Shown: positions 1 through 64,000 of the stretch, piece after piece
Layout: each line of letters begins with the position of its first letter
Numbering within the stretch: the first letter of the stretch is position 1
Origin: Ilumatobacter coccineus YM16-304
Lineage (GTDB): Bacteria > Actinomycetota > Acidimicrobiia > Acidimicrobiales > Ilumatobacteraceae
Direction of reading: 5' to 3'
Assembly: GCF_000348785.1 (NCBI RefSeq)
Contig: NC_020520.1
Span: 434,001 to 498,000 of the forward strand
Length of the DNA stretch: 64,000 bases
Translations under genes and position numbers: made by a program
Notes under the pieces: generated by a model
What the model was told of the DNA's origin: nothing
What the model saw: the letters and a program-made list of their open reading frames with translations, nothing else
Databases searched by the model: none

Positions 1-1004
1 TAGTCGAGGAACGACACGCTGCCGTCGTGGTGGAACTTGTAGTTGCCGGGATGCGGGTCACCGTTGAAGATGCCGTAGCGGTGGATGGCGTTCTGCGAGA
101 AGCGCCACAGCACTTCGGCAGCCCGCTGCTTCGTCTCGGTCGACTCCTGGCGTCGCAGTTGGTCGAAGGTCATGCCGTCGATCCACTCGGTGGTGAGGAG
201 GTGTTCGGTCGAGTAGTCGGGAACCAGCTTCGGGATCCGCACCCACGGGTGACCGGCGAAGCGTTGCTCGAACTCCGCGACGTTGCTCGCTTCGAGCCGG
301 TAGTCGAGTTCTTCGCGCATGCGTGACCGCAACTCGTCGACGAGTCCCTTGGCGTCGAGACCCTTGAGCATCATCGACGAGAACATCGCGTACATCACCT
401 CGGCGGCGTCGAGGTCGCTCTCGATCGCCTCGTGGACGCCGGGGTACTGCACCTTCACCGCGACGTCGCGGCCGTCGGGCGTGACCGCGCGGTGGACCTG
501 CCCGATCGACGCAGCGGCCACCGGCATGTCGGTCCAGTCGAGGAAGATCTTCTCCGGGGGCTTGCCGAGGTCGTCTCGGACGACGCCGGCGGCGAGCGTG
601 GGGGCCATCGGTGCGGCATCGGCCTGCAACGTGGCCAGCGCATCTTGTGCCTCGTCGGGAAGTGCTTCGAAGATGAAGCTGATGAGCTGGCCGGCCTTCA
701 TCAGCACGCCCTTCATCTCGCCGAGTTCTTTGGCGACGTCGGCGGCGGTCTTGATGGCGAACTGTTCGTCGAGTTCGGCGCGGCGGGCCTCGGCGCTGCC
801 GATGCCGCGAACGCGAGACACGGCGAAACGCGCCGAGTTGCGCGCCGACAGCTTCCACACCTTGGCCGACCGGGAGAAACGGCTCGCGACCGGCGATCCG
901 ACCACGCCGTCGCTGGCCTTCTTGCCCGCCTTCTGCGCGGCGGTCGCGAGACCGGCCGCCAGCGCCACGATCGACGCGAGCGAGGCGACGGCCTTCTTCT
1001 GCAT
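1..1004 (-). CDS. ABC1/UbiB-family atypical kinase (partial, C-terminus outside window)
   Basis: The frame is open from the ATG at 1004 to the window edge, giving about 334 residues. Family motifs are visible in order: MKAGQ (the KxGQ motif that replaces the usual glycine-rich loop), AAASIGQVHRA, VAVKVQYPG with the ATP-site lysine, and NGDPHPGN of the catalytic loop. The N-terminal segment is hydrophobic then lysine-rich (AAGLATAAQKAGKKA). ABC1/UbiB/AarF proteins are ADCK-type kinases or ATPases linked to quinone and isoprenoid lipid metabolism; the exact substrate cannot be told from sequence. The ATG overlaps the stop of the upstream small gene (TGATG), so the two are probably translated together. 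A polyprenyl synthase lies just beyond in the opposite direction, which fits a quinone-related role (inference). Confidence 0.85.
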   Translation of the reverse strand, partial: MQKKAVASLASIVALAAGLATAAQKAGKKASDGVVGSPVASRFSRSAKVWKLSARNSARFAVSRVRGIGSAEARRAELDEQFAIKTAADVAKELGEMKGVLMKAGQLISFIFEALPDEAQDALATLQADAAPMAPTLAAGVVRDDLGKPPEKIFLDWTDMPVAAASIGQVHRAVTPDGRDVAVKVQYPGVHEAIESDLDAAEVMYAMFSSMMLKGLDAKGLVDELRSRMREELDYRLEASNVAEFEQRFAGHPWVRIPKLVPDYSTEHLLTTEWIDGMTFDQLRRQESTETKQRAAEVLWRFSQNAIHRYGIFNGDPHPGNYKFHHDGSVSFLD

Positions 1005-1300
1005 CAGCTGCGCCGGGCGATCGGGTCGGCGGCGAGGACCTCGGGCGGGATCGGCTCGCCGGTCACCTCGTCGGTCCAGTAGGTGCCGTCGGCCAGGCGG
1101 ACGAGTGCGGCGTCGACCCCGTCGAGGTCGGCGGTCATCGCATCGAGGTCGATGTCGTCGGCCGGTGCCGCCACGGGCACCTCGTCCTGCTGCGCGGCCT
1201 CGATCTGCTCGTGATGTTCGGCTGATTCGGCCGTCGACGGCTCGGCCTGCTGCTCTGCCCGGGCCTCGGCGGGCTCGGGCTGGTTCTGCTCGACTGTCAC
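1004..1300 (-). CDS. Small acidic protein with TraR/DksA-like tail lacking zinc cysteines
   Basis: The 98-residue product has an Ala/Glu/Gln-rich, probably disordered first half and a compact end, ALVRLADGTYWTDEVTGEP followed by IPPEVL and DPIAR. That end has the cadence of the DksA/TraR zinc-finger region (ALxRIxxGTYGxCxxCGxPI), but the metal cysteines are replaced, so zinc binding is unlikely. The GTG at 1300 is chosen because a TAGGTT -10 box ends 8 bases upstream; an in-frame ATG at 1330 is the alternative. The stop overlaps the start of the ABC1 kinase gene by one base. The family assignment is a resemblance only, and the function is unknown. Confidence 0.6.
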   Translation of the reverse strand: MTVEQNQPEPAEARAEQQAEPSTAESAEHHEQIEAAQQDEVPVAAPADDIDLDAMTADLDGVDAALVRLADGTYWTDEVTGEPIPPEVLAADPIARRS

Positions 1301-1308
1301 GCTTCGAG

Positions 1309-1314
1309 AACCTA
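1309..1314 (-). promoter_or_regulatory. -10 box (TAGGTT), near-leaderless promoter
   Basis: TAGGTT on the minus strand with 8 bases to the GTG at 1300; it supports that start for the small acidic protein. Confidence 0.4.
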
Positions 1315-1392
1315 GTGCCGATCCGGCCACTTGCGAAGGGCGACGTTTCGGGCGGCGGCGAGCTGTGTGATGCCCCTCGCCCGATCGCGGCC

Positions 1393-1398
1393 TAGCCT
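1393..1398 (+). promoter_or_regulatory. -10 box (TAGCCT), leaderless promoter of polyprenyl synthase
   Basis: TAGCCT followed by 6 bases and then the GTG at 1405. There is no room for a Shine-Dalgarno sequence. Confidence 0.5.
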
Positions 1399-1404
1399 TG
1401 CGGT

Positions 1405-2409
1405 GTGGCCCTGGAGAACGTGACGTCGAACGCGCAGACGTCTCCGCTGTTCGGAATGTCGACGAGCGACGACGACCGGAAGCGGATCGAAGCAGCGATG
1501 CACGCCGCGGTGGTGACCCCCGATGCGTATCTCACCGAGATCGCGTCGCATCTCATCGTCGCCGGTGGCAAACGTCTGCGGCCGGTGCTGTCGACCGTCG
1601 CCGCGCAGATCGCCGGTGGCGACGCGTCCGACGACGTCGTGCGCGGCGGCGTCTCGTGCGAGCTCGTCCACCTCGGGTCGCTCTATCACGACGACGTGAT
1701 GGACGAAGCCGACACCCGTCGAGGCGTCGAGACCGTCAACGCCAAGTGGGGCAACCTGCAGGCCATCCTCGCCGGCGACTTCCTGCTGTCTCGGGCCTCC
1801 GAGATCGCGGCGTCGCTCGGTACCGAAGTGGCCGGGCTGCTCGCCCGCACCATCGGGTGGCTCTGCGAAGGGCAGATCGAAGAACTTCGACACACCTACG
1901 ACACCAGCCGCACCGAAGACAGCTACTACGCGTCGATCCACGGCAAGACGGCGTCGCTGTACGGCACGGCGGCACGCATCGGCGGCATCGTCGCCGGACA
2001 CGACCAGGCGACCATCGACGCGCTCACCGAGTACGGCAACGCCTACGGCATGGTGTTCCAGATCGTCGACGACATCCTCGACGCCACGGCCACCGACGAG
2101 GAGTTGGGCAAGCCGGCCGGCCACGACATGGTCGAAGGCGTCTACACGCTCCCGGTGCTGCGCACCCTGGCGCTCGACACACCGGCGTCGGCCGAACTGC
2201 TCGAACTGCTCGGCGCACCGCTCGACGCCGCCCAGCAGGACAAGGCGCTGTCGATCGTGCGGTCGAACGCCGGCGTCGCCTCGGCCATCGACACCGCCGG
2301 CGAGTACGTGGCCCGGGCGGTCGAAGCATGTTCGTCGTTCCCGGAGTCACCGGCGACGACGGCGCTCGCCGACGCCCCGGCGGCCCTGTTGGCCAGCGTC
2401 GCCCGCTGA
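1405..2409 (+). CDS. Long-chain trans-polyprenyl diphosphate synthase
   Basis: The 334-residue product condenses isopentenyl diphosphate onto an allylic primer to make a long isoprenoid chain, most likely the menaquinone side chain given the respiratory operons nearby (inference). Diagnostic motifs are GGKRLRP (res 54-60), the first aspartate-rich motif HDDVMDEADTRRG (DDVMD at 96-100) and the second motif VDDILDATATDEELGK near residue 220, all in family order. Length matches heptaprenyl/octaprenyl synthases (IspB/HepT class). Small residues precede the first Asp-rich motif, which fits a long-chain product but does not fix chain length. The GTG start is fixed by the -10 box 6 bases upstream. 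It is divergent from the ABC1 kinase pair and is followed by trkA after 116 bases. Confidence 0.9.
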   Translation: MALENVTSNAQTSPLFGMSTSDDDRKRIEAAMHAAVVTPDAYLTEIASHLIVAGGKRLRPVLSTVAAQIAGGDASDDVVRGGVSCELVHLGSLYHDDVMDEADTRRGVETVNAKWGNLQAILAGDFLLSRASEIAASLGTEVAGLLARTIGWLCEGQIEELRHTYDTSRTEDSYYASIHGKTASLYGTAARIGGIVAGHDQATIDALTEYGNAYGMVFQIVDDILDATATDEELGKPAGHDMVEGVYTLPVLRTLALDTPASAELLELLGAPLDAAQQDKALSIVRSNAGVASAIDTAGEYVARAVEACSSFPESPATTALADAPAALLASVAR

Positions 2410-2525
2410 TCGGCGAGTCCGTTCGGCCGCTCGCGGGTCGCTTGCGCTGACTTCGGTCTCCGTCGTCCGACACCATTTGTCGACGATGGGCGTAAGTGGG
2501 CGTCCGATCGGCAACACTTGCCACA

Positions 2526-3875
2526 ATGCACGTCATCATCGTGGGCGCCGGCGAAGTCGGCCGCTACCTCGCACAACGTCTCGGTGCCGAAGGCAACGAC
2601 GTCGTCGTCGTCGAACAGAACGAAGTCATCGCCGCCCAGATCGCCGGTGAGCTCGACGTCCAGGTGGTCGTCGGCAGCGCCACGGTGCCCTCGACGCTCG
2701 AAGCCGCCCGTGTCGACAAGGCCGACCTGCTCGCCGGTGTGACGCAGAACGACGAGGTCAACCTGATCGCCTCGTTGCTCGCGAAGGAAGCCGGAGTCGC
2801 CCAGACGGTCGCCCGCATCCAGACCGAGGAGTTGCGCGGCCCCGCCGGCAAGGCGCTTCGCGACGCGATGCAGACCGACCTGATCATCGACCCCGATGCC
2901 GACACCGCCGACGAGATCATGGAACTCGTCCACGTCTCGGGTGCCGACGAGGTCTACCGCATGTCCGACGGCGACCTGCTCGTGATCGGCGCGGTCATCG
3001 CCGAGGGGTCGACGCTCGCCGGGTCGACGCTCGCCGAGATCGGTGCGATCTACGAGCCCGACTGGCGCTTTCTGTTCGGCGCGCTGACGCGCAACGGCGA
3101 GACCGTGATCCCGCGCGGCGACCAGCGCCTCGAAGTCGGTGACCACGTGCGCGTGCTCACGTCTCGGTCGGCTCGTCAGGAGATCCTCGAGTTGCTCGGC
3201 GCGGCGCACCGCACACCGAAGCGCGTGATGATCCTCGGCGGCGGCGCGGTCGGGTCGCGTGTGGCCGAGCGACTGACCGACGAAGGCGCCGAGGTCGTGC
3301 TGATCGAGCAGGACCTGAGCCGCGCGAAGTTCCTCAGCGAGAAGCTGCCCTACGTCACGATCGTCAACGGCGACATCGAAGACGTCGACCTGCTCAACGA
3401 GGAATCGATCACCCGGATGGACCTCGTCATCGCCGCCACCGGTGACGACGCCGCCAACGTCCTCGCGTGCGCGTTCGCCGCCACCGAGCAGCACACGTTC
3501 ACGGTCGCCGTGTTGCACCGACTCGCGCTCCTGCCGATCGTGCGACAGTTCGGCATCGACGCGGCGTTGAGCCCGCGTACCGCGTCGGCCAACGCGGTGC
3601 TGCGCCACGTGCGCGGCGGCACGGCGTCGGTGGCGACGTTCCTCGAGAGCGACATCGAGGTCGACGAGTTCCTGCTCGAAGAAGGCGCTCCGGCCGACGG
3701 GGTACGAGTCGCCGACCTGCACCTCCCGCACTCGATCGTGCTCGGCGCGGTGATCCGTCCGGGTTCTCCTGGCGCGATCGTCCGCGGTGCCACCACGCTC
3801 CACGCCGGCGACAACGTCGTCGTGTTCGCCCGACCTGATTCGATCCCGGCGTTGCTCAAGGCGTTCTCGGCGTGA
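2526..3875 (+). CDS. trkA: Trk potassium uptake regulatory subunit TrkA
   Basis: The 449-residue cytoplasmic protein gates the TrkH potassium channel in response to NAD(H)/ATP. It has the classic duplicated RCK architecture. The first Rossmann half begins MHVIIVGAGEVGRYLAQRL and has the acidic VVVEQ at the end of beta-2; the second begins near residue 231 with RVMILGGGAVGSRVAERL and has VVLIEQD. Each half is followed by a TrkA_C lobe. The ATG at 2526 starts exactly at the Rossmann strand; a longer frame from 2496 would add residues the family lacks. The stop overlaps the trkH start (GTGA), so the subunits are translationally coupled. Confidence 0.95.
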   Translation: MHVIIVGAGEVGRYLAQRLGAEGNDVVVVEQNEVIAAQIAGELDVQVVVGSATVPSTLEAARVDKADLLAGVTQNDEVNLIASLLAKEAGVAQTVARIQTEELRGPAGKALRDAMQTDLIIDPDADTADEIMELVHVSGADEVYRMSDGDLLVIGAVIAEGSTLAGSTLAEIGAIYEPDWRFLFGALTRNGETVIPRGDQRLEVGDHVRVLTSRSARQEILELLGAAHRTPKRVMILGGGAVGSRVAERLTDEGAEVVLIEQDLSRAKFLSEKLPYVTIVNGDIEDVDLLNEESITRMDLVIAATGDDAANVLACAFAATEQHTFTVAVLHRLALLPIVRQFGIDAALSPRTASANAVLRHVRGGTASVATFLESDIEVDEFLLEEGAPADGVRVADLHLPHSIVLGAVIRPGSPGAIVRGATTLHAGDNVVVFARPDSIPALLKAFSA

Positions 3876-5473
3876 GAGGCGCCGCGTCCGACGGGCCGGC
3901 ACACGGCGGAGGACACAATCTCAGTTCGTTCGACCCGCACGCGTTGACGAACCCGCGCACGTCGTTGCTCGGCCGTCGCGGCGAACGTCTGCTCCGCGAA
4001 GACCGTCGACCGACGCTGACCGGTCACATCGTCGGCCTCAGCACCGCGGTGGTCGGTCTGGGCATCTTCCTCGCGGGACTCGTCGACGTCGTCGACGGTG
4101 GCCCCGACATCGTCGTGTTGCTCGTCACCGGCCTGGTCATGGCGATCGTCGGCGCGGTGGCGTGGCGATCGACGATCACGCCGAAGCAGATCCGCGTGCT
4201 CGACGTGTTCACCGCGGTCACGGTCACGTGGGTGGTGATCGCCGTGCTCGGAGCGATCCCGTACGTCCTCACCGGTCACTTCGGGCGCGTCGACGACGCG
4301 TTGTTCGAGTCGATCTCGGGGTTCACCACGACCGGCGCCACGGTCACGTCCGACATCGAGGCCACGTCGAAGGGACTGCTGTTCTGGCGCTCGACCACAC
4401 AGTGGATGGGTGGCATGGGCGTCATCGTGCTCGTCGTCGCCGTGCTCCCGACCGTCGGCTCGGGCGGGATGAACCTCCTCGAAGCCGAAGCCCCCGGCCC
4501 CACCGGCGAGCGGTTGACGCCTCGGGTTCGCGAGACGGCGCGACGCCTGTGGGCGGTCTACCTCGGCTTCACGGCGGTACTCGCGGCGCTGTACTGCCTG
4601 GCGGGCATGAGCATCTACGACGGTGTGAGCCACAGCTTCACCACGGTCTCGACTGGCGGATTCTCGCCGTACCAGGCGTCGATGGGACACTTCGAGTCCG
4701 ACGTCATCCAGTGGTTGGCGATCTTCGGCATGTTCTTCGCCGGCGGCAGTTTCACGCTCTACTGGCGAGCGATCAGGCGTAACCCGAAGCCACTGCTGAT
4801 GTCGACCGAATTCCGGGTCTACGCCCTGTTCGCGCTCGCGATCACGCTGTGGGCGTTCGTCACCTCGGGGAACGGAGGCGGCCAATCGGCCGGGTTCCGC
4901 GACTCGCTGTTCACGACGCTGTCGACGGTCACCACGACCGGTTACGTCACGACCGAGTACGGCCTGTGGAGCGAGACGGCGCAGTCGCTGTTGCTGATCG
5001 CACTGCCCATCGGCGCCATGGCCGGGTCGACGGCCGGCGGCATCAAGATCGTGCGCGTCATGGCCGTTGCGAGCTTCGCCCACCGCGAAGCGCTCAAGCA
5101 CCTGCACCCCAAGTTGGTGCGCCCCATCCGTGTCGGCAGCGGCATGCTCTCCGACGACGTCGCCGGCAAGGTCGTCGGCTTCCTGTTGCTCACACTCGTG
5201 ATCTTCGGCGGCGGCTCGTTCTTCATCGCGGCGACGGGGCCCGACCTGATCACCGCGTTCTCGGCGTCGGCGACGGCACTCGGCAACGTCGGCCCCGGCC
5301 TCGGCGACCTCGATCACACCGGTGACTTCACCGCCATCCCGTCGCTGGGTCGAGCGATCGCGATGGTGCAGATGTTGCTCGGGCGACTCGAGATCTACCC
5401 CGTGATCCTCGCGTTGTCGGTCGTGACGTTGCGAGCACCGCGACTCGGTCGCGCCGTTCGCAACAACAACTGA
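3872..5473 (+). CDS. trkH: Trk potassium transporter membrane subunit TrkH
   Basis: The 533-residue polytopic membrane protein is the potassium-conducting subunit partnered with TrkA just upstream. Selectivity-loop motifs of the four-repeat TrkH/KtrB fold are visible: SGFTTTGAT, TVSTGGFSPY, STVTTTGYVTTEYG and the last-repeat TALGNVGPGLG. The C-terminus carries the family ending GRLEIYPVILAL. A hydrophilic N-terminal tail of about 50 residues, rich in Arg and Gly, precedes the first membrane segment, consistent with the GTG start at 3872 that overlaps the trkA stop. A later start inside the tail cannot be excluded. Confidence 0.93.
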   Translation: MRGAASDGPAHGGGHNLSSFDPHALTNPRTSLLGRRGERLLREDRRPTLTGHIVGLSTAVVGLGIFLAGLVDVVDGGPDIVVLLVTGLVMAIVGAVAWRSTITPKQIRVLDVFTAVTVTWVVIAVLGAIPYVLTGHFGRVDDALFESISGFTTTGATVTSDIEATSKGLLFWRSTTQWMGGMGVIVLVVAVLPTVGSGGMNLLEAEAPGPTGERLTPRVRETARRLWAVYLGFTAVLAALYCLAGMSIYDGVSHSFTTVSTGGFSPYQASMGHFESDVIQWLAIFGMFFAGGSFTLYWRAIRRNPKPLLMSTEFRVYALFALAITLWAFVTSGNGGGQSAGFRDSLFTTLSTVTTTGYVTTEYGLWSETAQSLLLIALPIGAMAGSTAGGIKIVRVMAVASFAHREALKHLHPKLVRPIRVGSGMLSDDVAGKVVGFLLLTLVIFGGGSFFIAATGPDLITAFSASATALGNVGPGLGDLDHTGDFTAIPSLGRAIAMVQMLLGRLEIYPVILALSVVTLRAPRLGRAVRNNN

Positions 5474-5489
5474 CCGCCCACGCCTCGCA

Positions 5490-5957
5490 TCACCCGCTGC
5501 CCGCCCGAGTGGTCGGCCAGATCGGCTCGGTCGGCTCGTCGTGGTCACCGTGACGCCCGGTGAGCAGTCGCCGCATCGCGAACGCCATCTTCCTCGCTCG
5601 CACCTTGGCCATCTCGGCAGTCGGCCCGACGAACTGTTCGTCGATGGTCGACGTGAACAGATCGAGCCATCGTTCGAAGTGCGCGTCGGTGAACGGCGTG
5701 CGCTCGTGCGACGGCTCGTGAGCTCGTAGCGGATTGCCCTGGTACCCGCGCTCGCCGAGCAGTTGCCACGACCAGAAGTCGGTGAGCGTCGCGATGTGTT
5801 CGGGCCAGTCGACGTGAGCCGCGGCGAAGACGGGGCCGAGGAGTTCGTCCATCGCGGCATAGCGGTAGAACTCGACGACGAGTCGTTCGATGTCGTCGCG
5901 ATGCTGCAGGTCGGTCCGCCCGGCCAGCTCGGCGTCGGTGAGCGGGCGCACGATCAC
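5490..5957 (-). CDS. Group III-like truncated hemoglobin
   Basis: The 155-residue heme protein has a 2-on-2 globin pattern: DDIERLVVEFYRYA, then FWSWQLLGERGYQGNPLRAH, then FTDAHFERWLDLF. The proximal heme histidine is best placed at H80 (LRAH), and W/F residues line the E and G helices. Truncated globins of this group bind O2 or NO and are often linked to NO detoxification. The GTG start at 5957 overlaps the stop of the Rrf2 regulator gene (GTGA), so both are made from one message. An N-terminal extension in the same frame overlaps the regulator and is not used. Genetic coupling to an Fe-S Rrf2 regulator argues for a nitrosative or redox stress role (inference). Confidence 0.85.
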   Translation of the reverse strand: MIVRPLTDAELAGRTDLQHRDDIERLVVEFYRYAAMDELLGPVFAAAHVDWPEHIATLTDFWSWQLLGERGYQGNPLRAHEPSHERTPFTDAHFERWLDLFTSTIDEQFVGPTAEMAKVRARKMAFAMRRLLTGRHGDHDEPTEPIWPTTRAGSG

Positions 5958-6358
5958 GTCGTGACCGCCAGTGCGCCCACCGACATCGTCTTCAGCGAGG
6001 TCACCAGTTCGCGCCGTGCACGCCCCCAGGCGACGTGGAGGGCGCAGGGTTCGGTTGCGGCGCAAGGGCGATCGGCGACGACGCATCGCCCGGAGTCGGT
6101 GGGGCCGTCGACCGCCTCGACCACGTCGAGGACGTTGAGCGCGTCGATGTCACGCACCGGTTCGTAGCCGCCGGTGGGGCCCGGAACCGATCGCACCCAG
6201 CCTTCGCGCACGAGCGGGCCCATCACCTGGGGGACGAAACCGGCGGTGGTGCCCAACGCGGCGGCGAGGTCGACGCTCTTCAATCGTGTCGGTGCCCGGT
6301 GCAGCACGACCAACGCTCGGACCGCGAGATCGGCTCGCTGTGTGATCTCAAGTCGCAT
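5954..6358 (-). CDS. Rrf2-family regulator, NsrR/IscR-like with Fe-S ligands
   Basis: The 134-residue protein has a winged-helix DNA-binding domain (MRLEITQRADLAVRALVVLH, helix-turn-helix around res 28-50, wing PGPTGGYEPVR). It carries the cluster-binding set C92, C99, C105 with H108 (C-x6-C-x5-C-x2-H). NsrR and IscR coordinate Fe-S clusters with three cysteines at nearly these positions, and IscR also uses a histidine three residues after the last cysteine. It precedes the truncated globin with a GTGA overlap. The likely role is Fe-S sensing of NO or redox state with control of the globin and of its own promoter (inference). The start is set by TAGTCT 6 bases upstream. A divergent small gene begins only 12 bases away. 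Confidence 0.85.
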   Translation of the reverse strand: MRLEITQRADLAVRALVVLHRAPTRLKSVDLAAALGTTAGFVPQVMGPLVREGWVRSVPGPTGGYEPVRDIDALNVLDVVEAVDGPTDSGRCVVADRPCAATEPCALHVAWGRARRELVTSLKTMSVGALAVTT

Positions 6359-6370
6359 AGTGTGAGACTA
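6358..6370. promoter_or_regulatory. Overlapping divergent leaderless promoters
   Basis: Minus strand: TAGTCT (6365-6370) with 6 bases to the regulator ATG at 6358. Plus strand: TAGTGT (6358-6363) with 7 bases to the ATG at 6371. The two start codons are separated by 12 bp, so one bound regulator could block both. A short dyad TAGT-GTGAG-ACTA lies in the gap. Confidence 0.5.
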
Positions 6371-6511
6371 ATGAATTCCGACGACGACCGCCAGGGCCGT
6401 TCGAACCAGGCGGCGACCGACGGTCCGACACACCCGCATCTCCAGGCGACGCTGCTGATGGTCGGCATCGTCGTGTTCATCCTGCTCGTCGCGGTGCTCG
6501 ACGCCAGATAG
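6371..6511 (+). CDS. Small single-span membrane protein (46 aa)
   Basis: The product begins MNSDDDRQGRSNQAATDGP and ends in one hydrophobic helix (LLMVGIVVFILLVAVLDAR), so it is a tail-anchored or single-pass membrane peptide with a polar N-terminus. I do not recognise a family. Support comes from the TAGTGT -10 box 7 bases upstream of the ATG and from the coherent helix. It is divergent from the Rrf2 regulator and could share its control. A small accessory protein of the neighbouring globin or respiratory chain is possible but unproven. Confidence 0.5.
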   Translation: MNSDDDRQGRSNQAATDGPTHPHLQATLLMVGIVVFILLVAVLDAR

Positions 6512-6544
6512 CCGCTCAGACGGCCCGTCGGGCGTTCGTCGCCG

Positions 6545-7804
6545 CTACCAGGACGGCGCGAAGCGTGAGACGACCTGGGCCAAGCGGTAGGCGCGCTCGG
6601 CCCCACCGGCGTCGTCGGACCGCAACTCGTTGGTGGCGATGCGCATCGCTGCGCCCATCGCTTCCTCGCTGCGGATCCCGCTGCGCAGCGCGAACTTCAG
6701 CAGTCGCGGCCGGCCGAGGAATCGAGCGCTGAGCCGGCCGACCTTGTGGTACGTGCCGATCTCGTCGTCGAGGAGCGCCGGGTAGCGCTGCAGCGTGGTG
6801 GAGTTGCCCACCGACAGTGCCTCGTCGAGCACGTCGGCCGCGATGCGACCGGTCATCAGCGCCGCGCCGATCCCGTGTCCGTTGAACGGGTTGGCCATGC
6901 CTGCCGCGTCACCCGCGACGAGGAAGGTCGGACCCATGATCGGGCGCACCGAACCGCCCACCGGAGTACGCCGGCGCACCGGATCGGTCAGACGCGCCGA
7001 CGGATCGATGTGCCAGCGGGCAGCCACGTCGTCGATGACCGTGTCGAGCAGTTTGAGCGTGTTGACACCGAGCACGTCGCGGTAGCTCGACACCATCGTG
7101 ACGCCGACGTTGACCGTGCCGTCGGCGACCGGGGTGACCCATCCGTGACCGGTGACCGGATTGTCGTTGCGGTCGCGCGGGCCGAGCACGATGTCGACCC
7201 ACCGATCGGCGCTCCGACGGCTCTCGAAGTAGACGCTCGCCGAGATGGCGTACGGCCAGTTGCGGTCACGGTTGGTGCCGAGGCCGCGACCGAATCGGCT
7301 GTTGGCCCCGTCGGCGACCACGAGGAACCGGCAACCGATCTCGCGCGACGGTTGCACCGAGAGCGACGCGTCGGTCGCGGTGTCGGCGACCGTGGCGCCA
7401 CGCACGAAGCCGCGCTCGACGATCGGAGCGACGGCCTCCTGGCCGATCACGACGTCGACCCCGGCGTCGCTGCACGTGTCGAGCAGCGCGCGATTCAGGT
7501 CGGAGCGACGGATCGACAGACCGGACGCACCGTCGGGCCATCGGATCGGCACCGACCGGTCGGACGACCACAGGCGCGTGCCGAAGAGTTCGTGGGTCGC
7601 GAGCCCGTCGGTGGCGATGTCGAGGTGCGCGAGCTCGCGAACCGTCGCCGGGTCGAGGAGATCGCCACGCGTGAACGGGGATCGGCCGGTGCGTCGCTCG
7701 ACGAGGGTGACCGAGTGGCCGGCTCGGGCGAGCCGGATCGCTGTCGAGGCGCCTGCGGGGCCCCCACCGACGACGAGGACGTCGGTCGACGTGGCGTTGC
7801 TCAC
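6545..7804 (-). CDS. Geranylgeranyl-reductase-family FAD-dependent oxidoreductase
   Basis: The 419-residue flavoprotein opens with the FAD dinucleotide motif VLVVGGGPAGASTAIRLARAGH, shows LVVADGANSRFGRGLG in the middle, and has the family GDAAGMANPFNGHGIGAALMTG motif near residue 300. These are the hallmarks of the GGR/menaquinone-reductase group of p-hydroxybenzoate-hydroxylase-fold enzymes, which saturate prenyl chains. Next to respiratory operons it may act as a menaquinone side-chain reductase (MenJ-like), but other GGR-type substrates are possible. The GTG start at 7804 is supported by TAGTTT 6 bases upstream. It is a single gene with its own promoter. Confidence 0.8.
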   Translation of the reverse strand: MSNATSTDVLVVGGGPAGASTAIRLARAGHSVTLVERRTGRSPFTRGDLLDPATVRELAHLDIATDGLATHELFGTRLWSSDRSVPIRWPDGASGLSIRRSDLNRALLDTCSDAGVDVVIGQEAVAPIVERGFVRGATVADTATDASLSVQPSREIGCRFLVVADGANSRFGRGLGTNRDRNWPYAISASVYFESRRSADRWVDIVLGPRDRNDNPVTGHGWVTPVADGTVNVGVTMVSSYRDVLGVNTLKLLDTVIDDVAARWHIDPSARLTDPVRRRTPVGGSVRPIMGPTFLVAGDAAGMANPFNGHGIGAALMTGRIAADVLDEALSVGNSTTLQRYPALLDDEIGTYHKVGRLSARFLGRPRLLKFALRSGIRSEEAMGAAMRIATNELRSDDAGGAERAYRLAQVVSRFAPSW

Positions 7805-7810
7805 GTCGAG

Positions 7811-7816
7811 AAACTA
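7811..7816 (-). promoter_or_regulatory. -10 box (TAGTTT), leaderless promoter
   Basis: TAGTTT on the minus strand, 6 bases from the GTG at 7804. Confidence 0.45.
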
Positions 7817-7850
7817 TCCGCTGGTCGTGGCGGTGTGCGCCCGATGCGGG

Positions 7851-8717
7851 TCAGGGGGTGCCGGGAACGGGCGCGGAGCCGATCGGGGTGATCTCGAACG
7901 TCTCGCCTTCGGCGTTGACGAACGGCTCGACTTCGTCGTCGGTGAGGTCGAACTCGCCGTCTTCGAGGGCGTGGAAGACCGGCGATTCGGCCGAGCACCA
8001 TTCGGCGAACTCGGCGGCGTACTCGTCGCTGTCGGCGTCGGCGCCGCCGAGCGTGTAGCGCTCGTGGCAGACCACGCCGAGGATCTCATAACCGGTGAGC
8101 TGACCACCGAAGGCCGGCATGACGTTGCGGGCGCCCGTGATGTGAGGCCCGCCTTCGCGGTCGGGGTTGCCGTAGATCTCGATGCCTTCGAGGTTGTAGC
8201 CCTCGGTGCCGTAGTAGACGTAGCGGATCTGGTCTTCGATGTTCGGGAAGGTCTCGAGCACTTCGCCGCCGGTGAAGGCGTAGCCGAGGCCACCGCCACC
8301 CGCGCCGCCGTGGCAGCTCGAGCAGTTGCCGTACATCTCGGCGCCGATGCCGATCGGGCCCTCTTCGACCGCGGTCGACTCGGTGAGCGCGCGCACGTAC
8401 ATGAAGCCCCACACGGGCATGAGCGACAGCGTGGCCATGGCCCACCACGGCACCTTGCGGCGCTGCTTGGCGGCGACCACGTAGGCCGGGTCGGGCTTCG
8501 GCGGCTTCGGTGCCTCGGGTGCCGCGGCTGCGGTGCGGGCCGCCGGGCCGGTCGAGGCGGGCGCTGCTGCCGGTGCCGTCGAGGCAGCCTTGGCAGGAGC
8601 GGAAGACGACGCTCCGTCGGACGAAGCAGCGGCATCCGCGCCGCCGTCTCCGCCTTGGCCGATCGCGGCGCGCCGTTCGCGCGACCGCTTCAGCAGATGC
8701 TCGGGGATCTCAGTCAC
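7851..8717 (-). CDS. Membrane-anchored monoheme cytochrome c
   Basis: The 288-residue product has one heme c site, GNCSSCHGG, preceded by a single membrane helix (WWAMATLSLMPVWGFMYV) that leaves the heme domain outside. A possible axial Met is in ARNVMPAFGGQ. The long cytoplasmic N-terminus is Ala/Pro-rich and begins MTEIPEHLLKRSRERR, a motif repeated in the cytochrome b C-terminal subunit at 10715. The gene is divergent from the bc-complex operon, so it is probably an electron-transfer partner of that complex (inference). The C-terminal 90 residues are acidic and follow the heme domain. The GTG start at 8717 is supported by TATCCT 7 bases upstream. Confidence 0.85.
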   Translation of the reverse strand: MTEIPEHLLKRSRERRAAIGQGGDGGADAAASSDGASSSAPAKAASTAPAAAPASTGPAARTAAAAPEAPKPPKPDPAYVVAAKQRRKVPWWAMATLSLMPVWGFMYVRALTESTAVEEGPIGIGAEMYGNCSSCHGGAGGGGLGYAFTGGEVLETFPNIEDQIRYVYYGTEGYNLEGIEIYGNPDREGGPHITGARNVMPAFGGQLTGYEILGVVCHERYTLGGADADSDEYAAEFAEWCSAESPVFHALEDGEFDLTDDEVEPFVNAEGETFEITPIGSAPVPGTP

Positions 8718-8724
8718 GTCCGCG

Positions 8725-8730
8725 AGGATA
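8725..8730 (-). promoter_or_regulatory. -10 box (TATCCT), leaderless promoter of cytochrome c gene
   Basis: TATCCT on the minus strand with 7 bases to the GTG at 8717. Confidence 0.45.
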
Positions 8731-8842
8731 GGTGGCCGGAGCGCCGATCATGAATTTCATCCGCGACTTTCAGTGTGACGCGGGCGATATCGGAGAGAAC
8801 TTGTGCACAACCTGGCGCGCGTTGCGAGGCTCTCTGCCAGAC

Positions 8843-8872
8843 TTCAAACATCTGCCTCGCCTCAACTAGGCT
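8843..8872 (+). promoter_or_regulatory. Possible promoter of the bc-complex operon
   Basis: TTCAAA (8843-8848) and TAGGCT (8867-8872) are separated by 18 bases. Transcription would start about 50 bases before the first gene at 8927, which has a purine-rich GAGAGA sequence upstream. This operon would therefore be leadered, unlike most single genes here. Confidence 0.3.
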
Positions 8873-8926
8873 TGTGTACGAATTCACGAGCACTACCCGA
8901 ACGAACTGAGAGAGCCCCGCACGAAC

Positions 8927-9403
8927 ATGATCGCCATCGACGTCCTCGAGTGGCCTGGTTTCAACCAGGCGTTCATCGCCTCGTTTCTGGCATCCGTTCT
9001 GCTGTCACTCGCACTCATCCCGTACGGTAAGCGCCGCCCGATCGGTACGCCGTTCACCTGGGGTGAAGCGATGCTCGGCGCCACCTACATCTTCGGTGTC
9101 CTCTTCCTCTCGTACGGCATCATGCCGCACCAGTTCATCGACCACGCCGACAAGAACCTCGGTTGGTCGAAAGACAAGCTGATCTACGGTCCTGGCGGCA
9201 TCTTGAAGGCCGAAGCCGAAGGTGGCTGGCTGCCGCTCACCCTCCAGTACGAAGCCGTTCGTGACACGGTCGTCGTGCTGCTGCACGCCTTCATGTTCGG
9301 CCTCCACATCTTCCTCGCCATCTGGTGGCAGAAGCGTGGCCAGAACGCCACGAAGGAACTGCCGACCTCCACCTACGGTCGCCCGCTGGTGAAGAAGGCA
9401 TGA
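8927..9403 (+). CDS. Uncharacterised membrane subunit of the bc-complex operon
   Basis: The 158-residue protein has three probable membrane helices: AFIASFLASVLLSLALIPYG, a central segment around ATYIFGVLFLSYG, and VVVLLHAFMFGLHIFLAIWW near the C-terminus, with two histidines in the last helix. It has no cysteine or heme motif. It is the first gene of the operon encoding ferredoxin, cytochrome b, Rieske and diheme cytochrome c, so it is most likely an accessory or assembly subunit of that complex (inference). I do not recognise the family. Confidence 0.6.
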   Translation: MIAIDVLEWPGFNQAFIASFLASVLLSLALIPYGKRRPIGTPFTWGEAMLGATYIFGVLFLSYGIMPHQFIDHADKNLGWSKDKLIYGPGGILKAEAEGGWLPLTLQYEAVRDTVVVLLHAFMFGLHIFLAIWWQKRGQNATKELPTSTYGRPLVKKA

Positions 9404-9455
9404 GCTCGATGACCTGTCCGACGATGCGGCTCCGTGCCGCCGGAGAACGCTGATC

Positions 9456-9869
9456 ATGGCGAAGACCGACGCCAATCCTCCGTTGATGCCGTACACCGAC
9501 GACTACACGTTGGTCGAGGTCGACGCGGACTACCTCACCAAGGCGGTCAAGCCCAAGCAGTTCATCCACATCGACCAGTCGGAGTGCATCAGCTGCGAAG
9601 GCTGTGTCGACATCTGCCCGTGGAAGTGCATCCACATGGTGTCGCTCGACGCGATCGACGACGCCATCGGCACCGAACAGCCGGGCACCGACCCGTCCGA
9701 TGCGTTCATGTTCACGATCGACGACGACATCTGCACGCGCTGCGCGCTCTGTGTCGACCGATGCCCGACGGGCGTCATCATTCTCGGGAAGGCCGGCACG
9801 GCAACCGCCGTCGGCGACTCCCACACGCGTACCAACAACCACGGCTACGGCTACGGCATGAGGCTCTGA
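9456..9869 (+). CDS. Ferredoxin-type protein with two 4Fe-4S sites, in the bc operon
   Basis: The 137-residue soluble protein carries two complete cluster motifs: [15 protein letters not shown] (a CxxCxxCxxxC motif ending CPWKC instead of the usual CP) and [12 protein letters not shown]. The spacing of about 40 residues between motifs resembles NuoI-type adaptors. It has no membrane helix. It sits between a membrane subunit and cytochrome b with almost no gap (one base to the cytochrome b gene), so it is probably part of or docks onto the quinol oxidase complex and exchanges low-potential electrons (inference). A GGAGAA site lies 8 bases before the ATG. Confidence 0.8.
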
Positions 9870-9870
9870 G

Positions 9871-10656
9871 ATGGCAAAGATTATTGACGACAAACCCCGC
9901 CCGACAGTGAAGGACCGCATCAACGACGTCGTCGATGCGACCCAGGGCAGCCAGGCGTGGAGCTCGATCTTCCGCCCCGGCTCGATCTTCCGCAAGGGCT
10001 ACACCGACAGCCCGCGTAACCGCAGCTACGTCATCATGAACTCGGTGCTGTACCACTTGCACCCGGTCAAGGTGAAGCGTCACGCGGTCAAGGTCAGCTA
10101 CACGCTGTGCCTCGGCGGCCTGAGCTTCTTCCTGTTCATCCTGCTCACGGTCACCGGCATCTTCTTGATGTTCTTCTACCGTCCCGAGACCACGGCGGCC
10201 TGGAACGACATCAACAACCTGCAGACCTCGGTCACCTTCGGCCTCCTGGTCAGAAACATGCACAGGTGGGGCGCACACCTCATGGTGCTCGCCGTGTTCT
10301 TGCACATGGCTCGAGTCTTCTACCACGGCGCCTACAAGCCGCCGCGTGAGTTCAACTGGGTGATCGGCGTGATCCTGCTGATGCTCACCCTGCTGCTGTC
10401 GTTCACCGGCTACCTGCTCCCGTGGGACCAGTTGGCACTGTGGGCCGTCACGGTGGGTACCAACATGATGGGCTACACACCGGTGTTCGGTAGTGAGGTC
10501 AGATTCGTCTTGCTGGGCGGTGCCGAAATCGGCTCCGAAACGCTGTTGAGATGGTACGTACTCCACGTCTTGTTCCTGCCGTTCGTGATCGTCATCTTCA
10601 TGGCGATCCACTTCTGGCGGGTGCGTAAAGACGGTGGTATTTCGGGTCCGTTGTGA
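9871..10656 (+). CDS. qcrB: Cytochrome b N-terminal subunit (b6-like) of bc complex
   Basis: The 261-residue integral protein corresponds to the four-helix, diheme half of cytochrome b. Heme-ligating histidines lie in helix B ([24 protein letters not shown]) and in helix D ([21 protein letters not shown]), spaced as expected for two b hemes. The ef-side signature [15 protein letters not shown] marks the Q-site turn. The C-terminal half is encoded separately at 10715, as in b6f-type and Bacillus-type complexes. The N-terminal 60 residues are polar and probably cytoplasmic. The start follows the ferredoxin stop by one base. Confidence 0.92.
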
Positions 10657-10682
10657 TCCGGATGCTTGACTGGAGACGAATC

Positions 10683-10718
10683 ATGAGTGCAAGGAAGTGT
10701 GAGGGCAACGTCCGATGA
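10683..10718 (+). CDS. 11-codon mini-ORF coupled to the next gene
   Basis: ATG-AGT-GCA through to CGA-TGA encodes MSARKCEGNVR. It has a good Shine-Dalgarno (GGAGA, about 7 bases upstream), and its TGA overlaps the ATG of the cytochrome b C-terminal subunit (ATGA). It may act as a translational-coupling leader. Chance occurrence cannot be excluded. Confidence 0.3.
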   Translation: MSARKCEGNVR

Positions 10719-11485
10719 CTGAAATCCCAGAACACCTGCTGAAGCGAGCGGCTGCCGCTCGTGACAAGGCAAAGGCCGAACCGGCCGAAGAACCCGCAGC
10801 CGAGGCCGCCGCGCCCGCCGGTGACTCGCGCATTCCCGAGCACCTCCTGAAGCGGAGCCAGGCCGCCAAGGCCAAGTCCGACGACGCCCCCGCAGAGGGT
10901 GGCGGCGCGGTCGCCGTGGCCGAGAAGGTCGGCGCCGTCGTGGCCGCCGGCCCTGCCGGTGGTGGCGTGCCGATCGGTGCGGGCCCCGGAGGCCACACCC
11001 AGCGCCTGCTCACCGTCGTCAAGTCGGGCACGATCCAAGACGTCAAGGCGACGCCGGTCGACAAGGTCCACACCTGGCCGCACCTCCTCGCCGCCGAGTT
11101 CGTCGCCGCACTGGCGATGACGGCGTTCACGTTCATCTTCTCGATCTTCGTGCACGCTCCGCTGCTCGAACTCGCCAACACCAACCAGACCCCGAACCCG
11201 TCGAAGGCCCCGTGGTACTTCCTCGGCCTCCAGGAGCTGTTGGTCTACTTCCACCCGATGATCGCCGGCGTGACCCTGCCGGGTGTCGGCATGATCGCAC
11301 TGATCCTCACGCCGTACCTCGACCGCAACCCGTCGAACAAGCCCGAAGACCGCAAGTTCGCCACCTCGATCATGACCGTCCACATCATGTTCTGGGCCGT
11401 GCTGGTCATCATCGGCTCGTTCTTCCGTGGCCCCGGCTTCAACTTCGTCCTGCCGTGGGTCGACGGCTTGTTCTTCGAGCTCTAG
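10715..11485 (+). CDS. qcrC: Cytochrome b C-terminal subunit (subunit IV-like) with long N-tail
   Basis: The 256-residue protein ends in three membrane helices matching b6f subunit IV. The Qo-site motif is KAPWYFLGLQELL, the APWY variant of the usual PEWY. The first 120 residues are an unusual Ala/Pro/Lys-rich cytoplasmic extension carrying the motif IPEHLLKR twice (res 4-11 and near 38-45), also found at the start of the divergent cytochrome c gene. A conserved ef-loop region with NTNQTPNPSK precedes the Qo motif. The ATG at 10715 overlaps the stop of an 11-codon mini-ORF. The symbol follows the split b/IV scheme; naming varies between species. Confidence 0.88.
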   Translation: MTEIPEHLLKRAAAARDKAKAEPAEEPAAEAAAPAGDSRIPEHLLKRSQAAKAKSDDAPAEGGGAVAVAEKVGAVVAAGPAGGGVPIGAGPGGHTQRLLTVVKSGTIQDVKATPVDKVHTWPHLLAAEFVAALAMTAFTFIFSIFVHAPLLELANTNQTPNPSKAPWYFLGLQELLVYFHPMIAGVTLPGVGMIALILTPYLDRNPSNKPEDRKFATSIMTVHIMFWAVLVIIGSFFRGPGFNFVLPWVDGLFFEL

Positions 11486-11510
11486 GAAAGACAGCAAAGG
11501 AACTACCCCC

Positions 11511-12401
11511 ATGAGTACCGCAGCAGTCATAGCAATCGCCATCGCCGCCGTCGTGGTGTTGGGCGCCGTCAGCTTCCTGACGCTCGCCCGACGGAGCGAC
11601 GTGCGCGGTGCCGGCGCGTTGTCCGGCGAGACCAAGAGCCGCGACAAAGCGAGCCGCAAGGACGCACGCGCCTTCGAAGCCGCAGCAACCGCTGACGGCG
11701 CACGCACCGCCGCCGTGGCCGAAGCCGAAGGTGAAGCCGCTCGCGGCGCCGGCACGGCCCTCGCCACCATCGACGACGATGCCGCCCTCGTTCCGTGGAC
11801 GGCGCCCGACCCCGAGGTCATCGGTGTGTCGCGTCGCCAGTTCTTCAACCGGGCGACCGTCACCCTCATGACCGCCAGCCTCGGCGCCTTCGCAGCGGCG
11901 GCGTTCGTCGGCTTCCTGTGGCCGTCGGGCAGCGGCGGCTTCGGCGGCTCGGTCCCGATCGGCAAGCTCGACACCATCAAAGACGGCATCAAGCAGGGCG
12001 GCGGGTTCTTCTACGCACCCGAGGCTCGTTCGTGGGTCACCGAGTACCCGTCCGAAGCGCTCCCGATCGCTCGCACCGTCTACCCGACCAACCTCCTCGA
12101 AGCGATGGAGAACGGCATCGTCGTGCTCAGCCAGAAGTGCCCGCACCTCGGCTGCCGTGTGCCCGAGTGCGCGACGAGCCAGTGGTTCGAGTGCCAGTGC
12201 CACGGTTCGCAGTACAACCGCGTCGGCGAGAAGAAGGCGGGCCCCGCACCACGCGGTATGGACCGCCACCCGACGACCATCTCTGGAAGTGGTGAAGTAG
12301 TGATCGACACGAGCACCGTGGTGCCCGGTCCCGCGATCGGTGTCAACACGACCGGTCAAGAAGCCGAAGGTCCGCACTGCACCGGTGGTGGGGATCACTG
12401 A
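11511..12401 (+). CDS. qcrA: Rieske iron-sulfur subunit of the bc complex
   Basis: The 296-residue protein holds both Rieske boxes: CPHLGCRVP and CQCHGSQYNRVGE, giving the C-x-H ligand pairs plus the two extra cysteines of the disulfide typical of high-potential Rieske proteins. There are two hydrophobic spans, one at the extreme N-terminus and one after SRRQFFNRATVTLM, which resembles a Tat-type RR signal before the second helix. An Ala-rich linker lies between them. It takes electrons from quinol at the Qo site and passes them to the cytochromes c. A GG-rich Shine-Dalgarno lies about 10 bases before the ATG. The stop overlaps the next gene (TGATG). Confidence 0.92.
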   Translation: MSTAAVIAIAIAAVVVLGAVSFLTLARRSDVRGAGALSGETKSRDKASRKDARAFEAAATADGARTAAVAEAEGEAARGAGTALATIDDDAALVPWTAPDPEVIGVSRRQFFNRATVTLMTASLGAFAAAAFVGFLWPSGSGGFGGSVPIGKLDTIKDGIKQGGGFFYAPEARSWVTEYPSEALPIARTVYPTNLLEAMENGIVVLSQKCPHLGCRVPECATSQWFECQCHGSQYNRVGEKKAGPAPRGMDRHPTTISGSGEVVIDTSTVVPGPAIGVNTTGQEAEGPHCTGGGDH

Positions 12402-13477
12402 TGGTCGGCCTCACCACCACGTCGATCGCCGGCCTGGCGTTCGTCATCATCCTCATCGGTTTCATCGTCTACGCGGCGTTCAACGTCGTCGGGGGTCGCG
12501 CCGAGGTCGGCTCCGAGATCGAGCTGGCACCCAACCGCAAGCAGTACTTCGACGACGAAGAACTCGAAGGCCCGCGCCTCGAGCGGATGCAGCTCCTCGG
12601 TGTGCTGCTCCTCGTCGTGGTCACGATCGGTCTGCCCTTCTACTGGATCCTCGAGCCGAGCCGTCAGGCCGGAGCGCAAGAGGGCTGGGACAAGCGATTC
12701 GCCAGCTGGGGTTCGGAGCTGTTCGAACCCACCGCTGACGGTGGCTTCAACTGCGCCGGCTGCCACGGCGGCATGTCGGCCGAAGGCGGCGCCGCGCCCT
12801 TCACCGTCACCGACCCGGTGACCAATGCGGTCGAGGCCGTCAACTGGAAGGCCCCCGCACTCAACACGGTCTTCTACAAGTTCGACGAATCCGAAGTCGA
12901 GTTCATCCTCAACTACGGCCGTCCGTTCTCACCGATGTCGCCGTGGGGCACCATCGGCGGTGGCCCGATGACCACCCAGCAGATCGAGACGCTCATCGAG
13001 TACCTCAAGAGCATCCAGATCCCGCGTCAGGGTTGCCTCGACGACGAGCTCGGCGGCGACGAGTACTTCGACGAGCAGCTCTGCGCCTCGGGCGTGCTGC
13101 CCGACAGCGAAGCCGAGAAGATCCAGACGGCGATCGAGCAGGCCATGGCCGAAGACGGCGTCTCCGAAGGCGAAGCCATCTTCAACCTCGAGCTCGGCTC
13201 CGGTGCGTACAGCTGCGCACGCTGCCACACCATCGGGTGGAGCTACGACGATCCGGGTATTCCCGGACAGGGTGCCTATGGTTGGAACCTGACCGGCGGT
13301 GCGACGAACAGTCACTTCGCCACCGAAGACGACATGGTCGCCTTCATCAAGAATGGTTCGGAGTTCGGCAAGCTGTATGGTCTCAGCGCCCAAGGCAGTG
13401 GCCGCATGCCCGGGTTCGGATCAGTGCTCACCGACGAGCAAATTCGCGCCGTGGTCGAATACGTACGGAGTCTGTGA
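12401..13477 (+). CDS. Membrane-anchored diheme cytochrome c
   Basis: The 358-residue protein has two N-terminal membrane helices (around res 8-28 and 65-84) followed by two cytochrome c domains with CAGCH (C118-H122) and CARCH near residue 270. Probable axial methionines are in PFSPMSPWG and SGRMPGFGSVL. It is the heme c subunit of the bc-type complex, in the position of the diheme QcrC/CC-type cytochromes of Actinobacteria, but anchored by an N-terminal hairpin instead of a single C-terminal helix. Its ATG overlaps the Rieske stop by one base. Confidence 0.9.
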   Translation: MVGLTTTSIAGLAFVIILIGFIVYAAFNVVGGRAEVGSEIELAPNRKQYFDDEELEGPRLERMQLLGVLLLVVVTIGLPFYWILEPSRQAGAQEGWDKRFASWGSELFEPTADGGFNCAGCHGGMSAEGGAAPFTVTDPVTNAVEAVNWKAPALNTVFYKFDESEVEFILNYGRPFSPMSPWGTIGGGPMTTQQIETLIEYLKSIQIPRQGCLDDELGGDEYFDEQLCASGVLPDSEAEKIQTAIEQAMAEDGVSEGEAIFNLELGSGAYSCARCHTIGWSYDDPGIPGQGAYGWNLTGGATNSHFATEDDMVAFIKNGSEFGKLYGLSAQGSGRMPGFGSVLTDEQIRAVVEYVRSL

Positions 13478-13483
13478 TCTGAA

Positions 13484-14305
13484 ATGAACTTGTTGGCAAT
13501 CGGCTGGGAGCCGGAACTTCGCGGACTGCTCACCGTCATCATCTCCGTGGTGATCCTGATGGGCTCCATCTACATGATCATGGCGACGAACATGGGCTCA
13601 CGCCTGGCGTTCCTCGTCGCCATCACCGGCCTCGCCGGCTGGATGATGCTCATGGGCGCCACCTGGTGGATCTACGGCATCGGCCTGCGTGGCCCCGACC
13701 CGTCATGGCAGCCCGTGCCCGGGCAGACCGTGCTCCAAGACACCGAAGCGTTGCGCTCGGCCGGCATCCTCGAAGAGCCGCTGGCCGTCCCCGACGACGC
13801 CACGTTCGTCGAGGAAGCCGCACTCGTCAGCGACGTGCTCCTCGACGAGGGCTACGTCCTGCTCGACCCGGCGTCGCCGGCGTTCGGTCAGGCGCAGGCG
13901 TCGGCGTCGGTCTACCTCGAAGAGTCGGGTGCCTTCGCCACCGGCGAGTACGCCATCACCGACATCTTCGACATCGGCGGCGAGCGCTACCCGCGCATCG
14001 CCGGCCGTGACGAACTCGACTTCTTCGCCTTCTGGCACGAGCCGCACTACGTCGTCGTCGAAGCTGCGCCGTACGTGCAGGTCCGCGTCGAAGACGGCCG
14101 TGCACCGGTCTCGCCGACCATCGACGACACCCGTCAGCGCCAGTACGTGTACATGGTCCGTGACCTCGGCGCCCGTCGCCAGCCGGCCGTGGTGCTCACC
14201 ATCGGCGGTGGAGCGATCTTCCTCTCGCTCTGTTACCTCCTGCACCGCCGTGAGCGCATCCTCAACGAGAATCTGGCAAACGCGAAGGCCGTCGCAACCG
14301 CCTAG
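13484..14305 (+). CDS. Uncharacterised membrane protein closing the bc operon
   Basis: The 273-residue protein has two N-terminal helices (LLTVIISVVILMGSIYMIMA and LAFLVAITGLAGWMMLMGATWWIYG), a large acidic extracytoplasmic domain of about 150 residues and a C-terminal helix (VVLTIGGGAIFLSLCYLLHRR). It has no heme motif. It starts 6 bases after the diheme cytochrome c and ends just before nuoA. Its place in the operon suggests an accessory subunit of the quinol:cytochrome c oxidoreductase or a link to complex I (inference). I do not recognise the family. Confidence 0.6.
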   Translation: MNLLAIGWEPELRGLLTVIISVVILMGSIYMIMATNMGSRLAFLVAITGLAGWMMLMGATWWIYGIGLRGPDPSWQPVPGQTVLQDTEALRSAGILEEPLAVPDDATFVEEAALVSDVLLDEGYVLLDPASPAFGQAQASASVYLEESGAFATGEYAITDIFDIGGERYPRIAGRDELDFFAFWHEPHYVVVEAAPYVQVRVEDGRAPVSPTIDDTRQRQYVYMVRDLGARRQPAVVLTIGGGAIFLSLCYLLHRRERILNENLANAKAVATA

Positions 14306-14316
14306 GTTGGTTCGTG

Positions 14317-14811
14317 ATGGGTCAGTATCTTCCGATCGTCGTCTTGATGGCGCTGGGCATCGTCTTCGGTGTCTTGAGCTTCCTGGCGTCGAAGCTCCTC
14401 GGGCCGAGTCGTCCGTCGGCAGCCAAAGAGGCGCCGTACGAGTGCGGCATCGTGCCGACGCGCGAACCGCCAGAGCGGTTCCCGGTCAGCTTCTACATCG
14501 TCGCGATGCTGTTCATCATGTTCGACATCGAGATCATCTTCGTCTACCCGTACGCCGTGTCACGCGGTGAGCTCGGGTACTACGGGTTCTGGGCGGTCCT
14601 GATCTTCTCGGTGATCTTCTTCCTCACCTTCGTCTACGAAGTCGCCCGTGGCGGCCTCGACTGGGGCCCGCTGCAGAAGTACCGCAGCCTGTCCGCCGAA
14701 GCGAAGATGGTGACCCCGGAACGAACGCTGACCTCGACCGTGCGTCGGGTCGGCACCGAGGGACGACTCGACGAGTCACCCGACCACGAATCAACTGCAC
14801 CCGCCGCATAA
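14317..14811 (+). CDS. nuoA: NADH-quinone oxidoreductase subunit A
   Basis: The 164-residue membrane subunit has three helices and the conserved [20 protein letters not shown] loop followed by [15 protein letters not shown], the hallmark of NuoA. The C-terminus is longer than in E. coli, with a polar tail of about 45 residues. A GTG at 14314 is directly adjacent to the ATG at 14317 and either could be used. TAGGTT at 14303-14308 sits 8 bases before the ATG, overlapping the previous stop, so an internal promoter for the nuo genes is possible. Confidence 0.93.
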
Positions 14812-14824
14812 GGAGAAACCCCAC

Positions 14825-15415
14825 ATGGGCATCGTCAACGATGTGCTCGACGACGGGATGGGCGGGCTGACGCACAACGTCATCACCGGCAAGCTCGAAG
14901 ACCTCGTGAACTGGGCGCGATCGCGTTCCTCGTGGCCCGCTTCGTTCGGCCTGGCCTGCTGCGCCATCGAGATGATGGCGACCGGTGGTGCGCACTACGA
15001 CATCTCCCGCTTCGGCATGGAAGTGTTCCGCGCCAGCCCGCGTCAGGCCGACATCATGATCGTCGCCGGCCGCGTCAGCCAGAAGATGGCACCCGTCCTT
15101 CGCCAGGTCTACGACCAGATGATGGAACCCAAGTGGGTCATCTCGATGGGCGTGTGCGCCAGCTCCGGCGGCATGTTCAACAACTACGCGATCGTCCAGG
15201 GCGTCGACCAGGTCGTGCCGGTCGACGTGTACGCGCCGGGCTGCCCGCCCACGCCCGAGACGCTCATCCACGCGATCGAGCAGCTCCACGGCCTGATCGA
15301 GACCCAGGAGATCATGAAGCGTCGTGCCGCCAACGGCGGCGGTGCCAACATCCACGTCGAGGAGATCACCGCCGGTGCCACGCCGGTCCTGCTCGGTGCG
15401 AAGGCGTCGTCATGA
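14825..15415 (+). CDS. nuoB: NADH-quinone oxidoreductase subunit B
   Basis: The 196-residue peripheral-arm subunit carries the terminal N2 4Fe-4S cluster next to the quinone pocket. Ligands are present: the tandem C45-C46 in [11 protein letters not shown]111 in [10 protein letters not shown] and C140 in APGCPPTPE. The quinone-facing segment [20 protein letters not shown] is intact. An AGGAG site lies about 8 bases before the ATG. The stop overlaps nuoC (ATGA). Confidence 0.96.
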
Positions 15416-15894
15416 GCGACACGGTCACCGAACTCCACGGCTGCGCGGTCTCCGACTCGTGCGGACAAGAAGTCATCCACCCCACTCGTGAGCAGTACCT
15501 CGACCTGGTCAAAGCGCTCGCCGACGACGGGTACACCATCTGCGTCGACCTGTGCGGCGTCGACTACCTCCATCACCTCGACCGACCGCTGCCCGACGGC
15601 GTCGCCCCCGAGCGGTTCGAAGTCGTGGTCAATCTGCTCGACATCGGCAACCGCCGTCGCACGCGTGTCCGCGTTCAGGTGCCCGAGTCCGACCCCGTCG
15701 TGGCGTCGCTGTTCGACCTCCACCCCGGCACCGAAGCGCCCGAACGCGAGACCTACGACATGTTCGGCATCGAGTTCACCGACCATCCCGACCTCACGCG
15801 CATCCTGATGCCCGAAGACTGGATCGGTCACCCGCTGCGCAAGGACTACGCGATCGGTCGCATCCCGGTGCAGTTCAAGGAGACGAGCAACTGA
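15412..15894 (+). CDS. nuoC: NADH-quinone oxidoreductase subunit C
   Basis: The 160-residue connecting subunit shows the 30-kDa-subunit signature [20 protein letters not shown] followed by [17 protein letters not shown]. It is a separate gene, not fused to nuoD as in E. coli. The N-terminus contains an unusual pair of cysteines ([10 protein letters not shown]) not needed for cluster binding. Its ATG overlaps the nuoB stop, and its stop overlaps nuoD (TGATG). Confidence 0.95.
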
Positions 15895-17258
15895 TGGCCA
15901 CCACCGAAGAACACCTGGCCGACGAGAACTACGCCGTCTTCATCCCCAACACGCACGAGGGGAACCAGCTCCTCAAGCCGCGTTCGGAGACGAAGGCCAA
16001 GGAGCTGATGCGCGAGGTCGGCTCGGTGTTGCGCATGTCGGAGGCCGAAGCGGCACAGCTCGGCGACCTCCCCGACGACCCCGAAGACGATCAGACGATG
16101 ATCATCAACATGGGCCCGCAGCACCCGTCGACGCACGGCGTGCTCCGACTCATGCTCGAGTTGCAGGGTGAGCAGGTGCTGCGCTGCAAGCCGATCATCG
16201 GGTACCTCCACACCGGCATGGAGAAGACCGCCGAGTCGCTCACCTACATGCAGGGCGGCACCAACGTCACCCGCATGGACTACCTGAGCCCGTTCAACAA
16301 CGAGCTCGCCTTCTCGATGGCGACCGAGCAACTGCTCGGCATCACCGGCGACATCCCCGAGCGTGCCACCTGGATCCGCATGCTCATGGTCGAGATGAAC
16401 CGCATCGCCAGCCACCTGCTGTTCATGGCCACCAACGGCATGGACCTCGGTGCCGTGTCGATGATGATCTACGGCTGGCGTGAGCGCGAAGAAGTGCTTC
16501 GGTTCTTCCAGGAGGTCACCGGCCTCCGCATGAACCACAACTACATCCGCCCCGGCGGTGTGGCTGCCGACCTTCCGGCCGGCTGGCGAGACGGCGTGCA
16601 GAACCTGCTCGACATGCTCCCGCCGCGGCTCGACGAGTACGACATCTTGATGACCGGCCAGCCGATCTGGCGCGAGCGTCTGCAGGGTGTCGGTGTGATC
16701 ACGCCGAGCGAAGCGCTCGCCCTCGGTGCCACCGGGCCGATCGTCCGCTCCACGGGCGTCGAATGGGACCTGCGCCGTGACATGCCGTACCTCGAGTACG
16801 ACAAGCTCGACTTCGACGTCATCGTCGGCTCGTACGGCGACGCGTTCGACCGTTACGCGATCCGCCTCGCCGAGATCCGCGAGTCGATGAAGCTCGTGCA
16901 GCAGATCATCGACCTCATGCCCGAAGGCGACTACCGCATCCAGGACAAGAAGGTCACCCCGCCGCCGCGTGCTCGCATCGACGAGTCGATGGAGGCGTTG
17001 ATCCACCACTTCAAGATCTTCACCGAGGGCTTCAAGGTGCCCGAGGGTGAGGTGTACGTCGGCATCGAGAGCCCGCGTGGCGAACTCGGTTGCTACATCG
17101 CCAGCGACGGCTCGCCGACTCCGTACCGCATGCACATGCGCGACGCGTCGTTCACCAACATCCAATGTCTGCCGCACATGATGCGCGGCGGCCTCGTCGC
17201 CGACGCCGTCGCCGTCATTTCCAGTGTCGACCCCGTTCTGGGTGGAGTAGATCGCTAA
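15894..17258 (+). CDS. nuoD: NADH-quinone oxidoreductase subunit D
   Basis: The 454-residue 49-kDa-type subunit forms the quinone pocket with NuoB. Conserved elements include NMGPQHPSTHGVLR, the quinone-site His/Tyr region IGYLHTGMEKTAE, and the C-terminal ESPRGELGCYIASDGS and CLPHMMRGG. A polar N-terminal extension of about 65 residues precedes the conserved core, longer than in E. coli. The start is fixed by the one-base overlap with nuoC. Confidence 0.96.
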   Translation: MATTEEHLADENYAVFIPNTHEGNQLLKPRSETKAKELMREVGSVLRMSEAEAAQLGDLPDDPEDDQTMIINMGPQHPSTHGVLRLMLELQGEQVLRCKPIIGYLHTGMEKTAESLTYMQGGTNVTRMDYLSPFNNELAFSMATEQLLGITGDIPERATWIRMLMVEMNRIASHLLFMATNGMDLGAVSMMIYGWREREEVLRFFQEVTGLRMNHNYIRPGGVAADLPAGWRDGVQNLLDMLPPRLDEYDILMTGQPIWRERLQGVGVITPSEALALGATGPIVRSTGVEWDLRRDMPYLEYDKLDFDVIVGSYGDAFDRYAIRLAEIRESMKLVQQIIDLMPEGDYRIQDKKVTPPPRARIDESMEALIHHFKIFTEGFKVPEGEVYVGIESPRGELGCYIASDGSPTPYRMHMRDASFTNIQCLPHMMRGGLVADAVAVISSVDPVLGGVDR

Positions 17259-17261
17259 CCA

Positions 17262-17894
17262 ATGTCTCGTCTCACTGATTCCAACGTCGCGCTCGCTCGC
17301 GAGATCATCGCTCGCTACCCCCGCACCAAGTCGGCGTTGATTCCGCTGCTGCACCTCTCTCAGGAGCAGAACGGATACGTCACCGACGACGCGATGCGCC
17401 ACATCGCCGAACTCCTCGACATCACGCCGGCCGAAGTGCTCGGCACCGCGACGTTCTACGAGATGTTCAAGTTCGAGCCGGTCGGCAAGTACGTCATCAA
17501 CGTGTGCCAGACCATGTCGTGCGCGCTGCTCGGCGCCGGTGCGCTGATGCACCACGCCGAAGAGAAGCTCGGCATCAAGGGCGGCTCCACCACCGACGAC
17601 GGCATGTTCACGCTCGAGCACGCCGAGTGTCAGGCCGCCTGCACCGAGGCGCCGACACTGCAGGTCAACTACCGCCACCGCTACCGCGTCACGACCGCCG
17701 ACTTCGATCAGATGATCGACGATCTGCGCTCCGGCAAGCTCGACGACGAGATCCCGCCGCACGGCACGCTCGGTCGCAACCGCCAGCGCACGCACCCGAA
17801 CATGGTCGGCGCCGTGGCGCCCGAAGACGTCACCGAGCATCCCGCATGGATCAGCGTCAGCGTCGGCGACGAGAAGGACGGCAGCAACTCATGA
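17262..17894 (+). CDS. nuoE: NADH-quinone oxidoreductase subunit E
   Basis: The 210-residue subunit carries the thioredoxin-like 2Fe-2S cluster N1a, with ligands C82 and C87 (VCQTMSCALLG) and C123 and C127 (AECQAACTEAP). The helical N-terminal region matches the 24-kDa family. A C-terminal extension of about 50 residues beyond the thioredoxin-like fold is polar and of unknown role. The stop overlaps nuoF. Confidence 0.95.
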   Translation: MSRLTDSNVALAREIIARYPRTKSALIPLLHLSQEQNGYVTDDAMRHIAELLDITPAEVLGTATFYEMFKFEPVGKYVINVCQTMSCALLGAGALMHHAEEKLGIKGGSTTDDGMFTLEHAECQAACTEAPTLQVNYRHRYRVTTADFDQMIDDLRSGKLDDEIPPHGTLGRNRQRTHPNMVGAVAPEDVTEHPAWISVSVGDEKDGSNS

Positions 17895-19297
17895 GCACCG
17901 CCATCACGCGTGACTACACGCCCGGTTTCTACGAAGGTGATCGTCCGAAGATCGTCACCTCGCGATTCGAGTACGAAGACAGCTACACCCTCGAGCGTTA
18001 CCTGGCGACCGGCGGCTACGAAGGACTCAAGGCGGCCCTCGCCAAGACCCCCGACGAGATGAGCGGTGAGGTCAAGGCCTCGACGCTGCTCGGTCGCGGT
18101 GGCGCGGGGTTCCCGGCCGGCGTCAAGTGGGGCTTCACCCCGCAGGGCGTGTGGCCGCGCTACCTCGTCGTCAACGGCGACGAGTCCGAGCCCGGCACCT
18201 ACAAAGACCGCCTGCTCATGGAGCGCGATCCGCACCAGTTGATCGAAGGCTGCCTCATCGCCTGCTACGCGGCAGGGCTCTCGCAGTGCTTCCTGTACGT
18301 GCGCGGCGAGATGGCGCTGGCGCACGAGCGCATCGCTGCGGCGCTCAACGACGCCTACGACGCCGGCTACATCGGCAAGAACATCCTCGGTTCCGACTTC
18401 AGCGTCGACATCATCCTCCACTGGGGTGCCGGCGCCTACGTGGTCGGTGAAGAGACCGCGCTGATCGAATCGCTCGAAGGCGAGCGGGGCATGCCGCGAC
18501 TCAAGCCGCCGTACTTCCCGGCCGCGGTCGGCCTCTACGGACAGCCGACCATCGTGAACAACGTCGAGACGTTGGCCAACCTGCCGTTCATCGCCGCCAA
18601 CGGGTCGGCCGCCTACACGGCGATCGGCACCGAGACCTCGCCCGGCACCCGCATGATCGCCATTTCCGGGCACGTCAAGCGCCCGGGGGTCTACGAGATC
18701 ATCAACGGCTCCACGACGTTCCGCGACATCATCTACGGCGACGAGTTCTGCCAGGGCATCCGTGACGACAACGAGCTCAAGGCCTTCGTGCCCGGCGGCG
18801 GTTCGGCCCCGTGGTTCCTGCCCGATCAGCTCGACATCCCGTTCGAAGGACGCGAAGCCGGTCAGGCCGGCTCGATGCTCGGATCCGGCGCCGTGATGGT
18901 GATGGACGAGACCACCGACATCCCCGAAGCGGCGCTCACGCTCACCCGCTTCTACGCCCACGAGTCGTGCGGCAAGTGCGTGCCGTGCCGTGAAGGCGGC
19001 ACCTGGCTCCTGCGCATGCTCGAACGCGTGTGTTCGGGCCACGGCACCACCGCCGACCTCGACCAGATGTTCCAGGTCGGCGAGTCGATCTGTCCGGGTG
19101 ACATGCCTCACGCCGCGAGCGAGCGTCTCGGTTTGGAAGCCACGCCGTTCCCGTACAAGATGACCACCATCTGTTTCGTCGGCCCCTCTGCGTATGCTCC
19201 GTTGCACTCGGCACTCACGCTGTTCCGTGACGAGTTCGACGCCAAGGTCACCGAATCACCCAAGCGCATCTCGATCCCAGTGACGGCCGCATCATGA
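17891..19297 (+). CDS. nuoF: NADH-quinone oxidoreductase subunit F
   Basis: The 468-residue NADH dehydrogenase subunit has the nucleotide/FMN glycine-rich loop LLGRGGAGFPAGVKWGF, the GAGAYVVGEETALIESLEG motif, and the N3 cluster ligands in ESCGKCVPCREGG with a fourth cysteine in ESICPGDM. Length and order match the 51-kDa family. The ATG at 17891 overlaps the nuoE stop; a longer upstream frame overlaps nuoE and is a shadow. Confidence 0.96.
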   Translation: MSTAITRDYTPGFYEGDRPKIVTSRFEYEDSYTLERYLATGGYEGLKAALAKTPDEMSGEVKASTLLGRGGAGFPAGVKWGFTPQGVWPRYLVVNGDESEPGTYKDRLLMERDPHQLIEGCLIACYAAGLSQCFLYVRGEMALAHERIAAALNDAYDAGYIGKNILGSDFSVDIILHWGAGAYVVGEETALIESLEGERGMPRLKPPYFPAAVGLYGQPTIVNNVETLANLPFIAANGSAAYTAIGTETSPGTRMIAISGHVKRPGVYEIINGSTTFRDIIYGDEFCQGIRDDNELKAFVPGGGSAPWFLPDQLDIPFEGREAGQAGSMLGSGAVMVMDETTDIPEAALTLTRFYAHESCGKCVPCREGGTWLLRMLERVCSGHGTTADLDQMFQVGESICPGDMPHAASERLGLEATPFPYKMTTICFVGPSAYAPLHSALTLFRDEFDAKVTESPKRISIPVTAAS

Positions 19298-21774
19298 GCA
19301 ACGACGAAACGACCGCGGACACCGCCGACGACGCAACCGACGCGACCAACGACGAGGCCGCTCACGCCGAGCAGGCCAGCGACGTCGCCGTCGACGACGA
19401 GGTCGAGGCCGTCGAGGAAGAACCCGAGCCCGACCCCAACGTCGTGCAGGTCACCCTCAACGGACGCCAGATCGACGCTCGCAAGGGCGAGCTCGTCATC
19501 GCCGCCGCCGAGCGTCACGACACCTACATCCCGCACTTCTGCTACCACCCGCGGATGAAGTCGGTCGGCATGTGCCGCCAGTGCCTCGTCGAGGTCGACA
19601 CCGGCCGCGGCATGCAGCTGCAGCCGTCGTGCATGATCTCGGTGTCGCCCGACATGGTGATCGACACCGAGTCCGACACCACGAAGCGCGCCCAGGAGGG
19701 CATGCTCGAACTGCTGCTCGCCAACCACCCGCTCGACTGCCCGGTCTGCGACAAGGGTGGCGAATGCCCGCTGCAAGACCAGGCCTTCAGCCACGGTCCG
19801 GGCGAGTCGCGCTACGTCGAAGAAAAGCGTCACTACGAGAAGCCGATCGCCATCTCCGATCTCGTGCTGCTCGACCGTGAGCGCTGCATCCTCTGCGACC
19901 GCTGCACCCGTTTCGCCGACGAGGTGGCCGGCGACAAGCTGATCCACTTCACCCAGCGCGGCAACGAGACGCAGGTGATGACCTTCCCCGACGAGCCGTT
20001 CGCCTCGTACTTCTCGGGCAACACCGTGCAGATCTGCCCGGTCGGTGCGCTCACCGCCGAGCCGTACCGCTTCAAGGCCCGCCCGTGGGACCTCGACCAG
20101 AACGAGTCGACCTGCACCACGTGCTCGGTCGGCTGCCGCACCGTCGTCCAGTCGAGCCGTGACGAGCTGCTCCGCTACCAGGGTGTCGATTCCGATTCGG
20201 TCAACCACGGCTGGTTGTGCGACCGGGGTCGCTTCGACTTCGAGGCCGTCAACTCCGAGCACCGCCTCGCCGAGCCGATGGTCAACACCGAGGCCGGACA
20301 GGTCGCAACGTCGTGGAACGCTGCGATGGCCACGACCGTCGAGATCATCCAGACCGCGCTCAGCGCCGGCGGACCATCGAGCATCGGCATCCTCGGTGGC
20401 GCCCGTGGCACCAACGAAGATGCGTTCGCCTGGTCACAGCTCGCCGATGCGCTCGGTGTGACCCACCGCGACGCCCAGCTCGGCGACGGACTCCCGGTCG
20501 AAGTGCTCGGCCTGAATCGCGCCACGATCGACGAGGCCGCCAACGCGTCCACGATCATCGTGCTCGGACCCGACATCAAGGAAGAACTGCCGGTCCTGTA
20601 CCTGCGTCTCCGCGACGCCGTGCAGGAGAAGCGCTCGAAGCTGATCGAGATCGCCGCGGTCGACACCGGCCTCACGCGCTACGCCTGGAAGAGCGTTCGC
20701 CATCAGCCCGGCCTCCAGTCGGAGTCGATCTCCGAACTGCTCGCCGACGCCGACGTGCAGGCGCAGATCGCCAGCGGCGACGTCGTCGTCGTGGCCGGTC
20801 GCCCCAACCTCGCCGAATCGGCCGACGCCACGGTCGCCGCACTGTCGACACTGCTCGCCGGTGTGCCCGACGCCAAGGTGCTGCCGGCGCTGCGCCGCGG
20901 CAACGTCGTCGGAGCCCTGTCGGTCGGTATGGCACCGGCCGACGGCGACCACGACGGCCTCGCCACGCTCCGCGCTGCCGCCGACGGCAAGCTCGAACTG
21001 CTGATCCTGCTCGGTGCCGACCCGCTCAACGACTGCCCCGATGCCGATCTGGCTCGTCGAGCCCTCGCCGGCGCACGTCGGGTGGTGTCGATCGACACGC
21101 ACCCGACCGAGTCGAGCAAGCTGGCCGACGTCGTCCTGGCCGCCGCGGCCTACGGCGAGAAGGCGGGCACGACGACCAACATCGAAGGTCGGGTCACCTC
21201 GCTCGCAGCCAAGGTCACCACGACCGGAACCGCCCGCCCCGACTGGATGATCGCCTCCGAGTTGGCGAGCATGCTCGACGTCGACGGTGACATCACCGAC
21301 GTCGTCACGGTCGACGACATCACCGCCGCCATCGCCGAGACCGTGCCGGGCTTCGGCGCCATCGCCGGCGCCGCCGCTGCCGGTACCGAAGGCGTGTTGA
21401 CCGAGGTGCAGTCGGCCGAGCTGCCCGCCGTGAGCGCCACGGCGCTCAAGCGCAACAGCTTCGACTACCGCCTCGTGGTCAGCCGCAAGCTGTACGACCG
21501 GGCGATCGGCACGGCGATGTCGCACTCGCTCGCCAAGCTCGCTCCGGGCGCAGCCGCTCACGTGCACCCGCTCGACCTCGACCAGCTCGGCGTCGCCGAA
21601 GGTGGCGACGTCAAGCTCATCGGCCCCAAGGCGACCGCCGTGTTGCCCGTCGTGGCCAACCCCGCGATCGCCCGAGGCGTCGTGTGGGCTCCGTTCAATC
21701 AGGGCGGCGGCAACGTCGAAGACATCATCGACTCCAGTGCCGCCGTCGTCGACGTCCAGATCGAGGTGGTGTGA
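19294..21774 (+). CDS. nuoG: NADH-quinone oxidoreductase subunit G
   Basis: The 826-residue subunit has an N-terminal ferredoxin-like domain with 2Fe-2S ligands (FCYHPRMKSVGMCRQCLVEV), the HxxxC-type N5 region (NHPLDCPVCDKGGECPLQD), the N4 motif (CILCDRCTRF) and an additional CTTCSVGC motif that starts the molybdopterin-like domain, probably ligating N7. The first 50 residues are an acidic Asp/Glu/Ala tail not seen in E. coli. The C-terminal half is a formate-dehydrogenase-like fold without visible Mo ligands. The start overlaps nuoF. Confidence 0.95.
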   Translation: MSNDETTADTADDATDATNDEAAHAEQASDVAVDDEVEAVEEEPEPDPNVVQVTLNGRQIDARKGELVIAAAERHDTYIPHFCYHPRMKSVGMCRQCLVEVDTGRGMQLQPSCMISVSPDMVIDTESDTTKRAQEGMLELLLANHPLDCPVCDKGGECPLQDQAFSHGPGESRYVEEKRHYEKPIAISDLVLLDRERCILCDRCTRFADEVAGDKLIHFTQRGNETQVMTFPDEPFASYFSGNTVQICPVGALTAEPYRFKARPWDLDQNESTCTTCSVGCRTVVQSSRDELLRYQGVDSDSVNHGWLCDRGRFDFEAVNSEHRLAEPMVNTEAGQVATSWNAAMATTVEIIQTALSAGGPSSIGILGGARGTNEDAFAWSQLADALGVTHRDAQLGDGLPVEVLGLNRATIDEAANASTIIVLGPDIKEELPVLYLRLRDAVQEKRSKLIEIAAVDTGLTRYAWKSVRHQPGLQSESISELLADADVQAQIASGDVVVVAGRPNLAESADATVAALSTLLAGVPDAKVLPALRRGNVVGALSVGMAPADGDHDGLATLRAAADGKLELLILLGADPLNDCPDADLARRALAGARRVVSIDTHPTESSKLADVVLAAAAYGEKAGTTTNIEGRVTSLAAKVTTTGTARPDWMIASELASMLDVDGDITDVVTVDDITAAIAETVPGFGAIAGAAAAGTEGVLTEVQSAELPAVSATALKRNSFDYRLVVSRKLYDRAIGTAMSHSLAKLAPGAAAHVHPLDLDQLGVAEGGDVKLIGPKATAVLPVVANPAIARGVVWAPFNQGGGNVEDIIDSSAAVVDVQIEVV

Positions 21775-21777
21775 GCC

Positions 21778-23001
21778 ATGTTCGCGATTGACCCCATTCT
21801 CGAAGGCGAGCTGCTCTGGACGCCGCTGCTGATCGTCCTGGTGAAGGTGCTCGTCATCTTCGTCGTCGGACTGCTCGGCACGATGTTCATGGTGTGGTTC
21901 GAGCGCAAGGTCGTGTCGGGCATGCAGAACCGCATCGGCCCGAACAAGGCCGGTCCGTTCGGTCTGCTCCAGACCCTCGCCGACGGCATCAAGTCGTTCT
22001 TCAAAGAGACGTTCCGCCCGTCGAAGTCCGACCCGTTCCTCTACAAGCTCGCGCCGTACCTGATGTTCGTGCCCGCGTTCCTGGTGTGGGCCGTGCTGCC
22101 GCTCGGCGGCGACTTCTCCGACGGCAAAGACGGCACGATCACGATCTTCGGTGAAGTGACGCGAGTGCAGTTGGCCGACCCGCAGCTCGGCATCCTGCTG
22201 GTGCTGATGTGCTCGTCGATCGCGGTCTACGGCGTCATCCTCGCCGGTTGGGCGTCGGGCTCGAAGTACCCACTGCTCGGCGCCGTTCGCGGTTCGGCCC
22301 AGATGATCTCGTACGAAGCGGCGCTCGGCCTGAGCCTCGCCGCCGTGCTGCTCTCGAGTGGCAGCCTGAGCACGGCGAGCATCGTCGGTTCGCAGAACAG
22401 CCTCGCCGACTGGAACATCGTCGCCACCGGCATCGTCCCGTTCGTCATCTTCGTCATCGCGGTCACCGCCGAACTCAACCGCCCGCCCTTCGACCTCGTC
22501 GAAGCCGAGCAAGAACTCGTGTCGGGCTTCAACACCGAGTACGGCGGCATCGGCTTCGCCCTGTTCTTCCTCGCGGAGTTCATGAACGTCATCACGATGT
22601 CGGGCATCGTCGTCACGCTGTTCCTCGGCGGACCGCAGCCGGTCATGCTCGGCGACTTCAACCTGTTCGGGTTCGCCGGCGCCGTGGGCGGCACGCTGTG
22701 GTTCGTCCTCAAGCTGTTCCTCTTCCTCTACATGTTCGTCTGGTTCCGTGCGACGCTTCCTCGCCTCCGCTACGACCAGTTGATGGATCTGGGCTGGAAG
22801 GTCATGATCCCGATCTCACTCGGTTGGTTCCTGCTGCTCGCCGCACTCCGCGAGTTCTCGCCTGAAGGAAGCTCGAGCGACAGCGTGCGGGTCACCGCGA
22901 TCTGCGTCGCCGTCGGAGCCGTGGCGATCAGCCTCTTCATGCTGGCGCTCAAGGTCAGCCGCAAGAATCGACTCGCCGACACGACAGGAGCTCCCGTCTG
23001 A
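21778..23001 (+). CDS. nuoH: NADH-quinone oxidoreductase subunit H
   Basis: The 407-residue membrane subunit links the peripheral arm to the proton-pumping arm. Motifs present: [20 protein letters not shown], the quinone-channel loop [11 protein letters not shown], and the signature [19 protein letters not shown] followed by GFNTEYGG. The C-terminal tail is longer than in E. coli. It starts 3 bases after nuoG and overlaps nuoI by one base. Confidence 0.96.
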
Positions 23002-23687
23002 TGGGCTACTTCGAAGGATTCGCCATCACGATGCGTCAGCATCGTCTGTTCGGCGGCAAGCAGGTGACCACCGAGTACTCGGGCGGTCGCCGCGCGAAGA
23101 AGAAGGGCACCGACGCCAAAGAGGTGCAGGGCGACACGAAGATCCCCAAGCCCGAGCGGCTGCACGGGCGTCACGTCCTCAACCGGTACGAGGACGGCAT
23201 GGAGAAGTGCATCGGGTGTGAGCTGTGTGCAGGTGTCTGCCCGGCCAACTGCATCCACGTGCGCGGTGCCGACAACGACCCGGTCAACCCCACGTCGCCG
23301 GGCGAACGCTTCGGCTACGTCTACGAGATCAACTACCTCCGTTGCATCCACTGCGACCTGTGTGTCGAGGCGTGCCCGACCGAGGCGATCACCGAATCGA
23401 AGCTGTTCGAGTTCAGCTTCACCAACCGGCAGGACGCGATCTACACCAAGTCCGAACTCGTCGTCGACGACACCGGCATGCCCCAGAAGCTGCCGTGGGA
23501 AGACTGGCGTGAAGGCGACGACGTGCTCACGTCGGGCTGGATGCGCGCCACGTCACCGTCGGGCGACGCCACGTTCGAAGGCGAAGTCGGCTGGAGCAAC
23601 GAACTCGGACACGGCACCCGTGCGCCCGAACCGAAGCAGGCCGAGCGTGACGCATCGGTCACCGGCGTGAAAGTCGTGAAACGATGA
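23001..23687 (+). CDS. nuoI: NADH-quinone oxidoreductase subunit I
   Basis: The 228-residue subunit has two 4Fe-4S motifs, [15 protein letters not shown] and [12 protein letters not shown], that carry N6a and N6b between NuoG and NuoB. The spacing and the intervening [13 protein letters not shown] segment are typical. A polar C-terminal extension of about 80 residues contains [12 protein letters not shown]. The stop overlaps nuoJ. Confidence 0.95.
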
Positions 23688-24274
23688 TCGCCGCCACCGA
23701 CGCCACGATCATCGAGTACATCGTCTTCTTCGCCGCATCGCTCATGATGCTCGGCGGTGCGCTCGGCGTGATCCTCTTCAAGAACCCGGTGCACGCTGCA
23801 CTCGGCATGGTGCTCACACTCTTCGGTGTCGCCGTGCACTTCGTCGCCCAGGAAGCGCACTTCCTCGCCGCCGTGCAGGTCATCGTCTACGCCGGCGCGA
23901 TCGTCGTGCTGTTCCTGTTCGTCATCATGCTGCTCGGCGTCGACAAATCGGCCGATCTGTCGGTCGAACCGATCAAGATCCAGCGCCCGCTCGCCGGAGT
24001 CATGGCCGTCGGCCTGTTCGGGCTGATCGTCGCTGCCGTCGCCAAGGCCGGTGGCGCACTGACCGAGAACAACGTGGCGCCGCCCGGACGCGAACTGCTC
24101 ACCGACGACGCGTTCAACGGCGACTCCAACATCCAGCGCCTCGGACAGAACCTCTACAACGACCACGTCTTCGCCTTCGAACTCACGTCGGTGCTGCTCA
24201 TCGTCGCCGTCGCCGGCACGGTGCTGCTCACCCGCAAGTGGCCACGAGGCATGGAGATGGAGAACAGCAAATGA
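23684..24274 (+). CDS. nuoJ: NADH-quinone oxidoreductase subunit J
   Basis: The 196-residue membrane subunit has five predicted helices and the conserved [19 protein letters not shown] segment (the pi-bulge helix). The loop after helix four contains an acidic region ([12 protein letters not shown]). The gene overlaps nuoI at its start and nuoK at its stop. Confidence 0.93.
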
Positions 24275-24600
24275 TCGCTGCCATCGAACCGTCCTGGTAC
24301 CTGATCGTCTCGGCACTGCTGTTCTCGATCGGCGCGTTCGGGCTCCTCGTCCGTCGCAACCCGCTCGTGATGTTCATGTGCATCGAGTTGATGCTCAACG
24401 CCGCCAACCTCACGTTCGTCGCCGTGGCGACGAAGTTCGTCGGCAACGACGTCGTCCGTGACATCAACGGCCAGACGGCGGTGTTCTTCGTGCTCGTCGT
24501 CGCCGCCGCCGAAGTGGTGGTCGGGCTCGGCATCCTCGTTTCGATCCTCCGACGCCGACCCGGCGCCAACGCTGACGACCTCGCGGAACTGAAGGGCTGA
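24271..24600 (+). CDS. nuoK: NADH-quinone oxidoreductase subunit K
   Basis: The 109-residue three-helix antiporter-like subunit has the key glutamates in MFMCIELMLNAANLTFV and VVAAAEVVVGLGI, both needed for proton transfer in the family. The ATG at 24271 is chosen because it overlaps the nuoJ stop; the longer frame from 24238 lies inside nuoJ. Confidence 0.95.
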   Translation: MIAAIEPSWYLIVSALLFSIGAFGLLVRRNPLVMFMCIELMLNAANLTFVAVATKFVGNDVVRDINGQTAVFFVLVVAAAEVVVGLGILVSILRRRPGANADDLAELKG

Positions 24601-24602
24601 CC

Positions 24603-26636
24603 ATGACAGAACTCGTGTGGCTCATTCCCGCGTTCCCGCTGTTGGGCTTCCTGCTCATCCTGGTCGGTGGACGCAAGCTCGGTGAACCGAAGGCCGGTCT
24701 GCTCGCCACCACCATGGTGGCCGCCAGCTTCGTGGTCGCCGTCGCGATCTTCTTCGACCTGCTCGGCATGTCGGCCGAGGAGCGGTCGCACACCGAGACG
24801 TTGTTCTCGTGGGTGCCCGTCGGCGACCTGCAGATCGACATGGCGTTCCTGGTCGACCCACTGTCGATCACCATGTGCCTGTTCGTCACCGGCATCGGTG
24901 CGCTGATCCACCTGTACTCGATCGGGTACATGCACGGTGACCCGAAGTTCTCGAAGTTCTTCCTGTACCTCAACCTGTTCATCCTGTCGATGACGTTGCT
25001 GGTGCTCGGGTCGAACCTGCTCGTCACCTTCCTCGGTTGGGAAGGCGTCGGCACGTGCTCGTACTTCCTCATCTCGTTCTGGCACACGAAGGATGCCAAC
25101 GCCACCGCCGGCAAGAAGGCGTTCGTCACCAACCGCATCGGTGACTTCGGCGTGATGCTGGCGATGTTCCTCGCGTTCGGTGCGGTCGGCTCGATCGATT
25201 ACGCAGTCATCAACGACTCGGCGCTCGCCGGCACGCTCACGCAGGCGACCGCCACCGGCATCGCCGCACTGCTGTTCCTCGGAGCCGTCGGCAAGTCGGC
25301 GCAGCTCCCGCTCTACGTGTGGCTCCCCGACGCCATGGCCGGACCCACCCCGGTCTCGGCGCTCATCCACGCGGCCACCATGGTCACCGCCGGTGTGTTC
25401 CTCATGGTGCGCATCAACCCGGTGCTCGGCGCTGCCGCCGACTGGGTGCCGATGCTCATCGCGTGGGTCGGTGCACTGACCGCACTGTTCGCCGCGTCGA
25501 TCGCGCTCGCGCAGAACGACATCAAGAAGGTGTTGGCCTACTCGACGGTGTCGCAACTCGGCTACATGTTCCTCGCCGTCGGTACGGGCGCGTACGTCGC
25601 CGCCATCTTCCACATGATCACGCACGCCTTCTTCAAGGCGCTGCTGTTCCTCGGCTCGGGTTCGGTCATCCACGGGATGCACGACGAGCAAGACATGCGC
25701 AAGATGGGCAAGCTGCTCAAGTTCATGCCGATCACGGCGGGCACGTTCATCATCGGCTGGCTCGCGATCGCCGGAGTGCCGCCGTTCGCCGGCTTCTGGT
25801 CGAAAGACGAGATCCTGCTGTTCGCCCTCGCCGAGAGCCCGGTGCTCTACGTCCTCGGCATCATCACGGCGATCCTCACCGCGTTCTACATGACCCGTCA
25901 GGTCATCATGACCTTCTTCGGTGAGCAGAAGTGGGGCAGCCACGCCAACGAAGCCGAAGCTGCCGAACTCGACACCGCCGACACCGGTGACGAGACCGAC
26001 GAGGCCACCGAGCCCGCACCGGTCGAGACGCACGGCGCTCACGGTGAGTTCAAGCCGCACGAGTCGCCGCCGTTCATGCTGTTGCCGCTCGTCGTGCTGG
26101 CCGGACTCGCCATCGTGGGCGGCATCATCCAGCTCCCGTCGCTCGGCATCATCCCGAAGAACGCGCAGCACAAGCTGCTCGACTGGCTGCACCCGCTGGT
26201 CGAGTTCGGCGAAGGCGCCGAAGAGCGTGGCATCGGTGAAGCGATCATCACCGACACGTGGGCGTACGACAACAAGGTGCTGCTCATCGCGATCGCCGTG
26301 GCGTGTGCGCTCGGCGGCATCTTCCTGGGTTGGCTCGTCTATCAGAAGCGCCGCCTCAAGGCGATCGAGCCCGACCTGCTGGCTCGCGGTTGGGGCTACG
26401 ACGACGCCATCGCGTGGTTCATGGGCAAGCCCGGACGCGCCGGCTTCCAGGCGGTCGCCGACGGCGACGGCAAGCTCGTCGACGGCGCCGTCAACGGTGT
26501 CGCCACATTGGTTCGTGAAACCGCTGGTCAGGCTCGCAAGGCCCAGACCGGCTACGTCCGGCAGTACGCCGGCGTGATCGGGATCGGCGTCGTGCTGCTC
26601 CTCGGTTGGTTCGTCGTGATTCGAGGAATTCTGTGA
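24603..26636 (+). CDS. nuoL: NADH-quinone oxidoreductase subunit L
   Basis: The 677-residue distal proton-pumping subunit has the core motifs FLGWEGVGTCSYFLI, AATMVTAGVFLM and IKKVLAYSTVSQLGYMF. Between two late helices is an acidic insert rich in Glu, Asp, Thr and Ala (about res 440-485), longer than usual. The long C-terminal lateral region ends in a final membrane helix (VIGIGVVLLLGWFVVI). It overlaps nuoM at its stop (GTGA). Confidence 0.95.
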   Translation: MTELVWLIPAFPLLGFLLILVGGRKLGEPKAGLLATTMVAASFVVAVAIFFDLLGMSAEERSHTETLFSWVPVGDLQIDMAFLVDPLSITMCLFVTGIGALIHLYSIGYMHGDPKFSKFFLYLNLFILSMTLLVLGSNLLVTFLGWEGVGTCSYFLISFWHTKDANATAGKKAFVTNRIGDFGVMLAMFLAFGAVGSIDYAVINDSALAGTLTQATATGIAALLFLGAVGKSAQLPLYVWLPDAMAGPTPVSALIHAATMVTAGVFLMVRINPVLGAAADWVPMLIAWVGALTALFAASIALAQNDIKKVLAYSTVSQLGYMFLAVGTGAYVAAIFHMITHAFFKALLFLGSGSVIHGMHDEQDMRKMGKLLKFMPITAGTFIIGWLAIAGVPPFAGFWSKDEILLFALAESPVLYVLGIITAILTAFYMTRQVIMTFFGEQKWGSHANEAEAAELDTADTGDETDEATEPAPVETHGAHGEFKPHESPPFMLLPLVVLAGLAIVGGIIQLPSLGIIPKNAQHKLLDWLHPLVEFGEGAEERGIGEAIITDTWAYDNKVLLIAIAVACALGGIFLGWLVYQKRRLKAIEPDLLARGWGYDDAIAWFMGKPGRAGFQAVADGDGKLVDGAVNGVATLVRETAGQARKAQTGYVRQYAGVIGIGVVLLLGWFVVIRGIL

Positions 26637-28270
26637 TTGCAGCTGAAGCCGCCGGCCACTCGGCTGGCGCGTTCCCACTCCTGTCGGCGCTGATCTTCCT
26701 GCCGATGCTCGGCACGGTCGGCATTCTGTTCACGCAGAAGTCGCGCCCCGACTACGCGAAGTTGATCGCGTTGCTCACGTCGGTCATGACGGGTGCGTTG
26801 AGCATCTGGATGCTCAAGGAGTTCTCGACCGACGAGTCCGGCTTCCAGTTCGTGTCGCAACACACGTGGATCGAGCAGTGGGGTATCGGCTGGCACCTCG
26901 GCGTCGACGGCATCTCGCTGTTCCTGGTGGTGCTCACCGGTGTGCTGTTCCCGCTCGTGATCGTGGGCATCGACCCGCACCACGACGAGAAGCCGTACCT
27001 GGCGTGGCTGCTCATGCTCGAGGCGGGCGTGATGGGCTCGTTCCTGTCGCTCGACCTCTTCTTGTTCTTCCTGTTCTTCGAGATCGTGCTCGTCCCGATG
27101 TACTTCCTCATCGGTGGCTGGGGCTACGAGAACCGCGAGTACGCGGCGACGAAGTTCTACCTCTACACGTTCCTCGGTTCGGCCTTCATGATGGTCGGCC
27201 TCATCGCCACGGCGATGCTCGCTCGTGACGATCTGGGCAAGGTCACCTTCGACCTCGTCGAGATCGCCGAAGGCGCGAACTTCGCTGCGTCGACCGGGCG
27301 CTGGCTGTTCTTCGGCTTCGCCATCGCCTTCGCGGTGAAGGTCCCGATCTTCCCGTTGCACACCTGGCTGCCCGACGCGCACACGCAGGCCCCCACGGCC
27401 GGTTCCGTCGTCCTGGCCGGCGTGATGCTCAAGCTCGGTACGTACGGGTTCCTGCGCTTCGGCCTCTACCTGTTCCCCGAAGCGGCGGTGTGGAGTCGTT
27501 CGCTCTGGCTGACGCTTGCGGTCATCGGCATCATCTACGGCGCCATCGCCGCCACGATGCAGAAGGACCTCAAGCGGCTGGTCGCCTACTCGTCGGTGGC
27601 ACACCTCGGGTTCATCGTGCTCGGCACGTTCGCCTTCACGTCGCAGGCCATCAGCGGCTCGGTGCTGCAGATGATCAACCACGGCGTGTCGACCGGCGCG
27701 CTGTTCCTGTTCGTCGGGTGGATCTACGAGCGTCGCAAGACCCGTCAGATCGCCGAGCTCGGCGGCATCCAGTCGGTCGCGCCGATCTTCGCAGCCGGCT
27801 TCATGATCGTCATGCTCAGCTCGATCGGTGTGCCGGGTCTCAACGGCTTCATCGGCGAGTACCTCATCCTGCTCGGCTCGTTCCAGTCCGCCCGTTGGTG
27901 GACGGTCGTGGCGACCGCCGGTGTGATCCTGGCGGCGCTCTACCTGCTGTGGGCGTACCAGCGTGTGTTCCACGGCGAGGCCGACGACGACAACAAGACG
28001 TTCCCCGAACTGCGGGCCAAGGAAGCGATGGTGTTGCTGCCGTTCATCGCCGCCATCGTGTTCACGGGCGTCTATCCCAAGCCGTTGCTCGATCGCATCG
28101 AGCCGTCGGTCGAGGTGCTCGTCACGCACGTCGAGGAGAACAGCAGCCTGACGCAACCCGACATCGGTACCCAGCGCGGCGAGTTCGAAGCCGAGCACGG
28201 CGATGACCACGGAGACGACCACGGTGACGAAGACGAAAGCCACGACGAGGGAGAGGAGCACGGCGAATGA
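26633..28270 (+). CDS. nuoM: NADH-quinone oxidoreductase subunit M
   Basis: The 545-residue antiporter-like subunit has FFLFFEIVLVPMYFLIGGWG (key glutamate), the HTWLPDAHTQAPT loop and the LKRLVAYSSVAHLGF helix. The C-terminus carries an uncommon His/Asp/Glu tail of about 24 residues (HGDDHGDDHGDEDESHDEG), which looks metal-binding. The GTG at 26633 overlaps the nuoL stop; a longer frame from 26606 lies inside nuoL. The stop overlaps nuoN. Confidence 0.95.
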   Translation: MIAAEAAGHSAGAFPLLSALIFLPMLGTVGILFTQKSRPDYAKLIALLTSVMTGALSIWMLKEFSTDESGFQFVSQHTWIEQWGIGWHLGVDGISLFLVVLTGVLFPLVIVGIDPHHDEKPYLAWLLMLEAGVMGSFLSLDLFLFFLFFEIVLVPMYFLIGGWGYENREYAATKFYLYTFLGSAFMMVGLIATAMLARDDLGKVTFDLVEIAEGANFAASTGRWLFFGFAIAFAVKVPIFPLHTWLPDAHTQAPTAGSVVLAGVMLKLGTYGFLRFGLYLFPEAAVWSRSLWLTLAVIGIIYGAIAATMQKDLKRLVAYSSVAHLGFIVLGTFAFTSQAISGSVLQMINHGVSTGALFLFVGWIYERRKTRQIAELGGIQSVAPIFAAGFMIVMLSSIGVPGLNGFIGEYLILLGSFQSARWWTVVATAGVILAALYLLWAYQRVFHGEADDDNKTFPELRAKEAMVLLPFIAAIVFTGVYPKPLLDRIEPSVEVLVTHVEENSSLTQPDIGTQRGEFEAEHGDDHGDDHGDEDESHDEGEEHGE

Positions 28271-29796
28271 ACTTCATGACTTCCGTGCTCGCACAAGCTG
28301 AGCAGATCGTGCATCCCGAAGTCGGTTGGTTCGCGCTGTCCCCGATGATCGTCATGGTCGCCGGAGCACTGGTGCTCATGGTCGCCGGGGCGCTCACCCC
28401 GCAGTGGCCCAAGGGTCTGTACGCCGCAGCATCGGCCACGATCGCCGGCGCCGCTGCCGTGTTGGCGATGGTCAACTGGGACGACATCAGCGACGAGGGC
28501 ACCTCGACGCTCGTCGCCGGTGCCATCGCCTTCGACACGTTCGCGATGATCTCGACCATCACGATCGCCGTCGCCGTCGTGTTGGTGTCGATGCTCACCG
28601 ACAACGCGATCCGCAACACGCCAAACGACGGGCCCGAGGTCTACGCGCTCTATCTCGTCGCCGCCGTCGGTGGCATCGTCATGGCGTCGGCCAACGATCT
28701 CATCGTCCTGTTCCTCGGACTCGAGACGTTGTCGCTGGCGCTGTACGTGCTCGCTGCGTCGAACCGTCGCTCCGACGAGTCCGCCGAGTCGGGTCTCAAG
28801 TACTTCATCCTCGGTGGCTTCGCGTCGGCGTTCTTCCTCTACGGCATCGCGCTCGTCTACGGCGCCGTCGGCTCCACCAACATCAACGAGATGGTGCAGG
28901 CCCTGTCGCTCGGCTTCGACGAGAACAACGACGCGCTGGCCCTCGCTGGCGTCGCGTTGATGATGGTCGGCCTCGGCTTCAAGGTCGCGGCCGCTCCGTT
29001 CCACGTGTGGACGCCCGACGTCTACCAGGGCGCTCCGACCCAGGTGACGGCGTTCATGGCGTCGGTCGGCAAGACCGCAGCGTTCGGTGCGATCATCCGT
29101 GTGCTGATCGTGGCGCTGCCGTTCTACCGAGACGACTGGCGCCCGATCATCTGGGTGCTCGCCGTCCTGTCGCTGGTCATCGGTTCGGTGCTCGCTGTCG
29201 TCCAAGACAACGTCAAGCGCATGCTCGCCTACTCGTCGGTGTCGCATGCCGGTTTCCTGCTCGTCGGTGTCGAAGCCGCTGCGCACACCGCCGGCGAGTC
29301 GAACCCCGGTGCAGGGCTGCCCGAGGTGGCGCTGTACCTGCTGCTCTACTCGGTGCTCGTCATCGGTTCGTTCGGCGTGGTCACCGTCATCACGATGCAG
29401 AACGGCAACGATTCGTCGCTCTCCTCGTTCAAGGGCCTCGCCAAGCGGCGCCCGACGCTGGCGATCGCCTTCACCGTGTTCCTGCTCGCGCAGGCGGGTG
29501 TGCCGTTCACGTCGGGCTTCGTGGCGAAGTTCGGTGTGATCCAGGCAGCGGTCGAAGAGCGCAGCTACGCCATCGCGATCATCGCGATGGTCAGTGCGGT
29601 CATCGCCGCCTTCCTCTACCTGCGGATCATGATCAGCATGTGGCTGCACGACGCCGACGAGGATGCGCCGACGGTCAGCGTTCCGCTCAGCGCCGCGTTG
29701 GCGATCGGCTCCGCCGCGATCTTCACGATCGTGGTCGGCCTGGTTCCGGGTTGGCTCATCGACGCCACCCAGACCGTCACCGAACTCGCCAACTGA
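28267..29796 (+). CDS. nuoN: NADH-quinone oxidoreductase subunit N
   Basis: The 509-residue last subunit of the operon has the antiporter motifs LFLGLETLSLALYVL, PFHVWTPDVYQGAPT and VKRMLAYSSVSHAGF. The order nuoA-N is complete and collinear, with nearly every junction overlapping, so one long transcript is likely. It converges with the NERD-helicase gene after only 16 bases, leaving no space for a conventional intrinsic terminator. Confidence 0.95.
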   Translation: MNFMTSVLAQAEQIVHPEVGWFALSPMIVMVAGALVLMVAGALTPQWPKGLYAAASATIAGAAAVLAMVNWDDISDEGTSTLVAGAIAFDTFAMISTITIAVAVVLVSMLTDNAIRNTPNDGPEVYALYLVAAVGGIVMASANDLIVLFLGLETLSLALYVLAASNRRSDESAESGLKYFILGGFASAFFLYGIALVYGAVGSTNINEMVQALSLGFDENNDALALAGVALMMVGLGFKVAAAPFHVWTPDVYQGAPTQVTAFMASVGKTAAFGAIIRVLIVALPFYRDDWRPIIWVLAVLSLVIGSVLAVVQDNVKRMLAYSSVSHAGFLLVGVEAAAHTAGESNPGAGLPEVALYLLLYSVLVIGSFGVVTVITMQNGNDSSLSSFKGLAKRRPTLAIAFTVFLLAQAGVPFTSGFVAKFGVIQAAVEERSYAIAIIAMVSAVIAAFLYLRIMISMWLHDADEDAPTVSVPLSAALAIGSAAIFTIVVGLVPGWLIDATQTVTELAN

Positions 29797-29812
29797 CCGG
29801 CCGGTCTCGCCG

Positions 29813-31645
29813 TCAGGCGATCGCCGGTGCTTCGAGCCTGGTGACGACAGGGGCCGCCCATTTCTCGAAGGTCGACTGGAACGGCGCGATGCCGAGGTCG
29901 GCGTTGACCACCGAGACGTACGAGTGGGCCCCGGTCCAGTTGCCTTTGGCTCTGGTCATCGACACGTAGGCGAGTCGGCGAGCGCCGATGGACACACCGA
30001 TGCCCATGACGAGGGTCGGGGTCTCCCAGCCCTTGAAGCTGTGGATCGTGCAGCCTTTGATGCCATCGGCATCAGGCCAGAAGCGATGCTTCCGACGCCC
30101 GCGCTCAGCCTTGGTCCGGCCGAAGGCGTGATTCACCCGGTAGCCGGCAGCCTCGATCTCGTGGACCGCACGGATTCCGTCGTCATGGCTCTCGAGCAGG
30201 AACGCGATGTCGGAGAGAACGAGCCCTTTGTTCGTTTCGAGGAGTCGAATGACCTCACGGCCGACCTCCGTCCCGAGATCACTCGGGCGGTCGATGTTGC
30301 GCCAGCGGCGAATCGATCGTGAGTGCGAGGTGCCTTCGTCGGCCACGTCTTCCTCGGGACACGTTCCCGAGAGCTTCTCGCCTGGGAGGAACCGCTCAGC
30401 GAAGGCGTTGGCGATCGGGGTGAGGTCGCTGGGCATGCGGTACGACCCGGACAGCTTGGTCCAGCGTCCCGAGAACCCAGCACCGAGCATCTGATCCTCG
30501 TCGGTCCACGACCGCTTCTCGTACACGTCTTGTGTGGGGTCGGCGACGAGCAGCATCTCGCCGTCGTCGACGACGACGTGCTCACGAAGGAGGTTCCACC
30601 AGTCGAGCGTGAAATCCTGGCCTTCGTCGATGAGTACCGCGTCGAAGCGAGGAGCGTGTCCGAGTTCGCACGCCTCGCGAGCGCGGAGGACGATCTCGTC
30701 GAACCACTCCACGTCGGGGTGGCGCATCGTCAGCACACCGGTGCGCTCCGCATCGTCGACGATGCGTCGACAAAGCGAATGGAAGCTCACGCAGGTGACC
30801 CGTGTCGGGTTCGCTCCGTACTCCCGGCAGCGAGCGTTGACCAGTGTCCGGAGGTAGTTGGTGAGCGTGACGTTGAAGCTGAGCACGAGGACCTGCTTGC
30901 CGTCGGCTGCGAGCCGTGCCGCTCGCGCCGCGAGCCCGAACGACTTGCCCGATCCAGCCGCTCCTCGCACCCGGCGGATTCGCGCGTTGGACGGGTTGCG
31001 CTCGATGTTGGCCGCGTCCGGCGAGAGTCGCGCTGGTTGGCGAAGTTCGGTCAGGATCGACGACTCTGCCAGGCTGCGCCGCAATCGGGCCAATGACGAC
31101 GACACGGGAGTGGTGCATCCGCGACCACGGACGATCCGGTCGATCGATTGGCGAAGACCGTCGCCGCCCCACACGGCGACACCGTGCTCGTCGTCGGTCA
31201 CCGACGGCTGTTCGACGAGCTTGCGTGCTTGCTCGTTCGACATCTGCGGAAAGACGACGACGGCCCGCACGGCCTCGGTCGGGTGTTGCCCTTGGTCGGG
31301 GGTGGCGAAGTGGTTGTCGAAGATGCTGGTGCGGTAGCGGTATGCCTGATACCGCGGCTGCTCCGCGCACGCGGTCCAGCCACCGGCGTGGGATCGGTGT
31401 TCGATGACGCCGTCGTCTCGTTGTCGGTACAACGTCGGACGCCAGTCCTTGACCTCGATCGCGCACACACCGAAGCGGTCGTGGACGGCGATGAAGTCGG
31501 GAAGGTCGGGGCCGACACGCGGTTGGATGTAGACGGTCCAACCGTCATCGAGCGTCTCGAGCGCCCGCGCGGTCTCACGTTCGCCGTCGTTCAGCGGCGT
31601 GACGAGATGATTGAGCTCATCGAGAGACGGACGGAACTGTGCCAC
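29813..31645 (-). CDS. NERD nuclease-domain / superfamily 1 helicase fusion
   Basis: The 610-residue protein begins with a NERD (nuclease-related) domain: D50 in DLPDFIAVHD and E64/K66 in AIEVKDWR match a PD-(D/E)xK core. It continues with a UvrD-type helicase: Walker A GAAGSGKS (228-235), Walker B DAVLIDEGQDF, a motif resembling GSYRMP, and the C-terminal KGWETPTLVMG and LAYVSMTRAK motifs. It probably acts in DNA repair or foreign-DNA processing. NERD-helicases also occur in some phage-defence systems, but no defence partner is adjacent here. The GTG at 31645 is the only family-compatible start. The gene follows the DUF222 HNH gene on the same strand after 69 bases. Confidence 0.82.
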   Translation of the reverse strand: MAQFRPSLDELNHLVTPLNDGERETARALETLDDGWTVYIQPRVGPDLPDFIAVHDRFGVCAIEVKDWRPTLYRQRDDGVIEHRSHAGGWTACAEQPRYQAYRYRTSIFDNHFATPDQGQHPTEAVRAVVVFPQMSNEQARKLVEQPSVTDDEHGVAVWGGDGLRQSIDRIVRGRGCTTPVSSSLARLRRSLAESSILTELRQPARLSPDAANIERNPSNARIRRVRGAAGSGKSFGLAARAARLAADGKQVLVLSFNVTLTNYLRTLVNARCREYGANPTRVTCVSFHSLCRRIVDDAERTGVLTMRHPDVEWFDEIVLRAREACELGHAPRFDAVLIDEGQDFTLDWWNLLREHVVVDDGEMLLVADPTQDVYEKRSWTDEDQMLGAGFSGRWTKLSGSYRMPSDLTPIANAFAERFLPGEKLSGTCPEEDVADEGTSHSRSIRRWRNIDRPSDLGTEVGREVIRLLETNKGLVLSDIAFLLESHDDGIRAVHEIEAAGYRVNHAFGRTKAERGRRKHRFWPDADGIKGCTIHSFKGWETPTLVMGIGVSIGARRLAYVSMTRAKGNWTGAHSYVSVVNADLGIAPFQSTFEKWAAPVVTRLEAPAIA

Positions 31646-31666
31646 TCGCAGTGTTTCGGCACGTGT

Positions 31667-31676
31667 GTGACGTCAC
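31667..31676. promoter_or_regulatory. Perfect 10-bp palindrome GTGACGTCAC
   Basis: It lies 21 bases upstream of the GTG of the NERD-helicase gene, in the short gap after the HNH gene. It is a possible operator; no regulator can be assigned. Confidence 0.25.
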
Positions 31677-31714
31677 TTGAATGGGGGTGGCTGGCGTGCC
31701 CGACCCGCTGCGGA

Positions 31715-32935
31715 TCAGGCGGCGGTTTGTCGGCCTGGCGGGCCGGTGCAGCGGATGCGACCGTCGGGGAGGGTGAGTGTGAGCTCGCGGTTCGGTCCGA
31801 GTTCGATGATCCAGTCGTCGTTGTGGATCTTGGTGTGGTGCACAGCGCACACGGGAAGCAAGTTGTCGAGATCGGTGCGGCCCCCGTTGCGCCACCACAC
31901 GACGTGGTGGAGTTTGCAGCGGTCGTAGTTGGTGGTGCAGCCGGGAATGGCACACGACCCGTACAGGGCTCGTAGCGCTCGACGCTGCGCCCGGTTCGCG
32001 AGCCGAGTCGAACGACCGAGATTCAGATTGCCTGGCGCGTGGAGCACAACGCCGTTGCGAACGACGATGCCGATCACATCGGCGCTCGCGGCGAGGTCGG
32101 CAAGCACCCGTGCTGGGAGTTCGACGGGGATGTTGAACTCGACCGCAGGCCCGGCAGCGGACGGAGGCGCATCGGCGTCGATGACCGCAACGAACTCGGG
32201 CCGGCCGCTCGCGGCGTGGCCGGCCTTGCCGTCGACGAGGTGTGCGAGTGCGTGGGCGGCGAGGAACTTGTTCTTCTCGACCGGGTCGGTCGGGCAGTGC
32301 TCTGGCACCCGCTCAGCGAACAAGGATTGGGTGGCAGCGTCGAGTTTGTTGGCGAGGCGGAGTCCGGTGACGGGGTCGAACTTGCCGCGGATGTTCCACA
32401 TGCCGTCGAGGTCGATCCATGTCGACAGTCGAGTGTTCTTCTTCTGGCGGGTGAGCCGGTCGTCGCCGTCGTCGGACTGCAGCTTCTTGATCTCCAGGTC
32501 GAGCCGCTTGCCGAACTGCTCGATCGTGCCGTGCTCGGCAACACCCGCGAGCTGATCAGCACGGTCCAAGAACTCGGCGCGCTGCTCGTCGTCAAGCCGC
32601 TTCGACCCACGCGTCACCGCATCGACGTGACCGGCGGTGATCGCACCCTCGGCGAGCGCATCGGCGAGCGTGGGCGTGGCGGCCAAGGTGTCGGATCGCT
32701 CTTTGGTCTTGGTGGCCGCACCGACCGAGCAGCGATTGGTGTCGGCAATGGTCGCCTCGGGAAACGAATCGACCCGTGACAGCTGGGCGATCAAGCCGGC
32801 TTCCTGTGCATCGGCCCACGCCCGAATCGAACGCACATCGATCAACGCCGAAGCGACGTGCTCGCGCTCGGCATTCGCATCAGCGAGCACCGCAGCCACA
32901 CCGGCCGCCCGCCTCCCGATGGTGATCGGAGTCAT
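31715..32935 (-). CDS. DUF222/HNH endonuclease (13E12-type), SOS-controlled
   Basis: The 406-residue protein has an N-terminal helical DUF222 domain and a C-terminal HNH nuclease domain: CAIPGCTTNYDRCKLHHVVWW, then DNLLPVCAVHHTKIH, giving two Cys pairs and the catalytic His set. The ATG at 32935 is chosen over an upstream ATG at 32974 because TACAAT ends exactly 6 bases before it and a LexA box abuts the -10; the upstream start would fall inside that operator. Proteins of this family (13E12 repeat proteins) belong to the mycobacterial SOS regulon, which fits. A second, diverged member is at 43580. Confidence 0.88.
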   Translation of the reverse strand: MTPITIGRRAAGVAAVLADANAEREHVASALIDVRSIRAWADAQEAGLIAQLSRVDSFPEATIADTNRCSVGAATKTKERSDTLAATPTLADALAEGAITAGHVDAVTRGSKRLDDEQRAEFLDRADQLAGVAEHGTIEQFGKRLDLEIKKLQSDDGDDRLTRQKKNTRLSTWIDLDGMWNIRGKFDPVTGLRLANKLDAATQSLFAERVPEHCPTDPVEKNKFLAAHALAHLVDGKAGHAASGRPEFVAVIDADAPPSAAGPAVEFNIPVELPARVLADLAASADVIGIVVRNGVVLHAPGNLNLGRSTRLANRAQRRALRALYGSCAIPGCTTNYDRCKLHHVVWWRNGGRTDLDNLLPVCAVHHTKIHNDDWIIELGPNRELTLTLPDGRIRCTGPPGRQTAA

Positions 32936-32941
32936 GATGAC

Positions 32942-32963
32942 ATTGTATCGAACAGGTGTTCGA
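32942..32963 (-). promoter_or_regulatory. LexA (SOS) box adjoining a leaderless -10 box
   Basis: TCGAACAGGTGTTCGA (32948-32963) is a full match to the Gram-positive LexA/DinR core GAAC-N4-GTTC with flanking symmetry. TACAAT (32942-32947, minus strand) directly follows, then 6 bases, then the ATG at 32935. LexA bound here would cover the region just upstream of the -10. Confidence 0.85.
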
Positions 32964-33251
32964 TCGTCAACCATGATGTCAGGCGCTTCTGATCTCGGGG
33001 CGGGGTGGAGACCGCGACCCGGGCCGCACGGCGCGAGTGAACGTGCAGATCGTGGCCGTCGGAGATCTGTGCGTCGTCGAGGGTGGTGGGGAGGTCGCAG
33101 AGGGAGGTGCGCAGCTCGTCAAACGAGGTGCCGGAGTCGTCCGCGCGTCGTGCCATGCCAGAGATGGCGGCACGCGAATATCGGAGATCGGGTCATCGTG
33201 AGAGGTGTACGTTCGCGCGCGTCCGATATCCCGAGTGAGAAGGAGCGTTGC
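32964..33251. other. Intergenic stretch with no confident gene
   Basis: Between the LexA box and the secreted protein gene. A 74-codon minus-strand frame from the ATG at 33156 (MARRADDSGTSFDELR...) runs through it and into the HNH start, but it has no -10 box or Shine-Dalgarno and no recognised family. An AGGAG Shine-Dalgarno for the gene at 33252 lies at 33241-33245. I see nothing else. Confidence 0.4.
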
Positions 33252-34205
33252 ATGACGAACGATGCGAAGAACAACCACGAGGTGCCGCTGCCAGACTCCG
33301 CATCGAACGCGGGGCTCTCCAGGCGATCGGTGCTCGGCGCGGCGGCGGTGTTGAGCGGCGCGAGCCTGGCTGCGCTGGCCCGCGGCGAGGCCGTCAGCGC
33401 CGGCCCGGCCGCACTGCACCACGCGGTCTCGCCGCCGGTCGACGGATTGTCGTACATCACCCTCGACGCCTTCGCGTTCCACGTCGCTGACACCGCATCG
33501 ACCACCTATCGGCTGTATCAGGAGCTCACCGGCATGCAGCCACAGCCGGCACCGAACTACCTCGATGCGCCGCTCACGATTCCGATCGGATCGTCGGTCA
33601 GGCAGCTCAACATCGGCTACCAGGGCACGCCGGTCATCTCGATCGCGCGCCGAACGCTCACCGGGACCATCGCGAACGTGACCACCCCCACCACCCTCGA
33701 TGGAGGCGGTGGCGCCAAGACGCAGACTCTCGATGTCGACGCGCTTCTCGAGCACGATGGCACCTACACGGTCCGCGCCTTCTGCAGCGTCGGTGACTCC
33801 GTGTACGGCATGACCGTCGGATACGCGCCTCCGGCCGCGATGGCCGCCGAGCCGACGCCCGCGTACGTGCCCTACACGGGTGCCGACCCCAGAGCGCTCG
33901 ACACCCGCACGACCGGCAAGATCGGGCCGAACGCGGAAGTGGTCGTCGACCTGTCGTCGTACGTCGAGGCGGCAGCAACCGCGGCCGTGATCAACGTGAC
34001 CGCCGTGCAGGTCACTGGTCGCGGCTACCTCGCGGTGTTCCGCGACGGCATCGAGTGGCCCGGCAACGCGTCGGTCAACTCGACCGAACCCGGCCAAGAC
34101 GTCGGCAACAACGTCATCACCGCGATGCAAGACGGCAAGATCAGAATCCGGACCGGTCCGATCAGCAGCCACATCGTCGTCGACGTCGTCGGCTCCCTGC
34201 TGTAG
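33252..34205 (+). CDS. Tat-exported protein with C-terminal LDTR-type repeat module
   Basis: The 317-residue product has a twin-arginine signal (LSRRSVLGAAAVLSGASLAALA) and is therefore probably exported folded. A middle domain of unknown family follows, and then one copy, at about 195-317, of a module with landmarks ALDTRTTGKIGP, INVTAVQVTGRGYLAVF, NASVNSTEPGQDVGNNVI and a final IVVDVVGSLL. The same module is repeated in the metalloprotease at 58204. The module looks like a beta-rich cell-surface domain; its ligand is unknown. The start follows an AGGAG Shine-Dalgarno by 6 bases. Confidence 0.75.
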   Translation: MTNDAKNNHEVPLPDSASNAGLSRRSVLGAAAVLSGASLAALARGEAVSAGPAALHHAVSPPVDGLSYITLDAFAFHVADTASTTYRLYQELTGMQPQPAPNYLDAPLTIPIGSSVRQLNIGYQGTPVISIARRTLTGTIANVTTPTTLDGGGGAKTQTLDVDALLEHDGTYTVRAFCSVGDSVYGMTVGYAPPAAMAAEPTPAYVPYTGADPRALDTRTTGKIGPNAEVVVDLSSYVEAAATAAVINVTAVQVTGRGYLAVFRDGIEWPGNASVNSTEPGQDVGNNVITAMQDGKIRIRTGPISSHIVVDVVGSLL

Positions 34206-34217
34206 CCGAACCGCTGC

Positions 34218-34835
34218 TCAGCGGATGCCGATGGTGCAGGGGATGTCGCCGGTGATGGTGCGCTCGGCAGGCTGGTCGTCGAACACCGGAGGGCCGGTGC
34301 GATCGGTGATCGGCCCATCCTGCGTGAGGGTGAGTACGAAGCGCACGATGCCGTACACGCCGTCCGCTTCGATCACCTCGGCCGACCCGACGCCGGTGAA
34401 CATCACCGACGTGTTGTCGAGGCCACCGCGACTGCGCACCGGGAACGTACCGTCGTCGGTCACCGAGGTCACCGCGGTCATGTTGAACGGAAACTGGGCC
34501 TCGGGTTCGGTGGTCGCGTTGTCGAAGGCGATCGACACCGACACACCCGGAGACGCAGCGTCATCGACAGCGCCTTCTTCGAAGCCCATCCGAGCCAGCT
34601 CGCACTCACCGGTGACGTCGAAGGTCCGGCCCTCCGGCTCGACGGTGATCGTGGCGGTTCCGAGATTGGCGTCCCCGGCCCCGCTGTCTTCGGCCTCTGG
34701 TTCCGCTTCTACCGGCTCGGCCGACGCCTCCATTTCCGGATCTGCTGGTTCCGTTTCGGAATCACTCCCACCGCACGCCACGAGGGCGAGGGTAAGCGAC
34801 ACCACGACGGCTGGACCTCGATGTGAACGGCGCAT
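34218..34835 (-). CDS. Putative lipoprotein
   Basis: The 205-residue product has a signal peptide with lipobox LVAC followed by GGSDSETE, then an acidic low-complexity linker (EPVEAEPEAEDSGAG) and a domain of about 140 residues with VTGECELARMGFEEG and ITGDIPCTIGIR. Two cysteines in the mature domain may form a disulfide. The overall plan resembles mycobacterial LpqH-like small lipoproteins, but this is only a resemblance. The start is supported by TAGGGT 7 bases upstream. It converges with the preceding gene after 12 bases. Confidence 0.7.
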   Translation of the reverse strand: MRRSHRGPAVVVSLTLALVACGGSDSETEPADPEMEASAEPVEAEPEAEDSGAGDANLGTATITVEPEGRTFDVTGECELARMGFEEGAVDDAASPGVSVSIAFDNATTEPEAQFPFNMTAVTSVTDDGTFPVRSRGGLDNTSVMFTGVGSAEVIEADGVYGIVRFVLTLTQDGPITDRTGPPVFDDQPAERTITGDIPCTIGIR

Positions 34836-34842
34836 CGCGCAA

Positions 34843-34848
34843 ACCCTA
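34843..34848 (-). promoter_or_regulatory. -10 box (TAGGGT), leaderless promoter
   Basis: TAGGGT on the minus strand, 7 bases before the ATG at 34835. Confidence 0.45.
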
Positions 34849-34899
34849 GATGGGTCTCGCGAGCGGTGCGCTCGAATACTCGCGGGAGGGGACGCTCGG

Positions 34900-35559
34900 T
34901 CAGCCGTCGTCGAGGGCTTCGAGCCATTCGGTCCAGAAGGGCTTCCACTGATCGACGTCGGCTGGCTCGGTGAGCTTCTCGTGTGACACGGTGACGGTGG
35001 CTCGGCCGTTGGCCTTCTCCTCGATGGCGATGCCGACGGTGCCGACGTCGAGCCGGATGCGAGGCATCTTCACGCCGGGTCGTGACCGCATCTCCGACGC
35101 CATGCCGCCGAACAGATCGGCGCGATCGGCATCGTCGTAGAGCATGGCTCGCAACGCATCGGCGTCGATGGTGATGGTCCGTGACACCGCTGCGGTGAAC
35201 GTGCCGTCCGCCATCTGGTTGACGAGTCGCCGGCCCGTGATGCGTTCCCAGCCGACGGTGATGCCCTGCCCCCACCACCCGGTCACGTCGAACTCCGCCA
35301 GCACGCGGGCGGCGACAGCGGCGTGACCCTGGTCGGCTTCGGGCCACGATTCGATCAGATCGCACCACTCGTCCCAGCCCTTGCCGGTGTGCTCCCGCAC
35401 CGACTCGCCGGACTGCTCGGGTGGCGTCACCCACACCCGCTTGCGGGAGCCGGACGATGCGGCCTGCTCGATGAGGACGCGCCGGGCCGCGCCGTAGCGC
35501 TCGCCGGTCTTGGCCATACGAGCGCGGATGCGCTTCTTGAAGGAGGCGTTGGAGGTCAT
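34900..35559 (-). CDS. SRPBCC-like protein with N-terminal DUF4287-like region
   Basis: The 219-residue product begins with a basic helical region (MTSNASFKKRIRARMAKTGE) resembling DUF4287. It ends with a domain that has the layout of START/AHSA1 (SRPBCC) ligand-binding proteins: GWWGQGITVGWERITGRR, a beta-rich middle and a C-terminal helix PFWTEWLEALDDG. The ATG at 35559 is preferred to a longer frame from 35715: a GAAAG sequence precedes it, and the extra residues look non-coding. It lies downstream of another SRPBCC gene on the same strand with a gap of about 175 bases. The function is unknown. Confidence 0.65.
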   Translation of the reverse strand: MTSNASFKKRIRARMAKTGERYGAARRVLIEQAASSGSRKRVWVTPPEQSGESVREHTGKGWDEWCDLIESWPEADQGHAAVAARVLAEFDVTGWWGQGITVGWERITGRRLVNQMADGTFTAAVSRTITIDADALRAMLYDDADRADLFGGMASEMRSRPGVKMPRIRLDVGTVGIAIEEKANGRATVTVSHEKLTEPADVDQWKPFWTEWLEALDDG

Positions 35560-35734
35560 GATGTCTGCTTTCAGCGCGCCGCCGCAGCGGACCTCGCACG
35601 TCCCAGCCACTCGGCGCGACCGATCAGATGGTCGACCCGATGCCGAGCACTCGAGGTGCCCTTTGCCTCCATGAGCCGGTGGTGCGAGCGCCGGTGCGAA
35701 GGTCTGGCGAAGCATCTCGCCGACGCCAAGAGTA

Positions 35735-36703
35735 TCAGGGAGCGATGATCGCTTCGAGGCGTGCGTACGACGTCTCGATCCCGTCGGCCATCCCGGTGGC
35801 GAGGATCTGATCGCGCAGCTCCTTCGTCGGGTACGTGATGACCACGGTGAGCAACGTGCCGCCGTCGACAGGGTGCAGTGTCATCTCATTGCGCGTCGAG
35901 GGCCCGTCGGTGCCGGCCATGCGCTCGGTGGTGACCGATCGCTGCGGCGGGTCGGCCTCGAGCAGTGTCCCTTCGAATCCGAAGGCGTTCTCGCCGTCGT
36001 CCGACTCCCAGCCATAGCGATAGGAGTCGCCGACCTCGACCGCCGGCTCGCACACCGGCATCGTCCAACCATCGGGGCCGAGCATCCACTGACGGATCAG
36101 CGCCGCGTCGTGGTGCGCCTGCCACACCTGCTCGACCGTGCCGCGAATGACCCGACTCGCACGCACTCGGGTGTCGTCGAGTTCGGTGAGATCGAGCGAG
36201 CCGGCGGCGAACGAAGCGAGGTCGGCGAGCACGGCGTCCATCTGACCGAACGCAGCCGTCGCTCCCTCGACCATGCCCATCGCCACGAGCTGCTCCATCG
36301 CGTCGACGCTCGGGAACGTGGTGACCGACGTGAAGCGCGAGCCGTCGGGCGTGCTCTCGAACGTCATCTCCATGGTCATCGACGGCATGTCATCGTTGGC
36401 TTCGCCATCGTCACCGGTGAACCCGTCGCGCGTGACGAGGCGACGCTGTGGCTCGATCGCCTCGACCACCCAGTACCCGCTCGACGTCTCGCCGTCGGGT
36501 CCGGTCATGAAGTAGTCGGAGCGGCCGCCGACGACCATGTCGTGGCGCGTGAACGTGGCGGGCCACTCGGGCGGCCCCCAGAACTTCTCGATCTGGCGCG
36601 GATCGACCCACGCGTTCCAGAGTCGTTCGACCGAGCAGGCGTAGTCGCCGACGAGAGTCATGGTCAGCGCGTCGGGGTCGGACGTGACAGAGGTGATGGG
36701 CAT
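35735..36703 (-). CDS. Tandem AHSA1/SRPBCC domain protein
   Basis: The 322-residue product contains two fused AHSA1-type domains. The first starts near residue 12 (MTLVGDYACSVERLWNAWVDP) and the second near residue 165 (VIRGTVEQVWQAHHDAALIRQWMLGPDG); each ends in a C-terminal helix after a YPTKELRDQILATGM or FPSVDAMEQLVAMGM motif. Single-domain homologues commonly pair with ArsR regulators, as here. These proteins bind hydrophobic ligands or modify regulator targets; the ligand is unknown. The start at 36703 lies 17 bases after the arsR stop, so the two are co-transcribed. Confidence 0.8.
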   Translation of the reverse strand: MPITSVTSDPDALTMTLVGDYACSVERLWNAWVDPRQIEKFWGPPEWPATFTRHDMVVGGRSDYFMTGPDGETSSGYWVVEAIEPQRRLVTRDGFTGDDGEANDDMPSMTMEMTFESTPDGSRFTSVTTFPSVDAMEQLVAMGMVEGATAAFGQMDAVLADLASFAAGSLDLTELDDTRVRASRVIRGTVEQVWQAHHDAALIRQWMLGPDGWTMPVCEPAVEVGDSYRYGWESDDGENAFGFEGTLLEADPPQRSVTTERMAGTDGPSTRNEMTLHPVDGGTLLTVVITYPTKELRDQILATGMADGIETSYARLEAIIAP

Positions 36704-36720
36704 GTCGGGTTCTTTCTGAG

Positions 36721-37062
36721 TCAGGCGTCGGGCTCGGCGAGCACGGCGTCGAGTTGGCTGAAGCGTGCGTGCCACAGCTGTTCGAGTTCGGTGAGGAGAC
36801 GGCGGGCGCGGGCGATCTGGTCGGGCGCGGCGCGCACGATTCGTTCGCGCCCGTTCGGGTGCTTGGTGACGAGGCCGGCCTCGGCGAGTACCCCGACGTG
36901 CTTCTGCACGGCGGCGAAGCTCATGTCGTAGTCGCCGGCGAGCTCGCTCACCGAGGCCTCGCCGAGGAGGGTGCGGCGAACGATGTCGCGCCGCGTCCGA
37001 TCGGCCAGCGCCCGGAAGACGCGGTCGACCTCCTCGTCGGACAGTTCAGTACCTACAACCAT
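36721..37062 (-). CDS. ArsR-family transcriptional regulator
   Basis: The 113-residue winged-helix protein has FRALADRTRRDIVRRTLLG and a recognition helix in MSFAAVQKHVGVLAEAGLV, the usual layout of the ArsR/HTH_20 subfamily paired with AHSA1 genes. No metal-binding cysteine pair is present, so a metal sensor is unlikely. The start codon lies within an 18-bp perfect palindrome that also covers part of the promoter, strongly suggesting autorepression of the two-gene unit. Confidence 0.85.
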   Translation of the reverse strand: MVVGTELSDEEVDRVFRALADRTRRDIVRRTLLGEASVSELAGDYDMSFAAVQKHVGVLAEAGLVTKHPNGRERIVRAAPDQIARARRLLTELEQLWHARFSQLDAVLAEPDA

Positions 37063-37075
37063 ATGGTTGTATATA
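37054..37075 (-). promoter_or_regulatory. ArsR operator over start codon with leaderless -10
   Basis: TACAACCATATGGTTGTA (37054-37071) is a perfect 18-bp palindrome that includes the regulator ATG (37062). TATATA (37070-37075, minus strand) lies 7 bases upstream of the ATG. A dimer bound here would block RNA polymerase. Confidence 0.7.
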
Positions 37076-37112
37076 AGTGGAGAGCGTGTCAGGTGTCAAG
37101 CCCGACGACGCT

Positions 37113-38408
37113 TCAGGTGAGCGGCGCCGTGTCGTAGGCGGCGGAGTCGCCGACCACAAGGCGGTCGCGTCCTTCGGCCTTTGCCCGCATCAGCGCTTGA
37201 TCGGCGGCATCGAGGATCTCTTGGAAGTCGTGACTCGTCGTCGAATCGGCGAGCCCCAGGCTGGTCGTGAACGACGGGACGGTGGCCGTGCCGAGCGCGT
37301 CGGCCAACCGCTCGCGAAGTCGATGCAGCACCGGAGCGGCGGTGATCACGGTGGCACCCGGAAGGATGATGACGAACTCCTCGCCGCCGTGACGGCACAC
37401 GATGTCGCTCTCGCGAACCGTGTTCTGCAGCACACGCGCGAACAGTCGCAGGGCTCGGTCGCCCGTGTCGTGGCCGTAGGTGTCGTTCAGCTGCTTGAAG
37501 TGGTCGAGGTCGGCCATGGCGACGGCAAAGGGTGTGTCGTCGCGGCGCAGGCCCCGCACCAGATTCTCGGTCGCTCGCCGGTTGAGCAGCCCGGTGAGCG
37601 GATCGGTGTCGGCCTGCAACTGCGACTGCCGCATCGCTCGGATCATTCCGAGCCGGGCCCCGAACGTGACCGCAGCATCCTCGAGTTGGGTCTTGGCGAT
37701 CTTCAGGTCACGGTCGTCGACCGGCGTCTCCTGCAGCGCGTGGAGCACGGCGGCGGGAGCCCCGAGCACGGCGATCGGAATGCACGTCGCACGTACCCCG
37801 TCGGGAAGGCTCCGCTCGCGCAGCCGCGGACACGCGGCCAGACCGTTCGGGTCGTCGAAGTCGAGCGTCTGCCCGCGTTGCACCGCCGGGCACGAGCCGG
37901 GAGTCGACACACCACACCCAGGAGCGTCGTGCCCGTTGCCGACCGTGCTGCGGTCGATGTGCGACTGACTCGAATCGGCCACGAGGATCTCCGACGGTCC
38001 AGCATGAGCGACCGCCAACGCGTCGCCGGCGATCTCGAACAGCCCGTCTTCCGTCTCGGCCATGTCGAAGGCCTGCTGTACGTCGCGGTGGAAACCCTGC
38101 GACTTGGCGTGCGCTTGGAGGTGCCGCTGGTGGCTGGCGATGATCTCGGCGATCTCCAGGTTGCGGTTGCGGATCGGGATCACCGACGACACGGTCAGCG
38201 CACCGAGGGAGAGCACGAGGTGGATCGACAGCTCGGCAGCGAGCCGCCCGTTCGAGTTCGCGCCGGTGTCGAAGAACAGCTCGACGAGGCTGCGGGCCAC
38301 GACGAACGCGGCGGTCAACCCGACGAACATGCGGACCACCTGCATGGCGACGTTGCGGCGACCGAGCCGCTCCTGCAGAAGCTGATGCCCGCTGGGCTCG
38401 GAGTCCAT
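37113..38408 (-). CDS. Membrane-associated diguanylate cyclase (GGDEF)
   Basis: The product (431 residues from the ATG at 38408) has two N-terminal membrane helices (around VVRMFVGLTAAFVVARSLVELFF and SIHLVLSLGALTVSSVIPI), a GAF-like middle domain with several cysteines (GCGVSTPGSCPAV, LAACPRLR), and a C-terminal GGDEF domain. The active site is GGEEF in CRHGGEEFVIILPG; the inhibitory I-site RESD lies five residues before it, so product feedback is expected. It makes cyclic di-GMP. An upstream in-frame GTG at 38477 would add 23 residues; neither start has a clear -10 box. Cysteines in the sensor region hint at redox or metal sensing (inference). Confidence 0.85.
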   Translation of the reverse strand: MDSEPSGHQLLQERLGRRNVAMQVVRMFVGLTAAFVVARSLVELFFDTGANSNGRLAAELSIHLVLSLGALTVSSVIPIRNRNLEIAEIIASHQRHLQAHAKSQGFHRDVQQAFDMAETEDGLFEIAGDALAVAHAGPSEILVADSSQSHIDRSTVGNGHDAPGCGVSTPGSCPAVQRGQTLDFDDPNGLAACPRLRERSLPDGVRATCIPIAVLGAPAAVLHALQETPVDDRDLKIAKTQLEDAAVTFGARLGMIRAMRQSQLQADTDPLTGLLNRRATENLVRGLRRDDTPFAVAMADLDHFKQLNDTYGHDTGDRALRLFARVLQNTVRESDIVCRHGGEEFVIILPGATVITAAPVLHRLRERLADALGTATVPSFTTSLGLADSTTSHDFQEILDAADQALMRAKAEGRDRLVVGDSAAYDTAPLT

Positions 38409-38498
38409 GATGTCGGTATCGGCACGGCGGCCGCCGCTCTTGAGGCGAGAAGTCGACGCTCCGTGACGCACTGCCACCCAGGGTGCGAAGATGATGCG

Positions 38499-38834
38499 AT
38501 GTCGTTCAACAGCCTGCGCTCGACGGCGTCAGCGTTCTCGATCATGTCGGTCGCATCGGTCGGGTCGATCTCATCCATCGCCTCGACCGGCTCCATCCTG
38601 TCGATCGCCTCGACCGGTTCGATCCTGTCGATCGGGTCCGCTGGCTCGATCCTGTCGATCGGGTCGGCCGGTTCGATCCTCAGCCAGAACTCGGCCGGTC
38701 GCATCCTCCACCGCGACCAGCAACGCATGCAGTCCGGCGACGTCGCCAAGCACATCGCTGCGGTCGCCGCTGTCGGCCTTGCCGCAGCAGCGATCACTGC
38801 TGCCGCCGCACGATTCGTGCGAGCATCGCGCTGA
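38499..38834 (+). CDS. Small protein with SIGSAGSILS-type tandem repeats and a hydrophobic end
   Basis: The 111-residue product contains about five tandem repeats of nine or ten residues (ASTGSILSI twice, GSAGSILSI/Q twice, NSAGRIL), preceded by looser Ser/Ile repeats. It ends in an Ala-rich hydrophobic segment (HIAAVAAVGLAAAAITAAAARFVRAS). The DNA repeats with a period near 27-30 bases. Regular Gly/Ser turns alternating with Ile/Leu suggest a narrow beta-solenoid tethered to the membrane (inference). It overlaps the DUF1971 gene (TGATG). The family is unrecognised. Confidence 0.65.
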   Translation: MSFNSLRSTASAFSIMSVASVGSISSIASTGSILSIASTGSILSIGSAGSILSIGSAGSILSQNSAGRILHRDQQRMQSGDVAKHIAAVAAVGLAAAAITAAAARFVRASR

Positions 38835-39106
38835 TGGAACTTCCCGAGGGATTGACCCTGCAACGAACGACGCCGACGTTCGACGAGACGACGGTGCCTG
38901 CGGCGCTGCGCAAAGCACACCTCGTCGCCGACGGCGTGTGGGGTCGCCTCGTCGTGGCGTCGGGGTCGGTCGGGTTCGTGTTCGACGATGATCCCGACGC
39001 GGTGCGCACTGTGTCGGCCGGCGAGTCACAGGTGATTCCGCCGGCTCGCCCGCACCACCTCGTCGTCGACGGGCCGGTCGCCCTGGCCGTCGAGTTCCAC
39101 CGCTGA
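38834..39106 (+). CDS. DUF1971 / YeaR-like cupin protein
   Basis: The 90-residue single-domain cupin has the DUF1971 pattern PEGLTLQRTTPTFDETTVP, LRKAHLVADGVWGRLVV and a closing PARPHHLVVDGPVALAVEF. YeaR-type proteins are small beta-barrels linked to nitrate/nitrite or tellurite responses; the TehB-associated domain is related. The ATG overlaps the stop of the repeat protein by one base, so the two are co-translated. The reason for that pairing is unclear. Confidence 0.75.
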   Translation: MELPEGLTLQRTTPTFDETTVPAALRKAHLVADGVWGRLVVASGSVGFVFDDDPDAVRTVSAGESQVIPPARPHHLVVDGPVALAVEFHR

Positions 39107-39164
39107 CCTCGGCGCGGTCGGCGCGATCCGACGGAACGCGATTTCGCTGAGCACACTGGGTGTC

Positions 39165-42100
39165 GTGGTCGCCCTCATCTCCCCATCCAAGATCTCTGCA
39201 TGGCTGGAGTGCACGCACACGTTCACGTTGCACCGACTCGTCGAGTCGGGCGAGTTGACGTTCGAACGTGGCGGCCTCGGCGAGATGGCCAACATGCTCA
39301 TGGCCAAAGGCCAGGCGCACGAAGACGCCGTGCTGGCCCGCTACGAAGCCGCCGGCAAGTCGATCTTCCGAGTCCCCGAGCAGGAACGCGGCGAGAGCTT
39401 CGAGGCGTGGGTGGCCCGCGTCGGCAACCCGATGGCCGACGGCTGGGACGTCATCTACCAGATGCCGCTCGTCCACGACGGTGTGCGTGGCGTCGCCGAC
39501 TTCCTCATCCGCGTCGATGACCACTACGAAGCGGTCGACGCGAAACTGGCCCGCGCCGAAGCCAAGCCCGGCCATGTGCTGCAACTCTGCTTCTACGCCG
39601 ACGCGGTCGAAGCGCTCACCGGAGCACGCGGCGAACACATCCATCTCGAACTCGGGTCGGGCGTCCTCGAGACGATTCGACTGGCCGAAGTCGACCCGTA
39701 CTGGCGCCGCATCCGCGGCGCGCTGTGGCGGGCGCTGGAGAAGCCGTCGAAGACGGTCGCCGAGAAGTGCAGCCACTGCGATTTCTGCGAATTCCACCAG
39801 GTGTGCAACGACGAGTGGCGCGCCGCCGACTCGTTGGTCTTCGTCGCAGGGGCTCGACGCGCCGACCGCGACGCCCTGGCCGCGTCCGACATCGACACGA
39901 TGGCCGCACTCGCGAACGCGACCCGAGCCCCCGCCGACGTCGACCCCGATCGCTTCGCCAAGCTCGCCGACCAGGCCCGACTCCAGATCGAGTCGCGCGG
40001 TGCCGAGGGTGGGCGGCCCGTCTTCGAACCCCTCGTCGACGCATCGGGCTGGGCCGAACTGCCCGAGCCCGACGAGGGCGACATCTTCCTCGACTTCGAA
40101 GGCCACCCGTTCTGGTCACCGGAGGAGGGACTGTTCTTCCTCTTCGGGCTGATCCAGCGCGTGTCGTCCGATCCCGAAGACTGGGAGTTCGTCGAGTTCT
40201 GGGCGCACGACCGTGACGAAGAGGCGGCCGCCACCGCAGCCCTGATCGATCACATCGTCGCCCGCCGAGCCGAGTACCCGGGCATGCACGTGTACCACTA
40301 CAACCACACCGAGCGCACCTCACTGCAGCGCCTCACGACCGACCACGGCGTCCGCGAACTCGTGCTCGAACAACTCATCGCGACCGGCGCGTTCGTCGAC
40401 CTGTTCCCGATCGTGACCGGATCGATCATGCTCGGCGCCGAGTCGTACGGGCTCAAGCACGTCGAACTGCTCACCGAATACGAGCGCGGGCACGACATCG
40501 ACCAGGGCGCTGGCGCCGTCGTCGAGTACGAGCGGTGGATGACCGACGCCGACCCCGAGACGCTTCGCCGCATCGCCGACTACAACGAAGACGACGTGCG
40601 CGCCACCCGCGACGTGCGCGACTGGCTGGTGGCGCAACGCCCCGCCGACGCGGCATGGCGCCCGGCCGTGCTCGACGTGATCGAGCACGACGAGGAACGC
40701 GACCAGCGGATCGAGGCGCTTCACGCGTTCGGCCCCGGCACCCCCGAACATCTCATGGGCGACCTGCTCGGCTACTGGCGTCGTGAGCGGCGGGCCGTCG
40801 CCGCCGACGTCTACCGCCTCGCCGTCGCCGATGTGGCCGACCGTCGCGAGGCGCCCAGCGCGATCGTCGACCTCGAGTTCCAAGAGCTCGAAGATCAGTT
40901 CAACGCGCGCGGCAAGAAGCGTAAGTGGCCTGCGGCGGTGTTCACCTTCCCGGAGCAGCCGATCGACCTCGACATCGGACGCGGCTCCGACCTCATCGTC
41001 GCGCTGAGCGAGCAGGAATGGGTCTTCTACAAGGTCGAGGCGATCGACCACGACGCACGCGAGTTGCGCCTGACCTGGACGCGTGACCACCAGGAGTCGG
41101 GTGCGATGCCGACGAGCCTCGTGCACTGGGTGTGGTTCAACGAGGGCGCCAAGCTCGACGCGTTGGAGACCCTCGGTGACCAGATGCTGGCCGGCGCAGC
41201 GAACTCCCCGGCGCACGCGTTGCTGCGCCGCGAACCGCCGCGGTTCACCGCAGGGCACGGTCCGGCGTCGGGCGTGTTCGCACCCGATGTCGCCGACATC
41301 TCGCAGTGGGCGCAGCATCTCGACGTGTCGGTGGTGCCGGTGCAGGGGCCGCCCGGAACCGGCAAGACCTACACGGGCGCCCGGCTGATTCGAGCGCTGG
41401 TCAAGAGTGGCAAGCGCGTCGGTGTGACGGCGATGAGCCACCTCGCGATCGAGAACCTGATGCGTGCCGTGGTCGAACACTTCGTCGAAGAAGGTGACCT
41501 CGACGGGCTGCGCGCCGTGCACAAGAACAACGGTGGGCACGTCGAGTCGATCTCGTACGTCAACGACAACGCATCGGTGGCCGACGGTCCGTACGACATC
41601 ATCGGCGGCACCTCGTGGCTCTTCGCGAGCACGGCGATGCGCAATGCACCGGTCGACGTGCTCGTGGTCGACGAGGCCGGCCAGCTCGGTCTCGCCGACA
41701 CGATGGCGGCGGCGATCTCGGCGTCGAGCGTGATCCTGCTCGGCGACCCCCAGCAGCTCCCGCAGGTGTCGCAGGCGACGCATCCCAACGGATCGGGAGC
41801 CAGCGCGCTCTCACACCTGCTCGACGGCGAGGCCACGATCGGACCCGACCGCGGCGTGTTCCTCGACACGACGTGGCGGATGCACTCCGACGTGAGCGGC
41901 TTCATCTCCGACATCACCTACGAGGGGCGGCTCGGCGTCGACCCGTCGTGCGACGCACAGTCGACCGAGATCGGCGGCACCGGTCTGCGCTGGTTGCGAG
42001 CGACGCACAATGGCTGCTCCACCTCCTCGGAGGTCGAGGCGCAGTTGATCGCCGAGAAGATCCGGTGGCTGATGAACACGCCGTGGACCGATCAGTACGG

Positions 42101-42473
42101 CAACGTCGAGAAGCTCCGGCCGAAGGACTTCATGGTCGTCGCGCCCTACAACGATCAGGTGCATCTGATCGACGAGGTGTTCTCCAGTCACAAGCGCCTG
42201 GCGAAGGTCGACGTCGGCACCGTCGACAAGTTCCAGGGCCGCGAGGCGGCCGTCGTGTTCTTCTCGATGGCGACGTCGTCGTCCGATCAGATGTCTCGCG
42301 CCGCCGACTTCCTGTTCTCGCGCAACCGACTCAACGTCGCCATCAGCCGAGCCCGCTGCTTGGCCTACCTGGTGTGCACCGAGTCACTGCTGTCGACGCG
42401 AGCGAAGTCGGTCGACGACATGAAACTCATCGGCTCCCTCTGCGCCTTCGTCGAGCGCGCCGACGAAGTCTGA
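39165..42473 (+). CDS. TM0106-type RecB-like nuclease fused to SF1 helicase
   Basis: The 1102-residue protein has three parts. Residues 1-260 form a RecB-like nuclease with an Fe-S-type cysteine group (CSHCDFCEFHQVC near 202-214, and an early cysteine in WLEC), like Cas4/AddB/Dna2. Around 305 an RNase H-like exonuclease begins (DIFLDFEGHPF). From about 720 a Dna2/Upf1-type helicase follows: GPPGTGKT (728-735), VDEAGQLGLAD, STWRMH-like TTWRMHSD, TVDKFQGREAAVVFFSM and RNRLNVAISRAR. It probably processes DNA ends or R-loops. The GTG start at 39165 has CACACT 7 bases upstream. A weak LexA-like site (39133-39146) lies further upstream. Confidence 0.85.
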   Translation: MVALISPSKISAWLECTHTFTLHRLVESGELTFERGGLGEMANMLMAKGQAHEDAVLARYEAAGKSIFRVPEQERGESFEAWVARVGNPMADGWDVIYQMPLVHDGVRGVADFLIRVDDHYEAVDAKLARAEAKPGHVLQLCFYADAVEALTGARGEHIHLELGSGVLETIRLAEVDPYWRRIRGALWRALEKPSKTVAEKCSHCDFCEFHQVCNDEWRAADSLVFVAGARRADRDALAASDIDTMAALANATRAPADVDPDRFAKLADQARLQIESRGAEGGRPVFEPLVDASGWAELPEPDEGDIFLDFEGHPFWSPEEGLFFLFGLIQRVSSDPEDWEFVEFWAHDRDEEAAATAALIDHIVARRAEYPGMHVYHYNHTERTSLQRLTTDHGVRELVLEQLIATGAFVDLFPIVTGSIMLGAESYGLKHVELLTEYERGHDIDQGAGAVVEYERWMTDADPETLRRIADYNEDDVRATRDVRDWLVAQRPADAAWRPAVLDVIEHDEERDQRIEALHAFGPGTPEHLMGDLLGYWRRERRAVAADVYRLAVADVADRREAPSAIVDLEFQELEDQFNARGKKRKWPAAVFTFPEQPIDLDIGRGSDLIVALSEQEWVFYKVEAIDHDARELRLTWTRDHQESGAMPTSLVHWVWFNEGAKLDALETLGDQMLAGAANSPAHALLRREPPRFTAGHGPASGVFAPDVADISQWAQHLDVSVVPVQGPPGTGKTYTGARLIRALVKSGKRVGVTAMSHLAIENLMRAVVEHFVEEGDLDGLRAVHKNNGGHVESISYVNDNASVADGPYDIIGGTSWLFASTAMRNAPVDVLVVDEAGQLGLADTMAAAISASSVILLGDPQQLPQVSQATHPNGSGASALSHLLDGEATIGPDRGVFLDTTWRMHSDVSGFISDITYEGRLGVDPSCDAQSTEIGGTGLRWLRATHNGCSTSSEVEAQLIAEKIRWLMNTPWTDQYGNVEKLRPKDFMVVAPYNDQVHLIDEVFSSHKRLAKVDVGTVDKFQGREAAVVFFSMATSSSDQMSRAADFLFSRNRLNVAISRARCLAYLVCTESLLSTRAKSVDDMKLIGSLCAFVERADEV

Positions 42474-42480
42474 GCGTTCG

Positions 42481-42486
42481 TACACT
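42481..42486 (+). promoter_or_regulatory. -10 box (TACACT), leaderless promoter of thioredoxin
   Basis: TACACT with 6 bases to the ATG at 42493, 8 bases after the stop of the nuclease-helicase. Confidence 0.5.
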
Positions 42487-42492
42487 GAGTGC

Positions 42493-42915
42493 ATGGCCGG
42501 AAACATCGTGTCCTGTCCCTCGTGCCACGCGAAGAACCGGGTGCCGTCGAGTTCGTCGGGGAAGCCGACGTGCGCCAAGTGCCATGCCGATCTGCCCTGG
42601 CTCGTCGACGCCACCGACGGTGACTTCTCCGCTGCCATCGACACGTCGCGTCTGGTGCTCGTCGACCTCTGGGCGCCCTGGTGCGGGCCGTGCAAGATGG
42701 TCGCTCCGATCCTCGAGAAGCTGTCGAAGGACTTCGCCGGCGCCCTCAAGGTCGTGAAGGTCGACGTCGACCAATCACCGATGACGGCGCAGCGCTATTC
42801 GGCGTCGAGCATTCCGATGCTCCTGTTCGTCCGTGACGGCGACGTGATCGATCGGGTCGTGGGAGCACAGCCCGAACACGTCTTGCGCGCAGCTATCGAG
42901 CAGCAACTCGCCTGA
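42493..42915 (+). CDS. trxC: Thioredoxin with N-terminal zinc ribbon (TrxC-type)
   Basis: The 140-residue product has an N-terminal CxxC...CxxC knuckle (C8, C11, C27, C30) followed by a thioredoxin fold with the active site WCGPC (C64, C67), a cis-Pro region SSIPMLLFVRDG and a C-terminal helix. This is the E. coli thioredoxin-2 plan, with zinc-bound cysteines in front. It reduces protein disulfides in the cytoplasm. Expression comes from its own leaderless promoter. It overlaps the convergent DoxX gene by 23 bases. Confidence 0.9.
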   Translation: MAGNIVSCPSCHAKNRVPSSSSGKPTCAKCHADLPWLVDATDGDFSAAIDTSRLVLVDLWAPWCGPCKMVAPILEKLSKDFAGALKVVKVDVDQSPMTAQRYSASSIPMLLFVRDGDVIDRVVGAQPEHVLRAAIEQQLA

Positions 42916-43321
42916 GGTAAGTCCACGCGCCGGTCGAGAACAGGGCCCACGCCACCAACACCGGCTGGAAGAACAGCCGGGCGAATCGCTTGGTGTCGGT
43001 GTCGAGACCGAACGCATCGGTGCCCTCGACCCATTGCGCGATGTTGCCCGGGAAGATGACGACGAAGAAGGCGGCGGCGATGGTGCCGACGATCGCCCGG
43101 TGTCGGGGGAGCGCGATCAGCGCGAGCCCGAGACTGATCTCGACCACGCCGGAAACGATCACGACCAGGTCGTCGCCGACGGGAAACCAGTCCGGCACCT
43201 GAGCCTGGAACTCGTCCCGCTGCGTCGTCAGATGGCTGACGCCTGCGGCGAGCAGCACGCCGCCCAGGAGCCACCGCAACACGTCGCGCAGCGTGGAGGT
43301 CTCGGTGGCAGCAGCCGTCAT
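42893..43321 (-). CDS. DoxX-like membrane protein
   Basis: The 142-residue product has four predicted helices, including LLGGVLLAAGVSHLT, VVIVSGVVEISLGLALIAL, TIAAAFFVVIFPGNIAQWV and QPVLVAWALFSTGAWTYL. This order, with the conserved GNIAQW-type motif, is typical of DoxX/DUF4870-like small membrane proteins seen next to thioredoxin or redox genes. The function is unknown. Its last 8 codons overlap the convergent thioredoxin gene. Confidence 0.75.
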   Translation of the reverse strand: MTAAATETSTLRDVLRWLLGGVLLAAGVSHLTTQRDEFQAQVPDWFPVGDDLVVIVSGVVEISLGLALIALPRHRAIVGTIAAAFFVVIFPGNIAQWVEGTDAFGLDTDTKRFARLFFQPVLVAWALFSTGAWTYLRRVAAR

Positions 43322-43579
43322 CGCCTCATCCTGCCGTCCGCGTCACCGTGTAGCGCGCCGCTGGCCGATCGAGGGCTTGCGGGTGGAGCGGGCGCCAGGA
43401 AAACGGGGCTGAACCGGGCAGCTGTCGCACGGGTGGATCGCGGGGACGTCTGTCGAACTCGACCCGCGGCGTTGGGCCACCGGGGCTGCGCTTCCGGCGA
43501 CGCTGGTTGCGTCGGAGGTGGGGCAAGACGATCAGGACCGGCTCGCTGTGTGGGCAGGGTGAAGTGAGGTCATCTGAGC

Positions 43580-44824
43580 TCAACTCGCGTCGCCGGGCAG
43601 GGGGAGCTGCGGTTGTGTGGGCAGCGGTGCTCGAGTCGGCGGGGCGAGGCCGACCACGGGCGGACGCAGCATCTGCGACGTGCCGTGTGGTGAGTTCAAG
43701 GTGAAGTGTCCGGCCCCGAGGGGCTCGATACTCCAGTGCTGCTCGTGGAGCAGGTGGTGGTGGAACCAGCAGAGCAATACCAGGTTGTCGGGCTTCGTTT
43801 CACCGCCGTCGAGCCAGTGCTGTGCGTGGTGGGCGTCGCACGATCCGGCGGGGATGGAGCAGCCGGGCCAGCGGCATCCGTGGTCACGGATGAGCAGGGT
43901 GTCGAACAGTGGGTCGGTGACGACTCGTTGGGAGCGTCCGTAGTCGATGACGGTGCCCAATGGGTTGGTGATGTAGCGGTGGACGTTGCAGTCGCATGCC
44001 ATCCGTCGGATCGTTTCGGCGGGGACGACGGTGGTGTCGTGGTCGGTGTCGATCACCCCGCCACCCATGCCGTTGGCGAGGTCGTCGTAGTCGATGGTGG
44101 CGATCACTTTGGGCTTGCGTCGCTTCTTGCCGGGAACGATCTCGAGGTTCGCGAGTGCGATCCTCGCCATCTCGGTGAGTGCGTCGGCGCGGCGTTGGCT
44201 CGCCGTGCGCGTCTCACCGTCCGACGGCTGCGACAACGCGCGAATCGCTTCGCGAACCAAGGCGAGTGCTTCGGGGTCGAGGGTGCCGTCGAGGCGTCCC
44301 ATCCCGTCGAGCAGGCTCGACAGGTGCAGAGCGCGTGAGTCGAACTGTTCTTGTGCGGTCTTGTCTTCTCGGTCGGGGTCGGCGCGCATGCGCCAGGTGT
44401 CGAGCACGAAGCGGAAGTCTTTGTGCGGCAGGTCGACTGCCCATGACCGCAGCATCGCCTCGTCGCGTTCGAACACGTCGGCGACATCGAGGGTCCAGGC
44501 GTCGGCCAAGGAGCGCAGGTTGGTTTCGGGAATCCGGCCGGCGGCAAACGCCGTCTTGATGAGTGGCATGTGTTGGATGCGTTCAGCCAACTGCAACGTC
44601 ACCTTGCAGTGGCCGATTCCTTCGCCGGTGGTCTGGTAGAGCCAGTCGGTGGCGGAGCGGTAGCCGAGTGTGTAGAACTCGCCGCGCTGGACGATGGCGT
44701 GGACTTCGTCGAGCTGCTCGGCGCGCTGGCGGCGCATCCCACGCGTTGCGGCGGTGACCGCGGGTGTGGGGTCGGCGAGCCGGTCGAGCTCCTCCACACA
44801 CCCGGCGATCAACGAACCTGTCAT
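43580..44824 (-). CDS. DUF222/HNH endonuclease (13E12-type), second copy
   Basis: The 414-residue protein has an N-terminal DUF222 domain and a C-terminal HNH domain: GCRWPGCSIPAGSCDAHHAQHW and DNLVLLCWFHHHLLHEQHW. It is only distantly similar to the copy at 31715, so they are not recent duplicates. The start at 44824 follows TACACT by 7 bases, and that box is embedded in a LexA-like palindrome, so this gene is also probably SOS-induced. The 258 bases downstream (43322-43579) hold no convincing gene. Confidence 0.87.
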   Translation of the reverse strand: MTGSLIAGCVEELDRLADPTPAVTAATRGMRRQRAEQLDEVHAIVQRGEFYTLGYRSATDWLYQTTGEGIGHCKVTLQLAERIQHMPLIKTAFAAGRIPETNLRSLADAWTLDVADVFERDEAMLRSWAVDLPHKDFRFVLDTWRMRADPDREDKTAQEQFDSRALHLSSLLDGMGRLDGTLDPEALALVREAIRALSQPSDGETRTASQRRADALTEMARIALANLEIVPGKKRRKPKVIATIDYDDLANGMGGGVIDTDHDTTVVPAETIRRMACDCNVHRYITNPLGTVIDYGRSQRVVTDPLFDTLLIRDHGCRWPGCSIPAGSCDAHHAQHWLDGGETKPDNLVLLCWFHHHLLHEQHWSIEPLGAGHFTLNSPHGTSQMLRPPVVGLAPPTRAPLPTQPQLPLPGDAS

Positions 44825-44825
44825 A

Positions 44826-44839
44826 CGAACAAGTGTACG
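44826..44839 (-). promoter_or_regulatory. LexA-like box overlapping a leaderless -10 box
   Basis: CGTACACTTGTTCG on the minus strand is one mismatch from CGAAC-N4-GTTCG. It contains the -10 box TACACT (44832-44837), 7 bases before the ATG at 44824. LexA binding would occlude the -10 directly. Confidence 0.6.
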
Positions 44840-44988
44840 ACAGGGGTGCCTCAGAGTTGGGGAAACGTGAGTGCAGAACGACAGTTATCACTCCCTCGCC
44901 GACCGCTCGACCATCCAAATCCGCCTCATCGCGGCTGGCGACGGATCTAGCGTTGGCGACACACCAACGAGCGCAGAGGAGATCCACC

Positions 44989-45492
44989 ATGAGGACGACA
45001 CGAGTCGTGGCTGCGATCGCAGCCTGCGGCCTGGGAATCGCAGCGTGCGGCGGCGACGACGGGCCGAGCATCGGTGACTTCGCCGATGCTGGCGACACCG
45101 ACGAGAGCTTCGAGGACGACCTCGAAGACTTCGCCGATGCCATGAACCAGGCAACCGGCGCAGGGGGCGGCGGCACCCTCACCTTCGACGGTGGCGAGCA
45201 CCCGATCGACTCGGCGGTCTGCTTCAACCAGGGCGGCACGATCGACATCGGCACCGTCGGCCCCGACAACTTCCGCATCTTCGTCACTGGCGAGCCCGAC
45301 AACATTCGCATCCAAATCCTCACGCCTGAGGGAGTGCAATGGTTCGACGGCGACCCGATGCAACAGAACAAGCCGACCGTCACCATCGACGGCAACGTCA
45401 TCACGTCGACCGGCGGCACGTTCTTCCGGAACGGCGATGACACTCGAGCGACCGCGGAGTTCGTCATCGAGTGCCCCAACGCCATCCTCTGA
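44989..45492 (+). CDS. Small acidic lipoprotein
   Basis: The 167-residue product has a signal peptide ending in lipobox IAAC then GGDDGPSIG, an acidic stretch (DAGDTDESFEDDLEDFAD) and a beta-rich domain with two cysteines (AVCFNQGG and IECPNAIL) likely joined by a disulfide. An AGAGGA Shine-Dalgarno lies 8 bases before the ATG. The pattern recalls small actinobacterial LpqH-type lipoproteins, a family-level resemblance only. Five bases after the stop comes the first copy of the palindromic repeat. Confidence 0.7.
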   Translation: MRTTRVVAAIAACGLGIAACGGDDGPSIGDFADAGDTDESFEDDLEDFADAMNQATGAGGGGTLTFDGGEHPIDSAVCFNQGGTIDIGTVGPDNFRIFVTGEPDNIRIQILTPEGVQWFDGDPMQQNKPTVTIDGNVITSTGGTFFRNGDDTRATAEFVIECPNAIL

Positions 45493-45496
45493 CCCA

Positions 45497-45531
45497 CCCG
45501 GACGCTTTGTCTCAGAGACAAACCGTCCGGG
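45497..45531. repeat. Palindromic repeat copy 1 (35 bp)
   Basis: An inverted repeat centred on A45514 with inner arms TTTGTCTC/GAGACAAA and outer arms CCCGGACGC/CCGTCCGGG, one mismatched pair. It lies 5 bases after a stop codon and upstream of the first peptidoglycan-binding gene. Confidence 0.9.
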
Positions 45532-45575
45532 TTCGAAGCACCGTCCGGATCGTGAAATGCGGAGGGGAGCGGGGA

Positions 45576-45670
45576 GGGGAAGTCTCCCCATTCCGGGATT
45601 CGACGGGGTCGTTCATTGTGGTTCTCAACACCTCGGACATCCGGTCCGGGGCACCTCGAAAGGGAATCCA
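45576..45670 (+). promoter_or_regulatory. Conserved leader of peptidoglycan-binding gene 1
   Basis: A GGGGA-AGTC-TCCCC hairpin (45576-45589) followed by a leader that aligns to the one at 48782-48876. The hairpin start is exactly 95 bases from the ATG in both. The end TCGAAAGGGAATCC carries the Shine-Dalgarno. Confidence 0.6.
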
Positions 45671-46372
45671 ATGAACAAGCTCAACACCATCAACCAGAAC
45701 ACCACCGCCAAGAACATCATCACCAAGAAGGCTCGTCTCGCCGGAAGCATCGCTGCCGTCGCCGTCGCCCTCACCGCCTGCGGCGGCGCCCAGAGCTCCA
45801 CCGCAACCGAGTCCCAGATCCCCGCCGTTCCAGCCGTCGCCGAGCAGGCCCCAGCCGCTGAGCAGACGCCGGCCATCGAGCAGGCCCCGGCGGTCGAGGA
45901 AGCCCCGACCATCGAGGAAGCGTCGGCCGTCGAGGAAGTCCCGGCCGTCGAGGAAGCCCCAGCCGTCGAGCAGACGCCGGCGCCGATGCCGATCGTGGAA
46001 GAAGCTCCGGCCGTCGATCCCGTCGACCCCACGCCGGCCAACGACGTCGCCGACGCCGAGTTCGACGACAGCTACGCCCCGACGAACGGCGAGGCGGTCA
46101 ACCAGTTGATCCCCGCATCGAGCCCCGACTTCCCGTGCGTCGAATACATCGAGGCCACGGAGCTGCCGTTGTTCCCCTGCTCGAAGGGCGAACTCGTCGT
46201 TCAACTGCAGCACGACCTGCAGTGGAACGGCACGCCGCACACGGTCGACGGTTACTTCGGTGAAGACACCTACCTGGCGCTGCAGGGCATGCAGAGCGCC
46301 TGGGGGATGTACCCCACCGGCATCATGGACCAGGCCATGGAGACCGTGATCTCGTACATCTACAGCCACTGA
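45671..46372 (+). CDS. Peptidoglycan-binding lipoprotein with Pro/Ala/Glu repeats
   Basis: The 233-residue product has a signal peptide with lipobox LTAC then GGAQSS, a Pro/Ala/Glu-rich repeat linker (units such as APAVEEAP and APAVEQTP, res about 55-125) suited to spanning the cell wall, and a C-terminal PG_binding_1-like domain (GELVVQLQHDLQWNG, VDGYFGEDTYLALQGMQSAWG, TGIMDQAM). It shares its upstream leader and domain plan with the minus-strand gene at 47915. The start is preceded by AAAGGG. Expression is probably set by the shared leader. Confidence 0.8.
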   Translation: MNKLNTINQNTTAKNIITKKARLAGSIAAVAVALTACGGAQSSTATESQIPAVPAVAEQAPAAEQTPAIEQAPAVEEAPTIEEASAVEEVPAVEEAPAVEQTPAPMPIVEEAPAVDPVDPTPANDVADAEFDDSYAPTNGEAVNQLIPASSPDFPCVEYIEATELPLFPCSKGELVVQLQHDLQWNGTPHTVDGYFGEDTYLALQGMQSAWGMYPTGIMDQAMETVISYIYSH

Positions 46373-46412
46373 CCACCCCGAACCCTCCGTCGGCCCGACG
46401 GTCGACCGCTAC

Positions 46413-46445
46413 CCGGACACCTTGTCTCTGAGACAAGGTGTCCGG
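46413..46445. repeat. Palindromic repeat copy 2 (33 bp)
   Basis: A perfect inverted repeat with arms CCGGACACCTTGTCTC and its complement around a central T. It differs from copy 1 at paired positions, so the dyad is kept while sequence changes. It ends 7 bases before the end of the decayed hydrolase gene. Confidence 0.9.
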
Positions 46446-46451
46446 TTCGCG

Positions 46452-46856
46452 TCAGGCGGGGGTGTGGCCGATGAGCCACGCGACGAGATCGGCGGTCACC
46501 TCGTCGCGGTTGGTCTCGTTGAGGATCTCGTGACGGGCATCGGGGTACACCGTCACCGTCGAGCACCGTCGATCCCGACAGCACCACGCCCGTGTACAAA
46601 GGCGAGTGCTGGGTGATGACCGCCTGCGCTGCGAACGATCCCATCGACTGGCCGAACAGCAACAGCGGCAACCCCTCGTGAGCGACGGCGATCGCTTCGC
46701 CGGACTACGCCACGTCGGCGACCAATCCGCCGGAAACCAGCGTCTCCGAAGTCACCGAGCGCGTCGGTCCGTCCTGACCTGTGCGACCGTGGCCGCGATG
46801 ATCGGTCGCGAACGCGAGGAACCCGGCCTCGTCGAGCGCCAGCGCGACCCAGGCGA
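46452..46856 (-). pseudogene. Decayed alpha/beta hydrolase (monoacylglycerol-lipase-like)
   Basis: Minus-strand remnants of a serine hydrolase: FLAFATDHRGHGRTG, an in-frame TAG after LVADVA, then LPLLLFGQSMGSFAAQ (nucleophile-elbow GQSMG) and VVLSGSTVLDG. The coding sense then jumps directly into the C-terminal end VYPDARHEILNETNRDEV with the catalytic-His region, ending IGHTPA-stop. The N-terminus and about 100 central residues are missing, there is a stop and the frame shifts, so it is non-functional. It is bracketed almost exactly by palindrome copies 2 and 3. Confidence 0.8.
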
Positions 46857-46891
46857 ACCGGACGCTTTGTCTCAGAGACAAACCGTCCGGT
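46857..46891. repeat. Palindromic repeat copy 3 (35 bp)
   Basis: The same core as copy 1 (ACCGGACGC outer arm, TTTGTCTC inner arm, central A at 46874), one mismatched pair. It abuts the truncated 5' side of the hydrolase remnant and lies 33 bases before the methyltransferase start. Confidence 0.9.
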
Positions 46892-46924
46892 GGGATCGTT
46901 GGGTCGGTCGGCGAGGCTGTGGGG

Positions 46925-47845
46925 ATGCGTGAGTCTGCATCGGCAACATCCGACGTGATCAGCTTCGACGGGTCGGTCGTCGTGCTCGATGGCGGTCTCT
47001 CGACCGCACTCGAAGTCGGTGGCGCCGACCTGAGCGACGATCTGTGGACTGCCCGGCTGCTCCGTCACGACCCCGCGGCGATCGTCGCCGCCCACGCCGC
47101 CTACTTCGAAGCCGGTGCCGACGTCGCCATCACCGCCAGCTATCAGGCGAGTGTGTCCGGCTTCGTGGCGGCGGGTATCGAACGAGCGGAGGCCGAGCGG
47201 CTCATCGCGTCGAGCGTCGAGCTTGCCAAGGAGGCCCGAGACCAGATCACTCCGGGAGAGCGCCCGCTGCTCGTCGCTGCGTCGGTCGGCCCGTACGGGG
47301 CGGTGCTCGCCGACGGCTCCGAGTACCGCGGGGACTACGGCCTCTCCGCCGGAGAGTTGCGTGACTTCCACCTGCCGCGCCTCGAGCTGCTTGCCTCGGC
47401 CGAACCGGATCTCTTCGCCGTCGAGACGATCCCCGACGTCCGCGAAGCCGAGGTCCTCGTCCCGCTCCTCGACGAGGTCGGCCTGCCCGCGTGGTTCTCG
47501 TACACGGTGGCCGACGGCCGCACTCGCGCCGGTCAGCCGCTCGACGAGGCGTTCGCAACCCTCGCCGGAAGTTCGTCGATCGTCGCAGCGGGTGTCAACT
47601 GCTCGGCGCCAGAGGACGTGCTGGCGGCGATCCACGCGGTGGTCGTAGCGACCGGTCTGCCGGGTGTCGCGTACCCGAACCGCGGCGAACGATGGGATCC
47701 CGCCACCAACAGCTGGACCGGAGCCGACTCGTACTCGCTCGACCTCGTCCCCGAATGGATCGCCGCGGGAGCTCGCCTCATCGGCGGCTGCTGCCAGATC
47801 AGCCCCGGCGACATCGCCGAACTCGCCCGCACCATCCGCTCCTGA
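46925..47845 (+). CDS. mmuM: Homocysteine S-methyltransferase
   Basis: The 306-residue barrel enzyme has the family N-terminus VVLDGGLSTALE, the catalytic zinc cysteine in AAGVNCSAPEDV and the paired cysteines of LIGGCCQISPGDI near the C-terminus. It transfers a methyl group from S-methylmethionine (or similar donors) to homocysteine to form methionine. The ATG at 46925 has GAGGCT 6 bases upstream; a GTG at 46919 is an alternative. It stands alone between palindrome copies 3 and 4. Confidence 0.88.
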   Translation: MRESASATSDVISFDGSVVVLDGGLSTALEVGGADLSDDLWTARLLRHDPAAIVAAHAAYFEAGADVAITASYQASVSGFVAAGIERAEAERLIASSVELAKEARDQITPGERPLLVAASVGPYGAVLADGSEYRGDYGLSAGELRDFHLPRLELLASAEPDLFAVETIPDVREAEVLVPLLDEVGLPAWFSYTVADGRTRAGQPLDEAFATLAGSSSIVAAGVNCSAPEDVLAAIHAVVVATGLPGVAYPNRGERWDPATNSWTGADSYSLDLVPEWIAAGARLIGGCCQISPGDIAELARTIRS

Positions 47846-47859
47846 CCCCGGACGCGCAA

Positions 47860-47896
47860 AACCGGACGGTTTGTCTCAGAGACAAACCGTCCGGTT
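47860..47896. repeat. Palindromic repeat copy 4 (37 bp)
   Basis: A perfect dyad centred on A47878 with outer arms AACCGGACGG/CCGTCCGGTT and inner arms TTTGTCTC/GAGACAAA. It lies between convergent genes, 14 bases after the mmuM stop, where it could serve as a bidirectional terminator. Confidence 0.92.
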
Positions 47897-47914
47897 GGTG
47901 GCGGCGGGGCGGGG

Positions 47915-48781
47915 TCAGTCGTCGAAGTGGCTGAACCAGGAGATGCAGTCGTCGATGTCCTGCACGCTGAACTCGATCTGGCCGGCCGAGCTGTTCGCCA
48001 CGGTCAGGACGTGGTCGCAATAGGCGTCGAACGGGAAGTCACGCTCGTAGTCGCTGACCCAGCCGTCGCCGTTGACGTCGAGCACGGGGTCGTAGGCGTT
48101 GTCGGCACCGTCGCCGTGCCAGTCGGCGGCGTCGCACATCGAGCCATCGGCGTTGCAGCTCGGATCGATCTTCGCGATGACGTCCAGCAGTTCCTGCGTG
48201 ACGAGGCCGTTCTGCTCGAAGCCCCACACGCCCTGCATGTACTTCACGGCCTCCAGGGTCTGCGGACCGAAGTAGCCGTCGGTCGAGACGTCGGCGAACG
48301 GGGTCAGCAGGCGTTGCAGATCGGAGACCCAGTCGCCCTTGTCGCACAGTTGGAGCGGCAGGTTGTTCGTGGCGTTGTACGTGGGGCAGGGTCCGCTGTC
48401 GACCTGCGTCGGAGCGGCGGCCGGTGCCGGCGCCTCGGCGGCGGGAGGGGCGGTCGTGTCGACCAACGCCGGATCGATCTCGACGGGGGCGGCCTCGAGG
48501 GTCACGATCGGATCGATCACCACAACCTCGCTGGCCGAGGAGTCGGAGGCGGGAGCCTCGGCGACCACCGGCGACGCGGCGTCGACCGGTGCGGCCACCG
48601 CCGGAGCTTCGACGGCCGGGGTGACATCGGCCGAGGCTGCGCTGCTGCTGCCACCGAGGGCGACGGCCGAGCCGATGCCGATCAGAGCGACGAAGGCGGC
48701 GGTGGTGGCGCCGATCGCAATGTTGCGGCCGGTGTTGTCGGCGAGGTGGTTCTGGTTGCTGGTGGTGGTGAAGTCGTTCAT
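47915..48781 (-). CDS. Exported peptidoglycan-binding protein with EF-hand-like end
   Basis: The 288-residue product has an N-terminal hydrophobic span (IAIGATTAAFVALIGIGSAVALGG) after a polar start, an Ala/Pro-rich wall-spanning linker, and a PG_binding_1-like domain (KGDWVSDLQRLLTPF, STDGYFGPQTLEAVKYMQGVWG, NGLVTQELLDVI). It ends in a C-terminal region with a possible calcium-binding loop DVNGDGWVSDYE and cysteines. It is paralogous in plan to the gene at 45671 and shares its 5' leader. The N-terminus (MNDFTTTSNQNHL) resembles that of the paralogue. Confidence 0.8.
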   Translation of the reverse strand: MNDFTTTSNQNHLADNTGRNIAIGATTAAFVALIGIGSAVALGGSSSAASADVTPAVEAPAVAAPVDAASPVVAEAPASDSSASEVVVIDPIVTLEAAPVEIDPALVDTTAPPAAEAPAPAAAPTQVDSGPCPTYNATNNLPLQLCDKGDWVSDLQRLLTPFADVSTDGYFGPQTLEAVKYMQGVWGFEQNGLVTQELLDVIAKIDPSCNADGSMCDAADWHGDGADNAYDPVLDVNGDGWVSDYERDFPFDAYCDHVLTVANSSAGQIEFSVQDIDDCISWFSHFDD

Positions 48782-48876
48782 CGGATTCCCTTTCGAAGTT
48801 CCCCGAACCGGTTGCTCGAGGTGATGAACACCACACTGAGGGAGACGCCGAGAATCCGGAATGGGGAGAGTTCCCC
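48782..48876 (-). promoter_or_regulatory. Conserved leader of peptidoglycan-binding gene 2
   Basis: A GGGGA-ACTC-TCCCC hairpin (48863-48876) and the leader down to TTCGAAAGGGAATCCG before the ATG. The hairpin-to-ATG distance of 95 bases equals that of the paralogue at 45671. Confidence 0.6.
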
Positions 48877-48888
48877 TCCGACGAAGGG

Positions 48889-48919
48889 CGGACGGTTTGT
48901 CTCTGAGACAAAGCGTCCG
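48889..48919. repeat. Palindromic repeat copy 5 (31 bp)
   Basis: The same repeat in the opposite orientation to copy 1, centred on T48904, one mismatch. It lies between divergent genes, so it is not a terminator for either. Confidence 0.88.
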
Positions 48920-48926
48920 GGGGTGT

Positions 48927-48932
48927 TACGGT
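48927..48932 (+). promoter_or_regulatory. -10 box (TACGGT), leaderless promoter
   Basis: TACGGT with 6 bases to the ATG at 48939, beginning 7 bases after palindrome copy 5. Confidence 0.5.
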
Positions 48933-48938
48933 TGTCAC

Positions 48939-50003
48939 ATGGGGGCGAGACTCGACGAGCAGGCGGCAGCGATGGTGACGGCGTTGCATCCCGACGCGGA
49001 ACAGGTCGACGTCGTCGACTTCGGGCCGATTCCGGGCGGATTCTCGCGTGAGACCTATTGCTTCGACGCGATCATCCACACCGCCGGCGCGGAGGAGCGG
49101 CACCCACTCATTCTCCGCAAGGATCCGCCCGCCTCCGTCGCCATCCTCCACACGAGTCGGGCCGTCGAACACGACCTGATCGAGACGATCCGGCTCAACA
49201 CCAACGTGCCCGTCACCCAGAGCCTCGGCCACGAGATGGACCCCGACGTGTTCGGTGAGCCGGCCATGATCATCCGCCGAGCCGACGGCAACTCACACAC
49301 GTCCGATCTCTTCCACGACGGACCCGACAGTGACCAGGTCGACGACGTGGTGCGCCATCTGTGCGAATCACTCGTCGAACTGCACCAGAGCGACATCGCG
49401 ACCCTCGACCCTGCCGGCGTCCTCGACGATCCTCGTGGCGTCGGCATCGACGTCACCGACTGGGACTCCTACATGGACTCCACCTTCGAGTACTACCTGT
49501 CGAGCTACCACGGCCTCAACCGCGACCCGATGCTGTGCATCCTCCTCGACGCATTCCTCACACTGCGACGAACCAAACCGAGGCCGCTACCGCTCTCGGT
49601 CGTCCACGGCGACTTCAACCCGGCCAACTTCCTGTACGCCGACGGCAAGGTCACGGCGCTCATCGACTGGGAGAACGCCCGAATCGGCGATCCGCGAGAA
49701 GATCTCGGATGGATGGCGATGATGGACACGCTGTCGAACACGAACATCATGTCGCACCCGGCCGATGAAGGCGGGTTCCTCGCCTACTACAACAAGCTCA
49801 CCGGCTACGAGATCACCGAAGCCGAGATCGGCTACTTCATCCTGTTCGGCAGCGCCAACATCGCGGTGCCGGTCAACGAAGCGATCAAGCGCCGGGTCGA
49901 CGGCGAGAGCCGCGAACTCGTGCATCTCTACATGATCCAGTCGAGCGCCCCGGCGTTGCCCGGGATCGGCCGTCTGCTCGGCTACCCGGGAGTGCCCGCA
50001 TGA
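48939..50003 (+). CDS. APH-like phosphotransferase (FadE36/ACAD10-type kinase)
   Basis: The 354-residue product has the aminoglycoside-phosphotransferase fold: LILRKDPP (ATP-site lysine), a catalytic loop SVVHGDFNPANFLYADG and a metal-binding ALIDWENARIGDPREDLGW. The closest functional group appears to be the actinobacterial APH-like kinases linked to acyl-CoA metabolism, not antibiotic resistance, but the substrate is unknown. The start is fixed by a -10 box 6 bases upstream. It overlaps the next gene (ATGA). Confidence 0.82.
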   Translation: MGARLDEQAAAMVTALHPDAEQVDVVDFGPIPGGFSRETYCFDAIIHTAGAEERHPLILRKDPPASVAILHTSRAVEHDLIETIRLNTNVPVTQSLGHEMDPDVFGEPAMIIRRADGNSHTSDLFHDGPDSDQVDDVVRHLCESLVELHQSDIATLDPAGVLDDPRGVGIDVTDWDSYMDSTFEYYLSSYHGLNRDPMLCILLDAFLTLRRTKPRPLPLSVVHGDFNPANFLYADGKVTALIDWENARIGDPREDLGWMAMMDTLSNTNIMSHPADEGGFLAYYNKLTGYEITEAEIGYFILFGSANIAVPVNEAIKRRVDGESRELVHLYMIQSSAPALPGIGRLLGYPGVPA

Positions 50004-50506
50004 ACACGTCACCGTCCATCGATTCGATTCTCGAAGGCGTCATCATGACCATCGACGACGAGATCATTCCGGCGCTCGACAACCCCAAGGCCCACGCCAG
50101 CGCGCAGATGATCCAATCACTGCTGCAAGGCCTCCGCCAGACGCTTCCGGTGTTCGACGCCTCGCTCGTCGACGAGCACAACGACATGATCCGCACGCTT
50201 CGCGATGCTGCCGCAGCGCTCGGCGACGCTGCGGGCCCGGCGGCCGATCGGGTGCGCGAACGGGCGCAGACGTTCGGCTCGTGGAGCGATCTTCCGGCAC
50301 CGTCCGACCGCGACGACGTCGTCGCCGCGCACACCGAACTCGGACGGGCGATCGAAGCGTCGTTCCTCGACCTCGACGAACTCCAGCGCGCCGGGGTCGG
50401 AGCGGCCGACGACGCCGTGCAGGTGATTCGAACACATCTCGGCCCGCGCTACGTCCGTGAAGCCGCCACGATCATGGTCGGCGAGGGGATGCTCGGCCGC
50501 AACTGA
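50000..50506 (+). CDS. Hypothetical helical protein coupled to the APH-like kinase
   Basis: The 168-residue product is predicted almost entirely helical, with no signal peptide and no cysteines. Segments such as MTIDDEIIPALDNPKAHAS and GPRYVREAATIMVGEGM are distinctive, but I do not recognise a family. The ATG at 50000 overlaps the stop of the APH-like kinase, so it is likely a functional partner of that kinase. Confidence 0.65.
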   Translation: MNTSPSIDSILEGVIMTIDDEIIPALDNPKAHASAQMIQSLLQGLRQTLPVFDASLVDEHNDMIRTLRDAAAALGDAAGPAADRVRERAQTFGSWSDLPAPSDRDDVVAAHTELGRAIEASFLDLDELQRAGVGAADDAVQVIRTHLGPRYVREAATIMVGEGMLGRN

Positions 50507-50524
50507 CGACGGCCCACCCGCCGA

Positions 50525-51187
50525 TCACACGCTCGGGGCGTCGTCGCCTCGGAGTTGCCAGAACGGCGAGGTGAGGCCCGCCGACGTGAGCAGCGCCTGC
50601 AACTCGTCGAGCGACTTGGCGACGAACGGTTCGGCCAACCGATCGCCGTACCACCCCTGCGTGAGCGGCCACATCGCGCTCATCGGAACACTGTCTCCAA
50701 CGGCGGGCCCGACGTCCTTCGACCGAAGGAACGTGATGGTGCGTCAAGTTCGAACGATGTCGCGCCACCAGTGTCGGGCCTCGATCTCGAAGTGCACGTG
50801 ACCCTCCGTGAGACCGAGGACGTCGTCGACGACGTCGAACTCCAGCGGCTCGCCGCTATCGGCCCAGACCGACTCGATGTGCACGTCGTCGTCGATCGCC
50901 GCAGCGATCGCGAGCGAGTCCCACGCGCAGTTCGCCCACCACGATCGATCGCCCGAGCGCACCCGATGCTCGGTGGGCACGGCGGAGAACGGGAGGGCCA
51001 TGCGAATCTCGCCCGCCCGCTCCGGTCGGTCGTCGAGCACGATCACGTGCGCATCGTGCAGCCGCCGCAGTTGTCGGTCGGCAACGTCGGGATCACCGAT
51101 CCGCTCGACCAACTCACCGCGCGTCGGCGCCATCCCCGTCGAGGCGAACCGACGGTAGATCACCGCGCGCAGATCGAGGTCGTCCAC
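50525..51187 (-). CDS. MerB-like organomercurial lyase homologue, predicted selenoprotein (Sec148)
   Basis: A conventional reading ends at the TGA at 50744-50746. Read through as selenocysteine, the frame gives 220 residues (E. coli plasmid MerB is 212). Seen: C87 and D90 in NCAWDSL, U148 in IVRT-U-RTITFLRS, and a continuing coherent C-terminus (MSAMWPLTQGWYGDRLAE, ELQALLTSAGLTSPFW). Known: MerB uses Cys96, Asp99 and Cys159 to cleave the C-Hg bond; the spacings 3 and 63 match 3 and 61 here, so the TGA sits on the second catalytic cysteine. Upstream parts also fit, with a winged-helix-like N-terminus and PFSAVPTEHRV. The GTG start is fixed by TACGGT 7 bases upstream. Inference: a Sec-containing C-Hg lyase or related enzyme. 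The alternative is a TGC-to-TGA nonsense mutation. Confidence 0.8.
50712..50746 (-). promoter_or_regulatory. Putative bacterial SECIS element after the UGA
   Basis: Numbering the UGA as 1-3, bases 13-35 fold into a hairpin: ACG/CGT, then one unpaired U at 16 or 17, then a 6-bp helix TCCTTC/GAAGGA capped by a GGTC tetraloop (23-26). The E. coli fdhF SECIS has bulged U17 and loop GGUC at 22-25, the features read by SelB. The element lies within coding sequence, as bacterial SECIS elements do. Confidence 0.8.
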
Positions 51188-51194
51188 GTCGACC

Positions 51195-51200
51195 ACCGTA
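51195..51200 (-). promoter_or_regulatory. -10 box (TACGGT), leaderless promoter of the MerB-like gene
   Basis: TACGGT on the minus strand with 7 bases to the GTG at 51187. It shows the gene has an intact promoter of the local type. Confidence 0.5.
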
Positions 51201-51237
51201 CGCCACCGCTCACTCGGCGCCTGACGCGCCGCCGCCC

Positions 51238-51279
51238 GGCGCCGGGAAAGCCGTCGCAGGGCGCCGGGAAAGCCGTCGC
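51238..51279. repeat. Two direct 20-bp repeats, period 22
   Basis: GGCGCCGGGAAAGCCGTCGC occurs at 51238-51257 and 51260-51279, in the gap between the divergent MerB-like and phosphoesterase genes. Outer arms CACTCGGCGCC and GGCGCTGAGTG form an imperfect inverted repeat around them. A regulator-binding role is possible. Confidence 0.6.
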
Positions 51280-51316
51280 CGGAGGCCCGGCGCTGAGTGT
51301 CGGCCAGACTGGCGGA

Positions 51317-52330
51317 GTGGAGGAGGCGCGGCGATTCGTGATCCAACAGCACGATGCGACGCGCCTTCACTGGGACCTGCGACTCGAGCACGAGGGAGTC
51401 CTGCTGTCGTGGGCGCTCCCGCGAGGTGTGCCGTGGAACCCGAAGGAGAATCGGCTCGCGGTGCAGACCGAGGATCACTCGCTCGACTTCCTCGACCGCG
51501 AGGGCGACGACTTCGACGGTCGGTTCGGCGCCGGCCGCAGCACGCAGTGGGACACCGGCACCTACGAACTCCACAAGATCGAACCGTCGAAGGACGACCC
51601 CACCGGCGCGCCGGTGAAGCTGGTCGTCACACTCCACGGCCGCCGCGTCTCCGGCAAGTATTCGCTGTTCTCGATGCGCGGCTCACGCGACTGGTTGATC
51701 CACCGGATGGACCCACCCGACGACGAACACCGCAAGCCGGTGCCGATCGGTGTTCGGCCGATGATCGCGACCCCGGGCGAGATGCCCGTCGACTCGCCGA
51801 GCGACTGGTCGTACGAGACTCGTTGGAACGGCATCCGGGCCATCGTCACCGACGACACGGGCCGTGTGTTGATCACCGGTGCCGACGCCGCCGACATCTC
51901 GATCCACTTCCCCGAGATCCGCCGGATCGGTCGAGCGCTCGGCCACCGCGAGGTGATCCTCGACGGAATGATCGTGCCCGTCGACCCGACGACCGGCACC
52001 GTGCTCCACGATCGTGCAGGCCTCACACGACGGCTGAACATCACGAGCGACAGCGGTGCACGCAATGCCGCCAAGACCGCGCCCGTCGTGTTCATGGCGT
52101 TCGACATCCTCTGGATCGAGGGACGACCGATCACCGACCTCCCGTGGGAGCTGCGCCGTCGCCAACTCGACGATCTCCGCCTGGACGGCCCTGGCTGGCG
52201 CACCAGTCCGAGCCTCAGCGTCGACGAGGCGTACGGCGCGATCGATGCCGAGACCGGCATCGTCGCCAAGCGCCGCGACTCCGTCTACACGATCGACCGG
52301 CCGACCCCCGATTGGATCGACACGGCCTGA
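51317..52330 (+). CDS. LigD-type 3'-phosphoesterase fused to a degenerate ligase domain
   Basis: The 337-residue product starts with a LigD-like phosphoesterase domain whose metal site is complete (H12, H18, D20 in IQQHDATRLHWDLRLEHEG, plus DHSLDF). It continues with an ATP-dependent-ligase adenylation domain in which motif I reads YETRWNGIRA: the adenylated lysine and the aspartate of KxDG are Arg and Asn. Later motifs persist (EVILDGMIVPVD, GIVAKRRDSVY), but there is no OB-fold domain. It is therefore probably a 3'-end-healing protein with a ligase-like scaffold that cannot adenylate. The GTG start has CAGACT 6 bases upstream. It is divergent from the MerB-like gene. Confidence 0.8.
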   Translation: MEEARRFVIQQHDATRLHWDLRLEHEGVLLSWALPRGVPWNPKENRLAVQTEDHSLDFLDREGDDFDGRFGAGRSTQWDTGTYELHKIEPSKDDPTGAPVKLVVTLHGRRVSGKYSLFSMRGSRDWLIHRMDPPDDEHRKPVPIGVRPMIATPGEMPVDSPSDWSYETRWNGIRAIVTDDTGRVLITGADAADISIHFPEIRRIGRALGHREVILDGMIVPVDPTTGTVLHDRAGLTRRLNITSDSGARNAAKTAPVVFMAFDILWIEGRPITDLPWELRRRQLDDLRLDGPGWRTSPSLSVDEAYGAIDAETGIVAKRRDSVYTIDRPTPDWIDTA

Positions 52331-52376
52331 CGCTGCCTGCGCCGACCCGTCGCGCCGGAGATCGACCGTGCGAGCG

Positions 52377-53027
52377 TCAGGCGCCGACTGACGCGGTGCG
52401 GGCCCAGACGGCGTAGAGGGGGTCGGTGGGTGCGCCGGGGTTGCGATGGGCGATCGTCGGATCACCGAACCCCGCCGTCAGTTCGAAGTAGCGGGCAACG
52501 ATCGCGCAGCGGCCGCGCTCGTCGTTCGCGAGCCAACCGCGGATCGCCTTGGTCGGAAAGCAGCGGTTCGAGAAGGTGCAGGCGAACACGCCGCCGGGTC
52601 GAAGCACGCGGGCGACCTCGGTGAACACGTCCAGTGGGCGGGTCAGGTAGTCGACCGAGACGCAACAGGTCACCGCGTCGAACTTCCCGCTGGGGTACGG
52701 GAGCGCCGGGTCGACGTTGAGATCACCGACCGTCCAGTCGTCGGCCATCTCGTTGGCGGCCAACTCGGCGGCGTTCATGCCGGTGATCGTGAGCCGAGCC
52801 GGTCTGGTCGAGAAGTGTGAGATCCACGACGAACAGATGTCGAGCACGTCGCCGGTCAGGCCGAGTTCGTCGTACAGCTCGCCGACCGCCTCGATCGCGC
52901 CGTCGTCGATGTGGGTGACGAAGCGATCGAACGAATAGAAGGCGCTGTCGTCGGATTCGTCCTGACGCGAGAAGAACCCCGGAGGGAACTCCGTCGCATG
53001 AGGATCGCGGGCCGCCGTGTCGTTCAC
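52377..53027 (-). CDS. SAM-dependent methyltransferase
   Basis: The 216-residue class I methyltransferase has motif I in GDVLDICSSWISHF (a variant without the usual GxGxG), an acidic motif II region, PSGKFDAVTCCVSVDYLTRP as motif IV and ARVLRPGGVFACTFSNR as motif V/VI. The Methyltransf_11 layout fits a small-molecule substrate, which cannot be named. The GTG start at 53027 has GAGGAT 6 bases upstream. Its 3' end converges with the phosphoesterase-ligase gene. Confidence 0.8.
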   Translation of the reverse strand: MNDTAARDPHATEFPPGFFSRQDESDDSAFYSFDRFVTHIDDGAIEAVGELYDELGLTGDVLDICSSWISHFSTRPARLTITGMNAAELAANEMADDWTVGDLNVDPALPYPSGKFDAVTCCVSVDYLTRPLDVFTEVARVLRPGGVFACTFSNRCFPTKAIRGWLANDERGRCAIVARYFELTAGFGDPTIAHRNPGAPTDPLYAVWARTASVGA

Positions 53028-53076
53028 GCGCCCATCCTCTCGCCGGTCGTTGGCGAAGGGAGCATCGTGCAGTGGA

Positions 53077-53448
53077 TCAGTCGTCGAGCAGTTTCAGCAC
53101 GGTCTTGGGCGCGACCAACCGAAACGCCTCGTCGATGATGCCGGCCATCTCGTCCCAGTCGGGGTCGACATCGAGCCGAACCCCGATCCACCCGCGATGA
53201 CCGACGTAGGGCGGCCGGAAGAATCGTTCGGGTTCGGCCTCGACCATCTGTTCCTGCGCGCCGGGAGGTGCCGGACACCAGACCGCCACTCGACCGTCGT
53301 CGTGATGGTCGTTGTGAAACGTGCAGAACGTCTTCTTCTCCTGGATGAAGAACGTCGGCGAACCGTGGCTCAACCGCTCGCTGGTCTCGGGGAGCGCGAG
53401 ACAGATCTCACGAATCGCGGTCAGCGGGTCGGTCGCAGCAGTCGCCAT
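53077..53448 (-). CDS. MmcQ/YjbR-family protein
   Basis: The 123-residue product has the MmcQ/YjbR (double-wing) pattern: ALPETSERLSHGSPTFFIQEKKTFCTF, VAVWCPAPPGAQ, FFRPPYVGHRGWIGVRLD and WDEMAGIIDEAFRLVAPK. The family is small, cytoplasmic and DNA-binding-like in fold, with no defined reaction. The ATG at 53448 is fixed by TACAGT 7 bases upstream; the longer frame from 53493 runs into the repeat array and is rejected. Confidence 0.85.
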   Translation of the reverse strand: MATAATDPLTAIREICLALPETSERLSHGSPTFFIQEKKTFCTFHNDHHDDGRVAVWCPAPPGAQEQMVEAEPERFFRPPYVGHRGWIGVRLDVDPDWDEMAGIIDEAFRLVAPKTVLKLLDD

Positions 53449-53455
53449 ACCCGCC

Positions 53456-53461
53456 ACTGTA
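53456..53461 (-). promoter_or_regulatory. -10 box (TACAGT), leaderless promoter
   Basis: TACAGT on the minus strand with 7 bases to the ATG at 53448. Confidence 0.5.
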
Positions 53462-53499
53462 CGAACGCCCGCAAGCCGCCCCTGACCACCCACCGCCGA

Positions 53500-53763
53500 G
53501 GATGATCTCCGCCCAGGCCAGATGTCGTCGCGTGAGGGTGATTTCTGCCCAGGCCAGATGTCGTCGCGTGGCGCGCGTGAACCGGTTTTGCCCCTTCGAT
53601 GCGTCAGGGGTGACGGTTTGCCGGGGCAAAACCCGAAGTGTTGGCGTGAGGGTGATATTTGCCCAGGCCAGATGTGGTCGCGTGAGGGTGATTTGTGCCC
53701 AGGCCAGATGTCGTCGCGTGGGGGTGATTTTTGGCCAGGCTCGATGTGGTCGCGGGAGGGGGT
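53500..53763. repeat. 36-bp repeat array A, interrupted by a hairpin insert
   Basis: About five and a half units of a 36-bp sequence containing GCCCAGGCCAGATGT and GTCGCGTG. Two units are followed by a 77-bp insert (about 53572-53648), then three more. The insert has 11-bp arms GGTTTTGCCCC (53584-53594) and GGGGCAAAACC (53623-53633). No spacers separate the units, so it is not a CRISPR. The same unit recurs at 57120-57300. There is no gene in this 335-bp gap. Confidence 0.85.
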
Positions 53764-53777
53764 TCCCTACGTAGGGA
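53764..53777. promoter_or_regulatory. Perfect 14-bp palindrome TCCCTACGTAGGGA
   Basis: It lies 6 bases after the stop of the CoxL-like gene, between it and array A. It could be a short terminator stem or a protein-binding site. Confidence 0.35.
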
Positions 53778-53783
53778 GACTCG

Positions 53784-56183
53784 TCAGATGACGACTTCGT
53801 CGGGTTCGTCGCCGGGTTCGCTCGACGCAGCGCTGTCGGCGCGCATGCGGGTGAAGATCGGCGGCGGGTCGCGCCACGGATCGGGGAGCGTGCCGGCCTC
53901 GGCCTGACGGATGGTCTGCCACACGCGTTCCGCCGTGCAGGGCAGATCGACGTGGCGCACGCCGAGGTGGGAGAGCGCGTCGACCACCGCGTTCTGCACC
54001 GCTGGCGTCGAACCGATCGTGGCTGCCTCGCCGATGCCCTTCGCCCCGAGCGGGTTCAGATACGTCGGCGTCTCCGTGCTGTACGTCTCGAACGACGGCA
54101 GTTCCGCCGCCGACGGCACCGCGTACTCGGCGAAGTTCGACGTGACCGGGTTGCCGTCCTCGTCGTACCTGATCTCCTCGAGCAGCGCCTGGCCGATACC
54201 GGCCGCGATGCCACCGTGCTGCTGCCCTTCGACGATGAGCGGGTTCAGCACGTTGCCGGCGTCGTCGACCGCGACGTGACGCAGCATCGTGACCCGGCCG
54301 GTGTCTCGATCGACCTCCACCACGGCGATGTGGGTACCGAACGGGAACGTGCCGTTCTCCTGCTTGAAGTCGAATTCGCCGGCCAACGGCTCGCCCTCCT
54401 CCGACGCCTTCGTCGCGAGATCGGGCCACGTGAGCGCCTGTGCCGGCACCCCGGCCACGCCGATGGTTCCGGCCGCCGTGTCGACGACGATGTCGGCCTC
54501 GTCGGCTTCGAGCATGCGCGCGGCCAGTGCGCGCGCCTGATCGACCATCACCTCGGTCGCCTTGTGCACGGCCGATCCACCGAGCTGCAGCGATCGTGAC
54601 CCGCCGGTGCCACCGCCCGTACGGATGCGGTCGGTGTCGCCGTCGACCAACGTGATCTTGTCGACGGGGATACCGGTCTGGTCGGACACCAACATCGCAT
54701 ACGCAGTCTGATGGCCTTGGCCGTGTGATTGGGTGCCGGCGTACATCGTGGCCGTGCCGTCGTCGTGGACTTCGACCGCACCGAACTCGGTGCCACCAGA
54801 CCCCGACGTGACCTCGACGTACGACGCGACGCCGATGCCGAGCAGCTTGGTGTCGCCCCGCTCGCGGCGCGCCGCCTGATCCGCTCGCAACTCCTCGTAT
54901 CCCGACACTTCGACGGCGCGATCGAGAGCGTTCTGATAGCGGCCCGAGTCGTACTGCGGGCCCATCAGCGTGTCGTACGGGAACACGTCGGGCGGCAGCA
55001 GGTTGCGGCGACGGATCTCGATCGGATCGATCCCCATCTCGAGCGCGGCCTGGTCGACGAGTCGCTCCAACATCGCCGTGGCCTCGGGTCGGCCGGCGCC
55101 GCGGTACGCGCCCATCGGCGTCGTGTTGGTGACGCCGACGGCGATGTCGAACTGGATCTCGTCGAAGCCGTAGGTGCCCTGCGCCATGTTCTTCGTCAAA
55201 CCCGGAAGGTGCGCACCGACGTTGGGATACGCCCCGGCGTCGTTGACGAGTCGCACGCGGAGTTGGCGGAATCGACCGTCGTCGTCGATGCCGAGTTCGG
55301 CGTACTGGATCTGACCGCGTCCGTGGAGTAGCGACTTCATGTCTTCGCTGCGCGGCGGGACCCACACGACCGGGCGGCCGGTGCGCATCGCGCACTTCGC
55401 CACGACCGAGTATTCGAACGCGAGACCGGCCTTGCCGCCGAACCCGCCGCCGACCTGCGGGGTGACGACACGGACGTTCGATTCGTCGAGCCCGAGCGCG
55501 GCACACAACTGGGCGCGCACGACGTGCGGCATCTGATTGGCGACCCACAGCGTGAGCTTCTCGTTCTCGGCATCCCACTCTGCCGCGGCGCAGTTCGGCT
55601 CCATCGGCGCAACGGCCACCCGCTGGTTGACGTATCGACCGCGCACGACACGATCAGCCGTGAAGTCGACCGCGGTGTCACTCGTGACGAGCATCGCCTC
55701 GTTCGAACCATGCTCCGGGAACAGGAGCGTGTCGGTGTCGGCGAGTGCCTGCTCCATCTCGACGACGGCGTCGAGCGGTTCGATGTCGGCCCACACCGCC
55801 TGGCCCGCATCGGCCGCCTGGGCCTGCGTCTCGGCGAGCACGATGGCGATCGGCTCGCCGACGAAACGGACCCGTCCGTCGGCCAACGGTGGCCGGATGA
55901 AATCGGGGTGCACCGGCGCGAAGCCGTGGTGCGGAGCGACGCCCAAATCGGCCGCGGTGACGACGTCGACGACGCCAGGCATCGACTTGGCATCGTCGAC
56001 GTCGATCGAGTTGATCACGCCGTGGGCGACGTCGGAGCCGACGAACGACGCGAAGAGCCGATCGTGGAGCGGAAGGTCAGCGAGGTACTGGCGCGCGCCG
56101 ACGAGGAGCCCGGGGTCTTCGGTGCGCTGGACGCGTGTGCCGAGGATCGAGCCGGGATTGGACGGAGATTCGACGGTGGTCAT
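53784..56183 (-). CDS. CoxL/XdhA-type molybdopterin-binding large subunit (form II)
   Basis: The 799-residue enzyme subunit of the xanthine-dehydrogenase superfamily has molybdenum-cofactor motifs VVTPQVGGGFGGKAGLAFEY and MGAYRGAGRPEA (form II AYRGAGR loop, not the AYXCSFR of true CO dehydrogenase), TGGGTGGSRS and LNPLGAKGIGEAATIG with the catalytic glutamate. The substrate is unknown. No CoxM (FAD) or CoxS (2Fe-2S) partner is adjacent, so it is either an orphan or uses subunits encoded elsewhere. The ATG at 56183 fits the family N-terminus (ILGTRVQRTEDPGLLVGARQY). The gene block is flanked by the two 36-bp arrays. Confidence 0.9.
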   Translation of the reverse strand: MTTVESPSNPGSILGTRVQRTEDPGLLVGARQYLADLPLHDRLFASFVGSDVAHGVINSIDVDDAKSMPGVVDVVTAADLGVAPHHGFAPVHPDFIRPPLADGRVRFVGEPIAIVLAETQAQAADAGQAVWADIEPLDAVVEMEQALADTDTLLFPEHGSNEAMLVTSDTAVDFTADRVVRGRYVNQRVAVAPMEPNCAAAEWDAENEKLTLWVANQMPHVVRAQLCAALGLDESNVRVVTPQVGGGFGGKAGLAFEYSVVAKCAMRTGRPVVWVPPRSEDMKSLLHGRGQIQYAELGIDDDGRFRQLRVRLVNDAGAYPNVGAHLPGLTKNMAQGTYGFDEIQFDIAVGVTNTTPMGAYRGAGRPEATAMLERLVDQAALEMGIDPIEIRRRNLLPPDVFPYDTLMGPQYDSGRYQNALDRAVEVSGYEELRADQAARRERGDTKLLGIGVASYVEVTSGSGGTEFGAVEVHDDGTATMYAGTQSHGQGHQTAYAMLVSDQTGIPVDKITLVDGDTDRIRTGGGTGGSRSLQLGGSAVHKATEVMVDQARALAARMLEADEADIVVDTAAGTIGVAGVPAQALTWPDLATKASEEGEPLAGEFDFKQENGTFPFGTHIAVVEVDRDTGRVTMLRHVAVDDAGNVLNPLIVEGQQHGGIAAGIGQALLEEIRYDEDGNPVTSNFAEYAVPSAAELPSFETYSTETPTYLNPLGAKGIGEAATIGSTPAVQNAVVDALSHLGVRHVDLPCTAERVWQTIRQAEAGTLPDPWRDPPPIFTRMRADSAASSEPGDEPDEVVI

Positions 56184-56242
56184 TGCGCACGAAACTACAT
56201 CGGCGCCGAGTGCCGCCCGCTTCCGAGCGGGCCGATCGTGGC

Positions 56243-57073
56243 TCAGCGGCGCTTCGGCACCAGCCAGACGGCGAGCGTCTCGAACGTCGACACGAAGCCG
56301 AGGCCGCGGTACATCCGGTTGAGCACACCGTCGGCCGCGGGGATGTCGACCACCACGTCGTCGACCTTCTGCCGAGCGATCTGCTGTGCAGCGACAGCGA
56401 CCGCGAGCGTCCCGGAGTAGCCCTCCTTGCGCAGGGCAGGAGGGGTGTACACCGCGTTGATTCGTGCGACGCCGAGCCGCGCCGGTGACACGATCAACTG
56501 GCTGACCACGTCTCCCTTCACGGCCCACTCGATCAGGCGTCCTTCGTTGATCGCGTCGGTGACCTGCGCGGTCGCGTCGTCGACCGTCCGTGGCACGCCG
56601 ATCTCGTCCGCATGGTCGACGAGCCACCTTGCCGCCGCATCGATTCGGTCGCGCCCGGCGATCTGCATCGCTCCGCCGCGTTTGCGGCGCGGTTGGATCT
56701 CGTCGAGTCGATACCACCGGAAGAGTCGGCCGGTGTCGATCGCCCCGTCGCATCGTTCCGACCAGCGTCCGGCGATCGCCGCCACGTCGCCGGGGACGCC
56801 GACGAGACGCAACCGCTGATCGGTGTCGGTCGGGATGGCAGCGGCGAGCAGCTCGACTGCGTCGCCGCGAAGCGGAGTGAGGGTGTAGCCGGCTGGTCCC
56901 GAGACCGCAGCGCCGATCGTGTCGGCCCCGTCCGACACGCGCAGCAGTTCGACGCCGCGACCCGGGTACAGGCTGGTGGCGACTCGATTGCAGCCGATCG
57001 GATCGGCGCGAAACAGGTCGCCGCAACGCTCGAGCGCCGCGCTCGAATCGGTGATCGTCTCGATGTCGGCCAT
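56243..57073 (-). CDS. GNAT-family acetyltransferase
   Basis: The 276-residue product has a C-terminal GNAT domain: INAVYTPPALRKEGYSGTLAVAVAA is the acetyl-CoA loop region (RKEGYSG replaces the usual Q/RxxGxG/A), and GVLNRMYRGLGF is a typical final motif. The N-terminal half is a weakly similar GNAT-like or DUF4081-like domain. The substrate is unknown. The ATG at 57073 has GGGGAG directly upstream. The gene lies between the CoxL-like gene and repeat array B. Confidence 0.78.
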   Translation of the reverse strand: MADIETITDSSAALERCGDLFRADPIGCNRVATSLYPGRGVELLRVSDGADTIGAAVSGPAGYTLTPLRGDAVELLAAAIPTDTDQRLRLVGVPGDVAAIAGRWSERCDGAIDTGRLFRWYRLDEIQPRRKRGGAMQIAGRDRIDAAARWLVDHADEIGVPRTVDDATAQVTDAINEGRLIEWAVKGDVVSQLIVSPARLGVARINAVYTPPALRKEGYSGTLAVAVAAQQIARQKVDDVVVDIPAADGVLNRMYRGLGFVSTFETLAVWLVPKRR

Positions 57074-57119
57074 CTCCCCAGCGTCCCACATCACCCCCGC
57101 CGGCCCCGAGCGCCGCCAC

Positions 57120-57300
57120 GGTGATTTCTGCCCAGGCTCAAAGTGGTCGCGTGGGGGTGATTTTTGGCCAGGCTCGATGTGTACGCGTGGGGGTGATTTT
57201 TGCCCAGGCTCGATGTGGTCGTGTGGGGTGATTTCTGCCCAGGCTCGATGTGGTCGCGTGAGGGTGATTTTTGGCCTGGCTCGTTGTGGTCGCGTGGGGG
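57120..57300. repeat. 36-bp repeat array B
   Basis: Five direct units related to array A (GGTGATTTYTGCCCAGGCYC core, ending GTGGTCGCGTG), same orientation, one unit 35 bp long. The odd length breaks any reading frame, so the array is not coding. It lies between the divergent GNAT and SnoaL-like genes. Confidence 0.85.
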
Positions 57301-57330
57301 TCCGGTGGGGATGGGGCGCGGGGGTGGACG

Positions 57331-57336
57331 TACTGT
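57331..57336 (+). promoter_or_regulatory. -10 box (TACTGT), leaderless promoter
   Basis: TACTGT with 7 bases to the ATG at 57344. Confidence 0.5.
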
Positions 57337-57343
57337 CGGGGGC

Positions 57344-58168
57344 ATGCCAGGTCCTGCGTACGAGATCGTCCAACAGTTCGGGAACGTCGAAGACGACCAG
57401 CGGTACACGCGCCTCGTCGATCTGTTCGCCGACGGCGCCGTCTACTACGACCCGTTCTTCGGCGCGCAGCGCGGCAAGGCCGCCATCCGCACCTTCATGG
57501 AACACATGGAGGAGGTGGTGCCCGGATCGGGGGCCACGTTCGCGAGTTGGCACACCGAAGCCGACACCAACTGCGGTTGGGCGAAATGGGACATGGTCGC
57601 TCCGAACGCCGACGGTGAACCGGTCGCCGTGCCGGGCCAGAGCCTCTACCGACTCCGCCACGGCAAGGTCACCTTCGTGGCCGACTACCTCGACGCCGAT
57701 GCCTACCGCGCACTTCGGGGCGCCGACGCGAAGGTTCCCGACCACGCGTCGTCGATCGGGCTCTCGGCAGCCGACACGAACCGCGGCGGCTCCGGCGCAG
57801 ACCTGATGCGGCAGTTCTGGCAGATCCAGACGACGCAGCGCTACACCGAGCTGGCTGCCCTCTTCACCGACGACGCCGTGTTCACCGACCAGGTCAATGG
57901 CGAGATGCACGGCATCGACGAGATCACCGCCTTCCTCGCCCACATGGAGCAGAAGATCCCATCGGCAGGCGCGCGCTTCGAACTCGTCGACACGGCCGGC
58001 GACTCCACGGTCGGCTGGTCGCAGTGGTGGTATCGATTCGAGCACGGTGCCGTCCCCGGATGGACGTTGCACACGTTCGACGGTGGCAAGATCAGCGCCG
58101 ACCACGACTTCTTCGACGTCTCGCTCGCCCGCACGCTCGCGAGCCGAGCGTCGGCAGGCTCCCACTGA
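57344..58168 (+). CDS. Tandem SnoaL-like (NTF2-fold) protein
   Basis: The 274-residue product contains two NTF2-like domains, each with a conserved opening: YTRLVDLFADGAVYYDPFFG then IRTFMEHMEE, and YTELAALFTDDAVFTDQVNG then ITAFLAHMEQ. The cone-shaped fold binds small hydrophobic ligands or catalyses simple isomerisations and hydrolyses; no specific reaction can be assigned. The duplication is internal and old (about 30% similar by eye). The start is fixed by the -10 box. It converges with the metalloprotease gene. Confidence 0.8.
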   Translation: MPGPAYEIVQQFGNVEDDQRYTRLVDLFADGAVYYDPFFGAQRGKAAIRTFMEHMEEVVPGSGATFASWHTEADTNCGWAKWDMVAPNADGEPVAVPGQSLYRLRHGKVTFVADYLDADAYRALRGADAKVPDHASSIGLSAADTNRGGSGADLMRQFWQIQTTQRYTELAALFTDDAVFTDQVNGEMHGIDEITAFLAHMEQKIPSAGARFELVDTAGDSTVGWSQWWYRFEHGAVPGWTLHTFDGGKISADHDFFDVSLARTLASRASAGSH

Positions 58169-58203
58169 CCGTCACCACCGCCGCCACCGGCGCCGGCCCG
58201 CGA

Positions 58204-60393
58204 TCAGTGTGCTTTGGCGATCGACACCTGTGACCAGTCGATGTCGGTGGCCGACCCGTCGGTGAACGAGCTTCCCGAACAGGGCGCCTGCGTTCCGTAC
58301 AGCTGCCACAGACCCTGCTTGTCGCCGTCGGAGAACGTCGTGTTCGCCGTGAGCTCGGGGTACATCAACTGCTCCTTGAGCGTGGCGGAATCCCAGTTGC
58401 CGGCGTTCGGGTCGAGGCCTTGGAACGCATTGCTCGGCGCGCCGTACTGGTCGAAATCGCTGACGTGGCCGAGCCCCATGAGGTGCCCGATCTCGTGCGT
58501 GGCCGTGGCGATGCGCTCGGCCGACGACCGCAGGCTGCCCAGGTAGACCACCGCGAAGCCACGGAACATGAGCCCGTCGGGCGTGCCGAGACCACCGGCG
58601 ACACCGATCACCCCGTTGCTGCTCCGGGGCGTGTCGGCAGGGGTGCTGTACCCGATGACGACGTCGGCCCCCGGCGGCAGATACTTGTACGGCAGGTCGG
58701 GAGTGGGGTCGGGCTGTTCGGGTTGGAGCAGATCGTCGGCCAGGTTCATCCCGGCTGACGTGACACCGGCGTACTGGAAGTCGACGCCGCTGTAGCGCTC
58801 GACCTCTTCGATCGACGTGAACAGGTCGGCGATCGCGTCGTCGTCGGCGATGTCGATGTTGAGCGCGTACCGGATCGGGTCGCACGCTCGGTACGCCACG
58901 GCCTTCGTCGGGTTCGGCCGCACGCCGGTGGCGCTGTAGGTCTGGCGGTCGAAGAGGAAGTCGTACGGCTCGTTCGGCGGTTGCGCGCCGAGCGGTTCGG
59001 GGACGAACGTGCTCGGCTCGATCGTCTTGTCGATGCCGAACCCGGCCGGCGGCGTCGCCTCGTCGTCGAGGAAGTAGCCGGTGGCGTCGACGATGACGTG
59101 CGTGCGGGTGCTCGGCAGGAGATCGATCGCTCCGGTCGCCTCGTCGATCGTGGTGATCGCGTGGTTGGGCACCGTCTGGCCGCTCGTGGTGAAGTTCAAC
59201 GACGAGGTCGTCGGCTCGGCCGCACCGCTGGGATAGGCCTTGATGAAGCCGCGGCTCGACGACTGGTGACCGGTGATGTTGAGCGCGATCGCCTTGGCTC
59301 CCTCGTCGGGAACCTCGGCGAATCCTGCCAACGTGAGCGTGAACAACTCATCGGATTCGAGTGGCTCGCCGTCGCCCTGTCCGTTGTCGTCGCGCGTGTC
59401 GAGGAATCGCGTGGGGGTGAACGGAACGAACAGACCGTCGGTGGTGCTGTCGTCGTCGGCGCCGGTGAAGTAGCCGGTGATGTCGATGGTGAGGTCGCTG
59501 CCGACGTTGGTGTAGATGTCGACCTTGCCGTCGGTGAGTCCGGAGATCACCTGGTTGCCGGCGTTGTACCCGACGCCCAGCACGTTGACGTTGGCCGTGT
59601 CGGGACGGCTCGTGCCCGACTGCCACACCGTGTAGAACCCGCGCCCGTTCGCCTGGACGGCGGTGACGTTCATGACCACGCCGGACGCCTCGGCCGGCAC
59701 ACCAGCGGTGGTGAGGTCGAACGTGCGGGTCTCCTCGGCGGCCATCGGCTCGCCGTTGCGGGTGTCGGTGTGGCGCACCGGGCCGAGTGCGACGAATCGT
59801 CCGGACTCGGTTGCGCCCGATCGGACGAACACGCCGAACACGTCGACGGTCACGTCGGCGTCGGTCGAGGCGTAGAACGAGATCTTGCGTTCGAGTCCGA
59901 GTGGGGCGATGACGAGGTTGCCGATCGTGTGGCCCGGGAACTGGGTGTTGTTGGTGGCGGTCGTGAGGCGAGGCGAGCCGGTCGGCCACATCGTGGCGTA
60001 GCCGTTGCTGCCCGCGTTGATCACGGTCGTGTTGACGACGACGGCGGTGATGTCGTCGGGTGAAACGCCGGCGGCGCTTGCCACTCCGGTCGTCGTGACC
60101 GGGTCGAGCGAGATCGACGACCCGCGGTAGACCTTGCCGTAGGCCGGATCGCTTCGGGTGTCGAGTGCGCGGATCGGCTCGATCGGGACGAATGCCGAGG
60201 CCCCGGCGGTGAGGTGGTCGGAGCCGATGTCGGACGATGCAGACGACTCCGACAACACGGGCGTGGGGATGGTGTCGTCGGCCCCGGCGATCGACGTTGT
60301 CGTCGCCCCGGTCGCGCCGAGACTCGCCAGGATCATCGAGACGCCGAGCGCCACGACCACAACCGGACGCCGTGCACGTCTCGTCGAAATCAT
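58204..60393 (-). CDS. Secreted zinc metalloprotease with three LDTR-type repeat modules
   Basis: The 729-residue product has a signal peptide (VVVVALGVSMILASLGATGA), three tandem modules of about 125 residues with landmarks ALDTRSD, VMNVTAVQANGRGFYTVW, TANVNVLGVGYNAGNQVI and ITGYF, then a C-terminal metalloprotease domain. The zinc site HEIGHLMGLGH is a complete HExxHxxGxxH metzincin motif, and the family Met-turn is probably LKEQLMYPE. Cysteines near the start and end of the domain may form a disulfide. The module also occurs in the protein at 33252. The start is fixed by TAGGGT 7 bases upstream. Confidence 0.87.
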   Translation of the reverse strand: MISTRRARRPVVVVALGVSMILASLGATGATTTSIAGADDTIPTPVLSESSASSDIGSDHLTAGASAFVPIEPIRALDTRSDPAYGKVYRGSSISLDPVTTTGVASAAGVSPDDITAVVVNTTVINAGSNGYATMWPTGSPRLTTATNNTQFPGHTIGNLVIAPLGLERKISFYASTDADVTVDVFGVFVRSGATESGRFVALGPVRHTDTRNGEPMAAEETRTFDLTTAGVPAEASGVVMNVTAVQANGRGFYTVWQSGTSRPDTANVNVLGVGYNAGNQVISGLTDGKVDIYTNVGSDLTIDITGYFTGADDDSTTDGLFVPFTPTRFLDTRDDNGQGDGEPLESDELFTLTLAGFAEVPDEGAKAIALNITGHQSSSRGFIKAYPSGAAEPTTSSLNFTTSGQTVPNHAITTIDEATGAIDLLPSTRTHVIVDATGYFLDDEATPPAGFGIDKTIEPSTFVPEPLGAQPPNEPYDFLFDRQTYSATGVRPNPTKAVAYRACDPIRYALNIDIADDDAIADLFTSIEEVERYSGVDFQYAGVTSAGMNLADDLLQPEQPDPTPDLPYKYLPPGADVVIGYSTPADTPRSSNGVIGVAGGLGTPDGLMFRGFAVVYLGSLRSSAERIATATHEIGHLMGLGHVSDFDQYGAPSNAFQGLDPNAGNWDSATLKEQLMYPELTANTTFSDGDKQGLWQLYGTQAPCSGSSFTDGSATDIDWSQVSIAKAH

Positions 60394-60400
60394 TCGAGCG

Positions 60401-60406
60401 ACCCTA
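60401..60406 (-). promoter_or_regulatory. -10 box (TAGGGT), leaderless promoter
   Basis: TAGGGT on the minus strand with 7 bases to the ATG at 60393. Confidence 0.5.
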
Positions 60407-60544
60407 TGCGCTCGAACGCTGTGAGTGACCTCGCCGGGCGACGAACATCGCGCGAACTCGGCGAACGTCGAGATGTGCCAGCGACGGACGGGAGCGACGG
60501 ACGGGCCGAGGCGCCGGCGATCGCTGGGACACGGTGCTCGTGGG

Positions 60545-60619
60545 TGGTGCCTCCCCAGGGGCTCGAACCCTGAACCAATGGATTAAAAGTCCACTGCTCT
60601 ACCATTGAGCTAGAGAGGC
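60545..60619 (-). tRNA. tRNA-Lys (anticodon TTT)
   Basis: The minus strand folds into a complete cloverleaf: acceptor GCCTCTC with GGGAGGC, D arm AGCTCAATGGTAGAGC, anticodon loop CTTTTAA (anticodon TTT), T arm CAGGG-TTCGAGC-CCCTG. Discriminator A is followed by an encoded CCA end (60545-60547). The rest of the gap 60394-60759 holds only promoters. Confidence 0.96.
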
Positions 60620-60746
60620 GTGGTGCGGCCCAGAGCGTATGCGCGGATCTGCCCGGTCACAGCAGTCGATGTGCCCGACTCGCGGAGATGTTGCGATTAC
60701 ATGTCATTCTGCAGCTCGTCCGTCATGCGCTCCAGAGTTTGTCACC

Positions 60747-60752
60747 TAGACT
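60747..60752 (+). promoter_or_regulatory. -10 box (TAGACT), leaderless promoter of the TetR gene
   Basis: TAGACT with 7 bases to the ATG at 60760. Confidence 0.5.
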
Positions 60753-60759
60753 GACGAAC

Positions 60760-61398
60760 ATGGCCTCTTCGCAGACCTCACAAGTTGCCGACGGGCGCTC
60801 GGCGCGACGTGAACGGAACCGCGAAGCGGTGATCGACGCATTCATCGACCTCATCATGAACGGTGAGAACGACCCGTCGGTCGACGACATCGCCGACAAG
60901 GCGGGCGTGTCGTATCGCTCGGTGTATCGCTACTTCGAAGATCGCACCGACATGATGGCGGCGGCCGCCGACCGGGCGATGCAGTGGATTCGTCCGCTGC
61001 TCGTCGAGGCGTCGGGTCCGTACAAGGCCAACGATCCGCTCGACCACCGCATCGATGCCGTGGTCGACGCCCGGTCGGAGGTATACATGCAGATCGCCGA
61101 AGTGCTGCGCACCGCACTGCTGCGCTCGAACAGTGAGCCCTTCGTGGCCAACGAGCTGTACCAGGCGCGTGAGCTGCTCCGCGAGCAGATCAACGTCCGC
61201 TTCGCCAACGAGCTCGACGCGTTCTCGCCCCGCGAGCGCGAACTGCGCCTCACCTCGATCGACCAGACACTCCAGTTCCAGTCGCTCGAATACGTGATGC
61301 ACGATCGTGGACACACCCGCGAAGAGCTCGAGCGGTACCTCCGCGGCCAGATCCGCCTCGCGCTGATCACGCCCGAAGCCGACCTCGACCCCCGCTGA
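60760..61398 (+). CDS. TetR-family transcriptional regulator
   Basis: The 212-residue product has an N-terminal TetR helix-turn-helix (RNREAVIDAFIDLIMNG, SVDDIADKAGVSYRSVYRYFEDRTDMM) and an all-helical C-terminal ligand domain. It sits 98 bases upstream of the leader ORF and cytochrome P450 in the same direction, so the P450 is a plausible target (inference). The ATG is fixed by a -10 box 7 bases upstream; an upstream frame from 60688 is not used. Confidence 0.85.
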   Translation: MASSQTSQVADGRSARRERNREAVIDAFIDLIMNGENDPSVDDIADKAGVSYRSVYRYFEDRTDMMAAAADRAMQWIRPLLVEASGPYKANDPLDHRIDAVVDARSEVYMQIAEVLRTALLRSNSEPFVANELYQARELLREQINVRFANELDAFSPRERELRLTSIDQTLQFQSLEYVMHDRGHTREELERYLRGQIRLALITPEADLDPR

Positions 61399-61484
61399 CC
61401 TGCCGCCGAACGCGGCGTCGTCGCGCGTCGAACCGGGCCTGAAACGACGTTGCTCCGTCTCGCCCGCGGGCGGGTTCATCGTCC

Positions 61485-61490
61485 TACCAT
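61485..61490 (+). promoter_or_regulatory. -10 box (TACCAT), leaderless promoter of the P450 leader ORF
   Basis: TACCAT with 6 bases to the ATG of the 20-codon leader ORF at 61497. Confidence 0.45.
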
Positions 61491-61496
61491 CGGCCC

Positions 61497-61559
61497 ATGA
61501 GGGGCTCCGATCACATCACCCGAACCCGAGCGCTGACCCGACGCGGAGCGTTGCGATGA
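61497..61559 (+). CDS. 20-codon leader peptide overlapping the P450 start
   Basis: The ATG directly follows a TACCAT box by 6 bases, and the ORF MRGSDHITRTRALTRRGALR ends with a TGA that overlaps the ATG of the P450 gene (ATGA). It is rich in Arg codons, so a leaderless mRNA would translate it first and re-initiate at the P450. This could be a translational switch. Confidence 0.5.
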   Translation: MRGSDHITRTRALTRRGALR

Positions 61560-62824
61560 TCGAGCCGCTCGACTCCGTCGACGAGGTCGACTTCTTCGAC
61601 CCCGCCACCAACGACTGCCCGTACCATGCATACCGGACCCTGCGCGAGGACGCGCCGGTCTGGCAGGACCCGCGCACCAAGATGTGGACGCTCACGCGCT
61701 ACGAGGACGTGAAGCGAGCGGCCCGCGACGTCGAGGTGTTCTCGTCGGTCAAGCCGCGCGGGCGCGTCGACCCCAACGCCGCCCTGACGCGCCAGATGTA
61801 CGAAGACAAGGGCTGGGTTCCGGGGCGCACGCTCGCCGGCCGCAACGACCCCGAGCACAAGGAGATGCGCGCGCTGTTCAGCCACGCATTCCGCCAATCC
61901 CGGATCACTGCGCTCGAACCGCAGATCATCGAGATCGCCGACGATCTGATGAGCGATTGCATCGCCGCTGCGGTCGAGACCGGTGACTGCGACTGGGTGA
62001 AGCGGATGGCGGTGCCGCTCCCGCTTCTCGTCATCGGTATCCAGATGGGAGCGAACCCCGACGACATCTGGCGCATCAAGGCGTGGACCGATGCGTGGGT
62101 GCAGCGTCTGGGGATGATGCAAACGCACGACGAAGTGGTCTGGTCGACCGAGATGGAGATCGAGGCGCAGCACTACTTCCAGCCGATCTTCGAGCGCCTG
62201 CGCGAGCAGCCCGACGAGACGCTGCTGTCGGATCTGGTCAACACCGTCATCCCGGAGTGGGGGCGCACGCTCACCGACGAAGAACTCCACGCCGAGATGA
62301 TGGCCGACACGTTCGTCGGCGGTTCGGAGACCACGACCAACGCGATCAGTCAGGGCCTGAAGCTGCTCGTCGAGCATCCCGAGCAGTGGGCGAAGCTCAA
62401 GTCCGACCCCGAGCGCTACCTCCCCGTACTCGCCGAGGAGGCGATCCGGCTCGAAGGCCCGGTCCAGACGCTGTTCCGCTACACGACGCGCGATGTCGAG
62501 GTGTCGGGCACGACGATTCCGGCCGGCTCGATGGTCGCGATGCGCTGGGGATCGGCGAACCGCGATGCCGACGTGTTCACCGACGCCGATCGTTTCGACC
62601 TCGACCGACCCGACTACAAGCAGCACGTGGGCTTCGGGTTCGGCACCCACTTCTGTCTCGGAGCGCCGCTCGCCCGACGGGAGATCATCCACGCGTTCCG
62701 CGCGCTGGTCGACCGCGTCGACGACGTCGCCTTCGTGGAGGGCGCCAACGACTTCCGCATCGCGCCCAACTACGTGCTCCGAGCGCTCGAAGAACTCCAC
62801 GTCACGTTCACGCCGACCTCCTGA
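61556..62824 (+). CDS. Cytochrome P450
   Basis: The 422-residue monooxygenase has the I-helix motif FVGGSETTTNAIS (oxygen-binding groove, Glu/Thr variant), the K-helix ExxR in EEAIRLEGPVQ and the heme-binding FGFGTHFCLGAPLARRE. It has no membrane anchor, consistent with soluble bacterial class I enzymes fed by a separate ferredoxin and reductase. The substrate is unknown. The ATG at 61556 overlaps the stop of a 20-codon leader ORF. A TetR regulator precedes it. Confidence 0.92.
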   Translation: MIEPLDSVDEVDFFDPATNDCPYHAYRTLREDAPVWQDPRTKMWTLTRYEDVKRAARDVEVFSSVKPRGRVDPNAALTRQMYEDKGWVPGRTLAGRNDPEHKEMRALFSHAFRQSRITALEPQIIEIADDLMSDCIAAAVETGDCDWVKRMAVPLPLLVIGIQMGANPDDIWRIKAWTDAWVQRLGMMQTHDEVVWSTEMEIEAQHYFQPIFERLREQPDETLLSDLVNTVIPEWGRTLTDEELHAEMMADTFVGGSETTTNAISQGLKLLVEHPEQWAKLKSDPERYLPVLAEEAIRLEGPVQTLFRYTTRDVEVSGTTIPAGSMVAMRWGSANRDADVFTDADRFDLDRPDYKQHVGFGFGTHFCLGAPLARREIIHAFRALVDRVDDVAFVEGANDFRIAPNYVLRALEELHVTFTPTS

Positions 62825-62888
62825 ACACACCCGCCGAAGCCAGTTCGGTTCGGAGGGAACCGCTTGCGGGACGAGTGCGACAACGCGA

Positions 62889-63371
62889 TCAGGGCGGCGT
62901 GTCGCCGAGCAGCCAGCGCGGGCCGCTGCCGTGTTGGGCCGCGGTGTCGACGGGGTTGTAGAGCGCACACGCATCGAGGCTGAGGCAGCCGCAGCCGATG
63001 CACCCGTCGAGCTTGTCGCGCATCGACTCGAGGAGTGCGATCCGTTCGTCGAGCAGCGGGCGCCAACTCGTGGCGAACTTCGCCCAGTCGCGTTTCGTGG
63101 GCGTGCGACCTTCTGGGAGGGTGGCCAGCGACCGCTCGATCTCGCTCAGCGACAGCCCGATCCGCTGGGCCACCTTGATGAAGCTGACGCGGCGGAGCAC
63201 GTCGGCGCGATAGCGGCGGTGTCCCGACTCGTTGCGATCCGACGTGATGAGACCATTCGCCTCGTAGAAGCGGATCGCCGACGTGGCGAGGCCGGCTCGC
63301 TGGGCGACCTCGCCGATGGCGAGCAGCCGCGACCTTTCGGCCCGTGTGGATCGACCCTTGACTTCAACCAT
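62889..63371 (-). CDS. soxR: SoxR-type MerR-family redox regulator
   Basis: The 160-residue product has a MerR helix-turn-helix and wing (LLAIGEVAQRAGLATSAIRFYEANGLI, ESGHRRYRADVLRRVSFI), a dimerisation helix, and the SoxR 2Fe-2S motif C124, C127, C129, C135 (CIGCGCLSLDAC, the same C-x2-C-x-C-x5-C spacing as E. coli SoxR). It senses redox-cycling compounds and, when oxidised, untwists a promoter with a 19-bp spacer. Exactly such a promoter lies just upstream, driving the Rieske gene. The ATG at 63371 is inside the operator palindrome, so the gene is autoregulated. Confidence 0.93.
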   Translation of the reverse strand: MVEVKGRSTRAERSRLLAIGEVAQRAGLATSAIRFYEANGLITSDRNESGHRRYRADVLRRVSFIKVAQRIGLSLSEIERSLATLPEGRTPTKRDWAKFATSWRPLLDERIALLESMRDKLDGCIGCGCLSLDACALYNPVDTAAQHGSGPRWLLGDTPP

Positions 63372-63388
63372 TGTTGAAGTCTTACGGT
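63358..63388 (+). promoter_or_regulatory. SoxR/MerR-type promoter with 19-bp spacer and dyad
   Basis: -35 TTGACT (63358-63363), a 19-base spacer, and -10 TACGGT (63383-63388). The spacer and flanks contain ACTTCAACCATTGTTGAAGT (63361-63380), 8-bp arms around CATT. The over-long spacer with a central dyad is the hallmark of MerR-family activation. It also overlaps the soxR start codon. Confidence 0.88.
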
Positions 63389-63396
63389 GTGCCGAC

Positions 63397-64000
63397 ATGA
63401 CCGCAACACCCAATGCCGCAACACCGAACATCACCGCGACCGACGCCGAGCCGGAAGCCGAGGCTCGGCAGGCTCCCGTGGCCGATCTCGCCGACCTCGC
63501 CGACGGGTCGATGAAGATGCTCAAGGTCGACGGCCATCGCGTGTGCCTCGTGCGCACCAGCTCCGGAGTCCACGCGCTCGACCACGCCTGCCCGCACGAG
63601 GGCTACGGGCTCACGCAGGGCAACCTCGACGGCGACGTGCTCACGTGTGCGTGGCACAACTGGAAGTTCAAGGTCACCGACGGGACCTGCGTGCTCGGCG
63701 AGGAAGCGGTCCGCGTGCACGACGTCGACGTCGACCCCAACGGCGAGATCCGGGTCACGCTCAATCGGCCCGACCCGCAATCGCTCCGGCCACAGCTGAT
63801 GGCGAGTCTGCGGCGCGGTACCGAGAAGCACTACGTCGGTCAGATCGCTCGCGACACCGTCCGCCTCCTCAAAGCGGGAGCCGAGCCTGCGGAGATCATG
63901 TGGGACGCGGCGGAACACGGCCTCCCGCGCGCCGAGTACGGGTGGGACCACGCGCTCGCCTCGGCGACCGACTGCCTCGCCATGGTCGATCTGTACGACG
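63397..64000 (+). CDS. Rieske-domain protein (partial, runs off the right edge)
   Basis: The frame is open from the ATG at 63397 to the window end (about 201 residues). A Rieske ferredoxin-type domain shows both ligand pairs, CPHEGYGL and CAWHNWKF, without the extra disulfide cysteines of respiratory Rieske proteins, so it is more like an oxygenase ferredoxin. After the domain comes a helical region (LRRGTEKHYVGQIARDTVRLLKAGAEP) of a fused second domain. It is the likely direct SoxR target. TACGGT lies 8 bases before the ATG. Confidence 0.85.
   Translation, partial: MTATPNAATPNITATDAEPEAEARQAPVADLADLADGSMKMLKVDGHRVCLVRTSSGVHALDHACPHEGYGLTQGNLDGDVLTCAWHNWKFKVTDGTCVLGEEAVRVHDVDVDPNGEIRVTLNRPDPQSLRPQLMASLRRGTEKHYVGQIARDTVRLLKAGAEPAEIMWDAAEHGLPRAEYGWDHALASATDCLAMVDLYD

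Follow-up and report, generated by a model that had tools for sequence, protein, structure and literature searches.

The window analysed here, a stretch of 64,000 nucleotides from the genome of Ilumatobacter coccineus, contains a gene that, judging from its sequence and those of its relatives, is best read as a member of a selenoprotein family with the MerB (organomercurial lyase) fold, with an in-frame UGA at the position of the second mercury-binding cysteine (Table 1). The proposal of the earlier note, that this UGA encodes selenocysteine (Sec) at a mercury-ligand position, is supported by the conservation of the TGA, the occurrence of Cys as its alternative, a SECIS-like hairpin and the presence of the Sec machinery. 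The reading frame, its conservation, the hairpin, the machinery and the equivalence of the catalytic triad to that of MerB are direct results of computation, and from these we infer Sec insertion in the cell, the substrate and the fate of the mercury. Our joint reading, to which we assign a probability of roughly 0.7, is that of a MerB-fold protein with Sec148, which is decoded under the direction of the hairpin, and which would cleave organomercurials and pass the mercury on to thiols.

Table 1 The predicted selenoprotein gene, its key codons and RNA element, and related double-TGA genes (positions in the window, except where a locus is named).
Feature	Position	Strand	Basis
MerB-like selenoprotein gene (predicted)	50525..51187	-	GTG start, 220 codons and TGA stop (50525-50527); PF03243 match
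UGA in frame at codon 148, predicted to encode selenocysteine where MerB has Cys159	50744..50746	-	Conservation, alignment
Cys87, equivalent of MerB Cys96 (mercury ligand)	50927..50929	-	Invariant in the 24 rows of alignment A1; aligned to MerB
Asp90, equivalent of MerB Asp99 (proton donor)	50918..50920	-	Invariant in the 24 rows of alignment A1; aligned to MerB
SECIS-like hairpin, 6 bp stem, GGUC loop (50721-50724), 19 nt past UGA	50715..50730	-	Covariation, fdhF control
Codons CGG TCG (R155 S156) carrying the hairpin loop	50720..50725	-	40/42 distinct TGA genes, 0/2 Cys genes
Double-TGA MerB-like gene (predicted double-selenocysteine)	L108:432-1118
Double-TGA MerB-like gene (predicted double-selenocysteine)	L109:495-1181	-
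Double-TGA MerB-like gene (predicted double-selenocysteine)	L110:242-928	-
Double-TGA MerB-like gene (predicted double-selenocysteine)	L115 near 1945

Re-reading of the frame from the GTG at 51187 to 50528 on the minus strand agreed with the earlier description: the sole interruption is the TGA at 50746-50744, after which the frame continues for 72 sense codons, whereas standard translation stops after codon 147. The GTG start is aligned with GTG or ATG in the relatives L040-L042 and L044-L049. Constraint at the protein level persists downstream of the TGA, with dN/dS values between 0.12 and 0.79 in those 11 pairs, out of 12, that yielded a value (one of these being the Cys pair).

Relatives of the gene were collected from the window's own phylum, in which 25 of the 396 genomes match (own genome included), and from a species-genome collection, which contributed 24 loci. 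Across the 53 loci, window gene included, codon 148 is TGA in 43, Cys (TGC) in two and not scorable in eight; L013 and L050 represent a single gene, so that the distinct TGA genes number 42. The stop at codon 148 in these 42 genes is always TGA, and the relatives are 30-56% identical in protein to the window gene. Among the Chloroflexota, 39 of 301 genomes match, and 30 loci were read. When these are added to the 53 loci, the catalytic triad reads C-D-U in 55 of the 83 rows (52 distinct genes), C-D-C in 19 and U-E-U in one; in the remaining eight rows, at least one of the three letters is missing. The readable relatives show TGA or Cys exclusively at position 148, as had been anticipated for a genuine Sec site, with no other residue among the readable rows of the 83. 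Sequencing error, which had been raised as a possible source of the TGA, is excluded because the codon-148 TGA recurs in assemblies from five named phyla, the named members belonging to Actinomycetota, Chloroflexota, Gemmatimonadota, Acidobacteriota and Planctomycetota.

The affinity to MerB was detected by several routes. The protein matches the Pfam MerB family (PF03243) with E=6e-21 and 75.1 bits against a gathering score of 27, and a profile of 24 sequences compared with solved structures recovered MerB2 (E 1.3e-21) and MerB (1s6l; E 1.7e-10). In the profile alignment to solved MerB, C87, D90 and codon 148 correspond to Cys96, Asp99 and Cys159, respectively. This alignment confirms the equivalence of codon 148 to Cys159 that had been suggested from spacing; the placement of C87 and D90 and the distance of 61 residues between C87 and codon 148 (63 in MerB, counted from chain positions in the structure) were reproduced as well. 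Cys96, Asp99 and Cys159 are given as catalytic in MerB in PMC8261052, and are handled as mercury ligands in PMC4525700. Alignment A1, with its 24 rows, excludes L050, L028, L030 and L032 besides the unscorable loci and L013; F209-W210 is invariant in it, and the segment past about residue 190 lies mostly outside the MerB-aligned stretch.

The AF2 model, built with Cys substituted for Sec, has a mean pLDDT of 95.1; a Foldseek search with this model returned MerB entries as all of its top 11 matches, and the best match found with VIA-align was mercury-bound MerB2 (Z 16.6, 177 residues, 3.2 A). MerB2 (PDB 5c17) is thus the closest solved structure by both model and profile, but in the alignment its residue opposite Asp99 is Ser, and Sec is matched by Cys. 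With MerB itself (PDB 1s6l, 3f0o), the protein shares the fold and the three catalytic positions, but differs from it in the presence of Sec in place of Cys159, in a conserved C-terminal segment ending in FW, in the lack of a visible mer operon and in the rarity of MerA. With the curated MerB models the protein stays far short of the cut-offs (28.1 bits for NF033555, which requires 200, and 27.5 bits for NF009710, which requires 193), and no model in NCBIfam (June 2026) has its cut-off reached by the protein. A LexA-type winged-helix regulator was considered as well and rejected: the N-terminus shows a resemblance of this kind, but the scores are higher for the full-length matches to MerB.

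The hairpin downstream of the UGA is conserved along with it. The GGTC loop is present at +19 nt in 40 of the 42 distinct TGA genes and absent from the other two, the degenerate-looking L028 and L032, as well as from the Cys genes L017 and L019, in counts that omit L029, L031, L033, L034, L035, L037, L038 and L039, where position 148 is unscorable, and L013, which is identical to L050. Among the Chloroflexota TGA genes, GGTC was found in 13 of 14 (with two repeat loci already counted), L085 having AGTC instead; in the Chloroflexota Cys genes L080-L082, a GGTC lies at 11 nt rather than 19, and the arginine-serine pair is missing. Escherichia coli fdhF, used as a control, carries GGTC 18 nt past its TGA, within the hairpin that we take to be its SECIS; the two elements are alike in having this loop at a set distance past the UGA, although the fdhF hairpin belongs to a different protein family.

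Covariation in the stem was assessed in the loop-positive genes only, because L017 and L019 (Cys) and L028 and L032 (no GGTC loop) were omitted from the count. In these 40 genes, 94.0% of the cells are paired, compared to 52-66% when the stem is slid, and these slid controls, which preserve relatedness, are the better guide. Shuffle-based tests, which are inflated by kinship among the sequences, gave 24 double-change cells, where the shuffles average 5.6 (none of 500 shuffles as high), and changes on both sides in 4 of 7 pairs (4 of 500 shuffles as high); by one of the five measures, that of further pair types, the genes do not stand out, the observed value being equalled or exceeded in 151 of 500 shuffles.

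The loop-bearing codons are CGG TCG in all 40 loop-positive genes, against about 11% predicted from the family's own usage of arginine and serine codons. Since neither the arginine-serine pair nor the loop has survived in L017 and L019, the invariance of R155-S156 is best explained by a requirement of the RNA rather than the protein. When 54 nt from the UGA are folded as single sequences, the long-range pairs vary, and the apical hairpin appears in most TGA genes, being missing from some of the minimum-energy folds. A search of positions 49500-52500 against Rfam gave no match at E up to 1.

The earlier note had tied the Sec assignment to the machinery for Sec insertion, and all of its components were found in the genome: tRNA-Sec (66.5 bits, cut-off 47, with ARAGORN concordant), selB (275 bits), the adjoining selA (413 bits) and selD, the protein matches all exceeding curated cut-offs. 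The selD gene, which is located outside the window (G000:C1:2441028-2441951, L065), has one in-frame TGA itself, and SelD may also be a selenoprotein. Elsewhere, tRNA-Sec exceeds the cut-off in 21 of the 23 further TGA genomes, two being without it. Within the window's phylum, SelA is encoded in 18 of 20 TGA genomes versus 236 of 396 genomes overall (E 0.001; hypergeometric p 0.003), and the two TGA genomes that lack it are 68% and 73% complete. In Chloroflexota, SelA was detected in all 14 TGA genomes, in none of the three Cys-form genomes (L080-L082) and in 12 of the 13 genomes whose MerB relatives are all more distant. Because the three Cys-form genomes without SelA are closely grouped, they count as one event. 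Both Actinomycetota genomes with the Cys form, G013 and G028, retain SelA (tRNA-Sec exceeds the cut-off in G028), so Sec loss there did not follow the loss of the machinery.

Taken against this background, the reading of the UGA as a true stop, or of the gene as decayed, with a downstream frame that is open by chance, appears extremely improbable. Termination at codon 147 under the standard code and the degenerate appearance of L028 and L032 are in its favor, but it has to contend with the retention of the TGA in 42 distinct genes and the constraint past it, as well as with the covarying hairpin, the replacements by Cys and the co-occurrence with SelA.

In a phylogenetic tree of 68 rows, the predicted Sec forms together with five Cys forms make up a single branch of 53 rows (support 100/99), many of the inner forks being weakly supported. 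Mapping of the Sec label on this tree takes three changes, compared to a mean of 17.5 for shuffled labels (none of 500 shuffles as low). The best reading of this pattern is one gain of Sec, probably followed by two reversions to Cys, one in L017/L019 and the other in L080-L082. The tree omits L027, L028, L030, L032, L036, L068, L069 and L085, which are partial, degenerate or duplicate, and, apart from L084, the second subfamily.

Sec-containing MerB-like proteins have been reported before, and the statement in the earlier note that its author was aware of no established family of this kind has to be corrected: the SAO system includes SaoL (NF040728), a MerB-like "organometallic" lyase with Sec-containing members, which is already published (Haft and Gwadz 2023, as cited in PMC13188914), and a MerB-like selenoprotein is mentioned in PMC9312934. 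In the accessible portions of the literature searched, neither the clade itself nor its equivalence at Cys159 nor the range of phyla that it spans was found described; the corresponding portions of PMC12013277 and PMC2398784 contain no MerB or mercury term.

The gene might simply be one more SaoL of the published kind, belonging to the SAO system, but this we consider very unlikely. SaoL is the best-scoring curated model and, like the family predicted here, has Sec-containing members; yet the score of 38.1 bits is about 100 bits short of the cut-off of 140, L040, L051 and L108 are likewise under that cut-off, and none of the 396 genomes of the window's phylum contains a protein above it. Furthermore, the motif listed for SaoL in PMC13188914 is CU, whereas the window protein has T-U, and at the window locus five neighbours compared with NCBIfam matched no Sao model at E 0.01.

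Under the favored reading of a Sec-containing lyase, the hairpin just past the UGA would recruit SelB with Sec-tRNA(Sec) during translation, so that codon 148 would be decoded as Sec, yielding a protein of 220 residues. The selenolate would be ionised at neutral pH and would grip mercury more strongly than a thiolate. Sec148 and Cys87 would constitute the two-ligand site that holds the mercury atom in MerB, with Asp90 as the proton donor, and the likeliest reaction would be the protonolytic cleavage of the carbon-mercury bond in organomercurials, for example, methylmercury; the organomercurial lyase activity is a prediction. The mercury would then be handed over to small cellular thiols rather than to MerA, a step that we propose because most member genomes are without MerA over the cut-off. 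Transfer to thiols is a modelled route for MerB itself, according to PMC4525700.

The genomic context was examined by an all-against-all comparison of ORFs at 45 loci, with flanks of at most 1.5 kb at 20 loci, up to 4 kb at 24 and 6 kb in the window. The four large clusters of neighbours consist of the gene itself and overlapping ORFs, with the exception of one, a LigD gene; the smaller clusters, each made up of two or three loci, are named only in part. Across these 45 loci (flanks up to 6 kb), neither a recurrent mer gene nor a recurrent redox partner gene was seen near the MerB-like gene. MerA exceeds the cut-off in three of 44 member genomes, and the best match in the own genome scores 306 bits against a cut-off of 454. 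The neighbour comparison and the MerA count speak against a mer operon context, and, with no mer gene alongside and MerA rare, we infer the mercury role from the active site alone.

The same observations bear on what the protein acts upon. It is possible, though we consider it rather unlikely, that the Sec assignment is right and the substrate is another organometal or metalloid compound, such as organotin, organolead or organoarsenic, or that the protein only sequesters inorganic mercury. Apart from the scarcity of mer genes and MerA, the failure to reach the curated MerB cut-offs fits such a role, as does the term "organometallic", not organomercurial, that is applied to the published relative SaoL in PMC13188914. 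Retention of all three MerB catalytic positions, and mercury-bound MerB2 as the nearest solved structure, argue for an organomercurial instead. Still less probable is a selenol redox enzyme or peroxidase built on the MerB scaffold, with a selenenyl-sulfide between Cys87 and Sec148: redox roles are thought to be typical of most prokaryotic selenoprotein families (PMC9312934), but the aspartate that serves as the proton donor in MerB is invariant in alignment A1, and the neighbourhoods offer no recurrent redox partner. We retain organomercurial cleavage as the preferred function of the predicted Sec148 protein.

The neighbours of the gene in the window encode a phosphotransferase, a LigD-type ligase, a methyltransferase, a YjbR protein, a homocysteine methyltransferase and a molybdopterin dehydrogenase. 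Genes of the LigD-type DNA repair kind are located near four of the 45 loci (the window, at 51278-52327, L031, L057 and L059), a weak association that may be due to chance.

Selenium is known for gripping mercury, and evolution appears to have set it in the catalytic pair of a lyase. If this reading is correct, the family would provide a natural test of the effect of a selenolate on Hg-C cleavage and product release, and would represent an extra demethylation gene, possibly overlooked by merB surveys; the gene could escape such surveys because standard translation truncates it at the UGA.

A side branch in the Chloroflexota has TGA at the positions of both Cys96 and Cys159, in three paralogues of G555 and one gene of G773; L111 and L112 have Cys at the first ligand position and TGA at the second. 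In the double-TGA genes, the second TGA is followed by the GGTC loop. Downstream of the first TGA, the sequences of all four genes allow a GCUGGC/GCUGGC stem whose loop, at 17 nt, contains GU; this stem is part of the minimum-energy fold in only two of them. Sec at both mercury ligands in this side branch is a lead rather than a finding. The broader picture, in which the family would be a widespread, MerA-independent, Sec-based organomercury detoxification enzyme of environmental bacteria, with a side branch that has Sec at both ligands, has in our estimate about even odds of being right.

Several other observations concern additional TGA codons and repeats. L051:4001-4651 (identical to L068) contains a second in-frame TGA, 16 codons past the first, at a position where relatives such as L052-L054 have Cys; no GGTC loop was found after this second TGA. 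Two more long read-through frames in the window contain a TGA, at 35808 on the plus strand and at 57671 on the minus strand, that is followed by a hairpin with a GGT loop at 18-19 nt; these may be chance occurrences. A tandem-like array of 36-nt repeats occupies positions 53498-53757, where the ORF listing gives short repetitive proteins, and 18-nt repeats at 45823-46002 lie in an ORF and encode an acidic stretch of the EEAPAVEE type. Finally, five copies of a 39-nt near-palindrome, with a core of the TTTGTCTCAGAGACAAA type, are spread over 3.4 kb at positions 45496-48924.
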